Below, piece by piece: positions 1 to 64,000 of a DNA stretch of 64,000 bases. The stretch comes from an uncultured Fibrobacter sp. (GTDB lineage: Bacteria; Fibrobacterota; Fibrobacteria; Fibrobacterales; Fibrobacteraceae): positions 62,001 to 126,000 of the forward strand of contig NZ_CAMVDO010000007.1 of the NCBI RefSeq assembly GCF_947166265.1, written 5' to 3'. The translations under genes were made by a program, and so were the position numbers. The notes beneath the pieces were generated by a model. That model had not been told where the DNA came from. It saw only the letters and a list, made by a program, of their open reading frames with translations, and searched no databases. Position 1 is the first letter of the stretch; each line of letters opens with the position of its first letter.

Positions 1-1
1 T

Positions 2-601
2 TTTCTTGACACAGATTATGTTGTATATGTATTTAAAAATGGCGTTGGAATTTGGGGAATCCATGATGAAGTCGAGGAAAGCTACCAGTATAAAGAGCGT
101 TTGACCAATGTTATGGAATATGAGTTTATGAATTTGCAAAAATGGAATATACTGGATATTTCGATGGATAGCGCATCGCATTTAATAAATAGGGTGCTTT
201 CTGAAATGTCCTGTGTTCCAGATTCGAGCCTACGAAAGGGAAGTATAATAGGTGTTGAATTTACTCATAAATTTGAGATGGATAAGGACTCTGTACTTTA
301 TTGTTCTGCTGGGGGAGAAGATGGTGGATCGATACCAGCTCCAGCGCAGTTGTTTGAATTGTTGCCCGAACTACTTCAAAAGGCTAGTTTGCATGTGATA
401 CCATTTTCCTCTGCAATGAGGGCTTGCAAGATAGGAATGAAAACATTCTATATCAACGATATAAAAAACTCTGAGTCTTTTATGCTTTATGACTTGAATG
501 GAGTTCTTTTGAATCGAGGTCTCATTAAGAATGGGATTGTAAGCGTGAAGAAAATACCGGCAATTCTAGAAATTTCTAATAAAAGATTTTTGTTAAAATA
601 G
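2..601 (+). CDS. Hypothetical protein, 5' truncated by window edge, sorting-like C-terminal tail
   Basis: The frame is open from base 2 to the TAA at 601, so the gene enters from upstream and only its last 199 residues are visible; the first in-frame start-like codon (TTG at 101) lies inside the open frame and is not a convincing start. I do not recognise the main body. The last 40 residues (about 160-199) form a short beta-rich module (LYDLNG, then a run ending in KRFLLK) that resembles C-terminal type IX secretion tails. The next gene ends in the same LLK. Both probably encode exported or surface proteins, but that is inference from the tail. A+T-rich composition suits an accessory region. 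Confidence 0.6.
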   Translation, partial: FLDTDYVVYVFKNGVGIWGIHDEVEESYQYKERLTNVMEYEFMNLQKWNILDISMDSASHLINRVLSEMSCVPDSSLRKGSIIGVEFTHKFEMDKDSVLYCSAGGEDGGSIPAPAQLFELLPELLQKASLHVIPFSSAMRACKIGMKTFYINDIKNSESFMLYDLNGVLLNRGLIKNGIVSVKKIPAILEISNKRFLLK

Positions 602-611
602 GGTGGAATGT

Positions 612-1427
612 ATGAAAAGTAAATATGGTTTATTTGTTTTTGAAGTCGCATTATTTGCATCTCCACTTTTTGCTTCCGAATCCTTCGGTGGCATTGGTGT
701 GTCAATTTATCAAGTGCGCGATGGTGTTAAGGTTGTTGAGGTAATCCCAGGTACACCAGCTGCGGAAACAAAGTTGCAACCAAATGATGTTATCATTGCG
801 GTAGATGGAGAATCGCTCAAAGGAATATCTATCGAAGAGTCGAAGGCGAAACTTCGCGGTCAGAAAAACAAGCCGCTTGAGATTACCTTTGTAAGTGGCG
901 TTGATACGCTGTCGGCGACTCTTCGTCGCGCTCAAATTACGGTAAAGGACTTGGAAAGCGAACGTGTCGAATCTTGGTATGGTGACAAGTCCGAATTCAA
1001 TGCTCAGGAACTTGAAACCTACGCAAGTGCGACAGAAAATAACAAGCAACTTGTAGCCGTACTACAAAACGGAACTTTGGTGAAATCTGAGTCGCAGGTT
1101 TCCGCTAAGTCACTGAACGGAATCTATGTCGAAAAAGCGGACGAGTTTGCACCCAAGATAAAGCAACCTAATTTGAACAAAAACGCTTCTGCAACATTGA
1201 AGGGGCTTAGCCGAACATCCGTTGGCTTTGAACTGAAATCCGCTGGTAGGGCTGTAATCACCATTATGGATGCAGATGGTGCTGTGGTTGCAACGCTTGT
1301 CAGCGAGAATGCCCAACCCGGTTACAATTCCCTGAAATGGAATTCCGAAAATGTTCCGAGTGGTCGCTACATGGTGACTATCGAACACAACGGTTTTGTT
1401 AGTGGACGAAATGCTTTGCTGAAATAA
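612..1427 (+). CDS. Secreted PDZ-domain protein with FlgD/type IX-like C-terminal domain
   Basis: A 271-residue protein. I place the start at ATG 612 (GGTGGA just upstream) rather than the in-frame GTG at 603, because it gives a clean signal peptide: basic start, hydrophobic stretch, cleavage near PLFA-SES. Residues about 25-105 form a PDZ domain (GIGVSIY, a VIPGTPAAETKLQPND core). No serine protease domain is present, so it is a binding rather than catalytic protein. The C-terminal 75 residues are a FlgD-like immunoglobulin or type IX sorting-type domain (VATLVS, SGRYMV, final ALLK). It starts 10 bases after the previous gene and likely shares its transcript. The ligand is unknown. Confidence 0.7.
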   Translation: MKSKYGLFVFEVALFASPLFASESFGGIGVSIYQVRDGVKVVEVIPGTPAAETKLQPNDVIIAVDGESLKGISIEESKAKLRGQKNKPLEITFVSGVDTLSATLRRAQITVKDLESERVESWYGDKSEFNAQELETYASATENNKQLVAVLQNGTLVKSESQVSAKSLNGIYVEKADEFAPKIKQPNLNKNASATLKGLSRTSVGFELKSAGRAVITIMDADGAVVATLVSENAQPGYNSLKWNSENVPSGRYMVTIEHNGFVSGRNALLK

Positions 1428-1569
1428 TTAAAAAGTTAATTGAAGGATGGTTGGTGTGGGAGTAGTAGGCTACACTTGGTAAGATGTAGTTCGTTTATTG
1501 GCTCAACGAAGTCGATGTTTTGAATGTGAAAATATTGCACTTATCTAATATCATATGGAGGTATATAAT

Positions 1570-1773
1570 ATGTACAAATTTGAAGGAAAATATCGGTACA
1601 AAAAGAAAATGGGCCAAATTGAAGAAGAATGGGCTATCTATAGTCATTATGGGAAAGATGACTTGAATGAATGCCTTCGTTTAGATTATGAGAAAATGAG
1701 AGTGCAGAAATTAGTTGACAAGGATTATATGGACTTGCCTGTTGTAAAACCGAGTTGGTGTAATTGTCCTTAA
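1570..1773 (+). CDS. Small hypothetical protein (67 aa)
   Basis: An unrecognised 67-residue charged protein, rich in Lys, Tyr and Glu, ending SWCNCP. The start is ATG 1570, with GGAGG at 1557-1561 eight bases upstream; the ATG at 1555 overlaps that Shine-Dalgarno sequence and is rejected. It has no signal peptide or membrane segment. It sits alone between the PDZ gene and the CBASS operon, upstream of the sigma-54 promoter, so it is probably not part of the defence operon. The ribosome binding site is the main support for its being real. Confidence 0.5.
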   Translation: MYKFEGKYRYKKKMGQIEEEWAIYSHYGKDDLNECLRLDYEKMRVQKLVDKDYMDLPVVKPSWCNCP

Positions 1774-1935
1774 ATTCTTATCTGACTCTCTGGATGAACC
1801 CGTTGTAGTGCGTGGAGGGGGCGTTGACATGCAGGAATCGTTTAGAAATGCTACAGGCCAAAGGTGCGTAAGAATATCTGGAGCTTTTTGAAGCATCTGC
1901 GGTTGCCCCAACGCCCCAAAAGCCTATTTTGGCGG

Positions 1936-1952
1936 TTGGCACGGTATTTGCA
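1936..1952 (+). promoter_or_regulatory. Sigma-54 (-24/-12) promoter of the CBASS operon
   Basis: TTGGCACG, four bases, then TTGCA matches the RpoN consensus completely, with GG at 1938-1939 and GC at 1950-1951 separated by exactly ten bases. Transcription would start near 1962. A Shine-Dalgarno (GAGAGGAG, 1975-1982) and the capV ATG at 1987 follow. Activation would need an enhancer-binding protein. An arm GGGGCGTTG at 1818-1826 is the exact reverse complement of CAACGCCCC at 1909-1917, and may mark structure or protein sites upstream. Confidence 0.75.
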
Positions 1953-1986
1953 AAAGAAAATTACATTTAACAATGAGAGGAGTCTT

Positions 1987-2928
1987 ATGTCTGATCAAAA
2001 AATGTCCACGCCAAAGCTTCTATCCCTATCGGGAGGTGGATTCCGAGGTTTCTTTCAAGCAAACGTCCTTTCCTATATGGAATCTGAACTTGGCATGCCT
2101 TTAGCTCGCCGTTTCGCTTTGATCGCAGGAACTTCTATTGGGGGAATTAATGCTTTATGCCTTGCCTCAGAAATTCCTACAGAAAAAATGGTCAACTTCT
2201 ATAAGGATTGGGGACCTAAGATTTTCCCAAAGATAAGGTGGCCGTTGGGCCTTATAAGGCAGAAATTTTCTGACAAACAGTTGAGGGCTGCTTTGGAGCA
2301 ACTCTTAGAGGATCGGACTATTGAGGACTTGAAGCATAAGGTGTTGATACCGGCTGTTAATCTTTCTACGGGTATGCCGCAGGTTTTCAAGACACCTCAT
2401 CATGATAGTTTGAAAATGGATAAGGAATATCGTCTGGTTGATGTTGCCTTGGCAACTAGTGCCGCTCCGACCTATTTCCCTATACATAAGATGGAAAAAC
2501 TTTATGGATGGTATATGGTTGATGGGGGCTTGGTTGCGAACCATCCGGGATTGTATGCGTGCATAGAGGCCGAACGGTTCTTGAATATGGATTCTCAATC
2601 CTACAAGCTGTTGCATATAGGAACGATGAGTTCCGGCATCACGGATGTATGTAAAACGGTTAATTCTGGATTTCTGACTCGTTGGCGAGGCAAATTGTTT
2701 GATTTGTCTATTTCCGCACAAGAGGCCGCAACGGAGAATATCCTGAAATTTAAACTTGGGCCGGACCGTTATATGAAAATAGATGTAACCCCACCAAAGG
2801 AGCAGGTGAAGTTCATTGCACTAGATAAGGCGAACCCAAAGGCCCAGCAAATACTTTCACAACAAGCGCGTTCCGCCTACCAAAATGCGCGCACTGCATT
2901 GCAGAAATATATGGCGGAGGGAGAATAG
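1987..2928 (+). CDS. capV: CBASS effector: patatin-like phospholipase (CapV type)
   Basis: A 313-residue patatin-like phospholipase. The oxyanion glycines GGGFRG lie at residues 16-21, the nucleophile elbow GTSIGG puts the catalytic Ser at 50, and VDGG puts the catalytic Asp at 179. In type II CBASS, CapV is switched on by the cyclic dinucleotide made by its partner enzyme and hydrolyses inner-membrane phospholipids, killing infected cells. ATG 1987 is chosen because of the GAGAGGAG site six bases away; an upstream in-frame GTG at 1864 would run through the sigma-54 promoter. The nucleotidyltransferase gene starts three bases after the stop. Function is assigned from motifs and gene order. 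Confidence 0.9.
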   Translation: MSDQKMSTPKLLSLSGGGFRGFFQANVLSYMESELGMPLARRFALIAGTSIGGINALCLASEIPTEKMVNFYKDWGPKIFPKIRWPLGLIRQKFSDKQLRAALEQLLEDRTIEDLKHKVLIPAVNLSTGMPQVFKTPHHDSLKMDKEYRLVDVALATSAAPTYFPIHKMEKLYGWYMVDGGLVANHPGLYACIEAERFLNMDSQSYKLLHIGTMSSGITDVCKTVNSGFLTRWRGKLFDLSISAQEAATENILKFKLGPDRYMKIDVTPPKEQVKFIALDKANPKAQQILSQQARSAYQNARTALQKYMAEGE

Positions 2929-2931
2929 AGT

Positions 2932-4032
2932 ATGGAATGCAAGTGCTTGAATGATTGCTTCCGTGGATACCTTAAGGAGATAGATGTCTCGCAAGAGGTC
3001 AGGGATATATTAGAAGATGCTCGATTGAAGGTAAAGCGAGCGTTAGCTGAAGGGATTGGAGAACGGACGGCACAAGAAGGAAACCGAATTGTGCCGCGTT
3101 TTATGAGACAGGGGTCTGCTGGTTATAAAACGCAAAACATGCCTTGTTGTCCACCGGCGCAACAGGTTGATTTTGATTATGGGTGCTATCTTCCGTTGTC
3201 GTATCATGAAGATGAATCGGAACCTAGAGAAGCCGCAAACGATTTCTTTGATATGGTCGATTCCATACTTAAGCCTTTGGCTAAAGCAAATGGGTGGACC
3301 GCTGAGAAGGGGAAAAAGTCGTATTGTCTAACTCTTTCTGATGAGATTCATTTTGATGTTCCCTTGTATTCGGTGCCTGATAAGGAATTTCAAAAAATTC
3401 GGGATATGCGCCCTGTCAATGAAAGTGCGCAAGGGAGCACTTTTGCTGCTTGTGATGAACAAGAAGAAAGGGATTTGGATTGGGATGATTTGCCCACAAA
3501 GTCCATAATGCTTGCTTATCGCGAAGATAACGGTCTGTATTCCTGGAAAAAATCGGATCCACGCTTGCTGAACCTGTATTTCATGAATAAGGACGATGAC
3601 GACCGCGCTATTTATAGGATTCTAAAAGGATGGCGCGATTTCAATTTCCAAGATGGAAAGGGGCCTTCGTCCATATTCCTGATGAGCCTTGCGGAAAAGG
3701 CCAATGCAGGAAAATCATTTACCGATGATATTTCGGCAGAACTTTTGAAGGTCTTGAAATTTATCAAGTCAATGTCCTTGCCCGATGATGATGAGGTCTC
3801 TGTAGAGAATCCGGCTGATCCAAGGGAAGGTATCAAGTGCCCGACGGAAAAGTTCAAAGTGCTACAGAGTCGGGCGGGAGGCTTAGCTTCTGCCATTGCT
3901 GGCAATATGGACCCCTCTGATGCGGCGCGGTCGCAGGCTGTGCAACGTCACCTTGGAAAGAGATTCCCCGTGATAAAGGATTCGGTACAGATAAACCGTA
4001 GAGGAGCACTGCCGTCTGTGAGAGCCGGCTGA
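2932..4032 (+). CDS. dncV: CBASS cyclic-oligonucleotide synthase (DncV-like CD-NTase)
   Basis: A 366-residue cGAS/DncV-like nucleotidyltransferase. The signature GS lies at residues 61-62, the metal-binding DFD at 80-82 within a DncV-like VDFDYGCYLP block, and the third Asp at 142 in EIHFDVPLY. The expected product is a cyclic dinucleotide such as 3',3'-cGAMP, but product identity cannot be read from sequence. The protein ends in SVRAG; a terminal small residue is what the Cap2 ligase joins to target amines in characterised type II systems. It lies between capV (3-base gap) and cap2 (1-base gap), the same order as the Vibrio cholerae capV-dncV-cap2-cap3 operon. Confidence 0.9.
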   Translation: MECKCLNDCFRGYLKEIDVSQEVRDILEDARLKVKRALAEGIGERTAQEGNRIVPRFMRQGSAGYKTQNMPCCPPAQQVDFDYGCYLPLSYHEDESEPREAANDFFDMVDSILKPLAKANGWTAEKGKKSYCLTLSDEIHFDVPLYSVPDKEFQKIRDMRPVNESAQGSTFAACDEQEERDLDWDDLPTKSIMLAYREDNGLYSWKKSDPRLLNLYFMNKDDDDRAIYRILKGWRDFNFQDGKGPSSIFLMSLAEKANAGKSFTDDISAELLKVLKFIKSMSLPDDDEVSVENPADPREGIKCPTEKFKVLQSRAGGLASAIAGNMDPSDAARSQAVQRHLGKRFPVIKDSVQINRRGALPSVRAG

Positions 4033-4033
4033 T

Positions 4034-5578
4034 ATGAAAGACAGTCCCTGGGAAAATCTTAAGGATGCTCTCGCTGCATGGAACTTTATTCCTTGCAGTG
4101 GGAGTCTTTCTGCCGAATTTGAAGGGCCGATAGAATCGAGTACCTTTGGAACAGTAATTGTAAAGTTATTGTTTGATAATCAGTGCTGTACTGAATTTCC
4201 CAGGGCTTGCTTGGCTCGGCAATATGATGACCTTTGTTTTAGAAAGGTTCCCCATGTAGAGAAGGATGGCGGATTATGCTATCTTCAAAAGGGAGAATTG
4301 GTCTTTGACGCATATAGACCATACGATATGGTTGGAGTAGTTGTTGACCAAATAAAGGAATGTATTCTCGATTTACCCAAGGAAAAATATGGGGAAGAAT
4401 TTTCTAAGGAGATGGCCTCGTATTGGCCGTGTGACTATAGTGCTGGAATAAAGGATGTTGGCAAAACATCCTTGAAGATTGTTGAGGGTGATTCGTCTTC
4501 GCCTAGTTATTCGTGTCCTATTTATCCATTATCTGGCTCTGCTGACATTTCGGCTATAGGATTTCCCTTTGGTTCAATGAATGACCTGCTCCTGTTTGGC
4601 AAGGCTTCTATGGGAAAACGAGCCTTCAAACGTTACCGGAAGACTGTTTTATGGGGATGCTATTCTTCCAAGAATTTTGCTGTCGCCTTTAGAAAAAATG
4701 CTACTATCTTGGGATTGATTGTGTCGCCGTCTCGCAGCGGAAATCTTAATTGTCGGTATTTTGCGGAAGAAACCGACAATAAAATATTTTCAAGGAATGT
4801 TTTTATGGGTAATAACGCACCTTTGATGGATAAGAAGATTCTGGTTGTCGGGTGTGGCACGTTAGGGAGTAATTTGCTTCCGATGTTGGTAAAGTCCGGT
4901 GCCGGGTTTAAAAATCCATTGACTATTGTTGACCCTGATAAGTATGCGGAAGAGAATTTTTCCAGACATTATCTCGGCCTTGAATGTTTGGGAGTGAACA
5001 AGGCCCTCGCCATGAAAGCGGTTTTGGAAAACCATGTGAAAAATGAGCCAAGCAAACGCTTTAAGAATTTTAGGATTGAGTCTATCGAAAAAACGTTTGA
5101 AAATGCGTTTAAACCGGGGATGGATTTTCCTTTTGACATTGTGCTTGATACTACTGGTGATGAGTCGTTCTCGGAGTACTTGAACCGGTTCCTTGCGCAA
5201 TTACCAAAAATGCCTCTCTATATTTGTGGATATATATACGGGCGGAGTAAGGCTGTGTGCGCATCTGTTATAAGCAACTCTAAAAAGGCTTGCCTGCGTT
5301 GTGAAAAGAAGTATTTGGTAGATAATGCGGTGTTGCCTAAATTGGGTGAAGAAGATCAAACTAGGGGGACTTGCAATGCTGTTTATATTCCGTTCCCTAT
5401 AACGGCATCAGTTTCTGCGGCAAACTTGATAATGACGGCCTTGTTCAAATCCCTTGATAGAATTGGTGAAGAAGAGTCTTTATTTTGGTTCCAAGCTTGT
5501 GTGAATAATGTCTGGAATGCGATGGAGTGCGTTACTATACCCAAGGATGGTTCATGTCCAGCTTGTTGCAGAATATAG
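4034..5578 (+). CDS. cap2: CBASS Cap2: fused E2-E1 ubiquitin-like ligase
   Basis: A 514-residue bacterial E2-E1 fusion. The N-terminal half is E2-like, with a candidate catalytic Cys at 82 (KDGGLCYLQ). The C-terminal half is a ThiF/E1 adenylation domain: VGCGTLGS at 272-279, the ribose-binding Asp at 300 (IVDPD), a zinc site formed by CLRC (420-423) and CPAC (508-511), and a candidate E1 cysteine at 447 (RGTC). Known Cap2 proteins attach the C terminus of the CD-NTase to cellular targets and prime it for signalling. The gene begins one base after dncV and overlaps cap3 by 25 bases, indicating tight translational coupling. Confidence 0.88.
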   Translation: MKDSPWENLKDALAAWNFIPCSGSLSAEFEGPIESSTFGTVIVKLLFDNQCCTEFPRACLARQYDDLCFRKVPHVEKDGGLCYLQKGELVFDAYRPYDMVGVVVDQIKECILDLPKEKYGEEFSKEMASYWPCDYSAGIKDVGKTSLKIVEGDSSSPSYSCPIYPLSGSADISAIGFPFGSMNDLLLFGKASMGKRAFKRYRKTVLWGCYSSKNFAVAFRKNATILGLIVSPSRSGNLNCRYFAEETDNKIFSRNVFMGNNAPLMDKKILVVGCGTLGSNLLPMLVKSGAGFKNPLTIVDPDKYAEENFSRHYLGLECLGVNKALAMKAVLENHVKNEPSKRFKNFRIESIEKTFENAFKPGMDFPFDIVLDTTGDESFSEYLNRFLAQLPKMPLYICGYIYGRSKAVCASVISNSKKACLRCEKKYLVDNAVLPKLGEEDQTRGTCNAVYIPFPITASVSAANLIMTALFKSLDRIGEEESLFWFQACVNNVWNAMECVTIPKDGSCPACCRI

Positions 5579-6012
5579 AACCAATAATGTATTTGCCTAT
5601 AAAACAAGGTGAATCGTTCAAAGTCGTTTTCTCGAATTGGATGATGAAGAGAATTGCTCGAATACAGAAATCTGTGTTGACCAATTATGAAAGTGGAGGG
5701 ATGCTGTTCGGCGTGATTCGACCGGGTGAGTTGACGATTTCTTTTGCGACTCCTGCCTACCCAGATGATAAACGGTCAAAAACAGAATTTGTTCGCCGAG
5801 ACAAAAGACACCTGAAAGTCTTAGACTCTGTGTGGCATCGTTTTGGAGGAACAATCGGGTATTTGGGTGAGTGGCATTCTCACCCAGAATGTGATCCACA
5901 TCCGTCCGGTGTAGATAAAAAAGGGTGGAATGCAGTTGAAAAGAAATCTGGCAAGCCGATTGTATTCTTGATTATAGGAAGCGAGCAAGTTTATTTAGAG
6001 GGAAGAATTTGA
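5554..6012 (+). CDS. cap3: CBASS Cap3: JAMM/MPN deconjugating protease
   Basis: A 152-residue JAB/MPN metalloprotease with a full JAMM site: Glu46, His108 and His110 in GEWHSHP, and Asp121 in PSGVD. In type II CBASS, Cap3 cleaves the CD-NTase-target bond made by Cap2 and so damps the system. The start is ATG 5554, with AAGGA at 5543-5547 inside the end of cap2; ATG 5587, just after the cap2 stop, has no ribosome binding site. The next gene begins 94 bases downstream, so this is probably the last core CBASS gene. Confidence 0.88.
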   Translation: MSSLLQNIEPIMYLPIKQGESFKVVFSNWMMKRIARIQKSVLTNYESGGMLFGVIRPGELTISFATPAYPDDKRSKTEFVRRDKRHLKVLDSVWHRFGGTIGYLGEWHSHPECDPHPSGVDKKGWNAVEKKSGKPIVFLIIGSEQVYLEGRI

Positions 6013-6106
6013 TTTTTTTATATTAAGTGTAGTGGATGTACAAGGCTTATTTTGTTCTCCCCAACATAATAAGTTTTCTTTCATTTTAGGGGAAAAAGGA
6101 GCTCTA

Positions 6107-6376
6107 ATGAATACTTTAGAAGTGTTTGTTACGGAAGTTATCATTGAAGACGTTGTAACAAAGGCAAAAATGGAAATTGGTCACTACGGGCCTCAACCGA
6201 AGGAATCTGATATTCATATAATTTTTGTTGCATCTTCGCCTAAAAAAAGTGTATTGTCTGTTTTAATGGGGGCTTATACGAAATGGCATAAGTCTTGCCC
6301 GAATCGTGTGTTTAGACTAGTTCAGGATTGTCGCTTTACAAATAAAGACAATATCATTGCCGTAGAGACTGTTTGA
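6107..6376 (+). CDS. Hypothetical protein downstream of CBASS (89 aa)
   Basis: An unrecognised 89-residue soluble protein with alternating beta/alpha character. ATG 6107 has AAAGGAG at 6095-6101, five bases upstream, so I discard the longer frame from 6032. The 94-base gap after cap3 shows no obvious terminator, so read-through from the CBASS promoter is possible. It could be a CBASS accessory gene, or the first gene of whatever once occupied the A+T-rich gap that follows. Confidence 0.55.
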   Translation: MNTLEVFVTEVIIEDVVTKAKMEIGHYGPQPKESDIHIIFVASSPKKSVLSVLMGAYTKWHKSCPNRVFRLVQDCRFTNKDNIIAVETV

Positions 6377-6734
6377 CATTGTTGTAAAATTTTATCCAAA
6401 GCCCAATTAGAACTGAATTAGTTGGGCATTGGATAAAAAATGAGTCATCTTTTAGATAGGTTGTTGTGTAAGAATTTCTGAAATATTTGCATTGAATATT
6501 CTAACTTTAGTGCTATATGTCTGTTGGATAGAATCAATCATATTTGAAACATATTCAAAAATATTTATAGAACTGAAAGGTGTTTAAAATTCACTTTATT
6601 TTCCTTTGTTCTGTTTTTTTGGACGCAAAGATAGAAAAATTTGTTTTACATTTGTTGTTGATTTTTGTTTTTTAAGGAAAAAGAAGTAGTCTTTTATCTT
6701 AAATAATGTTATTTCTATTTTATCGGTATTGAAT
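6377..6734. other. A+T-rich intergenic gap with one imperfect hairpin
   Basis: No gene seen over 358 bases. An imperfect inverted repeat lies at 6394-6434 (ATCCAA..GCCCAA against TTGGGC..TTGGAT), too irregular and lacking a U-run on the plus strand to call a terminator. The strong A+T bias ends sharply at the EamA gene and marks the right border of the first accessory block. No attachment-site duplication was recognised. Confidence 0.5.
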
Positions 6735-7619
6735 ATGGTTGATCGTGTGATTGCCTCTCTCAAGGGTTTTATTTTTGCAGCCCTTTCGGCTATTTGCTAT
6801 GGCACGAATCCGCTGGGGGCGCTCCACTTGTATGCGCAGAACTATTCGCCCGAAACTGTGCTTTTTTACCGATTCTTTACGGCGGCATTGTTGCTGATGG
6901 TCGTCATGCTTTCCAAGGGCTCGCACTTTAAAATTTCGTTTCGCGAGTTCCGTGCGCTAGTCGCTTTCGGCTTCTTGTTTGCCGCGAGTTCACTCGCGTA
7001 TTACGCCTCGTTCAAGTACATGGACGCGGGCCTTGCCTCGACGCTCTTGTTCCTTTATCCGCTCGAAGTCTCGGTGCTCATGGCGGTTTTCTTCAAGGAA
7101 AAAATCAGGATTTGGACGGTTGTATCTATTGCGGTTTCTATGGCGGGCATAGCTCTTTTGTACCGCGGGGGAGATGGCGCAACGCTCAGCACGGTGGGTT
7201 GCCTGCTCGTGTTCTTGTCGTCCATCAGTTACGCCATTTATATGGTGATGGCAAACCGCATCAACTTGCAGATGGGTTCGGTGAAGATGACTTTTTATGC
7301 CATCTGCTTTTGCCTCGTGTTCTTGTTACTCTATTCTGTAACGCTTGGTTCTGGGCTTCCGCCGGTGCTTACCGAAGCTACTTCATGGGGCTGGGGCTTT
7401 ATGCTTGGCCTTGTGCCGACGGTGCTTTCACTGATTTTTATGGTGAAGGCTGTAAAAAGCATAGGGTCTACTCCGACGGCAATTTTGGGAGCTTTGGAAC
7501 CCGTGACGGCAGTGAGCATTGGTGTACTTGTCTTTGGTGAAATTCTCACTAGCCGCCTGATTGCAGGAATTATTTTAATTCTCGGCTCTGTGGTGCTGAT
7601 TGCTGTTAAGAAGAAGTAA
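6735..7619 (+). CDS. EamA/DMT-family metabolite transporter
   Basis: A 294-residue integral membrane protein with about ten hydrophobic segments arranged as two EamA (DUF6) halves, the usual size for drug/metabolite exporters of the RhaT/RarD superfamily. The N-terminal half carries a typical ICYGTNPLGA helix and the C-terminal half a GALEPVTA motif. ATG 6735 is used in preference to the TTG at 6729; no good ribosome binding site is visible for either. The substrate cannot be predicted. Its stop codon abuts the next gene (TAATG). Confidence 0.8.
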   Translation: MVDRVIASLKGFIFAALSAICYGTNPLGALHLYAQNYSPETVLFYRFFTAALLLMVVMLSKGSHFKISFREFRALVAFGFLFAASSLAYYASFKYMDAGLASTLLFLYPLEVSVLMAVFFKEKIRIWTVVSIAVSMAGIALLYRGGDGATLSTVGCLLVFLSSISYAIYMVMANRINLQMGSVKMTFYAICFCLVFLLLYSVTLGSGLPPVLTEATSWGWGFMLGLVPTVLSLIFMVKAVKSIGSTPTAILGALEPVTAVSIGVLVFGEILTSRLIAGIILILGSVVLIAVKKK

Positions 7620-7627
7620 TGGTTTGC

Positions 7628-7633
7628 TATATT
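7628..7633 (+). promoter_or_regulatory. -10 hexamer (TATATT) six bases before an ATG: leaderless-type promoter
   Basis: TATATT, six bases, then ATG at 7640, with no Shine-Dalgarno. A transcript from here would start at or next to the ATG. The hexamer lies just after the upstream stop codon. Part of a set with 8801, 12989, 16736 and 39458. Confidence 0.5.
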
Positions 7634-7639
7634 GTAGTC

Positions 7640-8698
7640 ATGCTTCGTTTGTTCTTGATTACTTTGTTGTCGTTTGTCGCGGTGGTGCTTTCCTCGTGCG
7701 ATAGCGGAACCTTGAATCCGCCTCCGGAGGGGTACGATCCCGATGGCAGGTGCAGTGCCGGCAAAACTCAAATTTTGCCAGAGGAAGAGTGGGACTCTTT
7801 GCAGGCCCGTTGCGATACGGTCTTTATTCGCGATACGGTGATTGTCTATGGCGATACCGCTTATGAAGATACGGTGGTTAGAAGACACGACTATATCGGA
7901 TTCAAGTATTTTGACAGGTATACCGAAAACTTCGATACGCTTGTGGGAATCCGCGTTGATGAACCACCTAGCCTTGCTTCTTATCATTGCGGCAACCGCC
8001 CTGTTTATTGTGAGTTGGATTCCACGCAAAAGACGTTTAGTTGCCAAACAGGCATATTTTGCTATAGCATCGTGTATTCAGCTGAACTCTCTCAATCACA
8101 AGTGGTGGCGCTCCCGAATCCACCGGTTGTTTATGTTCCTGAAGGGCATGCGATGGGCTCGATGATGTGCCGTCGCTCCGGTTTTAAGTGCGTACATGAC
8201 CGGGTTTATCGCGATACGATGTATTTGCCGACACTCTATAAGGACGTTTACGATACGACCTTCCTGAATTATGGCCCTAATGCCTGGACGGACTATATTC
8301 CTGCCGTCAATGCGCCTCCCTTCGACACCTTGGCATTCCGCAAGGCGCTCGACACGTTGGATACCCGAAAACCGATTTTTGGAATGGACTCCTTGTTTAC
8401 GGGATACTTTATTACGGTAGAAGGCTTGCCTGAATGGGCGGAAAAAGGCCACCGGAGCCATTGTTCAAAACAAGGGGACAAGACCGTGTGTACAACAGCC
8501 GTGGAGGCGGTTGGGTCTCTTTTAGGCAGCTATCCGACTGTTTATGAGAAATACCCTTTCTTCCTTGAAAATAAATTGGAATCGCCGCTTGAAAAAGATA
8601 CCGTAATCACCTGGGTGTTACGGTACAATTATCTCGGAGGCTGGTTCGAGGGTGATAGCGATTCGCTAACCATTACGACCCTGTTTAAGGGAAGATAG
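7640..8698 (+). CDS. Secreted lipoprotein of unknown function
   Basis: A 352-residue lipoprotein. The hydrophobic signal ends in a lipobox, VVLSSC, close to the start, so it is membrane-anchored. The early mature region has repeated Asp-Thr pairs (CDTVFIRDTVIVYGDT), which I associate with Fibrobacter lipoproteins; the rest is unrecognised and has scattered Cys that could form disulfides. An in-frame ATG at 7619 overlaps the EamA stop but would add seven residues before the signal; ATG 7640 with its -10 hexamer is preferred. Confidence 0.65.
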   Translation: MLRLFLITLLSFVAVVLSSCDSGTLNPPPEGYDPDGRCSAGKTQILPEEEWDSLQARCDTVFIRDTVIVYGDTAYEDTVVRRHDYIGFKYFDRYTENFDTLVGIRVDEPPSLASYHCGNRPVYCELDSTQKTFSCQTGIFCYSIVYSAELSQSQVVALPNPPVVYVPEGHAMGSMMCRRSGFKCVHDRVYRDTMYLPTLYKDVYDTTFLNYGPNAWTDYIPAVNAPPFDTLAFRKALDTLDTRKPIFGMDSLFTGYFITVEGLPEWAEKGHRSHCSKQGDKTVCTTAVEAVGSLLGSYPTVYEKYPFFLENKLESPLEKDTVITWVLRYNYLGGWFEGDSDSLTITTLFKGR

Positions 8699-8723
8699 AT
8701 TTCGGTGGCTAGACTCAGAACAA

Positions 8724-8755
8724 CGTCATTGCGAGGAACGTAGCAGAGTCTTCCA
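8724..8755. repeat. Dispersed intergenic repeat, GTCATTGCGAG type
   Basis: GTCATTGCGAGGAACGTAGC and following bases match the element at 44478 (GTCATCGCGAGGAGCGTAGC). Both lie between genes, and elements of this general sequence occur in many unrelated bacteria. Function unknown. Confidence 0.6.
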
Positions 8756-8800
8756 CGAGCTATGTGTGGTGGCGGTAATCTTGCTATGAATTATTTTTAC

Positions 8801-8806
8801 TAAATT
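8801..8806 (+). promoter_or_regulatory. -10 hexamer (TAAATT) six bases before an ATG: leaderless-type promoter
   Basis: TAAATT, then AATGTT, then ATG at 8813, with no Shine-Dalgarno. The geometry is identical to four other genes in the window. Confidence 0.5.
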
Positions 8807-8812
8807 AATGTT

Positions 8813-9079
8813 ATGCAGTGCACATGCTCCGTTTGCAACAAGGAATTTAACGACAAGGTCGGGATGTCCCCGATGGAAAGCAACCTTGCTATCCGATACC
8901 GCAACAAGGTGGGGAACATTTGCCCCGATTGCCAGGCTGAAATTGCCTCGACAAAACGGGGAAGATGGCGACTCTTCTTCTGGAACCTGAAAGTCGCGCT
9001 TTACTGCCTGCGATTCCTCTCGATTTTCGCAATCCCGTTTATCGCTTTTATTATTTTGCTTGCGTTGTATGTTTTATAG
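8813..9079 (+). CDS. Small zinc-ribbon-like membrane protein (88 aa)
   Basis: An 88-residue protein with an N-terminal Cys cluster (CTCSVC at residues 3-8 and CPDC near 37), likely a zinc ribbon, and a single C-terminal hydrophobic stretch (about 64-88) that would anchor it in the inner membrane with the ribbon in the cytoplasm. No catalytic motif is visible. It lies seven bases upstream of the nitroreductase gene and may be co-transcribed with it. Function unknown. Confidence 0.65.
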   Translation: MQCTCSVCNKEFNDKVGMSPMESNLAIRYRNKVGNICPDCQAEIASTKRGRWRLFFWNLKVALYCLRFLSIFAIPFIAFIILLALYVL

Positions 9080-9086
9080 GTATACC

Positions 9087-9608
9087 ATGGAATTTATCAA
9101 ACTCGCCCAGAATCGTTACAGCTGCCGCAAGTTCAGCGACAAGGTTGTAGAACCCGAAAAACTTTCCCTCGTGCTCGAAGCGGGACGCCTTTCTCCGACG
9201 GCCGTGAATGGCCAGCCGGTGACGGTGAAGGTACTCAAGTCCGAGGCCGCCATCGCCAAACTTCGCGGCATTACCCGCATGGCCTACAATGCCCCCGTGG
9301 TGCTCATGGTCTGCTATGACAAGGACAAGTGCTATTCTCCCGTGACCTATCACGACGACTTTGTAAGTGGCGACATGGATTCAAGCATCGTGACGACCTC
9401 GATGATGATGCAGGCGACCGACTTAGGTCTTGCGACCTTGTGGGCCCGTGGCTTCAACGCCTCTGAAATCGAGAAGGCTTTTGAGTTCCCGGCAAACCTC
9501 AAGCTGGCCTGCTTCTTGGATGTGGGTTACGCCGACCCTGCCGAAGGCGGTCCTTCGCCGAGACACCCCGTGCGCAAGCCCATGAGCGAATTCGCCGAAG
9601 AAATTTAA
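9087..9608 (+). CDS. Nitroreductase-family flavoprotein
   Basis: A 173-residue nitroreductase-fold protein, likely FMN-dependent and dimeric. The N-terminal NRYSCRKFSDK block and SPTAVNGQP (about 47-55) are typical FMN-binding segments, and GLATLWARGF with a CFLDVGYADP strand completes the fold. It is slightly shorter than average, like the small TM1586-type members. ATG 9087 is chosen because translation from 9060 would add nine residues still overlapping the upstream gene. The natural substrate cannot be inferred. Confidence 0.85.
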   Translation: MEFIKLAQNRYSCRKFSDKVVEPEKLSLVLEAGRLSPTAVNGQPVTVKVLKSEAAIAKLRGITRMAYNAPVVLMVCYDKDKCYSPVTYHDDFVSGDMDSSIVTTSMMMQATDLGLATLWARGFNASEIEKAFEFPANLKLACFLDVGYADPAEGGPSPRHPVRKPMSEFAEEI

Positions 9609-9616
9609 AATAGAGT

Positions 9617-9690
9617 GTCATCCTGAGCGGAGCCCTGTCATTCTGGAGCCGAAGGCGATAGAATCGGGCGAAGTCGAAGGATCTCTAGAG
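9617..9690. repeat. Dispersed intergenic repeat, GTCATCCTGAG type (compound)
   Basis: GTCATCCTGAGCGGAGCC, a second GTCATTCTGGAGCCGAAGG copy, then CGAAGTCGAAGGATCT. Related elements occur at 47113, 53006 and, inverted, near 35268. All are intergenic. Confidence 0.55.
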
Positions 9691-9712
9691 AAATTATACA
9701 TAAAGGATTTTT

Positions 9713-10612
9713 ATGCGTTTACTTGTTCTTGCTCTTGCCCTAGCCTCTGCTGTTCATGCGATAAATTGCACCGATGCGATTTTATCGTATTACAAAGGGT
9801 GGTATGGCATATATTTTGATTTTGATGACGCTGTTTTGGACGGTTCCTATAAACAGCATCAGGAAAACTACGTAACAATGAAGCTTATAAGAGATGAAAA
9901 ATCTATTAAAGTAGTTTATTCCGAATTCTGGGATGGCGAGTTTCGTTTAGACACAAATTATATCGGTGTTGTTAGCGATCTTTCTGCATCGATTGATTCC
10001 GGCGTGGTGTATCAGAAAAGTTATTTAGGAGACACCTTATTTGTCGAGGCTATTATTAAAGAATATGTTCCCAAAAAAGAAGGTGTTCGAACTACAAACA
10101 TGACAATGAAGATTCTTAAGGATTGGTTGCTTCTTGTTGAAGAGGAACATGAGCCGTGGAAGGAAGACATTTCGTCTGTGGGGTATATCGAACTATTTGT
10201 GAAAAATGATACCTTGTTCAGAATTCATTATGGTTCTAATGATGGGACCTCTTTTGATACAACAAAATTTCAATTTGATTATGCTTCGGAAACGGATGAT
10301 CATGTTTGCCGAAACTTTTCTAAGGAGTATAGTTGCAGTGGATATTGTACCGATGAACATGGAAATGCGATTCATAATGGGGATGTGCAACAATTGGCCG
10401 ATTGGACCGTCATCGAAAATGATTCCGGTTTTGTGGTTGGATACGGGGACGACGATGATTTAATGCAGTTTTTCATGGTATATCGGGATGGAAAGCCTAC
10501 ATCGATTGCGAAGCCGTTGGTCAAGCGTCCGAATTCCGTGCGCCATACGCCGTACTTTGACCCCAAGGGCCGCAAACATTCCAAGACTCTACCTTATAGG
10601 GTGATGTTTTAA
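9713..10612 (+). CDS. Secreted protein of unknown function (299 aa)
   Basis: A 299-residue protein with a clear signal peptide (cleavage near AVHA-INC) and a good ribosome binding site (AAAGGA, eight bases before ATG 9713). The mature protein is rich in Asp, Tyr and aromatic residues, has short beta-rich repeats and a few Cys, and ends with a basic segment. No domain was recognised. A strong terminator follows at 10680. It is more A+T-rich than its neighbours. Probably periplasmic or surface exposed. Confidence 0.6.
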   Translation: MRLLVLALALASAVHAINCTDAILSYYKGWYGIYFDFDDAVLDGSYKQHQENYVTMKLIRDEKSIKVVYSEFWDGEFRLDTNYIGVVSDLSASIDSGVVYQKSYLGDTLFVEAIIKEYVPKKEGVRTTNMTMKILKDWLLLVEEEHEPWKEDISSVGYIELFVKNDTLFRIHYGSNDGTSFDTTKFQFDYASETDDHVCRNFSKEYSCSGYCTDEHGNAIHNGDVQQLADWTVIENDSGFVVGYGDDDDLMQFFMVYRDGKPTSIAKPLVKRPNSVRHTPYFDPKGRKHSKTLPYRVMF

Positions 10613-10679
10613 GGCGAAACCGGGTTTTAGGGGCTCCGCCCCTAGGCGATGGGGTAGCGTATGCCGTTTCGGCAGAAGC

Positions 10680-10705
10680 GAGGGGGAAACCTACCCCTCT
10701 TTTTT
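10680..10705 (+). terminator. Rho-independent terminator
   Basis: Stem GAGGGG (10680-10685) against CCCCTC (10694-10699), eight-base loop, followed by T6. It ends the transcript of the secreted-protein gene. A second hairpin, AGGGGCTCCGCCCCT, lies just upstream at 10629-10643. Confidence 0.8.
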
Positions 10706-10749
10706 ATTGATTATCACTCGTCTCTCGTCTCTCGTCTTTCGCCTTTTGC

Positions 10750-10755
10750 TATATT
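10750..10755 (+). promoter_or_regulatory. Probable -10 element (TATATT) of the parvulin-prfB operon
   Basis: TATATT preceded by TTTGC, 30 bases before the next gene, with a Shine-Dalgarno (AAAAAGGA) between. The same TTTGCTATATT string occurs at 7623-7633. The -35 region is occupied by a TCGTCTC repeat rather than a recognisable hexamer. Confidence 0.45.
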
Positions 10756-10785
10756 ATCGGCGGAAAATTTTAAAAAGGAATAAAA

Positions 10786-11796
10786 ATGCGTTCTTTTAAA
10801 TTTGTTTCTCGCGGTATCTTGACGGTCGCTTTGGCTGCTGGTATCGCTTCTGCTCAGTTGTTGAACTCCAAGAGCCTGGACGTGATTCGCGTCGAAAAGA
10901 CGGGTATTTCTGCCGGCAAGATTGATAGCCTCGCCAGAATGCTCGGCGAACAACAGTTCCGTGGCAAGAAAATTGATGACCAGATGATGACTCAGCTCCG
11001 TTATGCGGTAATCGACAACCTCGTGGGCCAGGAACTCATCAAGCTCGAAGCCAAGAAACTCGGCATCAAGGTGACCAAGGGCAAGGTCGACAGTCTGACC
11101 GCTCTCTTCAAGTCGCAGTTCCCGAGCGAAGATGCCTTCCAGAAGGAACTCAAGAAGTCCAATACGACCATGGCTCAGTTCAAGGAAAAGATTGAAGATC
11201 AGCTGAAGAGCGAAGCCATTCTCGAACAGAAGGTGCCGTATCCGAAGGATCCGACCGAAAAGCAGAAGGAAGCTTTCTGGGAACTCAACAAGGGTAAGGT
11301 CCAGATCAACGATTCCATTAGCGGTGCCCGCATCGTGATTTACACCAAGGGCAAGTCCAAGCAGGAAATTGAAGACGCCAAGGACATGCTGAAGGGCCTC
11401 GCTGCCCAGGTACGCTCCAAGAAGGCTACGTTTGCCCAGCTTGCCGCTATGTACAGCGACGACCAGACCGCCAAGAAGACTGGTGGCGTGATGAGCAAGT
11501 TCGTGGCAAAGACCAAGGGTGATGCCTTCGTGAAGGCCGTGAACAAGATCAAGGTGGGCGAAATGACCGAACCTTACACCGATAAGGACGGTATCGCTAT
11601 CTTCATGCTGACCGAACGTAACGACGGCAAGTACGAAAGCTACAAGCACCAGATTGACTACATTCTGCGTGTGCAGGCCGAACAGGACCGTCAGGCTCAG
11701 CTCAAGGCTTACCTCGATGGCCTCGGAAAGGTCTACAAGGTGCAGTACCTCGATGCGAAGTACACTCCGCCGCAGGCTATCGGAGCTGCTAAGTAA
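10786..11796 (+). CDS. Periplasmic parvulin-type peptidyl-prolyl isomerase (SurA/PpiC-like)
   Basis: A 336-residue exported chaperone. The signal peptide ends near IASA-QLL. Residues about 25-150 form a helical SurA_N-like chaperone domain, and about 180-280 a single parvulin domain (ARIVIYTKGK, FAQLAAMYSDD, TGGVMSKF). The family isomerises prolyl bonds and escorts outer-membrane proteins across the periplasm. AAAAAGGA stands upstream of ATG 10786. Its TAA shares a base with the prfB ATG (TAATG), so the two are co-translated, a pairing with no obvious functional logic. Confidence 0.8.
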   Translation: MRSFKFVSRGILTVALAAGIASAQLLNSKSLDVIRVEKTGISAGKIDSLARMLGEQQFRGKKIDDQMMTQLRYAVIDNLVGQELIKLEAKKLGIKVTKGKVDSLTALFKSQFPSEDAFQKELKKSNTTMAQFKEKIEDQLKSEAILEQKVPYPKDPTEKQKEAFWELNKGKVQINDSISGARIVIYTKGKSKQEIEDAKDMLKGLAAQVRSKKATFAQLAAMYSDDQTAKKTGGVMSKFVAKTKGDAFVKAVNKIKVGEMTEPYTDKDGIAIFMLTERNDGKYESYKHQIDYILRVQAEQDRQAQLKAYLDGLGKVYKVQYLDAKYTPPQAIGAAK

Positions 11797-12903
11797 TGGC
11801 TTTCCAAACTACACACACCGGGCTGATTGACTTGCGTGCGCGCATCGATAAGCTCTGGGGGTATCTTTGACTTAGAGGCAAAGACCGAAGAACTTTACGT
11901 GCTCGAAAAGGACTCCGCCGACCCGAACCTGTGGAATGACCAGGACAAGGCGCAGTCCATGATGAAAAAAATCGGCAATCTGCGTGCCCTGCTGGACTCG
12001 TGGAAAGAAGTCTCGCAGACTTGCGATGACCTCGCCGAACTTTATGAAATGAGCAAAGCGGAAGAATCCGCCGACTTGACTTCCTCGATTGAATCGGATG
12101 TGGCTGCCCTCAAGGCCCGCATCGAAGAAATGGAATTCAAGAAGATGCTGAACGGCCCCGATGATGCCTGCAGCTGCCTGATGTCGATTCACCCGGGCGC
12201 TGGCGGCACCGAGTCGCAGGACTGGGCGCTGATGCTCTTCCGCATGTACACGCATTTCTTTGAACGCGAAAATATGGACTTTAAGGTCGTCGACTTCCAG
12301 GAAGCGGAAGACGCCGGTCTCAAGAGTGCGACCATCGAAGTCACTTGCGAAAACGCTTACGGCCTGCTCCGTTCGGAAATCGGTGTGCACCGTCTGGTAC
12401 GTATCAGCCCCTTCGACGCGAATGCCCGCCGTCACACGAGCTTTACCGCCGTATACCTGTACCCGGAACACGAAGACGTGGAATTCGACTTGGACATGGC
12501 CGACGTGCGTGTGGATACCTACCGCAGTAGCGGTGCCGGTGGTCAGTACATCAACAAGACGGACTCCGCCGTTCGTATGACCCATTTGCCGACAGGTATC
12601 ATGGCGAGCTGCCAGACCGAACGTAGCCAGATCCAGAACCGCGAAACCTGCTACAAGATGCTCAAGACCATGGTCGCTGAACATTACCGCCTGGAAGAAG
12701 AAGCCAAGCGCGATGCCCGTATGGCCGAAAAGAAAAAGGTCGAATGGGGGAGCCAGATTCGTAGCTACGTGCTGCAGCCTTATCAGCTTGTGAAGGACCT
12801 ACGCACCGGTGTCGAAACCTCGGATACTGCAGGCGTACTCGACGGTAAAATTAAGCCGTTTATCAACGCTTATCTGCTCAGTACCAGCGAAGGCACGAAG
12901 TAG
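11796..12903 (+). CDS. prfB: Peptide chain release factor 2, programmed +1 frameshift
   Basis: Release factor 2, about 368 residues after the frameshift. Translation starts at ATG 11796 and reads 24 codons to an in-frame TGA at 11868; ribosomes slip +1 on CTT and continue GAC TTA GAG to 12903. The GAGGQ-type peptidyl hydrolysis motif (SSGAGGQY) and the RF2 stop-codon motif SPF (RISPFD) are both present. RF2 recognises UGA and UAA, so slippage at its own UGA autoregulates synthesis. The ORF seen without the frameshift would begin near 11827 and lose the true N terminus. Confidence 0.95.
11857..11871 (+). promoter_or_regulatory. prfB recoding site
   Basis: GGGGG (11857-11861) acts as the internal Shine-Dalgarno, followed by TAT CTT TGA C. 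The stop and its 3' C match the classical RF2 recoding signal, including the spacing to CTT. Confidence 0.92.
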
Positions 12904-12911
12904 TTCGTTAA

Positions 12912-12970
12912 GGTCCCTGAGCTTGCCGAAGGGCCGCTAATCAAAAGTCATCCTAGCGTATTGTGACGGG
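12912..12970. repeat. Dispersed intergenic repeat, GGTCCCTGAG type
   Basis: GGTCCCTGAGCTTGCCGAAG plus a degenerate GTCATCCTAGCG half. A GGTCCCTGAGC..GAAGGGCC hairpin element of this type is found in many bacterial genomes. Only copy of this subtype in the window. Confidence 0.5.
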
Positions 12971-12988
12971 ATCAAGCTTTGGAATTTC

Positions 12989-12994
12989 TAAATT
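12989..12994 (+). promoter_or_regulatory. -10 hexamer (TAAATT) six bases before an ATG: leaderless-type promoter
   Basis: TAAATT, ATAGGC, ATG at 13001. It would drive the chorismate mutase to NAD kinase run. Confidence 0.5.
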
Positions 12995-13000
12995 ATAGGC

Positions 13001-13255
13001 ATGAATATTGAAGACTGGCGAAACCGTATCGACGAACTGAATGGTGAAATTATCGACCTTCTGAACAAGAGGGCAGGCTATGCGACCGAAATCGGCAAAA
13101 TCAAGAAAGAAAAGGGCTTGCCCGTTTTTGACGAGGCTCGTGAACAGGCCGTTCTCGAAAAGGTCGCGCTCCTCACGAAGGGGCCGCTTTCGCCGGAATC
13201 CATCAAGAACATTTTTAGAACCATCATGCAAGAAACCCGCAGGGTGGAGGAATAA
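13001..13255 (+). CDS. Chorismate mutase, AroQ class
   Basis: An 84-residue all-helical AroQ-type chorismate mutase, converting chorismate to prephenate. Visible features are the N-terminal helix WRNRIDELNGEIIDLLNKR with its catalytic Arg, the IGKIKKEKGLPVFDEAREQ block carrying the active-site Lys and Arg, and the C-terminal IFRTIMQETRR helix. The length is normal for a stand-alone domain. Its stop overlaps the next ATG by one base, so it is coupled to prephenate dehydrogenase, the next enzyme in tyrosine synthesis. Confidence 0.9.
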   Translation: MNIEDWRNRIDELNGEIIDLLNKRAGYATEIGKIKKEKGLPVFDEAREQAVLEKVALLTKGPLSPESIKNIFRTIMQETRRVEE

Positions 13256-14391
13256 TGCAACGCCTGACTTTGGTGGGCTTTGGCCTTCTGGCGAGTTCCA
13301 TTGCCGCTGCGATTAAGCAGGCGGGCAAGTCTACGGTCGTACGTGCGGTGAGTAGTCCCAATACTCTCGAACGCGCTCGCGAACTGAAACTGGCCGACGA
13401 ATTCTTTACCTACGACGAAATCGAAAAGTGGGTGCCGGGTTCCAGCATGATTTTGCTGTGCGCTCCGATTCTCCATATCTTAAAGACAATCGATGCTCTT
13501 TCTCGCGTGAACCAGCCGTCGTCCGCTCCCATTCTGGTGAGCGATATCGGTAGCACCAAGGTTGAAATTTGCAAGGTCGGTTCAAAACTTCCGCAGCCGT
13601 TCGTGTTCGTGGGGAGCCATCCGATGGCGGGTTCCGAAAAGCGGACTCTCGAATATAACGATCCTTCGATTTTTGAGAATGCCTACTGGTTCGTGTGTCC
13701 ACCCGAAGGGGTAGAAGAATCGGCCTACAGGCCTCTGCTTGACCTCATTGATTTTGTCGGTGCCCATGCGGTGGTCTTTCCGCCGGAACACCACGACCGT
13801 ACCATGGCGTGGGTTTCGCACATGCCGCAGATGCTTTCGTCCACGTTGGCGGGGGCGCTTCCTGAACGCCTGCTCAAGTTCAACTACCAGCATTATGCAG
13901 GCCGTGCATTTAGGGATATGACCCGTATTGCCGCTTCGGGCTGGAACATGTGGCACGATATTGCGGTTACCAACCGCGACCAGACGGTGCTTGCGTTGCG
14001 GGAAGTGCGCGAAGGCCTCGACAAGACGATTGCCGCGATGGAACATTTGCAGGTCGTGAACGATGGAACTCCCGCAGCCGAAGATTGTTCCGCTGATTTG
14101 GAAACGGTTTTCAAGGCCGGAAACGAGGGCCGTGCAAGTCTGTTTGCTCCGGGGCGCAATGCGGCCGCAGCCTTCTCCGAAATTACGGTTCCACTCAAGG
14201 ATGTTCCGGGGGCGCTTTTGCAGGTGCTTTCTCCGCTAGCGGAAAATCATTTGAACATCCGCGACATTGAACTTATGAAAGTTCGTGAAAATATTGCAGG
14301 CACCTTGCTGCTTGCGTTCAAGACTCCCGAAGAAGCTCGCCGTGCCGTCGAAATTCTACAGAAGCTCGACTACGATGTAAAGGAACGCTGA
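13255..14391 (+). CDS. tyrA: Prephenate dehydrogenase with C-terminal ACT-like domain
   Basis: A 378-residue TyrA-family enzyme: NAD(P)-dependent oxidative decarboxylation of prephenate (or arogenate). The Rossmann motif GFGLLASS is at residues 8-15, and SHPMAGSE (about 122-129) and HHDRTMAWVSHMPQ hold the substrate-binding residues. Residues about 305-378 (VPLKDVPGALLQVLSPLAEN) form an ACT-type regulatory domain, suggesting amino-acid feedback. It overlaps its neighbours by one base on each side, in the order chorismate mutase, TyrA, EPSP-synthase-like protein. Confidence 0.9.
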   Translation: MQRLTLVGFGLLASSIAAAIKQAGKSTVVRAVSSPNTLERARELKLADEFFTYDEIEKWVPGSSMILLCAPILHILKTIDALSRVNQPSSAPILVSDIGSTKVEICKVGSKLPQPFVFVGSHPMAGSEKRTLEYNDPSIFENAYWFVCPPEGVEESAYRPLLDLIDFVGAHAVVFPPEHHDRTMAWVSHMPQMLSSTLAGALPERLLKFNYQHYAGRAFRDMTRIAASGWNMWHDIAVTNRDQTVLALREVREGLDKTIAAMEHLQVVNDGTPAAEDCSADLETVFKAGNEGRASLFAPGRNAAAAFSEITVPLKDVPGALLQVLSPLAENHLNIRDIELMKVRENIAGTLLLAFKTPEEARRAVEILQKLDYDVKER

Positions 14392-15761
14392 TGGAATTTG
14401 TTGTAAACCCCGATCGCGAACGCATGGAACTTGCGCTGACGATGGCGTTGCTCGTAAACGGGCGCACCGTGTTCGAGGATTTTTCGTTTGCTGCGGGCGT
14501 AGAACCGTTTGCCGAGGCGCTTAAGGAATTTGGCCTGAATTACGTGCAGCAGGGGCATCAGTTGGTGCTCGAAGGCAAAGGGTTCCAGTATGCACTCCCT
14601 AGCTTATTGCCGATTCACATGAATGAGACGCGTTCCGTGATGCTCTGGACGCTTGCGTCGAAGGATGTGGAGCAGGTTTACACCTTCGCGGCCGAAGAAG
14701 ACGAAGCGGGCCTCGCTGCGGTTGCGGGCGCGAAGGATTTACTGCAGAAGTATTTCAAGGTGAAGCCCGTCGCCGATGAATCGGCGAAGTTTACGTTTAC
14801 CTTTGCTGCCGAAGATTTACCAGTCAAGAAAGATTCCCTCGGGAACATTCCGTACCTGATGCGTAACCGCCTGTTGCTTAGGACTCTTGTTCGTAGCGAC
14901 TACCTCTCTTTTGAAGAAAAGGGAACGGTGCATGACCAGTGGACCAAGATGCTGATGTACTTTGGCGTGAACCTGAAGTACGAAAGCCGCGGTATGGAAC
15001 AGCTTACGGAACTGGAACGTCGCATGATGATTGCTCGCGGGCAAAAGATCGAGCGTACCCAATTTACGGAAATATCGGAAACGCAGGTGATTACGGGGCG
15101 CGACTATTACATTCCGGGCGATACCACCGAGGCGATGGCCCTTGCGCTTTTGACGACGATTGCTGGGATTCCGAAGAATACCGAAGTCTGCCTGAAGAAT
15201 GTCGACTTGAATAGTAGCCGCGCGGGGGCACTCACATGCCTCAAGCGTATGGGTGGAAACTTTGAAACGGTGAGCCGCCGCGAACGTTTTGGTGATGTCT
15301 ATGGCGATGTGATGGTTTACCCGCTTGCCGCAGGCAAGCGGTTGCAGGGCCGCCGCTTTTCCGAAGATACTATAGCGACTGGCCTCGAAGAATATCCGTT
15401 CCTTGCCGTGGCGGCCTGCTTCGCCGAAGGCGAAACCATCCTTAGGATTCCCAAAGAAATCCGTAAGGAAATGCGCACTACGAACGAGGCCTTGGCCGAG
15501 AATTTGCGTAAGACCGGAGCCGAAGTCGGCGTCTACGACGATGGCCTTGTGATTCGTGGTCTTGAAACGATCGTGAACGGAAGCGACTTCGACGGGGGAG
15601 AAGTGCCACAGAATGGCCTTGCTCTTTCGGTCCTTTCGCTTGCGCTTGAAAACGACGAACCCGTCGCGGATGCGGAGCTAGTCGAACGTACCTATCCTGG
15701 AATTTTGCAGAAAATGAATCAGCTGATTGAATTGGCGAACGCAAAGCAGGAGGAAGCATGA
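14391..15761 (+). CDS. Divergent EPSP-synthase-fold protein (AroA-like)
   Basis: A 456-residue protein with the two-lobed enolpyruvyl-transferase fold: a PGDTTEAMALALL segment aligns with PGDISSA of EPSP synthase, and EYPFLAVAACFAEG with the conserved IDEFPxLAVAAAFAEG. Hallmark catalytic residues appear missing. The N-terminal PGxKSxSxR motif reads NPDRERMEL, the KExDR motif reads KEMRTTNE, and the DHR near the end reads PQNG. It may be a degenerate or repurposed paralogue, or a regulatory partner of the adjacent aromatic enzymes. Context (chorismate mutase, TyrA) still ties it to the shikimate branch. It overlaps nadK by four bases. Confidence 0.65.
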   Translation: MEFVVNPDRERMELALTMALLVNGRTVFEDFSFAAGVEPFAEALKEFGLNYVQQGHQLVLEGKGFQYALPSLLPIHMNETRSVMLWTLASKDVEQVYTFAAEEDEAGLAAVAGAKDLLQKYFKVKPVADESAKFTFTFAAEDLPVKKDSLGNIPYLMRNRLLLRTLVRSDYLSFEEKGTVHDQWTKMLMYFGVNLKYESRGMEQLTELERRMMIARGQKIERTQFTEISETQVITGRDYYIPGDTTEAMALALLTTIAGIPKNTEVCLKNVDLNSSRAGALTCLKRMGGNFETVSRRERFGDVYGDVMVYPLAAGKRLQGRRFSEDTIATGLEEYPFLAVAACFAEGETILRIPKEIRKEMRTTNEALAENLRKTGAEVGVYDDGLVIRGLETIVNGSDFDGGEVPQNGLALSVLSLALENDEPVADAELVERTYPGILQKMNQLIELANAKQEEA

Positions 15762-16666
15762 GTGCGGTAGAAAAGAAGGACTCTCAGGGCGGTTTTGCCA
15801 AAATCGGTATCGTGGGTTGGAAAGACAAGAGTGCAGACCTTGCTCTTGCCCTTGAAAAGATTGCGCAGTGGGGGGCGACCCATCCGCAGGTGACTTTCTG
15901 CGTTCTCGATAACTTGAAGGAACTTGCCAAAAAGCCGATCAAGGTTGTCAAGGAATCGGCGCTTTGCAAGGTGAACCTGTTGCTTGCCATCGGTGGCGAC
16001 GGCACCGTGCTTTCGGCGGCGCATATCGCTCTTGGGCATAACATCCCGATTCTCGGCGTGAACGCCGGTCGCGTGGGTTTCTTGGCCGAAACTCGCGTGG
16101 AAAGCCTGACGCAAACGCTGGACAGCTTGATTGAAGGCGACTATTCTACCCGCGAACGCATGATGATCGATGCTGCCGTATATCGCGGAAAAAAGAAGAT
16201 CTGTTCGCAGACGGTCCTGAACGAGGTTCACATTCGCGCCCACGCTCCCGAACGTATGGTGAACGTGTCCGTGGAATACAATGGAACCGCACTGACGGAT
16301 TACTGGGCCGATTCTGTTCTCGTTTCGACTCCGACAGGCTCGACAGCGTACAACCTTGCTGCAGGTGGCCCCATCATTCATCCGGCGACTCCTGCCGTGG
16401 TGCTGACGCCCGTTGCTCCGGGAAGCCTTTCGGTGCGTCCGCTGGTGCTTTCGCTTTCTTCCAAGAAACTGCAGATGAAGTCTGCCGTGGAAAAGACATT
16501 GGATCTCGTTTTCGATGGTCGTACGACGGTGGAACTTTTGCCGGGTGACGAAGTGTGCCTTGCCGAAAGCAAGTCGGTCACGACGTTTATCCGTATGCGC
16601 CATACCGGATTCGTGGGGGCGCTCCGCGAAAAGCTCGGCTGGACCGGAAAACCGAAACTGGCCTAG
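15758..16666 (+). CDS. nadK: NAD kinase
   Basis: A 302-residue ATP-NAD kinase that makes NADP. Diagnostic motifs are GGDGTVL in the N-terminal domain (about 79-85), the NAGRVGFLAE block, the NE(V/D) motif in LNEVHI, and the C-terminal STPTGSTAYNLAAGGPI. The ATGA overlap with the upstream gene couples it to the aromatic run, which consumes NAD(P). No terminator is obvious after it; the next gene has its own promoter hexamer. Confidence 0.95.
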   Translation: MSAVEKKDSQGGFAKIGIVGWKDKSADLALALEKIAQWGATHPQVTFCVLDNLKELAKKPIKVVKESALCKVNLLLAIGGDGTVLSAAHIALGHNIPILGVNAGRVGFLAETRVESLTQTLDSLIEGDYSTRERMMIDAAVYRGKKKICSQTVLNEVHIRAHAPERMVNVSVEYNGTALTDYWADSVLVSTPTGSTAYNLAAGGPIIHPATPAVVLTPVAPGSLSVRPLVLSLSSKKLQMKSAVEKTLDLVFDGRTTVELLPGDEVCLAESKSVTTFIRMRHTGFVGALREKLGWTGKPKLA

Positions 16667-16735
16667 TTTTTGGCGCTTTTTCGGCCTTTTTTCATATTCT
16701 TGACTTTTTTCGGTTCCACCTTAGTCTTTTTAGTA

Positions 16736-16741
16736 TAGATT
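16736..16741 (+). promoter_or_regulatory. -10 hexamer (TAGATT) six bases before an ATG: leaderless-type promoter
   Basis: TAGATT, AAGGGT, ATG at 16748. The AAGGG is only one base from the ATG, too close for a ribosome binding site. Confidence 0.5.
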
Positions 16742-16747
16742 AAGGGT

Positions 16748-18046
16748 ATGTTGGAACTGAACGTATTCTATCGCTTGGCGGCAGCCGTTGGAATCGGTTT
16801 GATTATCGGCATGCAGCGCGAGCATACCTATTTTGACCAGTCGGATCGGCATCCGGCCGGTGTACGTTCGTTTACCTTGGTCGCGCTCGGTGGCGCAATG
16901 ACCGCTTTCCTTTCGGACCTGATGGGGGGAGTTGCTCCCTTTGTGACAGGTTTTATTGTCGTGGGCATGCTCCTGATGGCATCCCATGTGGCCTTTGCGA
17001 TCGGGCATCGTCCGCAAGACGGCTCCGGTCCCGTTGTCGGTAACGACGGCATTACGACAAGTATCGCCGTGTTGGTTGTCTATCTGTTGGGGGCGCTTTC
17101 GTGGTACGGGCGGTTGCTGGAATCCTGCGTGATTGTGGTGGTGATGCTCTGGGTGCTATCGGCAAAGCAACAGCTGCACGATTTTGCGAAAAAACTTTCC
17201 AAGGAAGATATTCTTGCGACGGTCAAGTTTGCGGTGATTTCTATCCTGATTTTGCCGTTCTTGCCGAATCAGGCTTACGGTCCGCCCGGTCTTGAGGTGC
17301 TGAATCCTCACACGATTTGGCTTTTCGTAGTGTTTATCTCGGGCATTGGTTTTGTAGGCTATGTGCTTATCAAGCTGGTGGGGCCCGGCAAGGGAATCTG
17401 GCTTACGGGCCTGTTGGGCGGCCTTGCAAGCAGCACGGCGCTCACGTTAAACCTGGCTGGGCGAAGCCGCGAAAACGAAGATTACGCATCGGACTTTACG
17501 CTCGGGATCGTGCTCAGTTGGGCGGTGATGTATGTTCGCTTGTACCTGATTTGCGTTTTCCTGAGCAATTCCCTGGCGGCTCCCTTGGCTTTGCCTCTGC
17601 TTGCTCCGGTCGTTCCGACGCTAGCGTACGCGTTCTACCTCAAGGTGAAGGAATCGCGTGATCACCGTTCCAGGAATTCCGATTTTTCGAACCCGTTCAA
17701 GTTGCTTCCGGCAATCAAGTTCGGCGTCGTTTTCACTTGCGTGATGTTTGTCGCGAATGCGGCCCGCGTTTACCTTGGTGCCGGAGCGCTCCTTGCCTGT
17801 AGTTTTTTGGGCGGTGCCGCCGAAATGGATGCGGTGGCGTTCTCGGTTATTGACATGAACCTCAAGGCGGGACTCCCTGTGCGGGAACTCGTTCTCGCTT
17901 TCCTGTTCGCAAGCCTTGCGAATACGCTGACTAAAGGTGGCCTTGTGCTTTTCCTGGGGGCAAAATCCATGCGTCGCCCCATCATGCCTGCGGTTGCACT
18001 CATTTGTGCGGTGACGGGCGGGCTTATCGCCTATTACGTGCTTTGA
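16748..18046 (+). CDS. MgtC/SapB-like membrane protein with DUF4010
   Basis: A 432-residue polytopic membrane protein. Residues about 8-135 match the MgtC/SapB pattern (AAAVGIGLIIGMQREH, HPAGVRSFTLVALGG), and the rest (about 175-430) is DUF4010 with a further eight or so transmembrane helices (GLASSTALTLNLAGRSREN). Fusions of this type occur widely and are of unknown biochemical function; a role in ion homeostasis is suggested only by the MgtC domain. It is separated from the convergent M23 peptidase gene by one base. Confidence 0.8.
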   Translation: MLELNVFYRLAAAVGIGLIIGMQREHTYFDQSDRHPAGVRSFTLVALGGAMTAFLSDLMGGVAPFVTGFIVVGMLLMASHVAFAIGHRPQDGSGPVVGNDGITTSIAVLVVYLLGALSWYGRLLESCVIVVVMLWVLSAKQQLHDFAKKLSKEDILATVKFAVISILILPFLPNQAYGPPGLEVLNPHTIWLFVVFISGIGFVGYVLIKLVGPGKGIWLTGLLGGLASSTALTLNLAGRSRENEDYASDFTLGIVLSWAVMYVRLYLICVFLSNSLAAPLALPLLAPVVPTLAYAFYLKVKESRDHRSRNSDFSNPFKLLPAIKFGVVFTCVMFVANAARVYLGAGALLACSFLGGAAEMDAVAFSVIDMNLKAGLPVRELVLAFLFASLANTLTKGGLVLFLGAKSMRRPIMPAVALICAVTGGLIAYYVL

Positions 18047-18047
18047 T

Positions 18048-19205
18048 TTATAGCTTGCTTCCGTAGAGCTTCTGCCCTTCCTTAAGGGGCGCTCCCGGTT
18101 TCAGCTTGTTGATGCGGCAGAGGGATTCGATTGAAATGTTGAACCAGTTGGCGACATCTCCCTGCGAATCGCCCCTTTTCACGATATAGTAGTTTTGGCT
18201 TTTCAGTTTGGTTTGAAGTTTTCGGTGAGCCACTGTTGCCTTTTTCATCGAGAATTTTTCAACACCGTCCTTTAGGCTCCAGTGCGGGAAATCTATGACG
18301 GAGGTGGGGTCGATGTTCACTTCGCCGTAGCGGATTTCAAAGTGCAAGTGCGCCGATGATGACCTGCCCGAATTGCCTGCAAGCCCTACGATATCGCCCG
18401 GGAAAACTTCGTCTCCGACCTTCAGGAGTCGCTTGGAAAGGTGGGCGTAAAGTGTCTGGAGTCCGTTGGGGTGCTTAATCAAGATGTAGTTGCCGTAGCC
18501 GCCCTTGTTGTAGCGAGACATTGTGACAACACCCGGATAGGCGGCGACTACAGGTTCATCCTTGATGACGTTTACGTCTACGCCCCGGTGCAGGCGGTGG
18601 CTGCGGATTCCGTAGGGTGAACCTATGAGAGCTTCGTGTGTAATCGGAGGAAGAATTGTAGAAAAGTCGAAGAATTCTCCAATCTCGACGGGCTCACTAT
18701 TCGTTGTTTCTTGTGGAGAACTCTTTTCCGTCTTAGACGACTCCGTTTCTTCGCTTGGAAGCTCGTTGACCGGCTCCTTTGAGTCCGTTGAATCTTTTGG
18801 CGTGGCTTCTTGCTCTTGCGATGGAGTTTCGGCTATCGTTTCCTGTAAGGATTCCTGTTTTTTGGTGGACTTGGCTTTTTTCTTTTTAGATTCTACGATC
18901 TCGTATTCGACCCCTTCCTTGTCATAAAGGAGCGCCTTGGTGAATGCCTTCGGGTCGTCTTCGCTGATCTTTATTTTTTTAGCGGACTTTTCTTTTGTCG
19001 AAGTTTTTTTCGCCTTTTCCTTCTTGTCGGATTTTTTTGTGGACTTCTTTGTCGAAGTTTTTTTCTTCGATGTCTGTTCGGTTGTTTCTTTGTCCGATTT
19101 CTTGGTGGTCGATGCCTTGGCGTTGGCCGGGGTACACACGCAAGCGATTGCCACGATTATCGCGACAAGAATTCCGCTCCACTTGTGAAATCCCGAAAGC
19201 GTCAT
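18048..19205 (-). CDS. M23 metallopeptidase with C-terminal LysM domain
   Basis: A 385-residue cell-wall hydrolase. The signal peptide ends around residue 30. A long low-complexity linker rich in Lys, Thr, Ser and Glu (about 30-170) precedes the M23 peptidase domain (about 190-290), where HRGVDVN and HLHFE give the zinc ligands. A LysM peptidoglycan-binding domain (YIVKRGDS..) closes the protein. M23 enzymes cleave peptide cross-links during cell separation or elongation, or act as activators. The linker would span the periplasm. It is the last gene of a three-gene minus-strand run. Confidence 0.88.
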   Translation of the reverse strand: MTLSGFHKWSGILVAIIVAIACVCTPANAKASTTKKSDKETTEQTSKKKTSTKKSTKKSDKKEKAKKTSTKEKSAKKIKISEDDPKAFTKALLYDKEGVEYEIVESKKKKAKSTKKQESLQETIAETPSQEQEATPKDSTDSKEPVNELPSEETESSKTEKSSPQETTNSEPVEIGEFFDFSTILPPITHEALIGSPYGIRSHRLHRGVDVNVIKDEPVVAAYPGVVTMSRYNKGGYGNYILIKHPNGLQTLYAHLSKRLLKVGDEVFPGDIVGLAGNSGRSSSAHLHFEIRYGEVNIDPTSVIDFPHWSLKDGVEKFSMKKATVAHRKLQTKLKSQNYYIVKRGDSQGDVANWFNISIESLCRINKLKPGAPLKEGQKLYGSKL

Positions 19206-19210
19206 GAAGC

Positions 19211-19582
19211 TTATTTAAGGAAGGCGAAGAAAACGGCGGCGACGATAAGAACGAAGGCGACAATGTGATTCCATTGCAACGCTTCGTTGTTGAAAACGGT
19301 CGTTGCAATAACCGTGAATACCGTCAGGGAAACCGCTTCCTGGATAATCTTGAGTTGCATCAGTGTAAAAGGTCCGCCGTTGATTCGGCTTCCGATGATG
19401 TTCGCTGGAACGGCGATGCAGTATTCTAGGAATGCGACACCCCAAGAGGCAACAATCACCAGAAACAGAGGCCAGTCGGTGCTGATGTGCATTTCCTTGA
19501 GCTTGAGGTTGCCGTACCAGGCAAATGTCATGAACACATTGGAACAGCAAAGAAGGAGAATTGTGAAGATGCCGGATTTCAT
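19211..19582 (-). CDS. DMT-superfamily small membrane protein (DUF486)
   Basis: A 123-residue protein with four transmembrane helices matching DUF486: NVFMTFAWYGNLK near the N terminus and the PANIIGSR and GPFTLMQLKIIQE motifs. Members resemble one half of an EamA transporter and probably act as dimers; the substrate is unknown. It lies five bases from the M23 gene and six bases after the DUF4416 gene, so all three are likely co-transcribed. Confidence 0.85.
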   Translation of the reverse strand: MKSGIFTILLLCCSNVFMTFAWYGNLKLKEMHISTDWPLFLVIVASWGVAFLEYCIAVPANIIGSRINGGPFTLMQLKIIQEAVSLTVFTVIATTVFNNEALQWNHIVAFVLIVAAVFFAFLK

Positions 19583-19588
19583 AGTTGC

Positions 19589-20155
19589 TTAATGGTTGGT
19601 GCGGAGACGGTAAGGTTTCCCGGTGCTGAGTTGGTAGGCGAGGCGTGCGCGCACCTGTTCCAGGTACAGGATGTATTTTTCGCTTTGGTAGTCGCGGTAG
19701 GTCCAGTCGAAGGCATGAAAGTGCCCGTCCTGAAAGTACAGCGTGGGTTCCACGAAAATGCCTCGCTGCATGTAGACGCGCTGGCGCTGGTCCTTGGTGG
19801 TAGCCAAGAAAAATTGTCCGAGCGTCATGTAGCCTGGGTCCAGGTTCACGGGGCGAAGACCGGGCGTGCCGTTCTGTTTTGCAATTTCCAGTTCGACATC
19901 GTTGCTCCAAAGCTTGATGTCTACAATCGTTTCTCGATCGACTAGAGGCTCGTAGCTGAAAAAGGCCCGCACGGGGGCATTCCCGATTTCTTCTTTATAG
20001 TAGTTGGTGAAGGTAAACGGGAATGGCGGGAGCGCAAGCTCCTCTTCGCCAAAGCGGTTGCGGAGCGTTTCGCGCACAGCTTCTACCGCCAGGGAATCTT
20101 TCGCGAGAATTCCTACGATTATCTTGACTTTGGCTGGTGTCCTGAGTTCGCCCAT
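19589..20155 (-). CDS. DUF4416 family protein
   Basis: A 188-residue soluble protein with the DUF4416 signature: VKIIVGILAKD at the start, FPFTFTNYYKEEIG (about 46-59), LDPGYMTLGQFFLATTKD (about 105-122) and the C-terminal WTYRDYQSEKY. Some members are annotated as GTP-binding, but no P-loop is visible, so I do not assign a reaction. A TATTTT hexamer lies seven bases before the start, a possible leaderless promoter. It is divergent from the glutaminyl cyclase gene. Confidence 0.85.
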   Translation of the reverse strand: MGELRTPAKVKIIVGILAKDSLAVEAVRETLRNRFGEEELALPPFPFTFTNYYKEEIGNAPVRAFFSYEPLVDRETIVDIKLWSNDVELEIAKQNGTPGLRPVNLDPGYMTLGQFFLATTKDQRQRVYMQRGIFVEPTLYFQDGHFHAFDWTYRDYQSEKYILYLEQVRARLAYQLSTGKPYRLRTNH

Positions 20156-20247
20156 GGGTGAAAAAATAGAAAAAAAGACGAGAGAACCGACCTTCGGTCC
20201 TACAGACGAAAGACGAAAGAATTATTTTTGGAAAAAAGATCTGAACT

Positions 20248-21006
20248 ATGATTATTAAGTATCTTTCATTCTCCATTCTTCTCATCTCGTCTCTCGTCTT
20301 TAGTCTCTCGTCTAAATCCTATGCCGAGGCTCCGCGTGTCGTTCCAGAAATCCTGGATTCGGTGCCGCATGAAAAGTCCCATTTTACGCAGGGTTTGTTC
20401 TTTGACGGTAACGAACTTATCGAAACGACAGGACTGTACAGACAATCGGGGATGTACCGTCGTACCCTCGAGGGCAAAATTCTTGATTCCATCCGAATTG
20501 AGGATCGTTATTTTGGTGAAGGTTCTATTGCCGTTGGTGATGACATCTTTTACTTGACGTGGAAATCCAAGAAGGCTTTCATTTATAGCCGCAAGCCCTT
20601 TGCATATAAAGGCGAGTTTCGCATTCCGACAGAAGGCTGGGGATTGACTTATTGGAAAAACGCTCTCCTTATGAGTAACGGTTCGAGCGATCTATTGCAG
20701 ATAGGGCTCGGCGGTTTCGATATTGTGGGAGTGATTCGAGTAACGGATGGTGGTCGCCCCCTTAAGCTGCTGAATGAACTTGAAATAGTGGGTGATACCT
20801 TGTATGCAAATATTTGGCAGACAGGGGCGATTGCTGTAATCGAACTTCCGAGCGGTCGTGTCGTGCGCTACCTAGATTTAAGCCGCAAGGTGGCTGAACT
20901 TAAGCGCAAGTATCCAGAAATGGATGTGCTCAACGGAATTGCCTACGACGGCAAGAATCTCTGGATCACGGGCAAGAACTGGTCGTGGATCTATAAAATC
21001 AAGTAG
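20248..21006 (+). CDS. Glutaminyl-peptide cyclotransferase, five-bladed propeller type
   Basis: A 252-residue exported glutaminyl cyclase of the plant/bacterial beta-propeller family (Glu_cyclase_2), which turns N-terminal Gln into pyroglutamate. Visible are FTQGLFFDGNELIETTGLY (about 44-62), GEGSI, a WGLTYWKN blade and the closing NGIAYDGKNLWITGKNW. The signal peptide (residues 1-26) is partly encoded by a TCGTCTC repeat also found in intergenic DNA. N-terminal pyroglutamate is common on type IX-secreted proteins in Bacteroidota, so a role in maturing surface proteins is plausible here. Confidence 0.85.
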   Translation: MIIKYLSFSILLISSLVFSLSSKSYAEAPRVVPEILDSVPHEKSHFTQGLFFDGNELIETTGLYRQSGMYRRTLEGKILDSIRIEDRYFGEGSIAVGDDIFYLTWKSKKAFIYSRKPFAYKGEFRIPTEGWGLTYWKNALLMSNGSSDLLQIGLGGFDIVGVIRVTDGGRPLKLLNELEIVGDTLYANIWQTGAIAVIELPSGRVVRYLDLSRKVAELKRKYPEMDVLNGIAYDGKNLWITGKNWSWIYKIK

Positions 21007-21071
21007 CGGATTCCATCTACATCGCTGAAATCGAGAAAATCCTTGTGAAGGAATAGTCCTTCTTAAGAACA

Positions 21072-21515
21072 TCAAATATCTATGTCGGAATCGAAAACAT
21101 ATTGGAATTTTCCGTTTTTGACTTTGCCGGATCCGCTTTCCCAACTTTCTCTTATAAAGTCTGTTTCGAACTTTAGGCCGTCTGCCGCCATTTTTTCGAG
21201 TACCTTGACGGGCGGCATGTCGCTGGTTTGGAAACTCGCTTGACCGCTTAGAATTTCCCGTAGGTCAAGGCCATCATCCTCAATACCCATTGCTTCGGTT
21301 ACGGTTCCCCAGTTCTCCGTCCGCCAATTGGAGCGCATACAAGTGTTTTCGTACCAATCAGGACAGTCTCCGCTGAACATTTCTTCAGTCCACTCTTTAG
21401 ACTCGGGGACAACGAGCGACAGCGAAAACTTGCCGCTGCCTTCGCCGTAGAGGTTGATGAATTTATGGATGTTCTCTTCGTTCATCCAGATGGTGGTGGT
21501 GACTGTGGTATTCAT
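21072..21515 (-). CDS. YubB/Api92-like ferredoxin-fold protein, short form
   Basis: A 147-residue protein resembling the YubB/Api92 ferredoxin-like domain of plasmids and phages (DUF1281). The marker is WRTENWGT, here about residues 67-74, followed by a FQTSDMPPVKVLEKMAADGL block. It is a shorter paralogue of the gene at 21809-22756: both begin with a TTT motif, then NIxKFIxLYGEGxGxFSLSLV. No catalytic residues are evident. It is the most downstream gene of the second accessory block. Confidence 0.6.
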   Translation of the reverse strand: MNTTVTTTIWMNEENIHKFINLYGEGSGKFSLSLVVPESKEWTEEMFSGDCPDWYENTCMRSNWRTENWGTVTEAMGIEDDGLDLREILSGQASFQTSDMPPVKVLEKMAADGLKFETDFIRESWESGSGKVKNGKFQYVFDSDIDI

Positions 21516-21521
21516 GGTAGG

Positions 21522-21836
21522 TTACATCTTTTTCACAGGTGATTTTGCGTAAACACGGATTTGTAAAAGAACTGTTTTTCCCGTCTTGACGATTGCCGTC
21601 AAACGGTGTTGTCCGTTCCAGAGCCGACCGGTATCAAAAACTTCGATGGGCGGGTTTGGCGACCATTCGCCCGATTGAATCTTTTCGCAAAACCTGACAA
21701 CATGCTCTTCCGAAATTCGACGATTGTGCGGATTGTCCGAAAGCCACCGCAACGCCATTTCGGGTGTCACGGTGACGGTATCGGATGAAAGCCTTTTAAG
21801 TGTGCTCTTTACTTTATTTTCAATTTCTTGCGCCAT
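21522..21836 (-). CDS. ParB/Srx-like small protein
   Basis: A 104-residue protein with a ParB/sulfiredoxin-like core: NRRISEEHVVRFCEKI, then a strand, then LWNGQHRLTAIVKTGK, the GQHRL being the typical nucleotide-binding loop of the fold. It lacks a helix-turn-helix, so it is not a complete partition protein. ATG 21836 is preferred over the TTG at 21863; either overlaps the upstream gene (28 or 55 bases), showing co-translation. ParB-like fragments of this kind are common in phage- or plasmid-derived islands. Confidence 0.6.
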   Translation of the reverse strand: MAQEIENKVKSTLKRLSSDTVTVTPEMALRWLSDNPHNRRISEEHVVRFCEKIQSGEWSPNPPIEVFDTGRLWNGQHRLTAIVKTGKTVLLQIRVYAKSPVKKM

Positions 21837-22756
21837 TTTTCTTCGGCGGTCTTGGTCAAGCAATCATTTTTCATGTCGCTGCAAGGGACCGGGTAATATA
21901 CATAGCCGTTCTCGTCTTTTTCACTGTGGTCAAAATCGGATAGGCTTTTAATTTTGTTCCCTTTTTTATCGAGGAGGAAAACATCGTCTGAATCGCCTGA
22001 GTAACGAAGATAGTCGGAATACTCGATGTCACCACCCCAATCTTCCATTTCGTAAACGCTTCTAAAATAAGAGGGAATTTTATAAGCATTATCTGCACAA
22101 CAATCTAATTCGGAACCCGTTTCCAGTATTTTCTTTACAGGAACTATTAGGAAGTCATTGTCATAAACAAGAACACGCGATGTGTCGATTTCGCAGTTGT
22201 TCCCATATTCGTCAACATGGTTGACAAAAGCGCAATCTCGCGGATCCCATTCTTCATCGGTTAACTCTCTATACCGTTCTGCGGTTTCGTTAAAGTCTAT
22301 GCAATGCCAGAATTTTCCGTCTTTTGCTTTGCCCCTGCCGATTCCCAAATCGGCTACGTCTTCGGCTTCCCAATATATATCGAATTCAAGACCGTCTGCG
22401 GCCATCTTTTCAAATATTTTGATAGGCAGATTCCAGGCTGTTTGAAAATTTAGGTCTCCGCACAAAATGTCGTGCAAGGCAAGTCCGTCTCCGTAATCCA
22501 TGGCATCGGTTTTAGTACCCCAATTTTCTATACGCCACTCGTACCAGCCCTCGTTACTGCTGTTCTTTTTCGCCGTCGATTTTTTCTCCACAGAAGCAGT
22601 TTTCTTGGCAGAAGACTTGGCGGCCTTTTCTTTTTCGTAATCAGGTTCGGGGATAACGAGTGACAGCGAAAAATCGCCATTGCCTTCGCCATACAGCTTG
22701 ATGAACTTTTCAATATTCTTCTTGTCCATCGTGATAGTAGTTGTTACTGACATCAT
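21809..22756 (-). CDS. YubB/Api92-like protein with an extra shared C-terminal domain
   Basis: A 315-residue protein. Residues 1-170 form a YubB/Api92-like region (WYEWRIENWGTKTDAMD), interrupted by a Lys/Ala/Ser-rich linker at about 45-70. The C-terminal part (about 185-310) has a DEYGNNCEID..DFLIVPVKKI..VFLLDKKGNKIKSLSDFDHS pattern that recurs in the DUF285 protein encoded just upstream, so the two share an unnamed domain. GGAGG stands eight bases before ATG 22756 (the ATG at 22771 is not used). No signal peptide, probably cytoplasmic. Confidence 0.65.
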   Translation of the reverse strand: MMSVTTTITMDKKNIEKFIKLYGEGNGDFSLSLVIPEPDYEKEKAAKSSAKKTASVEKKSTAKKNSSNEGWYEWRIENWGTKTDAMDYGDGLALHDILCGDLNFQTAWNLPIKIFEKMAADGLEFDIYWEAEDVADLGIGRGKAKDGKFWHCIDFNETAERYRELTDEEWDPRDCAFVNHVDEYGNNCEIDTSRVLVYDNDFLIVPVKKILETGSELDCCADNAYKIPSYFRSVYEMEDWGGDIEYSDYLRYSGDSDDVFLLDKKGNKIKSLSDFDHSEKDENGYVYYPVPCSDMKNDCLTKTAEEKWRKKLKIK

Positions 22757-22777
22757 AAAATAATCCTCCAAACAAAA

Positions 22778-23193
22778 CTATATTAACATGTTCTTGGTGT
22801 AATCGGGTACATATTCCCCACCAAAAAAATCTTCTTTCGGCTTATACCATTTAGGGATTTTGCCCATTTTTTCTAGAGCAGAATCCATGAAGGCATCCTC
22901 CATGTCCGTCCCATCGGACACCTTCCACTTGTTTAGGTCTCCAGTGAACTGAGATCCAGAAAACATGCCCCACATATTGGTCACCTTGGATACATTCCAT
23001 TTGCTGATATCACCATTAAATTGAGAATTTTCGAACATACGGGACATGTCAGCAACTCTCGATACATCCCATTGACTGATATCACCGGCGAATTGTGAAA
23101 GATCCTCATCAGAAAACAAATCACTCATATCTGTAATTTTAGATACATCGATGAAATTCAAGTCACAATTTGTACCATTCTGTTTTATGGCTG
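22778..23193 (-). pseudogene. Out-of-frame 3' part of the DUF285 repeat gene
   Basis: This stretch encodes three more DUF285-type repeats (GDISQWDVS, GDISKWNVS, GDLNKWKVS) but is in a different frame from the gene above. One extra A, or a one-base slip, in an A6 tract at about 23201-23206 would join them: the main frame reads KDDLRKKF-stop, while the shifted frame reads KKILAAIKQNG then the conserved NCDLNFIDVS. The joined protein would be about 620 residues. Whether this is mutation, phase variation or base-calling error cannot be told. Confidence 0.75.
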
Positions 23194-24645
23194 CTAAAAT
23201 TTTTTCCTTAAATCATCTTTATTTTTTGCAACAACCATTTTTTGTTCAGTGGTCTTTTTAACTACAGTCCCCTTTGGGGATTCTTCAGCTTTTTGAGATT
23301 TAGAGTACTTCTTATAGGCATTTTTCTTAAGGTGATATTTCCCTTCGTCGTCTTCAATCAAGTCATCTTCAGGGAATGCACAATAGTTTTTGAACTTGGA
23401 ATGATCAAAGTCCTTCAATACTTTTAGGGGCTTGTCGTTTTTGTCGAAAAGAGGAATTTGATTGCCATTCCCGTCATCAAGAAAAAGATAGTCGTTGCCG
23501 TAAGCCGATTCATTGAACTTGAACCCTTTTTTCAGAACGAGAGCCTTGAGGTAAGGAGGGTTCTTGTAAATGGTAGATTGCCAATAGCCAACACCCTCAT
23601 CATCTTCGTCTATCATATCTGCTACAGGCAAAATCTTAAAGTCAACATTGTCGCCAAGAACCTGGACAGTCGGATAGTTATACATTTCTATTAGGCATTC
23701 CTGTCCATATTCATCCGTAAAGGGATAGGTCTCGCAGCCAAAGCCATCTTCGTCTTCTTCGAGTTCTTCAATGCATTCTTCCACGATTTTATAACCATCA
23801 AATTTGGGCTTTTTAGCAGATACAGGCTTCGCAGTCTTTGTAGCTTTTTTAGGTTTTGCAGCATCTTCACTCTCGGAATTTTCTCCATACCACTTTGGTG
23901 GATTATCAGCCAAGGGAGAACCGTCAAACATGCCAAAATCCAAAGTCAACTTAGACGTATCCCACTTGCAAATATCGCCTTTAAAACGAGAATTAGAAAA
24001 CATACAGAACATATTTGTAACGTTGGACACATTCCACTTGCTGATATTTCCATTAAATTGCGAATCACTAAACATGCTCTGCATATTTACAACATTCGAA
24101 ACATTCCACTTACTGACATCTCGTGTGAATCGCGAATTCTGGAACATCATAACCATGTTCTTTACTTTAGATACATTCCATTGACTTATATCGCCATTAA
24201 ATTGAGAATCAGCGAACATGTTTTGCATATTTGTAACATTTGACACATCCCAATGGCTTATATCGCCATTAAATTGGGAATCAGTGAACATGTAGGACAT
24301 ATTTGTCACATTCGACACATCCCATTTGCTTATATCACCATTAAACGGAGAACCATAGAACAAGCCGTCCATATTCGTAACTTGAGTAACATCAATGAAA
24401 TTCAAATCACAATCTTCACCATTCGTTTTAATGGTGTCTTTTATCAACTTTTTTAAATCATCTATATCTTTCACGACAACCATATTGGCGTTAGCCTTTG
24501 CTAGCTTAGCGGTAGTTGGCTTTTTAGCAGACTTTGTTGCAAATTTCTTGGCTACAGCCTTTGACGGCTTGGTAGCTACAGGCTTCTTTGATGCAGGCTT
24601 TTTGGCTACAGTTTTCTTAGTTGCAGTTTTCTTTGTCTTTGCCAT
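23194..24645 (-). CDS. DUF285 (BspA-like) repeat protein with histone H1-like N-terminal tail, frameshifted
   Basis: A 483-residue protein. Residues 1-50 are a basic Lys/Ala/Thr tail (KKPASKKP type) resembling histone H1 or AlgP tails, with no signal peptide. Six 24-residue DUF285 repeats (FNGDISKWDVSNVTNMSYMF type) follow at about 85-250. Then comes a region shared with the YubB-like protein downstream (EYGQECLIE..DFKILPV..YLFLDDGNGN), and a KVLKDFDHS motif. It ends prematurely at an A6 tract (see the adjoining pseudogene part). DUF285 proteins are usually surface proteins; the lack of an export signal and the basic tail suggest a cytoplasmic, perhaps DNA-associated, version. Confidence 0.75.
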   Translation of the reverse strand: MAKTKKTATKKTVAKKPASKKPVATKPSKAVAKKFATKSAKKPTTAKLAKANANMVVVKDIDDLKKLIKDTIKTNGEDCDLNFIDVTQVTNMDGLFYGSPFNGDISKWDVSNVTNMSYMFTDSQFNGDISHWDVSNVTNMQNMFADSQFNGDISQWNVSKVKNMVMMFQNSRFTRDVSKWNVSNVVNMQSMFSDSQFNGNISKWNVSNVTNMFCMFSNSRFKGDICKWDTSKLTLDFGMFDGSPLADNPPKWYGENSESEDAAKPKKATKTAKPVSAKKPKFDGYKIVEECIEELEEDEDGFGCETYPFTDEYGQECLIEMYNYPTVQVLGDNVDFKILPVADMIDEDDEGVGYWQSTIYKNPPYLKALVLKKGFKFNESAYGNDYLFLDDGNGNQIPLFDKNDKPLKVLKDFDHSKFKNYCAFPEDDLIEDDEGKYHLKKNAYKKYSKSQKAEESPKGTVVKKTTEQKMVVAKNKDDLRKKF

Positions 24646-24728
24646 AATAAGGCTTCCTTGAGGTTATTTCTTTTTTAAGATAGCGGACATTTTTCTTAGC
24701 CGCTATCTATCGTTGTATCTTAACTACT

Positions 24729-25049
24729 TTAAAGCAATGGGTTTGAATCATCATCCGAATCTTCGCCAGAAGATTCTCCTCCATCACTTGAACCACCCTT
24801 CACTCTGCCGATGATATCGATAATGTGGAGTATAGCCAGGAGACCGCATATGGAACATATTGCTATGTTGACGGAATCCATCGTGAAACTGATTGCATAA
24901 TAAATGCCCAAAGCAGCGGCGATGATCAACCCGACAAACGGAAGTGTCAATATCCATGCTATGACAAATGGAACGAAAAGAAGAAGCTTGTCCAAATTAG
25001 ATGGAGCATGGATGTGTTCGGAAAGCCAACTATGAATCGCCCTAATCAT
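24729..25049 (-). CDS. Small two-helix membrane protein, copy 1
   Basis: A 106-residue membrane protein: short N-terminal amphipathic region, two or three transmembrane helices (FVPFVIAWILTLPFVGLI; IAICSICGLLAILHIIDII), and an acidic Gly/Ser/Asp tail ending SNPLL. GAGG lies eight bases before the ATG at 25049. It is nearly identical over its membrane part to the gene at 26388-26669. Function unknown; the acidic tail is the only variable part. Confidence 0.6.
   Translation of the reverse strand: MIRAIHSWLSEHIHAPSNLDKLLLFVPFVIAWILTLPFVGLIIAAALGIYYAISFTMDSVNIAICSICGLLAILHIIDIIGRVKGGSSDGGESSGEDSDDDSNPLL
24806..24986. repeat. Duplicated segment, copy 1 (181 bases identical)
   Basis: Identical base for base to 26426-26606, an offset of exactly 1620. 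The flanks diverge gradually, indicating a recent duplication or gene conversion within the membrane-protein gene. Confidence 0.9.
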
Positions 25050-25127
25050 TTTTTACCTCGTTATGATAATGAAATAGTTTATAGCCTAGCTCAAATGGTT
25101 GCATACAGTTGTATGGGCTGTTGTACA

Positions 25128-25265
25128 ACAACAAGTTTCTTTTTTGTAATCAGTTTCGGGAACAAGGAGCTACTGCGAAAAATCACCATTGTCTTCGCCA
25201 TAAAACTTGATGAATTTTTGGATGTTTCCTTCATCCATTGTGATTGTTGTGGTTTCTGTCATCAT
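25128..25265 (-). pseudogene. Remnant of a YubB/Api92-like gene
   Basis: Reading from ATG 25265 gives MMTETTTITMDEGNIQKFIK and then YGEDNGDFSQ-stop, followed in the same frame by LLVPETDYKK. This matches the N terminus of the intact paralogue at 22756 (TTTITMDKKNIEKFIKLYGE) up to a nonsense TAG, with the rest deleted. It shows that the YubB family has been duplicated and lost within this block. Confidence 0.8.
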
Positions 25266-25290
25266 GGTGAGTTTTTCCTTTCGTTAAAGT

Positions 25291-26313
25291 TTAGGAAATC
25301 TTCCCGCCTAAGCGCCTAAGCTCCATCTGCCTAAGTTTATCAAGTTCCCACCGCCTACAAGATTTCCTACATTCGCAATGCGAAAGAGAAACACAAAGCA
25401 ATGGCACTACTGTCAGAATTACACTGAGTATAGAAAAAGGAACTACGAAAGTTTCTGTAAAAAAAATGTTTGCCAAAAATGCCAAGCAGGCGGGACCAAG
25501 TATGCCGCCAGCCGCAATCGCTGCAGCAAAATCAGATAGAAACTCATAATAATTGTCAAGCGTCGCACATATAATTACACCAATGCCTGATATTAGACCT
25601 AATGTCAGGCCGGTGGAATTGTCGGGCAAGAGATAACAATATGCTACTATTGACAAAAGTGTAAATAGGATTCCTATAAAAATATTAATAAGACGTCCTT
25701 TATTTTGTTCTTTATCTTTTTGTTCCAGACTTTCTCTTTTTTCTTGTTCTTTTTTTATTAGAGTTTGTTCACTGATGCAGCGGATGGAATTCGCTTTTTT
25801 GCCTAAGGTGCTTTTGGGAATAACGCGTGAATCTTCCATTAAACGAAAAACTTCATTATCTCCTGCTTTTGTAGAACTCCAAAACATGGTTAGTTTACCT
25901 ATGCCATAATAGTCTCCACTAGAATCTCTAGAGCCTGCAGGCAATGCTGAAAAACCAAAAGTATCCCATCCACCCCACCACTCTTCAGCACCTAAGACCA
26001 TTCTCACAGTATACTCCTTACCACGTAAGGAGGAACTCATGTAGTACTTTTGAGCTTCGACAAAAGATGCAAGTTCTTCCCACTCTTCACTAGTTGGCAG
26101 AAACCAACCTGGTGGACAGGCTTCCTTTGCAGCCTTCCATGTGTATAGCCTACCATATTTTTTTTCATTCGATTCATCGTTGTCATATGCGTAGCTTCCG
26201 CCGTTTTTAGTGCGGAATCTCAAGTTCTCGGCCATCCAAATCTGGTCGCCAATCTTGCATGTCTTATAAACCTCGCCATCTCGCGGGTCGGTAAAAGTAC
26301 CTATAACAGCCAT
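25291..26313 (-). CDS. FISUMP-domain protein with C-terminal membrane region
   Basis: A 340-residue protein. Residues about 8-190 are a FISUMP (Fib_succ_major, TIGR02145) domain: DGEVYKTCKIGDQIWMAENL, then YGRLYTWKAAKEACPPGWFLP, then FSALPAG and WSSTKA. A charged linker and three or four transmembrane helices (about 218-325) follow, with a Cys-rich basic tail. Most FISUMP proteins are secreted; this one has no N-terminal signal, so the domain would face the cytoplasm unless a membrane helix exports it. It supports a Fibrobacter origin. Confidence 0.8.
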   Translation of the reverse strand: MAVIGTFTDPRDGEVYKTCKIGDQIWMAENLRFRTKNGGSYAYDNDESNEKKYGRLYTWKAAKEACPPGWFLPTSEEWEELASFVEAQKYYMSSSLRGKEYTVRMVLGAEEWWGGWDTFGFSALPAGSRDSSGDYYGIGKLTMFWSSTKAGDNEVFRLMEDSRVIPKSTLGKKANSIRCISEQTLIKKEQEKRESLEQKDKEQNKGRLINIFIGILFTLLSIVAYCYLLPDNSTGLTLGLISGIGVIICATLDNYYEFLSDFAAAIAAGGILGPACLAFLANIFFTETFVVPFSILSVILTVVPLLCVSLSHCECRKSCRRWELDKLRQMELRRLGGKIS

Positions 26314-26387
26314 ATAAAACTCTAAAAAAAGGGTGATTTTTCAATCGGTTACAGCAACGGATTTGATTCGTCGTCTAAACCATCATC

Positions 26388-26669
26388 CTAGGCATCATCG
26401 CCGCCGCTTGAACCGCCCTTTACCATGCCGATGATATCGATAATGTGGAGTATAGCCAGGAGACCGCATATGGAACATATTGCTATGTTGACGGAATCCA
26501 TCGTGAAACTGATTGCATAATAAATGCCCAAAGCAGCGGCGATGATCAACCCGACAAACGGAAGTGTCAATATCCATGCTATGACAAATGGAACGAAAAG
26601 AAGAAGTTTGTCCAAATTGGTAGGAACGTGGATGTGTTCGGAAAGCCAACCATGAATTGCTCTAATCAT
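26388..26669 (-). CDS. Small two-helix membrane protein, copy 2, truncated tail
   Basis: A 93-residue near-duplicate of the protein at 24729-25049. The start is at 26669, preceded by ACGAGG. It stops at a TAG (26388-26390) after GGDDA. The following in-frame codons still read DDGLDDESNPLL then TAA, matching the tail of copy 1, so the TAG is a recent nonsense change that removes the acidic tail. Confidence 0.6.
   Translation of the reverse strand: MIRAIHGWLSEHIHVPTNLDKLLLFVPFVIAWILTLPFVGLIIAAALGIYYAISFTMDSVNIAICSICGLLAILHIIDIIGMVKGGSSGGDDA
26426..26606. repeat. Duplicated segment, copy 2 (181 bases identical)
   Basis: Partner of 24806-24986. The spacer upstream of the two membrane genes is also related in both places (GTATGGGC.GTT.TACAAC). 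Confidence 0.9.
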
Positions 26670-26751
26670 TTTTACCTCGTTAATTATAAACTGGTCCGGT
26701 TTATGTGTTGCTGCTGTATGGGCCGTTATACAACTGCAAGTTTTTTGTTTT

Positions 26752-28203
26752 TTACAATTTCGTTTTCGCCTTTGCTTCCTCGACCACAACACGGTTCATG
26801 TGCGATGCGGCACAGAAATGCTTTGCCACCTTGGTGTAGTCTCCGCCACTTTCGTTAAAATTGCGGACAAGGCATGGCGAACAATACTGACGATCTTCAC
26901 AATCGTAGCACTGCGGGATTGCAGACTTTGTCAATTTGCGTAACTTATTCAGTTGCGGAGACTTTTCCCAGATGTCCTTAATCGGTTGTTCACGGACATT
27001 GCCGCAAGGCATTCCCTGCCAACCGCTACACGGATAAACAATTCCGTTTGCCGCGATACACATCTTATCAAGGCCAACACCACAAAAAGCTTGTTTTCCC
27101 CATTCTTCACGGGACGGCTGCGGAACAGGAGTTTCCTTAACACGCTTAATGTAATCCTGGTCAAACTTGACTATATCCTTCAACAATTCTTCCGTTTCAG
27201 CTATGGTCAGGCGTTCAGTAAGATTGTCCGAGGAAAAATCAAAACGAGCCATCATCACAAAGTCTGTTTGAGCCTTGCAATTACGCTCATGAGCATATTC
27301 CAAAACCTTCTTATAAGATTTGAAATTAGTATGCATCACTGGGCAACTGATTTGCACAGGAATATTCGCAGCAATCAAAGCTTCGATAGAAGCCTTTGTC
27401 TTTTCACAACTCCCCTTAAGCTGCGTAATGTGGTCATGTTCTTCGGGATAAACACTGTACAAGGATGTTTGCACAAGTCCAGGATTAATCTCTTTTAACA
27501 CATCTATCATATGCGGAGTCAGCAATGTAATATTGGACAATATGGTTACCGAAAAATCCAATTCACGGGCCCTACGCAAAATTCTTTCAGCATCCGGATG
27601 ACAGAAAAATTCTCCACCTGAAAGTGTCAAATCCAGGGTACCCGCTTCATGGAGCTGTTCCATCACGTTTGCCAACAACTCGTATGGCATACGGTCATTC
27701 TTGAGTTCGTGGGGAATGTAGCAATGGATGCACCGTTCATTACAATGGTTGTTTACCTCAATCTGACAATCATGAATGGCAGGTTTCTTTAAGTATTCGT
27801 CAAACAGATATTCTTGAGAATCCCTATATTTTTTGTTATCATCGGGGTTCTGCATAGCGTTATAGGTAAACGACGTCTTAGGATTTTCAGCGTAACTGAA
27901 GTAGGTATCCTTAGAAGCACATTCTTCTGCAGTCTTACCAGAAACTAGGTAACTATCTGCCACCAAGGAATCCATAATTTCCTTGAAATCATCTTGAATA
28001 TCCTGCGGAGTTGCCCCATCAAATTGGGAACAAGCTTTGGATACAAGAGAATCAAGGCTTTGCGGCTCACGGGTAAGCGTATTCAAGAAAATACGACCGG
28101 AATCAGTGTAAGTGCGGTCATGTTTCGTGAGTTGGCTATAGATATAGCCAAATTCTCCGATAGAACGGACAAATGAATCGCGTGAAAGACGGTAGTAAGG
28201 CAT
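26752..28203 (-). CDS. Radical SAM/SPASM peptide maturase with PqqD-like N-terminal domain
   Basis: A 483-residue radical SAM enzyme. The N-terminal 100 residues look like a PqqD-type peptide-recognition domain. The cluster motif CNERCIHC places cysteines at 154, 158 and 161, with LSGGEFF after it. The C-terminal SPASM region has the expected cysteines (CGVG, MCIAANG, YPCSG, CYDCEDRQYCSPC) for two auxiliary clusters. Such enzymes install thioether or other cross-links in ribosomal peptides. It lies two bases after the 117-aa gene, downstream of a small Cys-containing peptide gene, in one minus-strand operon. The PqqD-like assignment is by position and pattern only. Confidence 0.85.
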   Translation of the reverse strand: MPYYRLSRDSFVRSIGEFGYIYSQLTKHDRTYTDSGRIFLNTLTREPQSLDSLVSKACSQFDGATPQDIQDDFKEIMDSLVADSYLVSGKTAEECASKDTYFSYAENPKTSFTYNAMQNPDDNKKYRDSQEYLFDEYLKKPAIHDCQIEVNNHCNERCIHCYIPHELKNDRMPYELLANVMEQLHEAGTLDLTLSGGEFFCHPDAERILRRARELDFSVTILSNITLLTPHMIDVLKEINPGLVQTSLYSVYPEEHDHITQLKGSCEKTKASIEALIAANIPVQISCPVMHTNFKSYKKVLEYAHERNCKAQTDFVMMARFDFSSDNLTERLTIAETEELLKDIVKFDQDYIKRVKETPVPQPSREEWGKQAFCGVGLDKMCIAANGIVYPCSGWQGMPCGNVREQPIKDIWEKSPQLNKLRKLTKSAIPQCYDCEDRQYCSPCLVRNFNESGGDYTKVAKHFCAASHMNRVVVEEAKAKTKL

Positions 28204-28205
28204 GA

Positions 28206-28559
28206 TCAGACCTTGATGTATTTTTTGTACGCTTGAAGTTTGCTGTTGAACAATTTGTCTATTTTTTTCAAAATAACATCTGTATCTATATCAGTACCTT
28301 GTTCCTTTGTCCTGTATTCGTCTACAAGTTGTTTAAAATCATCCCCTAAAACGTAAATTTTGTCCAAAAGAGCATCCCTACGTTCTTCATAATTGTCTAG
28401 TTTTCCATTGCTTATTCTTCCTACTTCCATGCACTCTATAAAACATGCTTGTAAAAATTGTATTTTAACAGTTGTTCGTGCAATCCAAATTGTTATAACA
28501 ATGGCGATGATTGATAATACGAGAGAACATATTCCGATAACAAAGGAAGCGATTTCCAT
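28206..28559 (-). CDS. Single-pass membrane protein of RiPP cluster (117 aa)
   Basis: A 117-residue protein with one N-terminal transmembrane helix (SFVIGICSLVLSIIAIVITI) and a charged, helical cytoplasmic tail. AGGAG lies ten bases upstream of ATG 28559. It sits between the unknown 99-aa gene and the radical SAM gene with tiny gaps. It could be an anchor or immunity protein; nothing in the sequence decides. Confidence 0.6.
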   Translation of the reverse strand: MEIASFVIGICSLVLSIIAIVITIWIARTTVKIQFLQACFIECMEVGRISNGKLDNYEERRDALLDKIYVLGDDFKQLVDEYRTKEQGTDIDTDVILKKIDKLFNSKLQAYKKYIKV

Positions 28560-28571
28560 TATTTTATTCTC

Positions 28572-28871
28572 CTAGTAATAGGTTTTCATGTATTCTTTAA
28601 TTTCTTTCAACTTACTTGTTGCTTGCGATTGCTTTTGATCATTATTAAAATCAGCATACCAAGCCTTGTGCAGAATAAAGTAGTCTTCAATCAAATCATA
28701 CAAAGTTTTATCTTTACCTTTAATCTGTTGCAACATCTCATTGGGAGAAACCCATGATTCGTCTGTTGTTAATTCAATTCTCTGATATATCGCTATCACA
28801 AAATTCTGAAAATAACTTTCAGGAGCAATCAGTGCCTTCATCACATCAACATCTTGAAAATTAATAGACAT
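28572..28871 (-). CDS. Hypothetical protein of RiPP cluster (99 aa)
   Basis: An unrecognised 99-residue soluble, mostly helical protein rich in Lys, Tyr and Gln, with AAAGGA before ATG 28871. It lies between the precursor-like peptide and the 117-aa membrane protein in the same direction. No metal or catalytic motif was seen. Confidence 0.55.
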   Translation of the reverse strand: MSINFQDVDVMKALIAPESYFQNFVIAIYQRIELTTDESWVSPNEMLQQIKGKDKTLYDLIEDYFILHKAWYADFNNDQKQSQATSKLKEIKEYMKTYY

Positions 28872-28948
28872 TCGTTCAAATCCTTTATTACAAATTCAAA
28901 AAAACGGTAACTGCGGCTATTACACCGCAATCACCATTGTTATTTCTA

Positions 28949-29071
28949 TTAGCGACTCAATTCGCAGGTCGAACAGCCCTTTCCGTTGCGATCTTTGGTC
29001 GGGCAACCAGCAGCGAAGCTACCAGTCGGATTGTTCTTTGCCACGAGCTGCGGCTTTGTGTACTTCTTCAT
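28949..29071 (-). CDS. Candidate RiPP precursor peptide (40 aa)
   Basis: A 40-residue peptide with a precursor layout: a basic, Pro-containing leader (MKKYTKPQLVAKN), a PTGSFAAGCP hinge, and a Cys-rich core with cysteines at 23, 33 and 36 (GC..GKGCSTCELSR). ATG 29071 is preceded by TGAGGT at a good distance; the longer in-frame start at 29143 has no ribosome binding site. A radical SAM/SPASM enzyme with a PqqD-like domain is encoded three genes downstream. The class (sactipeptide, ranthipeptide or other) cannot be told from sequence alone. Confidence 0.65.
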   Translation of the reverse strand: MKKYTKPQLVAKNNPTGSFAAGCPTKDRNGKGCSTCELSR

Positions 29072-29154
29072 AATATACCTCATGAGGTTTATGTTTTTTG
29101 CTCCGTTTTGTTGAATGCACCAACTGGAGCCTTGCTGGCACATTTTTCATAATC

Positions 29155-29331
29155 CTACTTATACCAAGATGGTGGAGTATCTCCCCAACCGAAGTAATTG
29201 ATGTATTTGATATTTGGATATTTTGACCGCAATATTTTTTCAGCTGCAGTCCGGTTTAGGCCGCCCATTTCAATGCAGTCAAGCGCATATCCTGGAACGT
29301 GGTCAATGCAGAAATGAAACCAGTGTTTCAT
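29155..29331 (-). CDS. Small hypothetical protein of RiPP cluster (58 aa)
   Basis: A 58-residue peptide, aromatic-rich (KHWFHFCIDH start, FGWGDTPPSWYK end), with AAGGAG before ATG 29331. It starts three bases after the hydrolase stop. It could be a second substrate or a small accessory protein. No family was recognised. Confidence 0.5.
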   Translation of the reverse strand: MKHWFHFCIDHVPGYALDCIEMGGLNRTAAEKILRSKYPNIKYINYFGWGDTPPSWYK

Positions 29332-29333
29332 GT

Positions 29334-30198
29334 TTAACTCCTTGTTGTATTGTTGAAAAACTTTTGTGCGTTCGACCACGACACGCTACACCATGCACCA
29401 TCAGTGATTTTCTCGCTCATCGTAATGCGGTTCCGCAAGTATCTTGGTAATGAGCTCTTGATATTCCGCCCCGGAATCGGAGTATCCGTTCCAAACAGAA
29501 TCCTATCCGCAAATCCGTTTTGGATAAGAATCTGCAAATGTTCGTGTGGCATAAAGGCTGTATCAACAAAAGCATTTGGGCAATGTCGCAAGACATCAAT
29601 CGTCTGGTTTAGTGGACGACCATGAGCCAAAATGACCTTGACCTTGGGATGCTTCTTGATAACCGGTTCATACATTCCGGCAAAGCACTCGTCTTTCTCA
29701 CCTGTATGAAGCATAAGCGCCAGGTTGCGTTCGTTTGCGACATCAAAAACTCGTGCAAGCGATTTACCATCTAGTTTCCACTTTTCAGAAACTCCGTGAA
29801 CTTTCAACCCCTTGATTTTATCATCAAGATACAGCGACAAGTCGCGCGACTTTCTCAACATGGAATGAGTCACCCACAAGAACGGAACAGCCCTTCCTTC
29901 GGACAACTCATGCATGGCATCGCGTTCCTCCCGCATAAAAGCCGGATCATCCGTCACCACGTTCGATGTGCTAGAATACGCAAAATGGGTAATCCCAGCC
30001 AACCTCAATGTTCGCAGGATTCGTGGGGGCGTATAGTAGTCGTCGAAATACTGCCCCATGTGCACATGCACATCGAACAGGCCGATGGTGGCGTTTTCGC
30101 TAGCAACCTTATTTTGTAAACTAGAATTTACACGGGGGGGGGGGTAACAGGTTTAACGGCTCCCTGAGGTCGGCAGCCGCATTGAATAATGTTTCCAT
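29334..30198 (-). CDS. Amidohydrolase-family TIM-barrel hydrolase, frame interrupted by a G11 tract
   Basis: The main frame (30071 down to 29334) encodes a metal-dependent amidohydrolase: the first-strand HxH (FDVHVHMG), a LKVHG segment, ILAHGRP and LFGTDTP near the end give the usual His/Asp ligands. ATG 30198 opens a frame (METLFNAAADL) that hits a run of 11 C on the coding strand, after which it reads PPPPCKF and stops. With 10 C it would read PPPRVNSSLQ.. directly into TIGLFDVHVH and the full barrel. As written, only internal starts (for example GTG 30071) could give a protein, missing strand one. It is the first gene of the RiPP-like operon. Confidence 0.7.
30134..30144. repeat. Homopolymer G11 tract inside the hydrolase gene
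   Basis: Eleven consecutive G on the plus strand (C on the coding strand). Long G tracts of this kind are classical slippage sites for phase variation; loss of one base restores the gene. Such tracts also cause base-calling errors. Confidence 0.85.
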
Positions 30199-30411
30199 GT
30201 TACCAAATACTTTCATGTAAACAAATGTAATTCATTTTCGGAGAAAGTGGAATGAAAAAAAAGAATTTTGCAAAAAATAGTACAGAAGCCCCGATATGTA
30301 TACTGTTGGTTTTAAAAATTGTGATTCCTTTTGGTTGCGTGTACTCGGTTCGAAAATGAGACAAAAACTGTCGCAACAATGGAAAATTTGTGAAAGTAAT
30401 TTTACATCTTG

Positions 30412-30440
30412 TTAAAAACAAGGCGGCCTTTCGACCGCCT
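30412..30440 (-). terminator. Rho-independent terminator, minus strand
   Basis: AGGCGG (30421-30426) pairs with CCGCCT (30435-30440). Read on the minus strand the hairpin is followed by TTGTTTTT. It ends the transcript of the nuclease-fragment gene at 30476 and separates it from the hydrolase operon. Confidence 0.75.
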
Positions 30441-30475
30441 GCAGGTTTCTTGAGAAATTTTCCCTTTAAGGTGTG

Positions 30476-30817
30476 CTATTTCTGTGCTAGGGCTTCTGAG
30501 ATGATTTCTTCGGAAATTCCCTTTGCACGGAGGAAGTCGGCCATCTGCTGACGACCTTCCACAACGCCTTCCGCATGACCCTCCGCACGACCTTTTGCAC
30601 GAGCATGTTTTTTTTCTACATAGAGTTCGTATTCACGGTCGCTCATCTTCATAGCCTCACTTACAAGAAAGTCTGCCGTAAATTTACTCAATTTTGCGCG
30701 TTCTTGCAACAGGGCGAACTGCGAATCCTGCGGGACCTTTATTCCGACGAAGCCAACGAAATTTCCGAAGCTGTCCTTGGTTTCTAATCCAAACTTTTTA
30801 TCATTAAATTGTCGCAT
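30476..30817 (-). CDS. Fragment of Rpn/PD-(D/E)XK family putative transposase
   Basis: A 113-residue protein that resembles only the C-terminal part of Rpn-type recombination-promoting nucleases (PD-(D/E)XK transposase family): a KTKDSFGNFVG-like start and then an Ala/Glu/Gly/Arg-rich helix (AKGRAEGHAEG) leading to a short terminal domain (GISEEIISEALA). The catalytic nuclease domain is absent, so it is inactive as an enzyme. The frame stays open upstream of ATG 30817 without a start, through a GC-rich hairpin at about 30841-30858. Likely a decayed mobile gene. Confidence 0.5.
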   Translation of the reverse strand: MRQFNDKKFGLETKDSFGNFVGFVGIKVPQDSQFALLQERAKLSKFTADFLVSEAMKMSDREYELYVEKKHARAKGRAEGHAEGVVEGRQQMADFLRAKGISEEIISEALAQK

Positions 30818-30874
30818 TGACTGCCAAGGCGAGCGGGCGACCGCGCTTGCGCGGGCATTTGCGAGCCGCAGTAG

Positions 30875-31969
30875 TCAAGTGATTCTGTTATTTATCATAA
30901 CAGAATCACAAATTTCTGCGAGCATGCGTTCGTGCGTGCAGACTTCAGGTGATACGCCCTCAATCGTTCCTGTGCTGTAAAAAGAAGTGCAGGCGCATTC
31001 GTGTGCGCAACAGCGGTAGCGTATGTCGCAGCCTTCGCATTCTTTTTTGTCGTTGTCCAGGAACTGTCTAATTTGTTTGCAGGCGTCTTCGTTGAATCCG
31101 GTAAAGACGTTACCTTGTAAGTAAGGCGGGTTCTCGTTCGAGGTAATGAACCTGGTGCACGGGAACATATTGCCATTGGTAGCGACGCCAATGGCTCCGT
31201 TGTATACATGGCAGGAATATTGCCTATACCGTAAATTCGCAAGGTATAACTTTATTTTGTCTTGAATCGTGCCGAGGAACATCTTGTCACCTTTTTCGCG
31301 ACACTCCTTCCAGTACAAGGCCATCTTCTGGTATTGTAGGGCGAGCCTGTCAAAATCTTCGCCGGTCCACTTGCCGTCAAAGTCGACGCTTGTGGTAAGG
31401 CTCCTGAATCCCTGCTCATGCAGCCACTTGACGCTGTCGGCAAGCGTTTCTATGTGGGCTCGCGTCACGGTGCTTAGGGCGACTGCGCCTTGCTTTACGA
31501 ATCGCGGAATGTTCTTTTCGATTTCCTTGAAACTTCCGCAGCCATTTACGGTACGGCGAGCAATGTCGTGGTGGTACTCCGGGCCATCGAGTGAAAGGTA
31601 AATGCGAAAATGCTCGCGTTCGCAAAATTCAAAAAAAGAATCGTCAAAGAGCGTGCCGTTGGTGTTGACGGCAAAGTTGAGCTTGAAGTTGCTTGGCGCT
31701 TCGCCCTTGTCTATGGCCTCAGCAACGAAAGCTTTGGCGATGTTTACGCCCTTAAAAATGGAGTCTTTGCGCAGCAAGGGTTCGCCACCGAAAAAGGTAA
31801 TGTTCAAATAAGTCTGCTTGAAAAACAGGCTGCGCTCTAGCCCCACGCGAATCGCCTGCTCGAGCGTTTTGTCATCCATCACGTTATGGCGTGCGGATTG
31901 CGTGTCCTTGTAATAACAATAGGAACAGCGCAAGTTGCACTGTTCCGTAAGGCATAGAACTAAGTTCAT
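30875..31969 (-). CDS. Radical SAM/SPASM enzyme of rSAM/lipoprotein pair
   Basis: A 364-residue radical SAM enzyme. The start at 31969 gives LCLTEQCNLRCSYCYY with cluster cysteines 11, 15 and 18; the longer frame (32020) only adds residues overlapping the previous gene. FFGGEPLL and the SPASM region (CHVYNGAIGV..FPCTR, CEGCDIRYRCCAHECAC) follow. Its ATG overlaps the lipoprotein stop codon (ATGA), so the pair is translationally coupled. The arrangement fits the NCBI-described rSAM/lipoprotein system (TIGR04133/TIGR04134, from memory); the modification is unknown. Confidence 0.82.
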   Translation of the reverse strand: MNLVLCLTEQCNLRCSYCYYKDTQSARHNVMDDKTLEQAIRVGLERSLFFKQTYLNITFFGGEPLLRKDSIFKGVNIAKAFVAEAIDKGEAPSNFKLNFAVNTNGTLFDDSFFEFCEREHFRIYLSLDGPEYHHDIARRTVNGCGSFKEIEKNIPRFVKQGAVALSTVTRAHIETLADSVKWLHEQGFRSLTTSVDFDGKWTGEDFDRLALQYQKMALYWKECREKGDKMFLGTIQDKIKLYLANLRYRQYSCHVYNGAIGVATNGNMFPCTRFITSNENPPYLQGNVFTGFNEDACKQIRQFLDNDKKECEGCDIRYRCCAHECACTSFYSTGTIEGVSPEVCTHERMLAEICDSVMINNRIT

Positions 31970-32571
31970 CCGGCGATGTCGCTGCGTTCGTAAGTGGAAA
32001 CCATGCTTGCGGCCATGCAACCGTCTTCGTTGTTACACATGTGAACCTGGATGCACCACGGGTCGTTGTCCGGGCATACTTCATGTATATCGACGGACGA
32101 ACTGGAGGGCTGTTCTGCTTCGCTTGAAGAGCTTTCTTCTACAATGGGATCGCCTGCGAGCGGTACCGGTTCTTCAGCGGAGCTGCTTTGTGCTTCCGCT
32201 TCGGAAGAAGAACTGGAGTTCGGACCGTAAATGTCTTCGTCGGTGGGTGCGGCGATGGTACCCGCTTCAGGGGGTGGATACGGTTCTTCAAACGATGAAC
32301 TGCTCAAAGGTTCTGCTGCAGACGACAGCGCTTCAACGGCCGAACTGCTAAGAGCCTCGTGGCTCAGGGGAATATCGACAACGCTTGAACTGCTCGGAGT
32401 TTCGTTTTCGGGAGCCCCAGTTTCAGGATTCTGAGCGGGGGACGCGGCGGTGGCGCTTTCTTCGCAAGCTGTCAATGCGACTGCAGCAATACCGAACGAG
32501 GCTGCAATGGCGCTTTTGGCGGCAATGCTTAGCTTCGCGCTGTTTTTGACGATTTTCTTCTCGATTTTCAT
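31966..32571 (-). CDS. Ser-rich lipoprotein, probable radical SAM substrate
   Basis: A 201-residue lipoprotein: long basic and hydrophobic signal with lipobox LTAC (Cys36), then a low-complexity Ser/Glu/Pro/Ala spacer (about 40-165) typical of surface display in Fibrobacter, and a short C-terminal segment with four Cys (HEVCPDNDPWCIQVHMCNN, then DGCMAASM). AAGGAGGAG before ATG 32571 is the strongest ribosome binding site in the region. The Cys-containing C terminus is the likely target of the co-translated radical SAM enzyme. Confidence 0.75.
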   Translation of the reverse strand: MKIEKKIVKNSAKLSIAAKSAIAASFGIAAVALTACEESATAASPAQNPETGAPENETPSSSSVVDIPLSHEALSSSAVEALSSAAEPLSSSSFEEPYPPPEAGTIAAPTDEDIYGPNSSSSSEAEAQSSSAEEPVPLAGDPIVEESSSSEAEQPSSSSVDIHEVCPDNDPWCIQVHMCNNEDGCMAASMVSTYERSDIAG

Positions 32572-32665
32572 GGCAGAACTCCTCCTTTCTGGTTAAAATA
32601 TATATAAACTGGCTCCCGATTTCTACAAGAAAATCCAATCTGCGAAAACCTGTGACCAGATACAA

Positions 32666-32692
32666 GAAAATCCGCCCTTTCGGAGCGGATTT
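32666..32692 (-). terminator. Rho-independent terminator after ilvBN
   Basis: Eight-base stem AAATCCGC (32668-32675) with GCGGATTT (32685-32692); on the minus strand it ends GCGGATTTTCTT. It closes the ilvBN transcript. Confidence 0.75.
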
Positions 32693-32750
32693 CCTGAAAT
32701 CTTGGCGTGAGAGCCGAACGGTGATAAAATCGAGCGGTCTTTTTTTTCCG

Positions 32751-33248
32751 CTACGTCTGTTCTTCACCACGCAACATGATAACCTTACCCGTGCGAATAT
32801 ATTCGACGATTTCGAACTTCTGCAACAGGCTCTTGAGCGTGTCAACCTTCTGGCTGTTTCCGGTGATCTGGATAATCATCGAAGTTGCGGTCATGTCCAC
32901 GGTATTGGCGTGGAAGTGGTCGCAAAGCTGCAGAATTTCGGTACGCTGGTCCGGAGTGCAACGCACCTTGATAAGTGCGAGTTCCTTTTCGACGGCGTCG
33001 GTATCGGTATGGTCCTTGGCCTGCACCACGTCCACGAGCTTTTCGAGCTGCTTGATAATCTGCATCAAGATCTCGGGATTGCCGTGAGCGATGATGTTCA
33101 TGCGGCTAAAGTTCGGGTCGAGCGTGGGGGAGACCACCAGGGAATCGATGTTGTAACCACGGCGGGAGAACACGAGGGCGATGCGCACGAGCACGCCCGG
33201 GCGGTTTGCAACCAACAAACTAATAGAATGTGCTTTATCCTTTAACAT
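32751..33248 (-). CDS. ilvN: Acetolactate synthase small (regulatory) subunit
   Basis: A 165-residue IlvN/IlvH-type protein: N-terminal ACT domain (SISLLVANRPGVLVRIALVF, then RRGYNIDSL) that binds branched-chain amino acids for feedback inhibition, and a C-terminal regulatory half (RTEILQLCDHFHA). Length is standard. It follows ilvB by 11 bases in the same operon, so catalytic and regulatory subunits are co-expressed. Confidence 0.95.
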   Translation of the reverse strand: MLKDKAHSISLLVANRPGVLVRIALVFSRRGYNIDSLVVSPTLDPNFSRMNIIAHGNPEILMQIIKQLEKLVDVVQAKDHTDTDAVEKELALIKVRCTPDQRTEILQLCDHFHANTVDMTATSMIIQITGNSQKVDTLKSLLQKFEIVEYIRTGKVIMLRGEEQT

Positions 33249-33259
33249 GGCTTTTCTCC

Positions 33260-34978
33260 TTAGGTCGATCCCGTGGGCTTTTCAAGTTGAGTCTTCGGCT
33301 GTTCGGTAATCATGCTCGTAATCGGAGCACCGGCCGGAATCATCGGGAACACGTTGTCTTCCTTTTCGCATTCGCAGTGGATGAGCACCGGGCCTTCGTT
33401 GTATTCAAGAGCCTTCTGAATCACACGTTCGGCGTCGGCGCTGCGCTTGATGCGCAGCCCCAGGATGCCGTAGGCTTCAGCGAGCTTCACGAAGTCGGGG
33501 TTGCCCTTCATGTCCACGCAGCTGTAACGCTTGTCGTAGAACATGTCCTGCCACTGGCGCACCATGCCCAGGTACTTGTTGTCCATCACGAAAATCTTGA
33601 TGGGGAGCTTGTGAATAGCGGCCGTTGCAAGTTCAGCTTCGGTCATCTGGAAACCGCCGTCACCGCAGAAGGTAATCACGGGCCAACCGGTGGTATTGCC
33701 GAATGCGGCACCAATGCATGATGGAAGGCCAAAGCCCATGGTTCCTGCACCGCCACTGGAGTGGAGCTGGCGCGGATAGTTGGTGTGGAAGAACTGTGCC
33801 ACCCACATCTGGTGCTGGCCCACGTCGGTCGTGACAATAGCCTTGCCCTGCGTGAGGTCGCTCACCGTCTGGATCACATGCTGCATACGGAGACCGCCCT
33901 GCTTCGGGTAGGTCAGCGGGAAGCGCTTCTTCCAGGAGAGGCAGGTCTTCACCCATTCGGCGGAGTCAAGCTTACCCACGAGCGGAATGAGCTGTTCCAG
34001 AACGAGCTTGGCGTCACCGCACATGAACACATCCGGCTGCAACACCTTGCCTTCTTCGGCGGGGTCGATGTCGATGTGCATCTTGATGGCGTCCTTACAG
34101 AACACTTCAAGCTTACCGGTAATGCGGTCGTCCCAGCGGCTACCGATAGAAAGGATCAGGTCGCAGTCAAGCACGGCCTTGTTGGCGTACACGGTGCCGT
34201 GCATGCCGAGCATGCCGAGTGAAAGTTCATGATCGGTCGGGAAGGTGCCGAGGCCGAGCAGGGTGCATGCCACCGGGGCGTTCAGCTTTTCGGCGAGTTC
34301 CTTCACCTGACGGGCTGCACCAGAAATCATGGCGCCGTGGCCCACGAGCAGGAGCGGCTTTTTGGACTTCTTCAGGTATTCAGCGGCTTTCTCCACGCTT
34401 TCTGCAGTGGCGTGGGTCGGAATCTTGTAACCCGGAAGGTCCATCTTGTCGGTGAACGGAGCGGTGCAGGGGCCTGCAGTCACATCCTTCGGCAAGTCAA
34501 TGAGCACGGGGCCCGGACGGCCGCTGCGTGCGATGTGGAAAGCTTCCTTCATGATACGCGGAAGATCGTTGGAATCCTTCACCAAGTAAGAATGCTTCAC
34601 GGCAGCAAAAGTCATACCGCTGGTGTCGCATTCCTGGAAGGCGTCCTTACCCAAGTTCGGGGTAGTCGTCTGGGCGGCAAGAACCACGATCGGGCTAGAA
34701 TCCATAAGGGCGGTGTAGATACCGGTAAAGGTGTTGGTTGCGCCCGGACCAGAAGTCACGAGGGCGACGCCGACCTTGCCGGTCTGGCGAGCGTAGCCGT
34801 CAGCCATGTGGGTGGCACCCTGTTCGTGGCGGGTCAACACTACTTTAATATTAGAATCCAGAATGGCGTCGAACATCGGGATGGCCGATCCACCGGGATA
34901 ACCGAAAATGGTATCAATTCCTTCGCGCTTGAGGCATTCGATAATCACCTCTGCGCCACTTAATGGAGAATTTGCCAT
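33260..34978 (-). CDS. ilvB: Acetolactate synthase large (catalytic) subunit
   Basis: A 572-residue thiamine-diphosphate enzyme catalysing the first common step of valine/leucine/isoleucine synthesis. The N-terminal activating Glu lies in the [15 protein letters not shown] segment, followed by [12 protein letters not shown] and [11 protein letters not shown], the metal/ThDP-binding GDG motif, with the downstream DNKYLGMV. Length is normal and no disruption is seen. Transcription begins at a strong promoter 47-75 bases upstream; no leader peptide or attenuator was recognised. Confidence 0.96.
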
Positions 34979-35448
34979 ATATTTTCCTGTTTAATTTTGG
35001 TTGATATTTTAAAAATATGCGGGAAATATAGAACGAACACCCCTTAGTGGCAAGAGATTCGAACTTAAAAAATGAAAAATTCTTGAAATTTTGAATAAAT
35101 AATTGGATTTTATGTTGGCTTTTGCTTAAAAAGACTCTGTTTTTGTTGAAATTTCTTTTTTGAAACTCGTTTCTACATTGAAATCTTGTGCTTTTTTAGA
35201 GAAATTGTCTAAAAAATAGATTTTGGACAAACTAAAACTTGCGTTGCGCGATCCATCATAGCTTTTCTACCTGGATCCCGTCGCTGCGCTCCAGGATGAC
35301 TGCTAATGCCCTGTCCCCTGATACCTGTAACCAGCCCCCTCACCACTAACCATTTCTTAGTGTCTACTACTTACTACCTCGTTTTTCTCATTTTTTTCAA
35401 AACTTACGTATATAAAGAATAGACACTTTAAAAAAGGACTCTGTATAT
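34979..35448. other. Divergent ilvB-radC intergenic region with repeats
   Basis: 470 bases with no gene. Besides the ilvB promoter it holds an A+T-rich stretch (35060-35240), an inverted GTCATCC-type repeat (GGATCCCG..CAGGATGAC, 35271-35300), a CTACTACTTACTACC heptamer-like tract (35364-35378), and a TATATAAAG element near 35409 that probably serves radC. Confidence 0.6.
35025..35053 (-). promoter_or_regulatory. Sigma-70-type promoter of ilvBN
   Basis: On the minus strand TTGCCA (35048-35053), a spacer of exactly 17, then TATATT (35025-35030). Predicted start near 35018, giving a leader of about 40 bases. Confidence 0.75.
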
Positions 35449-36189
35449 ATGTATAACCAATTTGTTCCTGTCCTTCAGGCTACCAGTCAAAATGATATCG
35501 CCTCTTCTCCTGAAACGAGGGCTTTGCTTCCCCGTGAAAAAATAGAGCGGCTAGGGGCATCTGCCATGACTAACGAAGAACTCTTGGCTCTTATTCTCGG
35601 AAGTGGGTGCCAGGACTGCGATGTCTTTGAACTTTCTAGGCATTTGGCAGATTTCTTGTCGAAGGAAACGCAGGTTCCGACTCTCCAGCAGCTTCGCGGT
35701 ATTCGGGGGCTGGGCCGTGTCAAGGCGACCCAGGTGCTTGCCTGTCTTGAACTTTCGGGGCGTTATATTTTGAGCAATAAGTCCCTGACGGTACTTTCTC
35801 CCGAAGAAGTCGTATCCCGGCTTTCGTTTATGAAGTATGCCGAACAGGAGCATTTTGTATTGGTGACGCTCAATGCCGCCAATAACGTTTTGCATGTCCA
35901 CGAACTGACGAAGGGACTGGTGAACAAGACGCCTATTCATCCGCGCGAGGCTTTTGTAAAGGCAATCGAAGACCGTGCCGTTTCCGTTATTTTCGCGCAT
36001 AACCATCCGTCAGGCTCGACTACGCCGAGCGACGACGATATTAGTGTGACAAGGGTTCTTTGCGCCTCGGCTCGTATTTTGCAGATTCATGTTCTCGACC
36101 ATATTATTATAGGTAAATGCGGCCATACGAGTCTTTGTCGCGTGTATCCAGAATATTTTGAAGGGACTTTTTGTACCGCAAATGAGTAA
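35449..36189 (+). CDS. radC: RadC-family protein (JAB domain)
   Basis: A 246-residue RadC homologue. An N-terminal helix-hairpin-helix-like region (LGASAMTNEELLALILGSG, then LRGIRGLGRVKA) precedes a JAB/MPN metal-binding domain with HNHPSGSTTPSDDD (about 184-197), which retains the His, His, Asp ligands. The historical DNA-repair role of RadC is doubtful; the biochemical function is unknown. ATG 35449 is preceded by AAAAAAGGA with a long spacing. It is unrelated to its neighbours. Confidence 0.93.
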   Translation: MYNQFVPVLQATSQNDIASSPETRALLPREKIERLGASAMTNEELLALILGSGCQDCDVFELSRHLADFLSKETQVPTLQQLRGIRGLGRVKATQVLACLELSGRYILSNKSLTVLSPEEVVSRLSFMKYAEQEHFVLVTLNAANNVLHVHELTKGLVNKTPIHPREAFVKAIEDRAVSVIFAHNHPSGSTTPSDDDISVTRVLCASARILQIHVLDHIIIGKCGHTSLCRVYPEYFEGTFCTANE

Positions 36190-36290
36190 AAAACGGTAAA
36201 AAATCGCCATTTTAGGCATTCGTTGTTGATTACTCATTACTTTTTGGACACATTTTAATCTTACAAAAGTTGTTTTTTCTATTAAAAAGT

Positions 36291-36296
36291 TATATT
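36291..36296 (+). promoter_or_regulatory. Probable -10 element (TATATT) of the ompA-like gene
   Basis: TATATT, with a TTGTTT 15 bases upstream; leader of about 50 bases and a good AAGGAG site before ATG 36354. Confidence 0.5.
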
Positions 36297-36353
36297 TAGG
36301 GTAGTTGAATCGGGTTGCTTTGTTTGGTAGGCTTCCCAATATAAGGAGATTCT

Positions 36354-39014
36354 ATGAGAAAAGTAGCGATGGGTTTAGCCCTTGCTTTGGCGACATCCGC
36401 CTTTGCTGGGCATCCCCAGACTATCAACAAGGAAGGCTTCGTGGGTGTGAACAAGACGCAGTCTGCTCAATCCCTTGGCCACTCCAAGCTAGTGTTTACT
36501 CTTTTGGGCGATGGAACCTTCGGTAACGACATGTTCCCGAACAAAGAAGGTGTCGAAGGCGAACCGGGTGGCTACGCCTTGACAGAACTTGATTACCAGA
36601 ATGAAGGCATCAAGAATGCCAGTGTTGCAGACTTCGTTGCTGGAAGCGCTTATATCGGCTTTGCCATCGGCATTTGGCATTATTTTGACTTGGGCGTTAC
36701 GTTGCCGGTTTATTATGACCAGCTTAATGCCGACGACCTGAATGGTAGGGGTGAAATTCCCGCCACCAAGATGGGCTATATCGGTAACCTCAAGGCCGAC
36801 TTGAAGATCCGTTTCCCGCTTCCCGAAGATCAGGTGATGGATGTGGCCGTGTTCGGTGGTGTCGCTGCCGGAACGGCGAATGCGACCAAGCAGGGCCTTT
36901 GGATTCGTGAACCGGAATACATCAACAAGAAGACCGGTGCTGCAATGCCTTTCGGTACCAAGAATACGACCCTGAAGGGCGGTCTTGCCTTGACGATGGA
37001 CCTGAGCAAGATGGATGGCGGTGAAGGTTTCCCGTTCCTTCTGCACTTGAACGGTGGTTACCGCTATACGACTAATTCCGAATACATGTCGCTCCCGTTC
37101 ATGAGTGCCGCTGCCGAAGTTTACTTCATGGACTTCATGTCGTTGTTCGTTGAATATTACTGGGATATTCAGATGAACGACTTCGAAAAGTGTGGCACGG
37201 ATGAAAACGGTGCCGAATATTGCTTTGCCAACGGTGATGGCAAGCTCGACATGAAGCAGCTGACCGGCGCTCTCGTCTTCCATCTGCCGGTGGGTGTCGA
37301 TATCCATTTGGGTGCTTCTTACTACCTGGGTGGAAAGAAGTTCTTGAGCAATGTGCCTGTTCTTCAGAATGCCGACCGTACGAACGACGGTACCGCAAAG
37401 CAGGCTGTCTTTGCCGACCGCATCCGCGTGAACCCGCAGTACACGGTTTATGGCGGTCTGACCTGGAGCGGCTTTTTGCTTGCTCAGGACCGTGACGGTG
37501 ATGGTGTGACCGATGACGAAGATAAATGCCCGGACGATGTCGGACATCGTTTGAACCAGGGATGTCCGCTTGGCAATCCTGATGCCGACGAAGACGGTGT
37601 CTGCGATTCCTGGGTTGCTGAAAAGGGTTTCGAATCTGAATTCTCCGAAGTTTGCGAAGGCATCGACCAGTGCCCGAACGAAGCAGGTGAAGGTGATGAC
37701 GGTTGCCCGCTCGATGACCCCGACCCGGATAAGGACGGCGTCTGCGATCCGTGGGTTTCTCAGAAGAAGATGCTCAAGAAGTTCAAGGATGTTTGCGATG
37801 GCATCGATGAATGCCCGTCTCAGGCTGGCTCTCCGAACTTCAATGGTTGCCCGACCAAGCAGCCGGACCCGGATAACGACGGTCTTTGCTCTCCGTGGGT
37901 AACTGACGAAGGCGTGATGAATGAATTCGCCGATATCTGTAAGGGTTACGACATGTGTCCGGGTGAAGCCGGTTCTGCAGCCAACAAGGGTTGCGCCTGG
38001 GATGATCCGGATGCCGATAATGACGGCCTTTGCGATCCGTGGGTGACCGAAAAGAAGATGGGCTTCTACTTCGAAAAGGCAGCTGAAGACGAAGCGATGG
38101 CGAAGGAATGGTTCATCGACAAGTCTTGTAAGGGTATCGACAAGTGCCCGACCGAATTTGGCCCGATGAACAACGAAGGTTGCCCGCTCGGCAATCCGGA
38201 TACCGACCAGGATGGCTTCTGCGATCCGTGGGTGACCGAGAAGAATATGCTCGAACAGTACGATGGAATCTGCCAGGGCGTTGACAAGTGCCCGACCGAA
38301 GCCGGCGAAGCGTTTGCCCAGGGTTGCCCGAAGGAAAGCCCGGACCCGGATGGCGACTCCCTCTGCTCTCCGTGGGTCACGAAGGAAAAGGCCCTTGAAC
38401 AGTTCAAGGATATGTGCCACGGCTACGACCGTTGCGAACTCGAAGCCGGTCCTGAATGGAACAAGGGCTGCCCGATTGACGATGATCCGGACCCGGATAA
38501 GGACGGCGTCTGCTCTGAATGGGTGTCCACGAAGAAGCTCCAGAAGGAATTCGAAAGCGTTTGTACCGGTATCGACCGCTGCCCGGATGAACCGGGTGAC
38601 GACGGCCATGGCTGCCCGAAGAAGGCTGTCGAAAAGCTCGATGGCGTGACCTTCAAGAGCGGTAAGGCAACGCTTGAATCGAACGCCAAGAAGATCCTCC
38701 AGAATGTGGCCAAGAAGCTCGTGAACGACGACAGCTACAAGGATCTGAAGATTGTGATCCAGGGTCACACCGACAACGTGGGTAAGGAAAAGTCCAACCA
38801 GAAGCTTTCCGAAAACCGCGCCAAGGAAGTGATGAAGGTGCTCACCAAGGCGGGCGTCAAGAAGGATCGCATCAAGGCTATCGGTATGGGTTCCAGCTGC
38901 CCGGTGGATGACAACAGCACCGCCGAAGGCCGCGAAATGAACCGCCGTATCGAAATGCACTTCGTAACGCCGGATAACGACGGTACCCAGTGCGAAAGCA
39001 ACTTGGTTCAGTAA
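36354..39014 (+). CDS. OmpA-family outer-membrane protein with thrombospondin-3-like calcium repeats
   Basis: An 886-residue protein with a signal peptide (cleavage at AFA-GH), an N-terminal beta-barrel-like domain (about 20-375), then one canonical DxDGDGVxDxxDxCP repeat and seven long variants (about 380-760) of DPDxDGxCDPWV..C.GxDxCPxEAG type, each with an extra conserved Cys and Trp-Val. The C-terminal OmpA domain (about 765-875; IQGHTDNVG, SENRAKEV, NRRIEMHF) binds peptidoglycan. The AAGGAG site and strong codon bias suggest high expression. It would link the outer membrane to the wall with a rigid calcium-loaded stalk. A terminator follows. Confidence 0.9.
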   Translation: MRKVAMGLALALATSAFAGHPQTINKEGFVGVNKTQSAQSLGHSKLVFTLLGDGTFGNDMFPNKEGVEGEPGGYALTELDYQNEGIKNASVADFVAGSAYIGFAIGIWHYFDLGVTLPVYYDQLNADDLNGRGEIPATKMGYIGNLKADLKIRFPLPEDQVMDVAVFGGVAAGTANATKQGLWIREPEYINKKTGAAMPFGTKNTTLKGGLALTMDLSKMDGGEGFPFLLHLNGGYRYTTNSEYMSLPFMSAAAEVYFMDFMSLFVEYYWDIQMNDFEKCGTDENGAEYCFANGDGKLDMKQLTGALVFHLPVGVDIHLGASYYLGGKKFLSNVPVLQNADRTNDGTAKQAVFADRIRVNPQYTVYGGLTWSGFLLAQDRDGDGVTDDEDKCPDDVGHRLNQGCPLGNPDADEDGVCDSWVAEKGFESEFSEVCEGIDQCPNEAGEGDDGCPLDDPDPDKDGVCDPWVSQKKMLKKFKDVCDGIDECPSQAGSPNFNGCPTKQPDPDNDGLCSPWVTDEGVMNEFADICKGYDMCPGEAGSAANKGCAWDDPDADNDGLCDPWVTEKKMGFYFEKAAEDEAMAKEWFIDKSCKGIDKCPTEFGPMNNEGCPLGNPDTDQDGFCDPWVTEKNMLEQYDGICQGVDKCPTEAGEAFAQGCPKESPDPDGDSLCSPWVTKEKALEQFKDMCHGYDRCELEAGPEWNKGCPIDDDPDPDKDGVCSEWVSTKKLQKEFESVCTGIDRCPDEPGDDGHGCPKKAVEKLDGVTFKSGKATLESNAKKILQNVAKKLVNDDSYKDLKIVIQGHTDNVGKEKSNQKLSENRAKEVMKVLTKAGVKKDRIKAIGMGSSCPVDDNSTAEGREMNRRIEMHFVTPDNDGTQCESNLVQ

Positions 39015-39035
39015 TCTTCGCTAACCTTTGAATAA

Positions 39036-39064
39036 AGTCCCCGGCGTACTGCTGGGGACTTTTT
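39036..39064 (+). terminator. Rho-independent terminator after the ompA-like gene
   Basis: Stem AGTCCCC (39036-39042) with GGGGACT (39054-39060), then T5. Confidence 0.88.
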
Positions 39065-39097
39065 CTAATTTAAAGACTGACACAGGTGGATGTAACT

Positions 39098-39352
39098 ATG
39101 ACTAAACTCGACGAAATTCTTCAATCCCTTAATGCATCGAATCACGATCTCGTGGAGATGCTTCCTGTAAACCTGAACCATAAGATGGTGCAGAAGGCTC
39201 GCCTCGGCAAGAAGCCTGTCCCGAAACATACGCAGGATCTGATTCTGCAGGCGCTGAACAAGTATCTGGTGCAGAATGCCGTTACCGAAGACAAGAAGGT
39301 GAAACAGTACAAGCGCGTGGAGATATTTGAAGAAGTAGACAGTAAACAGTAG
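39098..39352 (+). CDS. Small hypothetical protein (84 aa)
   Basis: An 84-residue basic, helical protein of unknown function; AGGTGG precedes ATG 39098, which I prefer over 39086. The last residues (FEEVDSKQ) are encoded by the start of an intergenic heptamer repeat, so the C terminus probably varies between strains. No domain recognised. Confidence 0.6.
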   Translation: MTKLDEILQSLNASNHDLVEMLPVNLNHKMVQKARLGKKPVPKHTQDLILQALNKYLVQNAVTEDKKVKQYKRVEIFEEVDSKQ

Positions 39353-39366
39353 GCAGTAGACAGGGA
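39335..39366. repeat. Heptamer-type tract (CAGTAGA family)
   Basis: AGTAGACAGTAAACAGTAGG and a further CAGTAGACAG. It overlaps the 3' end of the small gene above. Confidence 0.6.
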
Positions 39367-39414
39367 TGGTTAGGCGACTTCGCCGCAATTAAGACCCTTC
39401 AACGACTAGTCACT

Positions 39415-39451
39415 GTAAACTTCCTACTTCCAACTTCCTACTTCCTACTTT
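39415..39451. repeat. Heptamer-type tract (CTTCCTA) upstream of thyA
   Basis: Tandem CTTCCTA/CTTCCAA units ending in a T-run, sitting where the -35 region of thyA would be. A similar tract precedes dapL (54205-54238). Confidence 0.75.
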
Positions 39452-39457
39452 TTTTAT

Positions 39458-39463
39458 TAAATT
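39458..39463 (+). promoter_or_regulatory. -10 hexamer (TAAATT) six bases before an ATG: leaderless-type promoter
   Basis: TAAATT, AGAAAC, ATG at 39470; no ribosome binding site. Confidence 0.5.
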
Positions 39464-39469
39464 AGAAAC

Positions 39470-40282
39470 ATGCAACAATACCTAGACCTGCTCAAAGATA
39501 TTTTGGACAATGGCGTAGACCGCTCCGACCGTACTGGTACGGGAACGCGCTCCGTTTTTGGACGCCAATGTCGCTACGACCTTTCCAAGGGTTTCCCTTG
39601 CCTGACGACAAAAAAACTTCACCTTCGCTCGATTATCCATGAACTGCTGTGGTTTTTGAAGGGCGATACGAACATCAAGTATCTTCACGATAACAAGGTG
39701 ACTATCTGGGATGAATGGGCCGATGAAAATGGCGACCTGGGGCCGGTCTACGGCCATCAGTGGCGTAGCTGGCCGACTCCCGATGGTGGACACATCGATC
39801 AGATCAAGAATCTGGTGAACAGTCTCAAGAATAACCCGGATTCGCGCCGTCACCTGGTGTGCGCCTGGAATGTGGCTGAAGTCGACAAGATGGCTTTGCC
39901 GCCGTGTCACTGCCTGTTCCAGTTCTACGTGGGTGGTGTAGGGGTTTCGGGTAAGCGTAAGCTCAGCTGCCAACTGTACCAGCGCAGTGCCGATACTTTC
40001 CTCGGGGTGCCGTTCAACATAGCCTCTTATGCTCTCTTGACCTTGATGCTTGCTCAAGTTTGTGATTACGAACCGGGTGAATTCATCCATACTCTGGGGG
40101 ATACGCACCTTTACTCGAACCACTTTGAACAGGCCCGCGAACAATTGACCCGTACGCCTCGTAAGCTCCCGACCATGAAGTTGAATCCGGAAATTAAGGA
40201 CCTTTTTGAATTCAAGTTCGAGGACTTTGAACTCGTCGATTACGATCCGTGGCCGACCATCAAGGCTCCCATTGCGGTTTAA
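39470..40282 (+). CDS. thyA: Thymidylate synthase (ThyA type)
   Basis: A 270-residue ThyA: methylates dUMP with methylenetetrahydrofolate, yielding dTMP and dihydrofolate. Seen are [11 protein letters not shown] near the N terminus, [10 protein letters not shown], the catalytic Cys in [12 protein letters not shown], the [22 protein letters not shown] block and the C-terminal KAPIAV. It is followed by folA, which regenerates the folate it oxidises. Confidence 0.97.
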
Positions 40283-40317
40283 GTTCGAATTTCGGAATTC
40301 AGAATTCGGAGTGTCTT

Positions 40318-40803
40318 ATGTTGATTTCTGCAATAGTCGCAATTTCTCAGAACAACGTCATCGGGCGTGACGGACACTTGCCGTGGCACCTGTCCGCCGA
40401 TCTCAAGCGATTCAAGGCGATTACGACGGGGCATTCGATTGTGCTTGGCCGTAAGAATTATGACGATATCGGACGGCCACTCCCGAACCGCACCAATTAC
40501 GTGCTGACGCGCAATGCGGCGTTCGAGGCTCCGGGCTGCATCGTGTGTGGCAATCTTTCGCAGGCGATTGAATCTGCCCGCGCCGCCCACGAGACGGAAT
40601 GCTTTATCATTGGCGGCGCGGCGGTCTACCGCGAGGCGATGCCTCTGGTGCAGAAACTTTATGTGACGCGAGTCCTCGCCGATGTCGAAGGTGACGTGCT
40701 GTTCCCCGAATGGGGCGACGGCTGGCATAAGGTGAGCGAAGAAAAATTTGACGCCGACGAAAAGAACGATTATCCGACGATTTTCGAGGTATGGGAGCGT
40801 TAG
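40318..40803 (+). CDS. folA: Dihydrofolate reductase
   Basis: A 161-residue DHFR: reduces dihydrofolate with NADPH. Motifs: AISQNNVIGRDGHLPWHL with the Trp of the active-site loop, LKRFKAITTGHSIVLGRKNYD, FIIGGAAVYREAM and the C-terminal YPTIFEVWER. ATG 40318 follows GGAG; the longer frame from 40249 overlaps thyA and is rejected. It forms a unit with thyA (35-base gap), the standard dTMP cycle pair. Confidence 0.96.
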   Translation: MLISAIVAISQNNVIGRDGHLPWHLSADLKRFKAITTGHSIVLGRKNYDDIGRPLPNRTNYVLTRNAAFEAPGCIVCGNLSQAIESARAAHETECFIIGGAAVYREAMPLVQKLYVTRVLADVEGDVLFPEWGDGWHKVSEEKFDADEKNDYPTIFEVWER

Positions 40804-40804
40804 T

Positions 40805-42529
40805 TTGGCTGAACAGAGAAATAAACATCGGCAACATGGAGCTGTAACGACCTTACTTGTCGTTGGGCTTTTGTTCCTGTTTGTTGTTTTTCTGCTGCAG
40901 CTTCGCTCCAATGGTGTTGCCTCTGATATGGTGCGGCTCGATAAGGGCTGGTCCATTACATACAAAGGTGAAACCTCTTCGGTCGAAAATTTGATCGACT
41001 ATACGTACCCCAAGAATCTTGCTTCGTTTGATTCGCTTGTATTTGAAGGCGATTTCCTCGGAGAAACTTCAAAGCACACCTTACTTCGTTTCCGAACATA
41101 TCATTGTCTCGTTTCGGTTTATGAGGATGGTCATAAGATTTACTCTTATGGAGTGGAGCAGACGGGCACCTATTTTGTAGGGAGCGGGTACCATTATGTG
41201 TATCTGGAGCCTGGTGCAAATAAGCATCTTAGGATTGTCCTGACGGAGTTGGTTGATGGTCGCAAGTTGACGGTTGCCGGTGTTGAAGTTTTACCGATTG
41301 AGTATGCGTTAAGTGACTATTCGGCACGTCACATATTTGCCTTGATGGTGGGAATTTTCTTGGTGCTGTTCGGCGTCCTTGCGATGCTGATTAGCCTTGC
41401 GACTCATTTTTTCAGCATCAACAATTTCCGCCTGCTGATGATAGGTCTTCTGTCGTTTTTGCTTGGTACATGGACGTTGTGCTATACGAAACTGATACAG
41501 ATTGTTTCGTTTAATTTCTTTGTCAATACGACTCTGGAATACTTCTGTCTTTATTTTGCGCCGCTTCCATTTACGCTGATGCTTTGGGATATGCATCGCG
41601 GGCAACTTTCCCGCTGGAAAAGGAATTGCTTTATAGGCTTGATTGCCTACGAAATCATTTTCTTGCTTACAACATTGACTCTTCATTTAAAGGGAATTGT
41701 TTTTTATCCGAATACGCTTCTGGGTTTCCATGCGAGCGCCCTGCTTTGTTTTGCTTTCTTTATTTTCGGAGGATTCTTCTATAATAGGAAGATGAACCGT
41801 TCGGAAAGGATTCTGGCCCGTGGTGTTGTCGTTTTCGTTGTAGCGGTAGTTTTGGATGTGGTTCGTTTCAATTTAGACCGATTTATTTCGGTGGATTCGC
41901 CTATTCTTGAAACTACGCTGATTCCTTTTGGTACGCTCATTTTTGTATTGCTTCTAGTTCAGAGCTACTTGGTATATCTGTTCTTTATTTTGGAAGACCG
42001 CGCCGAAAAGGGCGCCCTTGCGGTGATGGCCTATAAGGATGCCTTGACTGGGCTTTATAACCGAGCCAAGTGTCAGCAGATATTTGAAGTGCTCGACAAG
42101 GGCTATAGCGATTATGCAATCGTCAGTATCGACCTGAATGGACTTAAGCTTGCTAATGATAACCACGGACACAATGCCGGAGATGCGCTTATTAAAACTT
42201 TTGCGATTGTGCTCAAGGACGCTTTTGCTGGAATTGGAACCGCGATTCGCGTCGGTGGTGACGAATTTTTGGCGATTGTCCGGAGCGAGCATGTTTCCGA
42301 AGTGGATGCTTCGCTTGCCAAGATGGCGGAACTCCAGAAAACACGCAGCTTGGGCTTGCCGGTTCCTCTGGAAGCCGCTTACGGTATTGCTTACAGGCAT
42401 GAACTGCTTAAAGACGATTTTAACGAATCCGAAGAAAATAGAATCGATGCTGAAAAAGTCTACCATTTGGCGGATGAACGCATGTACGCGATGAAGGCTT
42501 CGATGAAGTCGAACCTTGTTCGCAAATAG
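40805..42529 (+). CDS. 7TM sensor diguanylate cyclase (GGDEF)
   Basis: A 574-residue membrane signalling protein. TTG 40805, with GGGAG upstream, starts one base after folA. The order is: one transmembrane helix (about 13-33), an extracytoplasmic beta-rich sensor (about 35-165, resembling 7TMR-DISM extracellular domains), seven helices (about 175-395), and a GGDEF domain (about 410-570) with VGGDEFLAI intact, so c-di-GMP synthesis is expected. No autoinhibitory RxxD was noticed before GGDEF. The ligand is unknown. Its overlap in frame with folA suggests shared transcription. Confidence 0.85.
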   Translation: MAEQRNKHRQHGAVTTLLVVGLLFLFVVFLLQLRSNGVASDMVRLDKGWSITYKGETSSVENLIDYTYPKNLASFDSLVFEGDFLGETSKHTLLRFRTYHCLVSVYEDGHKIYSYGVEQTGTYFVGSGYHYVYLEPGANKHLRIVLTELVDGRKLTVAGVEVLPIEYALSDYSARHIFALMVGIFLVLFGVLAMLISLATHFFSINNFRLLMIGLLSFLLGTWTLCYTKLIQIVSFNFFVNTTLEYFCLYFAPLPFTLMLWDMHRGQLSRWKRNCFIGLIAYEIIFLLTTLTLHLKGIVFYPNTLLGFHASALLCFAFFIFGGFFYNRKMNRSERILARGVVVFVVAVVLDVVRFNLDRFISVDSPILETTLIPFGTLIFVLLLVQSYLVYLFFILEDRAEKGALAVMAYKDALTGLYNRAKCQQIFEVLDKGYSDYAIVSIDLNGLKLANDNHGHNAGDALIKTFAIVLKDAFAGIGTAIRVGGDEFLAIVRSEHVSEVDASLAKMAELQKTRSLGLPVPLEAAYGIAYRHELLKDDFNESEENRIDAEKVYHLADERMYAMKASMKSNLVRK

Positions 42530-42591
42530 CGATTCGTTTTGAACTTTAGCTAACTATAGATTAAACCTATCTCATTTCGCATAATTTTTTC

Positions 42592-42597
42592 TAAATT
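42592..42597 (+). promoter_or_regulatory. -10 hexamer (TAAATT) near the metX-metW start
   Basis: TAAATT with ATG 42605 seven bases downstream (another in-frame ATG at 42599 lies inside the spacer). No Shine-Dalgarno. It fits the leaderless set with one base difference. Confidence 0.4.
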
Positions 42598-42604
42598 TAT
42601 GCGT

Positions 42605-44407
42605 ATGAGTGATTTTTTGCATAAAAATAGCGTTGGTCCCGTTGTTCCCCAGACTTTTACAAAAGATTATGGCGAACAGGGCTTCAAGCTGGAAAGCGGC
42701 AAGACCCTTCCGGCTCTTGAAATACGCTATGAGACGTACGGCACCTTGAACGCCGAACGCAACAATGTCATCTGGGTTTGTTCCCCCTTGACGGCCGATG
42801 CACATGTGGCCGGCTATTATACCGTTGAAGATCGTAAACCCGGCTGGTGGGATGCCTTGATTGGTCCTGGTAAACCGGTCGATACGGACAAGTTTTTTGT
42901 CGTATGCAGCAACATTCTCGGTGGCTGCAAGGGAACGACTGGCCCCGCAAGCATCAATCCGCGGACAGGCAAACCCTACGGTAGTACTTTCCCGACAATC
43001 ACCATCGGCGATATGGTGAATGCCCAGCGAGAACTCGCCAAGGGGCTCGGCATTGATCAGCTCTGCTGTGTCATCGGTGGTTCGATGGGTGGTTTCCAGG
43101 CCATGAAGTGGGCCATTTATTATCCAGACCTTGTTCGTCGCTGTGTCGTGATAGCAAGTTCGCCTCGCTTCAGCAGTCAGGCGCTCGGCTTTGAAATTGT
43201 CGCCCGTGACATCATCACGCAAGACCCGAATTATAATGGGGGAGACTACTACGAGTCCGCCCATCCGGATGTCGGTCTTTCGAATGCCCGCAAGTTGGCG
43301 CACATTACTTACCTCAGCGCCGTGGGTATGGAACAGAAGTTCAAGCGTGCGCAGGACCAGGAAAGCAGAAGTCATGCGGTGACTTACAGCACTCCGTTTG
43401 ACTTGGATCTTCCGCTTGAAAGTTACCTGCGTTACCAGGGCGCGAAGTTCGTAGACCGTTTTGATGCGAACAGCTACCTGCATATTGCGCATGCCACCGA
43501 CAGCTTTGATCTTGAAACGGAATACGGTTCCCTGGAAAATGCATTCAAGGGAGTGAAGGCTGAATTCCTGAATGTGAACCTGAGTACTGACTGGCTTTTC
43601 CCGCCGCATGAATCGCGCCGAATTACAAGTGCACTTTTGAATGCGGGTAAAACGGTGACGAGCCTTGAACTCGATACGCAGTTCGGTCACGATGGATTCC
43701 TCATCGAAGTCGGCGACCTCGGAAAGGCCGTGGGCCGTTTCCTGGATTCCAAGATTATTCCGACAGCGACTGATACGCAGGTGATGCCGGTGTTCCACGA
43801 TACCGAAGACTTCGACTACATCGGAAGCCTTGTCAAAGAAAACAGCAAGGTGCTCGACCTCGGCTGCGGTAACGGCGAACTGCTCGATTACCTGAACAAG
43901 AAAAAGCATGTCGAAGTGCTCGGAATCGAACGTAACTTCAAGAGCATCATGGACTGCCTTGAAAACGATGTCCCCGTGATTCAGCGTGACCTCGACGAAA
44001 GTGGCGTCCGTGACTTTAAGGATGGAAGTTTCGACTATGCCATTATCAACCGCACCATTCAAGAGATTCGTGACCCGGTGGCGTTGTTGAACGAACTCTT
44101 GCGTGTGGCCAAGCGAGCCATTGTGACCTTCCCGAATTTCGGTCACTGGACAACCCGTGGAAGCCTGATGCTGCGTGGACGCATGCCGAAGTCCAAGGAA
44201 CTGCCTTATGAATGGTATGACACGCCGAACATCCGCGTGCTCACGCTCAAAGATTTCTATACTCTTTGTGAAAAGGAAGGCTTGAAAGTCGAAACCATTC
44301 ATTACCAGAACGAACACAAGTTCAGCAAGATCCTGACGGCCATCGGCCTCACGACCTTTGGTGCTGAACACGTGATAGCTATGGTGAGCAAAAAGTCGCA
44401 AGCATGA
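42605..44407 (+). CDS. MetX-MetW fusion: homoserine O-acetyltransferase plus methyltransferase-like domain
   Basis: A 600-residue fusion. Residues about 1-385 are homoserine O-acetyltransferase (alpha/beta hydrolase): nucleophile elbow GGSMGGFQ, the Asp in LSTDWLFPP and the His in FGHDGFL form the triad, giving O-acetylhomoserine for methionine synthesis. Residues about 405-598 are MetW, a class I methyltransferase-like protein (VLDLGCGNGELLDYL). MetX and MetW are usually separate neighbouring genes, and MetW supports MetX activity in some bacteria, so fusion fixes a 1:1 ratio. The alternative start ATG 42599 adds two residues. Confidence 0.9.
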   Translation: MSDFLHKNSVGPVVPQTFTKDYGEQGFKLESGKTLPALEIRYETYGTLNAERNNVIWVCSPLTADAHVAGYYTVEDRKPGWWDALIGPGKPVDTDKFFVVCSNILGGCKGTTGPASINPRTGKPYGSTFPTITIGDMVNAQRELAKGLGIDQLCCVIGGSMGGFQAMKWAIYYPDLVRRCVVIASSPRFSSQALGFEIVARDIITQDPNYNGGDYYESAHPDVGLSNARKLAHITYLSAVGMEQKFKRAQDQESRSHAVTYSTPFDLDLPLESYLRYQGAKFVDRFDANSYLHIAHATDSFDLETEYGSLENAFKGVKAEFLNVNLSTDWLFPPHESRRITSALLNAGKTVTSLELDTQFGHDGFLIEVGDLGKAVGRFLDSKIIPTATDTQVMPVFHDTEDFDYIGSLVKENSKVLDLGCGNGELLDYLNKKKHVEVLGIERNFKSIMDCLENDVPVIQRDLDESGVRDFKDGSFDYAIINRTIQEIRDPVALLNELLRVAKRAIVTFPNFGHWTTRGSLMLRGRMPKSKELPYEWYDTPNIRVLTLKDFYTLCEKEGLKVETIHYQNEHKFSKILTAIGLTTFGAEHVIAMVSKKSQA

Positions 44408-44477
44408 AGCTGCGACGATTGCGAGAGTGTGCGATGAAAGAGCGAACGGTCATATAGGTGAGCAAAAAGTAGTTGCG

Positions 44478-44512
44478 ACGTCATCGCGAGGAGCGTAGCG
44501 ACGTGGCGATCT
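44478..44512. repeat. Dispersed intergenic repeat, GTCATCGCGAG type
   Basis: GTCATCGCGAGGAGCGTAGC followed by GACGTGGCGATCT; the ATCGC and GCGAT ends can pair. Related to 8724. Just upstream, GGTGAGCAAAAAGT from the metX-metW end is repeated at 44457-44470. Confidence 0.65.
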
Positions 44513-44536
44513 CTAGTAGAATGTAAAGGAATGAAT

Positions 44537-45418
44537 ATGGCAATCTTATCGATGACGGGTTTTGGGAAGAGTGAATCAATGTACCAGGGTGCAAGCTGCG
44601 TGATTGAAGTCCGCAGCGTGAACAACCGTTTCCTGGATATCTCGTGCAAGTTGCCGAAGAACTTGGCCTACCTCGAAAACAGTTTCAAGAATCAAATCAA
44701 GGAAAAGCTGGTTCGCGGTTCGGTGATCTTTAGCATTACGCTTGGTGCAGGCACCGGCGGCAACATCCCCGTTTCTTACAATGAAGCGGCCATCGAAAAG
44801 TTTGTCGAAATTACGCATGCCATGCAGCTCAAGTATCATGTCGCAGGAGTGATTTCCTTGGAGCATATTCTTGCTCTTCCTGAAGTCTTGCAATTCACCG
44901 ATGCCGACGCCGATTCCGAGGCTCTTGAAAAACATCTTGCTGCCGAACTCGACAAGGCGCTTGACCAGGTGAACGAGATGCGAGCCAAGGAAGGAGCGAA
45001 TCTTGCTGCCGATCTCGAAATTCGCGTCAACCATCTGAATAACGTCCTCGACAAGATCGAAGTTCTTGATCCGCAACGAATCGAGGTCTGGAAAGACAAG
45101 TTCAAGGAACGCATCAATGTGCTCTTGAAGGATTCTGAAATCGACGAAGTCCGCCTGTTGCAAGAAGCCTGCATCATGGCCGACAAGCTCGACATCCACG
45201 AAGAGATTACGCGTTTCCGCAGCCATAACAAGCTTTTCCTGAACGCCCTCAAAGAAGGCGGTGCGCAGGGTAAGAACCTCGGTTTCATTCTGCAGGAAAT
45301 GGGCCGCGAGGCGAATACGCTCGGTACCAAGTGCCAAAGCGCAGATATTGCCGCTCTTGCTATCGAACTCAAGAACGAGGTCGAATGCATCCGCGAACAG
45401 AGTCTTAACATCGCATAA
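44537..45418 (+). CDS. YicC-family endoribonuclease-like protein
   Basis: A 293-residue YicC/YloC protein. The signature MTGFGKSE opens the protein, followed by EVRSVNNRFLDISCKLP, and the C-terminal DUF1732 region carries LGFILQEMGREANTLGTKC and IELKNEVECIREQSLNI. E. coli YicC acts on small-RNA decay, reported as an endoribonuclease; that role is transferred by homology. AAAGGA is six bases before ATG 44537; ATG 44531 would abut it. It lies upstream of the DUF5683 gene. Confidence 0.92.
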   Translation: MAILSMTGFGKSESMYQGASCVIEVRSVNNRFLDISCKLPKNLAYLENSFKNQIKEKLVRGSVIFSITLGAGTGGNIPVSYNEAAIEKFVEITHAMQLKYHVAGVISLEHILALPEVLQFTDADADSEALEKHLAAELDKALDQVNEMRAKEGANLAADLEIRVNHLNNVLDKIEVLDPQRIEVWKDKFKERINVLLKDSEIDEVRLLQEACIMADKLDIHEEITRFRSHNKLFLNALKEGGAQGKNLGFILQEMGREANTLGTKCQSADIAALAIELKNEVECIREQSLNIA

Positions 45419-45424
45419 GTATTC

Positions 45425-46474
45425 ATGTCGATGCGCATCTTTCTGGCATTCTTAATTTCGGCGGTATTCTCGATGACCGCCTATGCCGAAGATGCGCAAA
45501 ATTCCTTGGTTACCACCGCTGTTGAAACGGGGGCGGCAAACAAGTCCGATGCTACGCAGGATTCTATTGTTCCTGCAGATCCTCTGCAGAAGGGAAAGAC
45601 GGGCATTGTTGCAATCGATACGCTTACGGTGAACGAATGGGACATTCCTACGGAACGCAATTCTTTACCGCTTACAATGCTGTTTGCCATTTTCCCTGGC
45701 GGTGGTCAGATTTACACGGAACACTATGTCCGTGGCGGATTCATTTCGGCGATTGAACTATTGCTGCTTTACGAGGTAACTTCGAACAAGAGCTACCAGA
45801 ACCGTCGTGTCAAGGAACAGGCGGAACCTTTCCAGGATTCCGTTTCTTACTACACCAAGATGCTGATTGACCATGCCTCTGACCGTGACAGTCTTCAGTT
45901 CTATCACGAAAAACGTGCTGAATTTGTGGGCCGCGTTCACGAAAAGAGCGACAAGAAAATGGAACAAGAGGACCTGCGAAAAGCTGAAATTGCCTGGATG
46001 TACGGCCTTTACCTATACAGCTTTTTCGATGCGTTTGGAATCTGGTACAACAACAATTATCGAAGCACCGAACTTAGAAGTATGAAAACGGCCCTGCTGT
46101 GGTCCATTATCCCCGGATTTGGGCAGATGTACAACCGTGAATTCGGAAAGATGGGCCTTTTGTACATGGCCATCATCGGTGCGTCGACCAGTATCTGGAC
46201 TTCGCAGAATATGGTGGAATACTATTTGGACCGTAAGCACTTTGTGGAAAAGGAAAGTGAAACTTCCGAAGAATACGAACGTGTTGTAGAACGTGTGACG
46301 TATTACCGCAAGAACCGTAACCAATATATATGGGCGCTTGCCCTGATATATCTTTATTCCATTGGCGATGCCGCTGTCGATGCGTTATTGAGCGATTTTG
46401 ATAGCCCGATGCATTTGGCTGTACTTCCGCGGCTTGAAGGTGGCGTACAGGCTTTAATGTCATTTGATTTTTAA
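45425..46474 (+). CDS. DUF5683 secreted/membrane protein
   Basis: A 349-residue protein with signal peptide (cleavage near AYA-EDA) and the DUF5683 pattern: a Gly-rich hydrophobic turn FAIFPGGGQIYTEHY and a second WSIIPGFGQMYNREFGK, each leading into transmembrane helices. Such proteins are common in Bacteroidota/Fibrobacteres and of unknown role. Two adjacent ATG codons (45425, 45431) are possible starts. The TPGGGQ-type repeats suggest a symmetric membrane protein. A convergent phosphatase gene lies 12 bases away. Confidence 0.75.
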   Translation: MSMRIFLAFLISAVFSMTAYAEDAQNSLVTTAVETGAANKSDATQDSIVPADPLQKGKTGIVAIDTLTVNEWDIPTERNSLPLTMLFAIFPGGGQIYTEHYVRGGFISAIELLLLYEVTSNKSYQNRRVKEQAEPFQDSVSYYTKMLIDHASDRDSLQFYHEKRAEFVGRVHEKSDKKMEQEDLRKAEIAWMYGLYLYSFFDAFGIWYNNNYRSTELRSMKTALLWSIIPGFGQMYNREFGKMGLLYMAIIGASTSIWTSQNMVEYYLDRKHFVEKESETSEEYERVVERVTYYRKNRNQYIWALALIYLYSIGDAAVDALLSDFDSPMHLAVLPRLEGGVQALMSFDF

Positions 46475-46486
46475 TAAGGTTTGATT

Positions 46487-47104
46487 TTATCCAATCTTTA
46501 AGGGCGGCATCGGAATTCCATCGTGGATTTTTTTGAACGTCCCATGGAAGTGTCCGTCGGCATCCCTAGAAAATTCAAAGCGCGTCACCATGGCATAGCT
46601 GAACGCCCCTTCCACGAACTGGTTGTCGGGGAGTCCACAGGCAAAGTGCTGGAGGGCTGCAATCACGCCGGCATGCGTAATCCATAAAAATTCGCCATTG
46701 TCATCGAGCGTGTCCAGCAGGGACTGAACACGTCGGTCAATATCGTGGAAACTTTCTCCATCTTTGAATCGGTAGCCGCGCAGGTCTCGCATCCAGGCTT
46801 GCATTTCCTCTCGTGGGACGACCGTAAGCTTTTGACCTTCCCAGGAACCAAAGTTCATCTCGATAATCTCGTCGCGCTTTTCCATAGAAAGCCCGGTCAC
46901 TTTTTCGGCTTTTTCTGCTAGTCTTAGGCAACGGAGGAGTGGACTTGTAAACATCCGCGTCGGTTTTGCTCCTGCATTGACCAATGCTTCAAGAGCGCCG
47001 TCACTTTCACCTTCAAATGTGGGGGATACATCAAAATCAAGCCTGCCGTAGCAGACATCGTTTGGATTGTAGGGCTTTGTGTGGCGGATTGTCCAAAGTA
47101 TCAT
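46487..47104 (-). CDS. Histidine phosphatase family protein
   Basis: A 205-residue phosphoglycerate-mutase-like phosphatase. The catalytic RHTKP is near the N terminus (residues 7-11), TSPLLRCLRLAE and EMNFGSWEGQ supply the phosphate pocket, and ITHAGVIAAL holds the second His. It looks close to alpha-ribazole phosphatase (CobC) in size and motif, but no cobalamin genes are nearby, so the substrate is open. No ribosome binding site is obvious; it lies downstream of the small-RNA terminator and may partly depend on its read-through. Confidence 0.85.
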   Translation of the reverse strand: MILWTIRHTKPYNPNDVCYGRLDFDVSPTFEGESDGALEALVNAGAKPTRMFTSPLLRCLRLAEKAEKVTGLSMEKRDEIIEMNFGSWEGQKLTVVPREEMQAWMRDLRGYRFKDGESFHDIDRRVQSLLDTLDDNGEFLWITHAGVIAALQHFACGLPDNQFVEGAFSYAMVTRFEFSRDADGHFHGTFKKIHDGIPMPPLKIG

Positions 47105-47112
47105 CTTGTTGT

Positions 47113-47137
47113 GTCATCCTGAGCTTGCGAAGGATCC
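47113..47137. repeat. Dispersed intergenic repeat, GTCATCCTGAG type
   Basis: GTCATCCTGAGC then TTGCGAAGGATCC: the GGATC..and GTCATCC arms are partly complementary. It sits in the 5' region of the phosphatase gene. Confidence 0.6.
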
Positions 47138-47142
47138 AAATT

Positions 47143-47165
47143 AAAAAAGCAACCTTGGGGGTTGC
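47143..47165 (-). terminator. Rho-independent terminator after the small RNA
   Basis: GCAACC (47149-47154) with GGTTGC (47160-47165); on the minus strand the hairpin is followed by TTTTTT. It ends the small RNA transcript. Confidence 0.8.
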
Positions 47166-47172
47166 AAAAAAA

Positions 47173-47267
47173 TCCTAGGCGACCTGAGCACATAAAAATT
47201 CACAAGTCCGTTGCTGCTTTCGCCCTGGCGAGTTGCCCGCAAATAGTCATTGCGCAGGGCCTAGGAC
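47173..47267 (-). ncRNA. ffs: Small structured RNA, probable signal recognition particle RNA
   Basis: An about 95-base RNA with its own strong promoter and terminator. Its ends pair (TCCTAGG at 47260-47266 with CCTAGGA at 47173-47179), giving one long hairpin. The apical part reads CCAGGGCGAAAGCAGCA (47212-47228): CAGG and AGCA flanking a short stem with a GNRA tetraloop, the arrangement of the SRP-RNA binding site for Ffh. The stem between them is one pair shorter than in E. coli 4.5S RNA, so I am less sure of the identity than of the RNA itself. No coding sequence fits. Confidence 0.65.
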
Positions 47268-47272
47268 TTCTA

Positions 47273-47302
47273 AATATAGAAAAAATTCGTGATATTTGTC
47301 AA
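47273..47302 (-). promoter_or_regulatory. Strong sigma-70 promoter of the small RNA
   Basis: Minus strand: TTGACA (47297-47302), 18 bases, TATATT (47273-47278). Transcription would start about seven bases on, at the first paired base of the RNA. Confidence 0.8.
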
Positions 47303-47430
47303 ATAAAAAAACATTATTGACTTTTTATCAATAAAAAAGCCTTTAAATGTGAAAAAAAAGTAACCTTTGTAAAGAATATTATTTATTTTTTATGGTGGAG
47401 TGCAAGAACCTGTTTCTGCAGGGGGATATT

Positions 47431-50400
47431 ATGAAAAAAGGATTTCTTTTGTTTAGAATCATGTTGAGTTCGCTGGCGGTTGCGCTTGGTGTGCTGCCTG
47501 CTGCTGCTCAAGAAGATGAACCGGCGGTCGAACGCGACACAGTCTTGATGAGTCCGCTTTATTTCGTAGTGGACGATGCAGTCGTCACTGATGAAAATGA
47601 AAACCAGCGCCTCTGGAACGAACTGATGAAGTATAAGCTCTGGGGAACCGATTCTGTAATCTTTAATAAAGGGGATTTTAGAATCGCAGAAACGAGCGGC
47701 TATACTGGAACAGCTTTAGAAAAAGTGTATTTCCGTAATGGAAAACATACGCTTGGAGGTCCGATTGTTTCGGGTGGCGATATCGAAATCAGCTATCCGG
47801 GAATGGGCGCTGAAAACGACACTTTGTTAAAGGGACCTGTCCGTGCGGGTTGGCTTGTTCTTCCCAATTGGTATAGCTATACCAATGTAAAATACGAAGG
47901 CACCTATTGTTTTGAACATCAAATCTATTTTGAAACGCCAAGTCGATCCGACGATCTTTTAAATTCTGCTAAAATAGCAAATACCTTTATTGAAAATGTT
48001 CATAAATCAGGTGGTAAAGTCTATGCTGACTGGGATAAGGATACCGATGGCTTTCCTGGTCTGTCTGGGCTGAACCTTGATGGTTCTTTTGCGGATTGTC
48101 CCAGTGATGTTCCTACGCCAGAAAAGGGTCTTTCTGTCCCAAAACTCGATTTAACCGGAATTACATGGGAACCCGCCGTTGATATGACGATTCCTTACGA
48201 AGAAACGCAATTTATTCAAGTCCCGCCGATTACCGCAGCGGATTTAAGTCAGTCGCCTAAGCATGTGTGGTTTGACAAGTATGTGGAAGATATTAAGGTT
48301 TCTAGTCATACGGGTAAGGAACTCTATGTTTTGATGCCCTCGAAAACGCAAAACGCAAATGGCAAAACAGGTCGTTTGACTCGCGTATTCTCTAGAGATG
48401 GTTTCCATTTTGATAATTCTGCGAACGATATGAAAATCAAGGTGGCGTATGTTAATGACGAGGCTACATGGAATGATGAAACTAATTCCTGGGACAATGT
48501 TGATGTGTCTAAAATAACAGTAGTTGCAGATACTGATTATGCTGGTAATCTTTTGTTCTACACAACGGCTGATGTGGAATGGAAGCCTTTTAAAGCTTCT
48601 GGTGGCGATGCCGGTGTTGGTGCGGACTTCCAGGGAACGTTCATGACATCGGGTTCCTTTAAGATTTATGATCACCTTAGCATTGCGGGTCAGCTGATTG
48701 CAGGTGAATGGCTGTGGTTCGAATCAGAATTTAAGGGAGAATTCCACTATGTTCCGTTCAATTCTCCTGAAATCAAACCCGATATTTTCTTGAATAAGGA
48801 ATTTATAGAAAATAATGAGAAGTGGTATGATATGGACTTCTACCTGACGGATACCGCTCGTGTTGAAGTTTCGTTCGATTATTGTTTCGCATTCTTTGGA
48901 ATCGACGTGGATACGACTGATGGCGCTTATTCCGAATACAAGAGCGAAAAAGGAAATTTTGCAGAACCTGCTGATTTGGGTCTTGATGATGATTCTTATA
49001 AAATGCCGCTCTGCAAGGACGGTGAGACTGGTCATGTTATCATCAAGAAGGGTTCTCGTAAACCTTCGTCTCAATCGACTGCTCATTTAAAGGTTCTTGA
49101 AGACGGGCTTGTCGAAAGTGATGAGTATATGTTGTTTAGAATTACGAATTTGAGTGGTGCCGTGATTACGGGTAACCAATTTGATGGGGATTTCTTAATT
49201 AGGCTTATTGATTATGATAATAACGCCCCTTACTTCGTAAATCCGTCGCAGAAACTCTCTGTTCCTGAAAATGAGACAAAGGCTGTAGTGGGAACAATTA
49301 AAGCCAAGGACAACGAAGGGGATACCTTCAAGTACGCCATTACGGGGGGGACGGGTAAATCTCTATTTAATATCAATGCGACTTCGGGCGTTGTTTCAAT
49401 GAAGAAGACTGTGGACGCGTTTGACTATGAAGCCTGGATGGATGCTGGTGGCAAGGTTTACACAATCACGGTTGAAGTTTGCGATATCAAGGCAACTTCA
49501 TTTGACGAAAAGCTGTGTTCCAAAAATACATTCAAAATCAATGTGACCGATGTCAATGAAAAACCGTACTTCACCTATACGGATTCCGACAAAAAAGAAT
49601 TGCGAATTGCCGAGAACAAAACAGTTGCCATGGATACGGCTAAGTTTACCGATACGGATAGGTTCAATACGAACACTCTGTTTACCAATAATGAAGTTAT
49701 CGCCATTGGTGGAGATACGGCGGTCTTTGACGTAACCAAGGATGGCGTCGTCTTTACAAAGAATGGCGTTGTGCTTGACTACGAAACCAAGAATACTTAC
49801 GAAATTACGTTGAAGGTTCGTGACGCAACAACGGATTCTAAGGGCAATTTGGTTTATCCGGATCTTTATGACGAAATGGCGTTTACCATTGTTGTTGTTG
49901 ATGTAGATGACGGTCCCAAGTTCACTTATGATGTTTACAATGGATCGATTGACGAACTTATCGTAGGGGAGAAACCTGTCGATATGGATTATCCTATTCT
50001 TGCGACAACAACGCAGGCTGGAGCGGAAATTACTTATAGCTTGGAAGATCCTGCAGAAATGTTCACGATTGACCCGGTTACGGGCGTGATTTCTTTGGCG
50101 AAGGATTCTGTCTTAGACTATGAAGTGAAGAACACTTATACAGTGAAGGTGATTGCCTCTGATGCCACTGGCGATCCTGCACAAAAGGTTCAGTCCGATA
50201 CTGCCGATGTGATCATTCGGGTCAATGACATAAATGAATTGCCCATTATTATTCATACGTATCCGGATCCAGTCGTCCTTGAAAATATGGAGGTTGGAAC
50301 TGTAGTCGATACGGTTAAGTGGAATGATTTGGATACGGCAATCAAGTTCCGTAACGATATTTTTGCCGCTGTTGGAGGTGATGTCACTTATTTCGAAATT

Positions 50401-52896
50401 ACTCCTGATGGTATTATTCTGACAAGACAAATGTTCGATTATGAAATGAAGGAATTTCTGAATAAGGATACTACTTATAAGTTGATAATCTCTTTGTCGG
50501 ACAAGGATGATCCTACTTTAGTTGCCTTTGACACTGTGACAATTCACATCAAGAATGTGAATGAAAATCCTGTTATTACGACGACAACAGTGGAGGTTAA
50601 GGAAAATTCGAAAGAAGGTACCGAAGTTGATAAAATTAAGGCAAGTGATGTCGATTTCGACGATCCGGATTCCGTGCTGATCTTTACGTTGATTGAAGAT
50701 CGGAGCGGCTGTTTTGATGTTGCTGCAAATGGCGTGATTACGGTCAAGAGCTGCAAAGAACTCGATTACGAAAAGAATAAGCTATTGAACATTACCGTTA
50801 AGGTGGAAGATTCAAATGGCGGAAGTTCTACCAAGACGATTCAAGTGAACATTATTGACATTCCGTCTCCGTCCATCGAAATCACGAAGGCTGTAAATAC
50901 GGATACCACCTGGGTTAAGCCGGACACCGTTTATACAAATATCCGTGACCTAGACATCTATTGTTCGCTCAACAATGCTTCCGAAGAACACTGCCTTGAT
51001 ACAATTCTGAAACCGGGCAAAAATATCATCGTAAAGCGCATTTGCGATATCGCCGGCTTTGAAGGATGTGCAGCCGATTCGGTCACTGTGTTCTTTAGCG
51101 ATGCCGCGCCGATTGTGAAGGTGTCTGCAAATCCCGATGAAAACAAGGCTACGAACATTTACACGATTGTCGAAAAGACCGATCCGGATGACGAAAATAT
51201 CTATGTGAATCGTACCAAAAACGAAGTGTACGTGAAGGTGAAAGACCCTGCAAGCGGAAGAGATTCCTCGTTCAAGGTGACTCTTAACCTCGATACGCTT
51301 TCGATTCCGAAATCAACCTACGATAATATGGCATCGGTGGTGAAGTCTAGCATCGCCTTGGATATTAATCCTTCTGAGGGCGTGACGCGTACGCCTGTTA
51401 ATGGAACCGAAGTTAAGGTGTCCTACACAAAGAAGGTGTACGGTGTGCCGGTGGAAGTAAGCTATATGACCGACAATGACGGTGAAATCATTAAGCGAGC
51501 CGTAGTCAACGACAAGGGAAAAGTGGATTCCATTGAAGTGATAACGGTTTCTTATGAAACGGTCATCAACGGTAAGGTGGTAACTATTTCCTACGAAGCT
51601 GATGCTGTAACGGGTGCTAAGCTTGTGAAGGATCCTTCGGGCAAGTTGATGACGGAAACGGCAGCAAGCAAGTTGAAGACCACTCCGGCGTCTTACTCTG
51701 TAACCTACGATTATAAGGATGCAACGGGCAACTATGTGGTTGTTACGTATTCAGTCGATGAGAACGGCACTTTGGTCAAGAATGCCGAAGGGGATATTGC
51801 CTACAAGGTGTCCTATACTTATGTCAACAAGTATGGCAACTCCGCAACGCAGTCGGTGTCTATTGTGCTAGACCGTACCCTTCCGAAGGTGCAAATCCTT
51901 TCTCCGGAAAAGGGTGAGGTTATCAGGTCGAACTTTGTTGAAGTGAAGTGGACTGTCAATGGAGTTGAACAGGATTCCTTGACGCTCCAGGGACTTGAAA
52001 AGGGACAGAATACGATTGTACGCTTCTATCGCGATAAGGCGGGTAACGAAGCCTATGATTCTGTAACGGTGTTTATGAAGGACGGCAAGGATGTCGACAT
52101 CTCTGTGGAGCAGCCGGTGACGGTTGTTACAAGGGATATGGTCGAAGAATACTATGCCGAAAACAAGCCTAAGGATGGCCAGACCTTTGCCGTAAGCATC
52201 TTGAACCCTGAAACGGGCAAGGAAGTGGAAACCTTGATTGGCGGTACATTTGAAACGACTTCCGGCTCGGGCGAAGAACCTTACCCCAATGTCGAGGGGC
52301 CGAGTCACTTGGGACCGACTCTTGTTATGGATGTAAAGGTTCCTGTGGTGAGTGGTGTCAGCGGCCTTGCAACTTTGGATGACTTGATTTCGTCGGATGG
52401 CAGAATTTCGTCGGCAGGCGTCGATGTCGATGAAGAAGCTGCAAAGGAAGCCGGACTTGAGTACCAGAAGTACACCGTCGAGGAATATGTCGCGAACTTC
52501 TGCGAAGAAGACGTCGTCGTTGGTAGTGACTATAGCCGGGTAAACCTGTACGATTCTGAACTGAAGGTTCAAATCTGGGTCTATACGACATTGGGTAATT
52601 TTGTGGGCTATCAGAGCTTTACCCAGGAACTGAACAATCCTGATTATGCCAACAAGGTGGGCATGCTCCAGCTGTTCTATGAAATGAAACCGGATAAGGA
52701 TGGTTATGTCCGCGCCGAAAACGAGAAGATGCTTGCAACGGGTGCATACCTTTACAAGGTGGATGCCACCATCAAGAATCATCTGCGCTGCTCGATTCCT
52801 CCGTTTGATGGTGCGTCACCCAAGAAGAAGGGTGACATGACGAAGTCGAACGATAACCTCCTTAAGGGCTTCGGTTACAAGCGTCCGGAAAAATAA
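47431..52896 (+). CDS. Giant cadherin-repeat surface protein
   Basis: An 1821-residue exported protein. The signal peptide ends near PAAA-QED; GGGGGA precedes ATG 47431. After an unrecognised N-terminal region (about 30-590, including a Calx-beta-like part), at least four cadherin-type repeats follow (about 600-1170; LSVPENETKAVVGTIKAKD, then DVNEKPYF, DINELPI, NVNENPVI linkers), with the calcium-binding DxD/NxN pattern. A beta-rich C-terminal region (about 1200-1800) holds KVSYT repeats and ends with a FlgD-like stretch (IWVYTTLGNFVGYQ; GAYLYKVDA). It is likely an adhesin. A terminator follows. Confidence 0.8.
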   Translation: MKKGFLLFRIMLSSLAVALGVLPAAAQEDEPAVERDTVLMSPLYFVVDDAVVTDENENQRLWNELMKYKLWGTDSVIFNKGDFRIAETSGYTGTALEKVYFRNGKHTLGGPIVSGGDIEISYPGMGAENDTLLKGPVRAGWLVLPNWYSYTNVKYEGTYCFEHQIYFETPSRSDDLLNSAKIANTFIENVHKSGGKVYADWDKDTDGFPGLSGLNLDGSFADCPSDVPTPEKGLSVPKLDLTGITWEPAVDMTIPYEETQFIQVPPITAADLSQSPKHVWFDKYVEDIKVSSHTGKELYVLMPSKTQNANGKTGRLTRVFSRDGFHFDNSANDMKIKVAYVNDEATWNDETNSWDNVDVSKITVVADTDYAGNLLFYTTADVEWKPFKASGGDAGVGADFQGTFMTSGSFKIYDHLSIAGQLIAGEWLWFESEFKGEFHYVPFNSPEIKPDIFLNKEFIENNEKWYDMDFYLTDTARVEVSFDYCFAFFGIDVDTTDGAYSEYKSEKGNFAEPADLGLDDDSYKMPLCKDGETGHVIIKKGSRKPSSQSTAHLKVLEDGLVESDEYMLFRITNLSGAVITGNQFDGDFLIRLIDYDNNAPYFVNPSQKLSVPENETKAVVGTIKAKDNEGDTFKYAITGGTGKSLFNINATSGVVSMKKTVDAFDYEAWMDAGGKVYTITVEVCDIKATSFDEKLCSKNTFKINVTDVNEKPYFTYTDSDKKELRIAENKTVAMDTAKFTDTDRFNTNTLFTNNEVIAIGGDTAVFDVTKDGVVFTKNGVVLDYETKNTYEITLKVRDATTDSKGNLVYPDLYDEMAFTIVVVDVDDGPKFTYDVYNGSIDELIVGEKPVDMDYPILATTTQAGAEITYSLEDPAEMFTIDPVTGVISLAKDSVLDYEVKNTYTVKVIASDATGDPAQKVQSDTADVIIRVNDINELPIIIHTYPDPVVLENMEVGTVVDTVKWNDLDTAIKFRNDIFAAVGGDVTYFEITPDGIILTRQMFDYEMKEFLNKDTTYKLIISLSDKDDPTLVAFDTVTIHIKNVNENPVITTTTVEVKENSKEGTEVDKIKASDVDFDDPDSVLIFTLIEDRSGCFDVAANGVITVKSCKELDYEKNKLLNITVKVEDSNGGSSTKTIQVNIIDIPSPSIEITKAVNTDTTWVKPDTVYTNIRDLDIYCSLNNASEEHCLDTILKPGKNIIVKRICDIAGFEGCAADSVTVFFSDAAPIVKVSANPDENKATNIYTIVEKTDPDDENIYVNRTKNEVYVKVKDPASGRDSSFKVTLNLDTLSIPKSTYDNMASVVKSSIALDINPSEGVTRTPVNGTEVKVSYTKKVYGVPVEVSYMTDNDGEIIKRAVVNDKGKVDSIEVITVSYETVINGKVVTISYEADAVTGAKLVKDPSGKLMTETAASKLKTTPASYSVTYDYKDATGNYVVVTYSVDENGTLVKNAEGDIAYKVSYTYVNKYGNSATQSVSIVLDRTLPKVQILSPEKGEVIRSNFVEVKWTVNGVEQDSLTLQGLEKGQNTIVRFYRDKAGNEAYDSVTVFMKDGKDVDISVEQPVTVVTRDMVEEYYAENKPKDGQTFAVSILNPETGKEVETLIGGTFETTSGSGEEPYPNVEGPSHLGPTLVMDVKVPVVSGVSGLATLDDLISSDGRISSAGVDVDEEAAKEAGLEYQKYTVEEYVANFCEEDVVVGSDYSRVNLYDSELKVQIWVYTTLGNFVGYQSFTQELNNPDYANKVGMLQLFYEMKPDKDGYVRAENEKMLATGAYLYKVDATIKNHLRCSIPPFDGASPKKKGDMTKSNDNLLKGFGYKRPEK

Positions 52897-52921
52897 AGCC
52901 AATGGCGTAATACATTTAAAG

Positions 52922-52950
52922 AAAGGAATGCCGCGAGGTATTCCTTTTTT
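52922..52950 (+). terminator. Rho-independent terminator after the cadherin gene
   Basis: AAAGGAAT (52922-52929) pairs with ATTCCTTT (52940-52947), followed by T's to 52950. Confidence 0.85.
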
Positions 52951-53005
52951 AAATTTGTAACCCCGTATAAACCTTCCCCTGCATCAGGGTGAATGCCTCG
53001 AGACC

Positions 53006-53039
53006 GTCATCCTGCATGACCGAAGGGAATGCGGGATCC
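53006..53039. repeat. Dispersed intergenic repeat, GTCATCCTG type
   Basis: GTCATCCTGCATGACCGAAG followed by GGAATGCGGGATCC. A diverged member of the family at 9617 and 47113. Confidence 0.5.
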
Positions 53040-53079
53040 AGGGAATTTCAATAAGACCGTCCGCTTAGTTATTACAATT

Positions 53080-53109
53080 TGTGTAAAAGAAACATGCTGT
53101 GTTTACACA
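53080..53109 (+). promoter_or_regulatory. Candidate enhancer (activator binding site) upstream of the dapF sigma-54 promoter
   Basis: Perfect inverted repeat TGTGTAAA (53080-53087), 14 bases, TTTACACA (53102-53109). Its centre lies about 100 bases upstream of the -24 element, the usual position for a sigma-54 activator. TGTAAAAT occurs twice more downstream (53149, 53185). Confidence 0.5.
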
Positions 53110-53192
53110 TTATGTAATGTATTTCATTTTTCGAAATCTTTAATTTTTTGTAAAATCGCCGTTTTTCGCTAATTTTAACAAATTCTGTAAAA

Positions 53193-53209
53193 TTGGCACG
53201 TTCTTTGCA
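53193..53209 (+). promoter_or_regulatory. Sigma-54 (-24/-12) promoter of dapF
   Basis: TTGGCACG, TTCT, TTGCA: the same consensus as at 1936, with GG and GC ten bases apart. Predicted start near 53220, 33 bases before ATG 53253. Confidence 0.78.
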
Positions 53210-53252
53210 AATAGAGGGCAGTAAAATAAAACTGTATCTATGGAACGTGCAT

Positions 53253-54116
53253 ATGAACTTTTCAAAATGGACCGGGTTGGGTAACGATTTCGTTCTCCTG
53301 GAACCGGGTGAGTCATTAGATTTCAGCAACGGATTTGAACAGCGTGTCATTCAGCTTTGCGACCGTCGCTTTGGCATTGGTGCCGATGGCGTGGTGATTG
53401 TAACGCCGATGGATGGCGACGGCTGTTTGGTTTTGCCTCAACTTCAGGGGAATGCTTCTCCCTCGAAGGCGGTGGCGAATGGAATTGATTTTGAAATGCG
53501 CATCTTTAATGCCGATGGTTCCGAGGCGGCTATGTGCGGAAACGCTACACGCTGTGTGGCGAAATACATCCGCAGTCGCGGACTTGCTAAAGATGGCAAT
53601 ACTAAAGTGTTTAATCTGCATACCAAGAGTGGCTTGGTGAAGCCCGCCCTTTTGGATGATGGTCGCGTGTGCGTGGATATGGGACTTCCGAGGAATTTCC
53701 TGGGTTCGATCAAGCTCACGGCAGACAGTTTTGACTTTACCGCTGAGACCGTTTCGATGGGAAATCCGCATGCGGTGATTTTTGTGGATGATATCGAAAA
53801 GATTCAGCTGGAAAAGTGGGGAAGCATCCTCGAAGTAGATAAGCAGTTCCCCGATCGCTGTAACATTGAATTTGCGCAGGTGGTGACGCCCACCCAAATC
53901 CGCATGCGGGTTTGGGAACGAGGCTGTGGCATTACGATGGCTTGTGGTACCGGCAGTTGCGCCACGCTCGTTGCGGCCCAGCGCACGGGCCGCGTGGGCG
54001 TCGAAGCAGATGTTGTTCTCGATGGCGGCGTCCTCCACATCAAGCACGAAGAAGGTGGCCCCGTCCTCATGACCGGCCCTGCACAGGAAGTATTTATGGG
54101 AAAAATTGAGGTATGA
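53253..54116 (+). CDS. dapF: Diaminopimelate epimerase
   Basis: A 287-residue DapF: interconverts LL- and meso-diaminopimelate for lysine and peptidoglycan synthesis. The two catalytic cysteines are in MCGNATRC and GITMACGTGSCAT. The N-terminal FSKWTGLGNDFVLLE is typical, and a short insertion (about 55-75) precedes IDFEMRIFNADGSEAAMCGN. The longer frame from 53193 reads through the sigma-54 promoter and is rejected. dapL, the enzyme making its LL substrate, follows. Confidence 0.95.
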   Translation: MNFSKWTGLGNDFVLLEPGESLDFSNGFEQRVIQLCDRRFGIGADGVVIVTPMDGDGCLVLPQLQGNASPSKAVANGIDFEMRIFNADGSEAAMCGNATRCVAKYIRSRGLAKDGNTKVFNLHTKSGLVKPALLDDGRVCVDMGLPRNFLGSIKLTADSFDFTAETVSMGNPHAVIFVDDIEKIQLEKWGSILEVDKQFPDRCNIEFAQVVTPTQIRMRVWERGCGITMACGTGSCATLVAAQRTGRVGVEADVVLDGGVLHIKHEEGGPVLMTGPAQEVFMGKIEV

Positions 54117-54204
54117 GGACGCTCGTAAACTCGCTCTGAGGACGGGCTTCGCCCTCTGAGCATCGAGAAAGACTATTCAAAACTTCACATTCCACACTGT
54201 TAAT

Positions 54205-54238
54205 CACTGTCTACTTCCAACTTCCAACTTCCTACTAA
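54205..54238. repeat. Heptamer-type tract (CTTCCAA/CTTCCTA) upstream of dapL
   Basis: CTACTTCCAACTTCCAACTT and CCTACT, five bases before ATG 54243. Same unit as the tract before thyA. Confidence 0.7.
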
Positions 54239-54242
54239 CACT

Positions 54243-55451
54243 ATGAATTCATCTATCATCAACACCAATTACGATTTGCTGCCTGGCAGCTACCTTTTCT
54301 CTACTATTGCCCAGAAAATCAAGGAATATCAGGCGAAGAAACCCGATGCCGACATTATCCGTCTGGGTATTGGCGACGTGACCACGCCCTTGATTCCGGA
54401 AGTCATCAAGGCCATGCACAAGGCCGTGGATGAAATGGCAGAAAAGGGGACCTTCCGCGGTTACGGCCCCGAACAGGGCTACGATTTCGTGCGCGAGTCG
54501 ATTGTCCGTGGCGAATACACCGCCCGTGGCATCGAAATGGACCCGGACGATATCTTCGTTAGTGACGGCTCCAAGTGCGATGTGGCGAACATTCAAGAGC
54601 TTTTTACAGAAAATGTAAAGATTGCGATTCCGGACCCGGTTTATCCGGTCTATTTGGACTCCAATGTGATGGCAGGCCGTGCTGGCGTGTTGCAGAGTGA
54701 CGGACATTTTTCTAAGGTGACATACCTTGCTTCGACCGCCGAGAATAATTTCCAGCCGGATTTGCCTAAGGAACCGGTGCAGCTGATTTACCTTTGCAGC
54801 CCGAATAACCCGACCGGTACGGTGCTCAGCCGCGAAACCTTGCAGAAGTTCGTGAACTACGCCAACGAAAACGGAGCCTTGATCCTGTTCGACGGAGCCT
54901 ACAACTGCTACATCCAGGACGAAACGCTGCCGCATTCCATTTTCGAAATTCCGGGTGCACGCACTTGCGCCATTGAATTCCGCAGCTTTAGTAAGACCGC
55001 CGGCTTTACGGGCGTGCGTTGCGCCTACACGGTGATCCCGCACGAACTTTCGAAACTCCGTGCCATGTGGAACCGTCGCCAGTGCACCAAGTTTAACGGC
55101 GTGAGCTACGTGACGCAACGTGCCGCCGAGGCCATTTACAGTCCGATTGGCTGGCAACAGACCAAGGATGTGATTGCCGGTTACATGAAGACGGCGAAGG
55201 TCATTCGTCAGGAACTTTCTGCCGCCGGTTACACGGTGTTCGGTGGTGAACATGCCCCGTACATCTGGTGGAAAATCGCAGATGGCGAAAAATCCTTCGA
55301 TTTCTTTGACCGCCTGCTTGCTACCTGCGAAGTCGTGGGTACACCGGGCAGTGGCTTTGGCCCCTGCGGCGAAGGATACTTCCGCCTGACCGCCTTTGGT
55401 GACTATGAACGCACCTGCGAAGCCCTCAAGAGAATCAGGGAAAGACTCTAA
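54243..55451 (+). CDS. dapL: LL-diaminopimelate aminotransferase
   Basis: A 402-residue PLP enzyme of the DapL type, which converts tetrahydrodipicolinate to LL-DAP in one step and bypasses succinylase or acetylase routes. Features: INTNYDLLPGSYLFSTIAQK, the GIGDVTTPL and RGYGPEQGYDF motifs, SDGSKCDVANIQ, the PNNPTG and the PLP Lys in SFSKTAGFTGVRC. It lies between dapF and the sigma-54 activator gene. No ribosome binding site is evident; the heptamer tract occupies that place. Confidence 0.94.
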   Translation: MNSSIINTNYDLLPGSYLFSTIAQKIKEYQAKKPDADIIRLGIGDVTTPLIPEVIKAMHKAVDEMAEKGTFRGYGPEQGYDFVRESIVRGEYTARGIEMDPDDIFVSDGSKCDVANIQELFTENVKIAIPDPVYPVYLDSNVMAGRAGVLQSDGHFSKVTYLASTAENNFQPDLPKEPVQLIYLCSPNNPTGTVLSRETLQKFVNYANENGALILFDGAYNCYIQDETLPHSIFEIPGARTCAIEFRSFSKTAGFTGVRCAYTVIPHELSKLRAMWNRRQCTKFNGVSYVTQRAAEAIYSPIGWQQTKDVIAGYMKTAKVIRQELSAAGYTVFGGEHAPYIWWKIADGEKSFDFFDRLLATCEVVGTPGSGFGPCGEGYFRLTAFGDYERTCEALKRIRERL

Positions 55452-55479
55452 CCCTCCAATCAATTACTATCTTATGTCC

Positions 55480-57000
55480 ATGCCTTCTTCTATCGGTCCA
55501 GAGATTTCGGTCATTCAAAAGATCAGCGTTGCGATTATCCACGAACGCAATGTTGAAAAATTGCTCGAAAATGTTCTGGGCATCTTGGAGTCCGAACTTG
55601 GTATGCTGCGCGGAACTTTCGCGTTGCTCTTTGGCGACACCCTGAAAATCGAGGCGTCACGTGGGCTTGACGAATCAGAAAAACAGCGCGGCTCTTACCG
55701 AATGGGTGAGGGCATTACGGGACATGTGGCTGAACGTGGTATCAGTCACGTTATTCCTGATTTGCGCAAGGATTCTCGCTTCTTGAACCGCACCGGGAGC
55801 CGCCATTATGAAAATCAGGTGGCATTCATTTGCGTGCCGCTGATTCATGACGGTCAAGTCATCGGAACCCTTTCGATTGACCGCCCCGTAGACGGTTCTA
55901 CTGATTTGGACCGCGACGTGGCCTTGCTCGAAATTATCGCGAACATCACGGGTGATGCCGCAAACGAATGCATTGAACTTCACGGTGAACGCGAGGCGAT
56001 GCTCGAAGAAAACCGCAAGCTCCGCGACATGCTTTCGAATAACCCCGGCGAACTGGTGGGTAACTGCCGCGAAATGCGTCAGGTGTACGAACAGGTGCGT
56101 CAGGTTGCCCCGAGCGATGCGACGGTCCTTATCCGCGGCGGTAGCGGTACGGGTAAGGAAATGATTGCCCGTGCGATTGTGAATCTGTCCGAAAGAAAGG
56201 ATAAGCCGTTCATTATCCTCAACTGTGCGGCTCTTCCTGAAAACTTGGTCGAAAGTGAACTCTTCGGTCATGAAAAGGGAGCCTTTACGGGAGCCTTGAA
56301 CCGCCGTATCGGGCGTGCTGAGGCTGCTAATGGGGGAACGCTTTTCCTCGACGAAATCGGTGACCTCACCATGCAGACGCAGGTCAAGCTCTTGCGTTTC
56401 TTGCAGGAACGTACCTTTAGCCGCGTGGGTAGCAACGAAGAATTGCATTCCGACGTACGATTCCTAGCGGCCACTAGCCGAAACCTGGAAGAACTCATTG
56501 CGCAGGGCAAGTTCCGCGAAGACTTGTTCTACCGTTTGAATATTTTCCCGATAACGATGCCTGACCTTGCAAAACGTAAGTCCGACATCATCCTGCTTGC
56601 AGAACACTTTATCGAGAAGATGAACCTGCGCTACGGCAAGAAAGTCGCACGCCTTTCAACAACGGCGATCAACCTGCTCATGAGCTACCATTGGCCGGGT
56701 AACGTGCGTGAACTTGAAAACTGTATGGAACGCGGTGTTCTGACGGCAAGCGATGACTGTATCCACAGCTATAATTTGCCGCCTTCGCTGCAGACGAGCT
56801 TGAGTGTCGGAACCACGGGTACTCCCAGCGATAAGATTGCGCCTCTCGAAGTGATGATGGACAACTACGAACGTGAAATCATTACTGAGGCTATCAAGCG
56901 AAATGACGGGAATATCTCGGCGGCCGGTCGCGACCTGGGCGTGTCTCCGCGCATGATGAATTACCGCATGAACAAGCTCGGAATCAAGTCCGGACACTAG
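55480..57000 (+). CDS. NifA-like sigma-54 activator (GAF, AAA+, Fis-type HTH)
   Basis: A 506-residue enhancer-binding protein. Residues about 10-165 are a GAF sensor domain, about 195-420 the AAA+ domain with Walker A GGSGTGKEM, ESELFGHEKGAFTGA (GAFTGA loop that contacts sigma-54), GTLFLDEIGDL Walker B, and about 455-500 a Fis-type DNA-binding domain. The GAF ligand is unknown. ATG 55480 is six bases from TATCTT, similar to the leaderless set; ATG 55474 is the alternative. The dapF promoter upstream is sigma-54, so local autoregulation is likely. Confidence 0.9.
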   Translation: MPSSIGPEISVIQKISVAIIHERNVEKLLENVLGILESELGMLRGTFALLFGDTLKIEASRGLDESEKQRGSYRMGEGITGHVAERGISHVIPDLRKDSRFLNRTGSRHYENQVAFICVPLIHDGQVIGTLSIDRPVDGSTDLDRDVALLEIIANITGDAANECIELHGEREAMLEENRKLRDMLSNNPGELVGNCREMRQVYEQVRQVAPSDATVLIRGGSGTGKEMIARAIVNLSERKDKPFIILNCAALPENLVESELFGHEKGAFTGALNRRIGRAEAANGGTLFLDEIGDLTMQTQVKLLRFLQERTFSRVGSNEELHSDVRFLAATSRNLEELIAQGKFREDLFYRLNIFPITMPDLAKRKSDIILLAEHFIEKMNLRYGKKVARLSTTAINLLMSYHWPGNVRELENCMERGVLTASDDCIHSYNLPPSLQTSLSVGTTGTPSDKIAPLEVMMDNYEREIITEAIKRNDGNISAAGRDLGVSPRMMNYRMNKLGIKSGH

Positions 57001-57167
57001 AGAATTTTTTGAGTTTTTTTGTTCGTTTTCGATGAAGAAAACCGCATGCGGTCTTCGGGTTAATCGAAATTTACAAAAAACTTGCAAGTTCATCGGCAAA
57101 AAATCAAAATTCGTCGATTTTTTTGAAAATTTTGCGTTTTTTTTTAACTTTTTGCCAAAATTACTTG

Positions 57168-57173
57168 TATATT
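57168..57173 (+). promoter_or_regulatory. Probable -10 element (TATATT) of the V-ATPase operon
   Basis: TATATT preceded by an A+T-rich region; no confident -35. A leader of about 75 bases follows. Confidence 0.45.
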
Positions 57174-57188
57174 AGTATCGAAATTTTT

Positions 57189-57213
57189 CCGAAAGGACCT
57201 TTCGGGCGGTTTT
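57189..57213 (+). promoter_or_regulatory. Leader hairpin with U-run upstream of the V-ATPase operon
   Basis: CCGAAAGG/CCTTTCGG palindrome (57189-57205), then GCGG and T5 (57209-57213). It could be an attenuator or a simple RNA-stabilising structure in the leader. Confidence 0.4.
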
Positions 57214-57252
57214 TGTCCGTGAAGCCCTTCCAACTGTTATTGGAGAATAAAT

Positions 57253-57855
57253 ATGGCAGAAGACTTGCAATACCTTATGGAACGCATCCAGAAAGATGCT
57301 GTCGATAAAGCAGAAAACGAGGCGGCGGCGATCATTGCCAAGGCCAAGGAAAAGGCGGCCGATATCGTGAAGGCGGCTGAAGCCGAAGCGAGCGCAAAGC
57401 TCGAAAAGGCCGACAAGGATGCCGAAGCGTTTACGGAACGCAGCGAACGCACTCTGGAACAGTCTGCCCGCGACCTCCTGCTTTCGGTAGGCAAGAACCT
57501 CGAAAAGATGATTATGGATTTGCTGAACCTCCAGGTGGAAAAGTCCCTGGACGAATCCACCGTGAAGTCCATGCTTTTGACCCTTGCTAAGAACTATTCT
57601 TCTGACATTGAAGTGGATTTCTCCGAAGCCGATGCTAAGAAGCTTACTTCCTTTGTGATGGGCGAATTTGCCAAGCAGCTTTCCGCCGGTGTCAAGGTCG
57701 AAAGCGACAAGGGTGTCAAGTTCGGCTTCCGCGTCAAGCTCGACGGTGGCAAGGTCACTCACGAATTTACCGAAGCTGCCATGGCCGATGCTCTCTCGGC
57801 CCTGCTCCGTCCGCAACTTTCCCGCGTTGTAAACGCCGCTGCCCAGGCCAAGTAG
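57253..57855 (+). CDS. V-type ATPase subunit E
   Basis: A 200-residue peripheral-stalk subunit: long Ala/Glu/Lys-rich N-terminal coiled coil (about 1-85) and a small globular C-terminal domain. With subunits G/H it anchors the catalytic head to the membrane part. TTGGAG stands before ATG 57253. It is the first gene of the operon in this window, and is followed after seven bases by the DUF2764 gene. Confidence 0.85.
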   Translation: MAEDLQYLMERIQKDAVDKAENEAAAIIAKAKEKAADIVKAAEAEASAKLEKADKDAEAFTERSERTLEQSARDLLLSVGKNLEKMIMDLLNLQVEKSLDESTVKSMLLTLAKNYSSDIEVDFSEADAKKLTSFVMGEFAKQLSAGVKVESDKGVKFGFRVKLDGGKVTHEFTEAAMADALSALLRPQLSRVVNAAAQAK

Positions 57856-57862
57856 GTTAGCG

Positions 57863-58420
57863 ATGAGCTCTCCTTCTTACCTGATGGCCTCTCTTCCGAT
57901 GATTGAGATGGGCGACGTTCCGCCTCTCTCCATGGAAGAGTTCCGTCACCGCTGCATCGGTGTGCTGTCCGATTCGGAAATCTCCGCCTTGGACGCCCTT
58001 CTCGATGACGGTGAATGCGAAGAATGTGACGACGAGTTCGTTCGTGCCTACAAGGCCCACGAAATCCAGATGAAGAACGTTTCAGGTAGGCTCCGCGCTG
58101 CTGCGTGGGGTCCCGATGTCCGTTTTACGGACAAGTCCTTCCCGGGCTACGATGTCACTTTCGCAAAGATGATTCAGGACGCGTTTGCCAAGTCGAATCC
58201 TATGGAAAAAGAGCAGGATATCGACAAGGCCCGTTTCTGGCTTGTGGACTCGCTTGCAGGTGTGGGCGAGGGTACCGTCAAGCATGTTTATGCTTATGCA
58301 ATTAAGCTGAAGATTTGTGAACGCTGGGCTCGCCTGACCGAAGCTGCAGGTGACAGCGCCGTATTGAATGTTATTAATGCAAACGATCCTGCATACGCCT
58401 CTACGGCGGAGCAGGAATGA
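57863..58420 (+). CDS. DUF2764 protein of V-ATPase operon
   Basis: A 185-residue DUF2764 protein (YLMASLPMIEMGD start; then CEECDDEFVRAY). It occupies the place where subunit C would be in this operon type; DUF2764 proteins are thought to take over the C-subunit role of linking the rotor to the head, but I cannot confirm that here. The ATGA-like overlap with the next frame and the neighbours show it belongs to the operon. Confidence 0.8.
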   Translation: MSSPSYLMASLPMIEMGDVPPLSMEEFRHRCIGVLSDSEISALDALLDDGECEECDDEFVRAYKAHEIQMKNVSGRLRAAAWGPDVRFTDKSFPGYDVTFAKMIQDAFAKSNPMEKEQDIDKARFWLVDSLAGVGEGTVKHVYAYAIKLKICERWARLTEAAGDSAVLNVINANDPAYASTAEQE

Positions 58421-58437
58421 CCGGAGGTCCATTTTCA

Positions 58438-60195
58438 ATGGCTAGTATCGGAAAAATCATCGGCGTGAACGGAAACTTGATCCGCGTCAAGTTTGAAACC
58501 GCCGTGTCCCAGAACGAAGTGGCGTATGCCAAGCTTACCCAGAAAAACAAGGACGGCAAGTCCGAAGTTATCCCCCTTAAGAGCGAAGTCATCCGTATCC
58601 GCGGTGACTACGCCGAACTCCAGGTGTTCGAAGACACCACGGGGCTCAAGACGGGTGACGAGGTGGAATTCACCGGCGAACTTTTGTCCGTAGAACTTGG
58701 CCCCGGCCTTTTGACCCAGGTCTTTGACGGTCTGCAGAACCCGCTCCCGAAGCTTGCCGAAGAATGCGGCTTCTTCCTGCAGCGCGGTAAGTATTTGAAG
58801 GCCTTCCCCCGCGACAAGAAGTGGGCGTTTACCCCGGTCGCGAAGGTGGGCGATGTGGTGGTTGCTGGCGATACGCTCGGCACCGTTCCCGAAGGCGTGT
58901 TCACGCACCGCATCATGGTGCCGTTCCGCCTGCTGGGCAAGTGGACTGTGGAATCGGTCTCTGCCGCTGGCGAACATGTGGTTGAAGATGTGGTAGCCAA
59001 GCTCAAGAACGACAAGGGCGAAACCCAGGACGTGACCATGGTGCAGACCTGGCCGGTGAAGATGCCTATCAAGGCCTATGAAGAACGCCTGCGCCCGAGC
59101 AAGCCTTTGACCATGCAGCAGCGCATTATCGATACGTTCTTCCCCGTGATGCAGGGCGGTACGTTCTGTACGCCGGGCCCGTTCGGTGCCGGCAAGACCG
59201 TGCTCCAGCAGCTCATGAGCCGCTATGCCGACGTGGACATCGTGATTTTGGCCGCTTGCGGTGAACGTGCTGGTGAAGTGGTGGAAACCCTTCGCGAATT
59301 CCCGGAATTGATTGACCCGCGTACGGGTAAGTCCCTCATGGAACGTACGCTGATTATTTGTAACACGTCTTCGATGCCGGTGGCTGCTCGTGAAGCTTCC
59401 GTGTACACGGGCGTGACTCTCGCCGAATACTACCGCCAGATGGGCCTGAACGTGCTCTTGCTCGCTGACTCGACTTCCCGTTGGGCTCAGGCTCTGCGTG
59501 AAATGAGCGGCCGCTTGGAAGAAATTCCGGGCGAAGAAGCCTTCCCGGCTTACCTCGAATCCGTGATTGCCGCCTTCTATGAACGCGGTGGCGTGGTTCG
59601 CCTGAAGGACGGCTCTACCGGTTCCGTGACGATTTGCGGTTCCGTGTCGCCTGCAGGTGGTAACTTCGAAGAACCGGTGACCCAGGCTACCTTGAAGGTG
59701 GTGGGCGCATTCCTCGGCCTTACCCGTGAACGTTCCGACCAGCGCCGCTTCCCGGCAATCCACCCGCTGGATTCCTGGTCCAAGTACGAAGGCATCATCG
59801 ATTCCAAGAAGGTTGCCGAAGCCCGTCACATCCTCGCGAACGGCGTGGACGTGAACAACATGATGAAGGTGGTGGGCGAAGAAGGTACCTCGATTGACGA
59901 CTTCGTGATTTACCTGAAGTCCGAATACCTCGATGCCGTTTACCTGCAGCAGGACGCCTATAACGAAATCGACGCCGCCTGCTCCGCCGAACGCCAGAAG
60001 TACGTGTTCGACAAGGTTTACACCATCCTCAAGACCCCGATGAAGTTCAGCGAAAAGGACGTCGCCCGTACGTTCTTCCTTAAGCTCACTCAATCGACGA
60101 AGGACTGGAACCGCGTCAAGTTCGATTCCCAGGAATTCAAGGACCTTGAACAAAGTATTTTTGCTTCCGTGAAGGAGGTTTCCGCTAATGCATAA
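58438..60195 (+). CDS. V-type ATPase catalytic subunit A
   Basis: A 585-residue catalytic subunit. The Walker A motif is GPFGAGKT (about residue 245), followed by [26 protein letters not shown] and the PSGxxG-like region typical of A subunits; the non-homologous insert (about 110-190) of the family is present. ATG 58438 (GGAGG ten bases upstream) gives the standard [15 protein letters not shown] 58417, overlapping the DUF2764 stop, is a possible longer start. It couples ATP hydrolysis or synthesis to ion transport; the ion (H+ or Na+) is not decided by this subunit. Confidence 0.96.
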
Positions 60196-61489
60196 TGTGG
60201 CATACCATCGTATTGAACGCATCGCCGGTTCTGTGATTACGCTCCGCGCCGAAGGTGTAGCAAACCAGGAACTTGCCCAGGTGACAAGCTCGTTCGGAAC
60301 ATCCCTTGCCCGCGTGATCCGTATTGACGGCGACATGGTGGACTTGCAGGTGTTCGCAGGTGCCCGCGGTATTTCCACCGACTCCGAAGTGCGCTTCCTT
60401 GGTGAACCGATGAAGGTCCCGTACAGTGAAGCCTTGCTTGGCCGCGTGTTTAACGGTGCCGGCAAGCCCCGCGACAACGGCCCCGAAGTGGACGGCGAAC
60501 GCATTACTATCGGCGGCCCTTCCGTGAACCCCGCCAAGCGTATCATCCCGAAGACGATGGTGCGTACGGGTATCCCGATGATCGACGTGTTCAACACGCT
60601 CGTGGTTTCGCAGAAGCTCCCGATTTTCTCTATCGCCGGTGAACCGTATAACGAACTCTTGGCCCGCATTGCCTTGCAGGCCGAAGTGGACGTGATTATC
60701 CTCGGCGGTATGGGCCTGAAGCACGATGACTACCTGTACCTGAAGGACTTCCTCGAAAAGAACGGTGCCCTTAGCCGTACGGTGATGTTCATGCACACCG
60801 CCTCTGACCCGATCGTGGAATGCTTGCTCGTGCCGGATGCTTCCCTCGCTGTGGCTGAAAAGTTCGCTACCGAAGGCAAGAACGTGCTCGTGCTCCTCAC
60901 CGACATGACGAACTTTGCAGACGCCATGAAGGAAATCGCCATTACGATGGAACAGATTCCGTCGAACCGTGGTTATCCTGGCGACCTTTACTCCCAGCTT
61001 GCCAGCCGTTACGAAAAGGCTGTGGACTTCGAAGGTTCGGGCTCCATCACTATTCTTGCCGTTACGACCATGCCTGGCGACGACGTGACCCACCCGGTTC
61101 CGGACAACACCGGTTACATTACCGAAGGTCAGTTCTACCTGCGCAAGGGCCGTATCGAACCGTTCGGTTCTCTGACTCGTTTGAAACAGCAGGTGAACGG
61201 CAAGACCCGTAGCGACCACCGTACCATCATGAATACCATGATCCAGCTGTACGCAAGCTACAAGGAAACTTTGGAAAAGCAGTCCATGGGCTTCAACATG
61301 AGTAACTGGGACCAGAAGCTGTTGAAGTATGGCCAGCGTTTCGAAAAGGAAATGATGGACCTCTCCGTGAACATTCCGCTGGAACGTGCCTTGGACCTTG
61401 GCTGGGAAATCCTTGCCGACTGCTTCGCTCCTGAAGAAACCGGTATTCCGACCAAGATGATCAACGAATATTGGCCCAAGAAGGGGTAA
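60188..61489 (+). CDS. V-type ATPase subunit B
   Basis: A 433-residue non-catalytic nucleotide-binding subunit. It lacks an intact Walker A, as expected, and has [41 protein letters not shown], and [20 protein letters not shown]. It overlaps the A gene by eight bases. Alternates with A in the hexameric head. Confidence 0.95.
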
Positions 61490-61490
61490 T

Positions 61491-62123
61491 ATGGCGAAGG
61501 TCAAGTTAACAAAGAACGCCCTCAAGGCGGAACGTGACGCGTTGAAGCGCTTCCAGCGCTATCTGCCGACGTTGCTGTTGAAAAAGCAGCAGCTGCAGAT
61601 GGAAATGCGCACGCTCCAGGAGAGGGTGATGGCCAAGCGAGAAGAGGAGGACAAGCTCCGCAAGAGCATGGCTTCCTGGATTTCGCTGTTTGCCGAACCC
61701 ATCGAATGGTCAAAGTACCTGTCGGTGAAGGAAGTGCGCCAGGGCGAAGGCAACATCGCCGGCGTGAAGATTCCGACATATGACGGGGTAGATTTTAACA
61801 TCTCGATTCCGGATTTCTTTACCACGCCCGTGTGGCTGGACGACGGTATCAGAAGCCTGCAGGGCCTGATTTCGCTGCGTCTCGAACGCCGCGTGCTCGA
61901 GCGTCAATACGAGCTCCTCTCGAAGGAACTGCGTACCACGAGCCAGCGCGTGAACCTGTTCGAGAAGGTGAAGATTCCCGAAGCGAAGGAAAATATCCGC
62001 GTCATCAACATCTTCCTGGGCGACCAGCAGACCAGCGGCGTTGCCCGCAGCAAGCTTGCGAAGGGTAAGGCCTCCGCCCGTACCGCTGCCCAGGATGCAC
62101 TCGCGAAGGAGGCCGCCGCATGA
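61491..62123 (+). CDS. V-type ATPase subunit D
   Basis: A 210-residue central-shaft subunit: long antiparallel coiled coil (KVKLTKNALKAERDALKRFQ start; LEKVKIPEAKENIRVINIFLGDQQ near the end). It rotates inside the A3B3 head. One base after subunit B, and its stop overlaps the ATG of the I gene (ATGA). Confidence 0.93.
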   Translation: MAKVKLTKNALKAERDALKRFQRYLPTLLLKKQQLQMEMRTLQERVMAKREEEDKLRKSMASWISLFAEPIEWSKYLSVKEVRQGEGNIAGVKIPTYDGVDFNISIPDFFTTPVWLDDGIRSLQGLISLRLERRVLERQYELLSKELRTTSQRVNLFEKVKIPEAKENIRVINIFLGDQQTSGVARSKLAKGKASARTAAQDALAKEAAA

Positions 62124-64000
62124 TTACTCCTATGAAGAAAGTGACGGTGCTGACGGTTGCTGGTGCGGTTGAAGAGACGCTTCAGGCGCTCCGTACGCTT
62201 GAAATTTTGCACCTCACGCCCTTGCAGGCTGCAGCAGGCGCCAAGTTGAACCATGCCCGCGGTGAAATGAACCGCGTGCAGAAGGCCTTGGAAGTGGTGC
62301 CCGAGAAGGCCCCGAAGGGTGTGACTCCCGTGAAGGATGCCGCTCCTGCCGCAAGCCTTATCGATGAAATCCAGAACCTGGTTGCCGAAAGCAAGCAGGC
62401 GGAAATCGACAAGGAACAGGCCGAAGAGGAACTCACCAAACTTTCCATGTTCAAGAACCTGGACCCCGCAACGGCAGCTGCACTCGCGGCAAAGGGTATC
62501 TATGTCAAACTGTACCAGCTCCATGACGGTAAAATCCCGTTCGAACTCGAGGGCGAAGGCTCTATCGAAGAATTCGGCCAGGATGAAAACGGCAAGTATG
62601 TGGCTGTCGTGAGCAGGGGAGAAGCCCCTGTCGCCGTGAAGGGTAACTTCACCGAACTCACGATGCCGCAGAAGTCGCTTGCCGAATACCGCGAAATGGA
62701 AGCGAAAGCCAAGGAAACGCTTGCCCGCGTCGAGCGCCGCCTGGGTGAACTTTCGGGCGTCCGCGAATCTATCGAGGACAAGCTCCTCGAAGTGGGTGAC
62801 GACTACCGCATGGTCGAAGCCGAAGCCTCGATGGTGGGCGACAAGAACGTCGCCGCCGTGCAGGGCTTCTGCCCTGCACCGCGCGTGGGCGAACTCGAGA
62901 AGGCCGCCCGCGAGCACGGCTGGGGCCTCCTGGTGGACGACCCCGCCGAAGACGACGATATCCCGACGCTGTTGACCTACAGCAAGCTCAGCCGTCCCAT
63001 GCAGTTCCTGTACGACATCATCGGCATTTCGCCGGGGTACAAGGAAGTGGACGTGTCGGCCGTGTTCCTTTGCTTCTTCAGCATCTTCTTTGCGATGATC
63101 GTGGGGGATACCGCTTACGGCCTGTTGTTCCTCGGTCTGGCACTCTTTGCCCGCTCGAAGATGCCGAAGGCGAACCCTGCTGGTTTCCACTTTATCTACC
63201 TCATGAGCATCGCCACCATCGTGTGGGGTGTCATCAACGCAAGCTTCTTGGGACTTAGCCCAGCGCTTGCGGGGTGGACGTATTACCTGGACATCACCAA
63301 CTACGGCTGGTTGCCTGAACCGCTGAAGAACGCGATGCTCTGGATCCGCACTGCTGCCCCGACTGACCCTGCGAAGTTCGAAGCCTACAAGGCCTTCGCC
63401 CAGTCGATTACGCTGCTGCCCGAAAGCTTCGTGCCCAAGGTGGCGGGTGCCTCCCAGATGCAGCATATCCAGCTGTTCTGCTTCTGCATCGCCGTGGTCC
63501 ACCTGAGTATCGCTCACGTGTGGAACGTCTGCGTGCGCATCAAGCGCAAGGACTCCACGTTCATGGCGCAGGTGGGCTGGCTCATCGGCTGCTGGGTGAT
63601 GTTCTTCCTTGCGTGCCAGATGGTGCTCGGTATCGACATGCCGAAGTTCGTCATCCCGATGTTTATCGTGGAAGCGGTTCTCCTGGTGCTCTTTACCGTG
63701 CCGCCCAAGAGGCTCAAGCAGGACTTCATCAGCATCCCGATGCTCGTGCTCGACGTGGTGAACAGCTTTACCGACGTGATCAGCTACATCCGTCTGTTTG
63801 CCGTGGGCATGTCCGGTGCGGCCATCGCCGAAGCGTTCAACGACATGCTTTCGCCGCTGTTCGGCTCCGCTGTCGGTATCGCCGGTGCAGCCTTCCTGCT
63901 GCTCTTCGTGCATGGCCTGAACATCGCGCTTGCGGTCATGGGCGTCGCGGTCCACGCGGTACGTCTGAATACACTCGAATTTTCAAATGGACTTGGCCAG
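62120..64000 (+). CDS. V-type ATPase subunit I (membrane a-subunit), 3' truncated by window end
   Basis: The frame is open from ATG 62120 to the end of the window (627 codons). The N-terminal 330 residues are a cytoplasmic coiled-coil region; the rest is membrane, with about seven transmembrane helices. The SYIRLFAVGMSG segment holds the conserved Arg of the ion channel, and VHGLNIALAVMGVAVHAVRL is the typical helix near the C terminus. It forms the stator half-channel for H+ or Na+ and faces the proteolipid ring, whose gene is not in the window. Confidence 0.93.
   Translation, partial: MITPMKKVTVLTVAGAVEETLQALRTLEILHLTPLQAAAGAKLNHARGEMNRVQKALEVVPEKAPKGVTPVKDAAPAASLIDEIQNLVAESKQAEIDKEQAEEELTKLSMFKNLDPATAAALAAKGIYVKLYQLHDGKIPFELEGEGSIEEFGQDENGKYVAVVSRGEAPVAVKGNFTELTMPQKSLAEYREMEAKAKETLARVERRLGELSGVRESIEDKLLEVGDDYRMVEAEASMVGDKNVAAVQGFCPAPRVGELEKAAREHGWGLLVDDPAEDDDIPTLLTYSKLSRPMQFLYDIIGISPGYKEVDVSAVFLCFFSIFFAMIVGDTAYGLLFLGLALFARSKMPKANPAGFHFIYLMSIATIVWGVINASFLGLSPALAGWTYYLDITNYGWLPEPLKNAMLWIRTAAPTDPAKFEAYKAFAQSITLLPESFVPKVAGASQMQHIQLFCFCIAVVHLSIAHVWNVCVRIKRKDSTFMAQVGWLIGCWVMFFLACQMVLGIDMPKFVIPMFIVEAVLLVLFTVPPKRLKQDFISIPMLVLDVVNSFTDVISYIRLFAVGMSGAAIAEAFNDMLSPLFGSAVGIAGAAFLLLFVHGLNIALAVMGVAVHAVRLNTLEFSNGLGQ

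Follow-up and report, generated by a model that had tools for sequence, protein, structure and literature searches.

Genomic evidence indicates that a type II CBASS operon of an uncultured Fibrobacter sp. is preceded by a perfect match to a sigma-54 promoter, and we consider it likely that this operon is a sigma-54-gated, stress-inducible abortive defence, although its activator dependence, low uninduced expression, inducer, start site and rpoN dependence are all inferred from sequence. The operon lies in a window of 64 kb (the whole stretch of DNA analysed, G000:C7:62001-126000) from a 3.77-Mb, 89-contig assembly. Perfect sites of the same kind stand just upstream of most related CBASS and TIR-caspase operons among 111 Fibrobacteraceae genomes, several of them accompanied by the enhancer sites of heat-shock genes.

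The operon itself (positions 1987-6012, + strand) is an intact type II CBASS encoding CapV, a DncV-like CD-NTase, Cap2 and Cap3, as identified by Pfam, PADLOC CBASS models and solved relatives. Specifically, capV (1987..2928) encodes a patatin phospholipase effector, predicted to be activated by cGAMP (PF01734, E=1e-29; PADLOC CBASS effector, 1.9e-96; PDB CapV/patatin, 7.5e-49), in which the GGGFRG, GTSIGG and DGG motifs are intact in alignment with solved CapV (9wn0/8zr9) and the Ser-Asp dyad required of the effector is present by Pfam, PADLOC and PDB comparison. It is followed by the CD-NTase gene (2932..4032; PF21654, 3.3e-18, and PF21713; DncV 4txy, 7.3e-25, catalytic residues aligned), whose product retains the GS and the Asp triad, with RQGS, DFD and HFDVP aligning with DncV, and ends in Gly. 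A terminal Gly on the cyclase is expected of a Cap2 substrate. The E1-E2 fusion gene cap2 (4034..5578; PF00899, PF14461; PADLOC E1-E2, 8.8e-60; Cap2 7tsx) carries the signature GCGTLGSN plus cysteines, and the JAB/JAMM isopeptidase gene cap3 (about 5554..6012; PF14464; PADLOC JAB, 6.7e-35; 9ild) the signature EWHSHP-N4-HPSGVD. These comparisons confirm a complete type II CBASS as far as sequence can, with phage protection and cyclic nucleotide production remaining inferences. Gene order, effector type, cyclase clade, E1-E2, JAB and catalytic motifs are those of the Vibrio cholerae system (CapV-DncV-Cap2-Cap3), from which the Fibrobacter locus differs in having a sigma-54 front end with enhancer-like sites and no regulator gene adjoining the operon; inside the cassette, no activator gene was found. 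Two small ORFs (6107-6376 and 1570-1773, 89 and 67 aa) flank the cassette outside the region of homology with its sister in genome G027 and have no Pfam or PADLOC match.

The predicted -24/-12 promoter, TTGGCACGGTATTTGCA (TTGGCACG-N4-TTGCA; 1936..1952, + strand), meets the membership pattern TGGCAY-N5-TTGCW with GG-N10-GC and stands 34 bases before the capV ATG. It forms the end of a mobile leader (1826..1955, +) that also carries the enhancer-like sites. The preliminary description had named both the operon, with Vibrio-like gene order and intact catalytic motifs, and a perfect sigma-54 promoter with a GG/GC spacing of ten; the first call agrees with the Pfam, PADLOC and structural alignments, and the second is upheld at exactly 1936-1952 by a site that exceeds chance expectation. 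No sigma-70-like site was detected between 1555 and capV with the E. coli consensus, from which Fibrobacter sigma-70 promoters may differ. A longer, GTG-initiated CapV beginning at 1864 would span the promoter; it is ruled out, and the leader is considered non-coding, because the leader differs from its sister by frame-breaking 1-base indels and the PADLOC models also begin at the 1987 start. Other candidate roles for the leader were rejected as well: Rfam was empty and folding no better than that of shuffled sequences (structured RNA or integron attC), the arms GGGGCGTTG/CAACGCCCC (about 1817/1909) are not kept in the sister leader, the leader is single-copy within the genome (genomic repeat), and the window contains no tRNA (tRNA-linked insertion).

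The source genome is equipped to use such a promoter, encoding rpoN (E=3e-51) and six strong Sigma54_activat proteins (enhancer-binding proteins). The perfect site TGGCACGNNNNTTGCW occurs 15 times genome-wide (2 times for the reversed-pattern control), mostly just upstream of genes. By names read from their translations, except for CBASS, these genes include dnaK, grpE, groES, Hsp20, htpG, secA and a Clp ATPase on the one hand, and glutamate synthase, a PII-like protein, a glutamine synthetase-like protein, dapF and a few others on the other. Two of the perfect matches fall in the window; the one not in front of CBASS (53193-53209) precedes genes for a diaminopimelate epimerase and an LL-DAP aminotransferase-like protein, which are followed by a NifA-like GAF-AAA-HTH activator (55396-57000), and the region 53193-57000 is probably a nitrogen-class sigma-54 cluster. 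As a measure of background, an 820-kb sample of genome G102 contains 8 sites matching at 16/16 positions in 1.64 Mb of strand, or about 1 per 205 kb, mostly in promoter-like positions; at this density, a given operon would have a site within 300 bases by chance with a probability of about 0.0015. In G102 (C1, L199), three near-identical perfect sites occur within 4.5 kb (3647, 6966 and 8141), with a short ORF behind each; two of these ORFs begin MSGKLP.

Conservation of the -24/-12 element in related loci, which the preliminary description had singled out for checking, is borne out: the sister cassette has an identical core, and the element is met again at further CBASS and TIR-caspase loci of the family, a wider pattern with Thoeris operons and heat-shock enhancer sites that the preliminary description had not noted. 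The sister cassette in G027 (L039), a genome identical to Fibrobacter sp. UBA7003 (L029), is 92% identical over 1831-6012, with homology stopping at the Cap3 stop codon, and is located elsewhere, next to an HlyD/GAF gene that lies about 5 kb past the equivalent of the right end of the window; the window cassette is about 67 kb from that spot. The two leaders are 83% identical with indels, and 21 bases (GCGGTTGGCACGGTATTTGCA) are unchanged. In G072 (C57), a leader 84% identical to window positions 1826-1955, the match ending right after the -12 GC and the promoter being invariant, is found at the same HlyD/GAF spot, where the downstream genes encode not CBASS but a ThsB-type TIR, a caspase-like protease and a second TIR-like protein. 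In this genome and others, TIR and caspase genes share one operon (PF08937 and PF00656; PADLOC ThsB and caspase), an architecture that we take to be type IV Thoeris, with nucleotide activation of the protease inferred. In five genomes that share the HlyD neighbour (G056, G059, G096, G094 and the source genome), the leader is missing from this spot and the cargo is different or absent, from which we conclude that the leader moves together with the defence genes. G030 in turn encodes a TIR 99% identical to that of G072 behind a different leader in which the 16-base core TGGCACGGTATTTGCA is kept, which suggests that G072 combines a CBASS leader with a Thoeris operon, the two inferred to be fused at the promoter core. 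The HlyD/GAF position (L039 at about 9180, L040 at about 2370, L044, L045, L048 and L049) appears as a hotspot at which near-identical genomes carry different cargo, including CBASS, TIR-caspase operons, a SIR2-like gene and others.

Across the 111 Fibrobacteraceae genomes, searched with CD-NTase for CBASS and with ThsB_TIR for Thoeris, sigma-54 sites were scored as TGGYAY-N5-TTGCW with fixed GG and GC, matching at 16/16 positions on the coding strand just upstream. The sample is small, comprising five CBASS loci and six TIR-caspase loci, some with common ancestry. Besides those of the window and G027, CBASS loci were found in G015, which belongs to another genus and encodes a Cap15 effector, in G019, with a SAVED-HNH effector and a 4-fold beta flower gene ahead of it, and in G005 (C338, L198; 5357-11765), where a CD-NTase gene and genes for predicted membrane proteins sit between hsdM and hsdS of a type I restriction locus. 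ThsB_TIR was detected in 19 genomes, and the TIR operons of six (G030, G072, G075, G086 C45, G102 and G070) include a caspase. Perfect sites precede four of the five CBASS loci, representing three effector types, and all six TIR-caspase operons; the G005 CBASS has none. By contrast, none of 16 ThsB regions without a caspase contains a 16/16 site anywhere in 526 kb of strand (10/11 versus 0/16; Fisher p=1.3e-6, or 2e-5 when related promoters are collapsed by lineage). The best reading of these sequence patterns, which we propose, is that the CBASS and TIR-caspase operons of the family are as a rule headed by sigma-54 promoters. A 13-mer, TCGGCAATGGTGC, is also common to the G019 CBASS (L181) and the G102 TIR-caspase operon (L177), which belong to different genera; it stands 15-35 bases after the -12 element, in what would be the initial transcribed region, and could form a small hairpin (GGCA-ATGG-TGCC).

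In Fibrobacter, dnaK, grpE, groES, hsp20, htpG and secA are preceded by sigma-54 promoters (L002-L016, L081-L110), and a dyad GTTTC-N5-GAAAC lies upstream at the dnaK, groES, grpE and secA promoters. At least one dyad is present in each of the 29 dnaK promoters examined, usually as a pair at -96/-47 or -85/-36, two registers shifted jointly by one helical turn. Dyads matching at 9/10 or more positions were found upstream of the sigma-54 sites of seven defence loci, namely the Thoeris operons of G030, G075, G086, G102 and G070 and the CBASS loci of G015 and G019. In 542 kb of control strand, weak combinations (15/16 with 8/10) turned up just twice, and among the 16/16 sites of the G102 sample the Thoeris one alone has a heat-shock dyad. 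The window leader contains two putative activator sites that resemble each other: site 1, GTTTAGAAATGCTAC (1840..1854), at -97 from TGG and identical in all three leaders, and site 2, GGAGCTTTTTGAAGC (1880..1894; GAAGCATTTTGAAAC in G027 and G072), at -57 and 40 bases from site 1. The position of site 1 equals those of the dnaK (-96) and groES (-97) enhancers. As heat-shock dyads, these two sites were dropped: the leader scores 4.6 on a matrix built from heat-shock sites, against 13.4-22.7 for known sites, a score also attained by 5-13% of matched random stretches of 130 bases, for which reason the window CBASS is not called a member of the heat-shock class. The site-1 consensus yielded nothing convincing at the other sigma-54 promoters of the genome, with no match of at least 13/15 at nitrogen-type promoters. 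The leader may carry a diverged site of the heat-shock activator or a site for another activator; the weakest of our inferences, that the heat-shock activator acts on these diverged sites, is held only tentatively.

Several alternative explanations have to be weighed against a stress-responsive sigma-54 switch. The most serious accepts sigma-54 dependence and assigns the promoter to an activator of another class (a nitrogen, GAF-type or receiver-type enhancer-binding protein) or to a dedicated one, making heat shock irrelevant to the window operon. This possibility, quite open in our view if a little doubtful, draws support from the failed matrix score, from the choice among six enhancer-binding proteins, including the NifA-like one within the window, and from the perfect sites that also precede the glnA, gltB and glnB homologues. 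It has to contend with the dnaK/groES-like position of site 1, with the clear heat-shock dyads of close analogues in the family, and with the lack of sequence shared between nitrogen-type promoters and sites 1 and 2.

Two further alternatives remain. That the leader is merely the resident promoter of an integration hotspot, its sigma-54 link an accident of location, would explain why the G027 CBASS and the G072 TIR-caspase operon have near-identical leaders at one spot with 94% identical flanks; we disfavour it as improbable given that the window cassette retains the leader far from that spot, that it is absent from genomes in which the HlyD gene adjoins other cargo, that G030 has a different leader with the same core in front of the same TIR, and that two further lineages have unrelated CBASS with separate sigma-54 sites. 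More improbable still is a fortuitous -24/-12 match, with CBASS transcribed from a sigma-70-type promoter or by read-through: transcript data are lacking and the consensus used may not fit Fibrobacter sigma-70 promoters, but a perfect site with a conserved core, shared by nearly all analogous operons and no control region, is hard to reconcile with a background this sparse.

A sigma-54 closed complex is inert until an AAA+ enhancer-binding activator remodels the promoter, which makes expression dependent on a remote activator and gives one of the tightest off-states known in bacteria. Under the sigma-54-gated reading, RNA polymerase-sigma54 would transcribe CBASS from 1936-1952, with the closed complex waiting until an enhancer-binding protein at the paired sites 1840-1854/1880-1894 opens the promoter. 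Transcription would remain off or low until the signal of this activator arrives, probably protein-damage or infection stress; stress-raised expression is most likely because most CBASS and TIR-caspase loci of the family carry the heat-shock enhancer dyad. Infection would then activate the CD-NTase, primed by Cap2 and reversed by Cap3, and the cyclic dinucleotide would switch on CapV, whose phospholipase activity would damage the membrane and kill the cell, as in known type II CBASS. The system would thus have two locks in series, expression first and enzyme activation second.

How lethal defence systems stay quiet and then rise is an open question. The described controllers CapW/BrxR, CapH+CapP and CapK+CapS are repressors encoded beside defence operons and relieved by DNA damage (PMC9122588, PMC13373217). 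The Fibrobacter loci resemble them in placing defence under transcriptional control by a stress signal, with one controller type for CBASS and type IV Thoeris, and differ in that control is predicted to be positive, to involve sigma-54 and a remotely encoded activator, and to point to protein stress. For Bacteroidota and Planctomycetota, a published study describes grpE, groES and dnaK as sigma-54-dependent (PMC12316311). This lends credibility to the heat-shock promoters of Fibrobacter, and what is new here is the defence targets; that study reports no defence operons as targets, its sigma-54 'defence' category consisting of ABC transporters, and Fibrobacter is absent from its text. RtcR-type (CARF) sigma-54 activators have been linked to CoCoNuTs restriction loci, where the activator-like protein may have another role (PMC11090510). 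CoCoNuTs were rejected as a precedent for sigma-54 CBASS, since only RtcR-like CARF proteins are noted there; an activator-like protein is part of those loci, whereas the window locus has the promoter and no activator. The preliminary description knew of no sigma-54-controlled CBASS, and open-access literature searches for CBASS with sigma-54/RpoN likewise found none; nor did the open-access literature yield a report of RpoN-controlled Thoeris, and novelty is provisional. The best reading is a new wiring of known systems.

Because related CBASS and TIR-caspase operons share a promoter type, several with heat-shock enhancer sites, the kill-the-cell defences of Fibrobacteraceae are probably switched on through a stress regulon. 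A broader hypothesis, attractive though not yet one we would back, is that the sigma-54 heat-shock regulon has absorbed abortive immunity, such that chaperones, CBASS of three effector types and caspase-type Thoeris share one enhancer-binding protein and mobile defence cargo is exchanged at sigma-54 promoter cores. If chaperones and abortive immunity do share an activator, immunity would gain a second general alarm in the protein stress caused by phage, and newly acquired defence systems would arrive pre-wired to the stress response.

Follow-up and report, generated by a model that had tools for sequence, protein, structure and literature searches.

The window analyzed here is a stretch of 64,000 nucleotides from an uncultured Fibrobacter sp., a gut bacterium (NZ_CAMVDO010000007.1:62001-126000). 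The genes under study (Table 1) are transcribed from its minus strand in the order Amidohydro_2 protein, 58-aa peptide, 40-aa peptide, 99-aa protein, 117-aa protein and 483-aa maturase. The initial annotation had proposed a radical SAM-type RiPP cluster with a precursor family that it could not name. All of the open reading frames that it listed were found where it had placed them on this strand, and its description was accurate, including the cysteines at positions 23, 33 and 36 of the translated 40-aa peptide (MKKYTKPQLVAKNNPTGSFAAGCPTKDRNGKGCSTCELSR). This precursor consists of a leader, MKKYTKPQLVAKNNPTGSFAAG, and a core, CPTKDRNGKGCSTCELSR, and a GAGGT Shine-Dalgarno sequence lies just 5' of its ATG. 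In having a short precursor gene beside a modifying enzyme, with a conserved leader and a separate core, the locus has the make-up of a RiPP system.

Table 1. Features of the locus, with positions counted from the first nucleotide of the window.
Feature	Position	Strand	Evidence
Amidohydro_2 (PF04909) protein	29334..30098	-	Pfam 2.4e-15
40-aa precursor peptide	28949..29071	-	homologues in 20 loci
Cassette-encoded 99-aa protein, all helical, candidate for an immunity or accessory role	28572..28871	-	
Cassette-encoded 117-aa protein, single transmembrane helix at the N-terminus, candidate for an immunity role	28206..28559	-	
Maturase, 483 aa, PqqD/radical SAM/SPASM	26752..28203	-	Pfam

The region has many short open reading frames, and one of them might stand beside an unrelated radical SAM gene by chance. 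The maturase search found the enzyme in 11 of 80 Fibrobacter genomes. A precursor profile gave 12 strong matches in the 80 genomes, namely all 11 with the maturase (Fisher p = 1.1e-12) and G024, where no maturase lies beside the precursor; further profile matches in G053, G078 and G146 (E about 0.002-0.009) appear fortuitous. Across the Fibrobacteraceae, 20 precursor loci were identified; a single sister-genus genome contributes three of them and the cultured F. intestinalis ATCC 43854 one, and the precursor is 5' of the maturase in every case where one contig has both. Absence of the precursor from homologous loci had been named beforehand as the finding that would speak against the proposed cluster; the precursor was present, and the proposal survived. 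Within a 20-codon leader segment compared over all pairs, 1499 single-base codon differences were synonymous and 125 nonsynonymous, against a synonymous share of 23% expected without selection, the pairs not being independent of one another. The 40-aa frame is a conserved, selected gene whose leader is under purifying selection. Conservation in the profile search, always in the same position relative to the maturase, and strong codon selection in the leader already refute the reading as a chance frame, to which we give next to no credence. A family-model search returned no model for the precursor, and a text search of papers did not find its motif. There is thus strong support for a radical SAM-type RiPP cluster whose precursor family has no name.

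The leader is nearly invariant (Y-[KTQ]-KP-x-[LM]-[IV]-AKN-x-P-x-GS[FY]-xx-GCP). The core is hypervariable in sequence and length, with 8-15 residues between Cys1 and Cys2, and its only constants are three cysteines and an acidic residue, C-x(8-15)-C-x2-C-[DE], present in 19/19 intact copies (Glu in 15, Asp in 4); the twentieth copy (G071) has a frameshift within the core. Families of bacterial weapons or signals would be expected to show this pattern of a nearly fixed front half and a tail that differs almost everywhere. The acidic residue stands four positions after Cys2 (i and i+4). This Cys-x3-Asp/Glu spacing, by which ranthipeptides are recognized, was found in all 19 intact Fibrobacteraceae cores and is absent from the plasmid precursor described below. 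PapB joins Cys to Asp or Glu by a thioether in CX3D/E motifs (PMC9413430); the likeness of the present cores to its substrates is one of spacing and does not amount to a test.

The maturase comprises an N-terminal PqqD/RRE-like domain (residues about 34-90), a radical SAM domain (149-302) and a SPASM domain (374-436). Pfam matches to Radical_SAM (1.7e-20) and SPASM (7.7e-12) were both above cut-off, and the cysteines of the cluster motif CNERCIHC, which has the CxxxCxxC pattern, are invariant. The PqqD assignment of the initial annotation needs qualification: the window maturase scored below the PF05402 cut-off (16.9 against 23.4 bits, E 0.008) and the E. coli plasmid orthologue above it (25.4 bits). 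In an hhalign comparison, the N-terminus of the maturase family matched a PqqD protein with 73% probability. A PqqD/RRE domain in or beside the maturase, the mark of RRE-dependent radical SAM RiPP systems, is therefore present in this family, as judged by the plasmid orthologue.

No NCBIfam cut-off was reached by the maturase, the best model being NirJ2 (112 bits against 500). It fell short of the curated sactipeptide maturase families AlbA (70.5 bits against 850), SkfB (62 against 300) and StsB (57 against 625) and of the PapB or SCIFF maturase family (PapB, 43.7 bits against 340), and RumMC was not among the best 25 models. The best solved relative is SkfB (6efn, E 2.4e-11); the AlphaFold model of the maturase was of low confidence (pLDDT 54). 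The description of the system as sactipeptide- or ranthipeptide-like is compatible with these data, but enzyme and precursor match no model of such a family. The maturase profile also touches PqqE, NirJ and heme-synthase models, which, with the PqqD domain and three cysteines that could bind metal, would suit a cofactor made from a peptide, as PQQ and mycofactocin are, or a small molecule that binds metal. In cofactor precursors, the modified residues and their surroundings stay fixed. A core as variable as the present one argues against such a product, as does the finding that no cofactor-dependent enzyme is conserved nearby, and we consider it quite improbable.

When 14 maturases were placed in a tree, the window copy grouped with those of genera g11 and g6 and apart from the other copies of its own genus, which are 83-95% identical to one another and 72-74% identical to the window copy. 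Both observations indicate that the window locus was probably acquired by horizontal transfer. Decay was observed in several copies, including the core frameshift in G071, a stop in the maturase of G125, a split maturase frame in G140 and the lack of a maturase at the G024 locus. No orthologue was found in viral contigs and phages. Patchy occurrence, decayed copies and horizontal transfer are what one might expect of a trait that is accessory and antagonistic.

Full-length relatives of the maturase (35% identity) were found on conjugative plasmids of E. coli, Salmonella and Photobacterium, next to resolvase genes. Just 5' of the plasmid maturase lies a precursor gene that is unannotated in the records; it encodes MSYSKPTVLAKSSTYMAQCRPNSKPSGRPCNPPGPSGR, with the core AQCRPNSKPSGRPCNPPGPSGR. 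Between E. coli and Photobacterium this gene has 17 codon differences, of which 17 are synonymous and 0 nonsynonymous, and the protein is 100% identical. Such a pattern points to strong selection and is cleaner evidence than the leader pairs. The plasmid core has no acidic residue, and a Cys-Asp/Glu linkage therefore cannot hold for the whole maturase family; the linkage may differ in the plasmid systems. No amidohydrolase is annotated near the plasmid maturase. The plasmid locus had no match in the E. coli complete-genome set; the plasmid collection has five E. coli records.

Amidohydrolase orthologues occur in 13 of the 17 genomes with the maturase and in 1 of the 94 others in the family (p 1e-12). 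The window protein scored 57.5 bits with the Amidohydro_2 profile (cut-off 26.4), and the metal ligands HxH, H, H and D are invariant in the alignment. The gene was listed without comment in the initial annotation; it proved to be a near-constant partner of the maturase, but in the relatives it lies directly or nearly directly 3' of the maturase, unlike in the window. Only L072 and the window have no amidohydrolase after the maturase, and a very divergent one (26-27% identity) is found downstream in L062, L064 and L068. The window amidohydrolase is upstream, paired with the 58-aa peptide. The same pair is present in G050, where both precursor and maturase are missing, and the window copy therefore probably came from a pair of this kind. 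The 58-aa peptide was considered as a second precursor and rejected: its relatives are in G046, G018 and G050, all without precursor and maturase. Its membership in the cluster, as originally proposed, was not upheld, and it belongs to another gene set rather than to the conserved part. The open frame of the window amidohydrolase starts at a GTG at 30071, homology reaches about 30098 and beyond, and an 11-C tract breaks the frame by comparison with L140. The interrupted frame may mean that the window copy is inactive, phase-variable or an assembly error. The window locus is a rearranged exception among its relatives.

The genes between precursor and maturase vary. In the sister genus g4, the precursor is 67-74 nt 5' of the maturase with no gene between them; the loci of Fibrobacter, g6 and g11 carry between one and three inserted genes there. 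The inserts include two families of helical proteins of about 95 aa, a zinc ribbon, membrane proteins, an FRG-domain protein (E 3e-16), a second radical SAM enzyme and unique proteins. The window 99-aa protein has relatives at three further precursor loci, each time in this slot, and none were found elsewhere; its AlphaFold model (pLDDT 79) has five helices and gave no PDB match below E 0.001 in Foldseek. In F. intestinalis, a gene next to that of the maturase encodes a relative of the 117-aa protein (E 1e-23, from a search of a small set). The maturases of L061 and L067 are 95% identical, with unrelated cores and inserts, and L066 and L067 have core and inserts in common. A second radical SAM gene is beside the first in four loci that form no clade in the maturase tree; the cores of the three intact ones end in C[LM]NCERT[KE], an ending seen in 0/16 others (p 0.001, post hoc). 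Together these patterns suggest that core and neighboring genes tend to change together, often with the maturase up to 95% identical. Strict pairing of core and immunity was rejected, since the 99-aa and 117-aa genes, although diverged, are common to the window and F. intestinalis, whose cores differ. No orphan immunity homologues were found in non-producers. With no inserted genes in g4, immunity there must lie elsewhere or not exist.

Modified signaling (pherotype) peptides, too, typically combine a fixed leader with a variable core and with variable partner genes linked to it; the core would then be the strain-specific signal and the inserted proteins its receptors or regulators. In L079, L068 and F. 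intestinalis, the precursor has an XRE-type regulator as its neighbor, and several inserts are helical or membrane proteins. The slot has no histidine kinase or recognizable receptor, however, and the inserts come from unrelated families, among them the zinc ribbon and the FRG-domain protein. No exporter or leader peptidase was recognized among the shared genes, a point against the antibacterial peptide proposed below, and the missing exporter counts against signaling as well; we regard signaling as unlikely, and yet place it first among the alternatives, before an intracellular toxin or defense system and, last, a cofactor. In favor of an intracellular toxin in an addiction- or defense-type module, with the modified peptide acting within the producer or on invaders and the inserts as antitoxins or effectors, are the FRG domain, the conjugative plasmids with their resolvase genes and the failure to recognize an exporter. 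PADLOC returned generic viperin/radical SAM matches to the maturases only and none for the inserts tested, the plasmid version has the maturase as its sole partner gene, and the core diversifies. A toxin or defense role accordingly appears slightly more doubtful still than signaling.

On balance, and with a little more in favor of this reading than against it, we propose that the locus represents a new radical SAM RiPP family, probably thioether-forming, with exchangeable core and immunity-like cassettes and most likely bacteriocin-like. The arrangement of precursor, maturase, amidohydrolase and variable small genes is directly observed, and the chemistry, processing, export and activity that we attach to it are predictions. 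The Y-x-KP-x-L-x-AKN leader would be held by the N-terminal PqqD/RRE domain of the maturase, which would form one or more thioethers from cysteines of the core. Our best guess for such a bond is Cys2 to the invariant Asp/Glu at i+4, giving a small ring that would end the variable-length loop. The metal-dependent amidohydrolase may then trim or otherwise process the modified peptide. The target would be determined by the variable loop, and matching self-protection would come from the small helical or membrane proteins, which are exchangeable. The most likely function would be that of a strain-specific antibacterial peptide, with core and immunity module exchanged as a cassette between conserved leader and conserved maturase; bioactivity, linkage and immunity are thus all predicted. 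Somewhat more tentatively, and with doubt prevailing, it is possible that core, cognate immunity and sometimes a second, core-specific radical SAM enzyme are swapped as one block between a fixed leader and a fixed maturase, that the amidohydrolase performs a new step and that each Fibrobacter lineage thereby has a modified antibacterial peptide of its own.

About 20 natural cores on one leader, with maturases up to 95% identical, offer a ready-made test of the tolerance of a radical SAM maturase and could show if core and immunity evolve together. The unannotated, strongly selected RiPP precursor on conjugative plasmids of E. coli and Salmonella could easily be studied in laboratory E. coli. 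A 2014 survey of anaerobes reported no RiPP cluster of its classes in the phylum, which was represented by one Fibrobacteres genome (PMC4289311).

Several known systems resemble the one described here. The sactipeptide maturases AlbA and SkfB likewise combine PqqD-like, radical SAM and SPASM domains, and their clusters have a small Cys-rich precursor beside the enzyme. The AlbA, SkfB and StsB models match the window maturase weakly (57-70 bits against cut-offs of 300-850). In contrast to sactipeptides, the core is short, only one C-x2-C-[DE] end is fixed in it, and no hairpin that would bring Cys donors to distant acceptors is visible; the locus also has an amidohydrolase partner and exchangeable inserts. 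Ranthipeptides (PapA/PapB, freyrasin; SCIFF) have an RRE with radical SAM/SPASM enzymes and the Cys-x3-[DE] spacing, as here (PMC9413430). PapA, however, has six such motifs and the present precursor one, which is invariant; the maturase scores 44 bits against the 340 of the PapB family, and the plasmid relatives have no acidic residue. In bottromycin-type clusters, the metal-dependent amidohydrolase PurAH/BotAH removes the follower peptide (PMC10885120). The enzyme described here belongs to PF04909 (Amidohydro_2), and its cluster is radical SAM-based, so that the likeness is that of an amidohydrolase within a RiPP cluster. A Macrococcoides plasmid locus (L093) has a leader, KKPTIIVKP, that resembles YxKPxLxAK, a separate PqqD protein (PF05402, E 6e-14) and cysteines in the C-terminal part of the peptide. 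It differs in two separate radical SAM genes and an ABC transporter, with 29% identity over the radical SAM part, and no amidohydrolase is annotated nearby. Judged from these comparisons, the system probably works like a sactipeptide or ranthipeptide system and is assigned to neither, its maturase falling outside the curated families of both. The precursor and maturase family is new and of a known kind, and its cassette architecture is unusual.

The amidohydrolase gene of the window carries an 11-C tract near its 5′ end (~30130-30146), where the frame is broken relative to an intact relative (L140). The break could reflect phase variation, decay or a homopolymer error. The maturase gene is closely followed downstream by a gene (25291..26313) for a Fibrobacter 'major paralogous domain'-like protein, with a small membrane-protein gene on either side of it; the two flanking copies are 94% identical. 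Arrays similar to the repeat-rich array of the window adjoin relatives of the 58-aa peptide gene in G046 and G050, two genomes that lack the precursor and maturase, and these arrays look like a variable multi-gene region.

Features in the window and in compared loci
Feature	Location	Strand	Remarks
Repeat-rich 'DISKWDVSNVTNM' proteins and one 'IEKFIKLYGEGNGDFSLSLVIPEP' protein	window 21809-24645		array; compared loci L138, L140
Small membrane-protein gene, two copies	window 24787-25069 and 26407-26689
PapB-like enzyme and 201-aa protein	window 30875..32571	-	second radical SAM system; related loci L094-L123
Unannotated RiPP precursor gene	L090 8812-8928; L091 8804-8920; L092 2782-2898		upstream of radical SAM gene
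PqqD, two radical SAM genes, 40-aa peptide, ABC transporter	L093 4418-6996		Macrococcoides plasmid

The plasmid precursor gene is strongly conserved among the E. coli, Photobacterium and Salmonella conjugative plasmids that carry it. The Macrococcoides plasmid region, with its peptide KKPTIIVKP...AQCSGSSS, is probably another uncharacterised RiPP cluster.

In the second radical SAM system, the 201-aa protein is Ser-rich and lipoprotein-like, and the end of its gene is overlapped by the gene for the PapB-like enzyme. Its C-terminal tail, VCPDNDPWCIQVHMCNNEDGCMAASMVSTYERSDIAG, contains a pair of Cys-x3-Asp motifs. The enzyme has relatives in 64 of the 111 Fibrobacteraceae genomes (at most four per genome), and the tails adjoining these relatives share the conserved ending C-x-(D/N)...SMV[ST]T[YF]E..D. 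This system may carry out thioether modification of a lipoprotein tail. PapB, a known ranthipeptide maturase, forms Cys-to-Asp/Glu thioethers at CX3D/E spacing; the PapB-like enzyme of the window scored 211.7 bits, below the PapB-family cut-off of 340.
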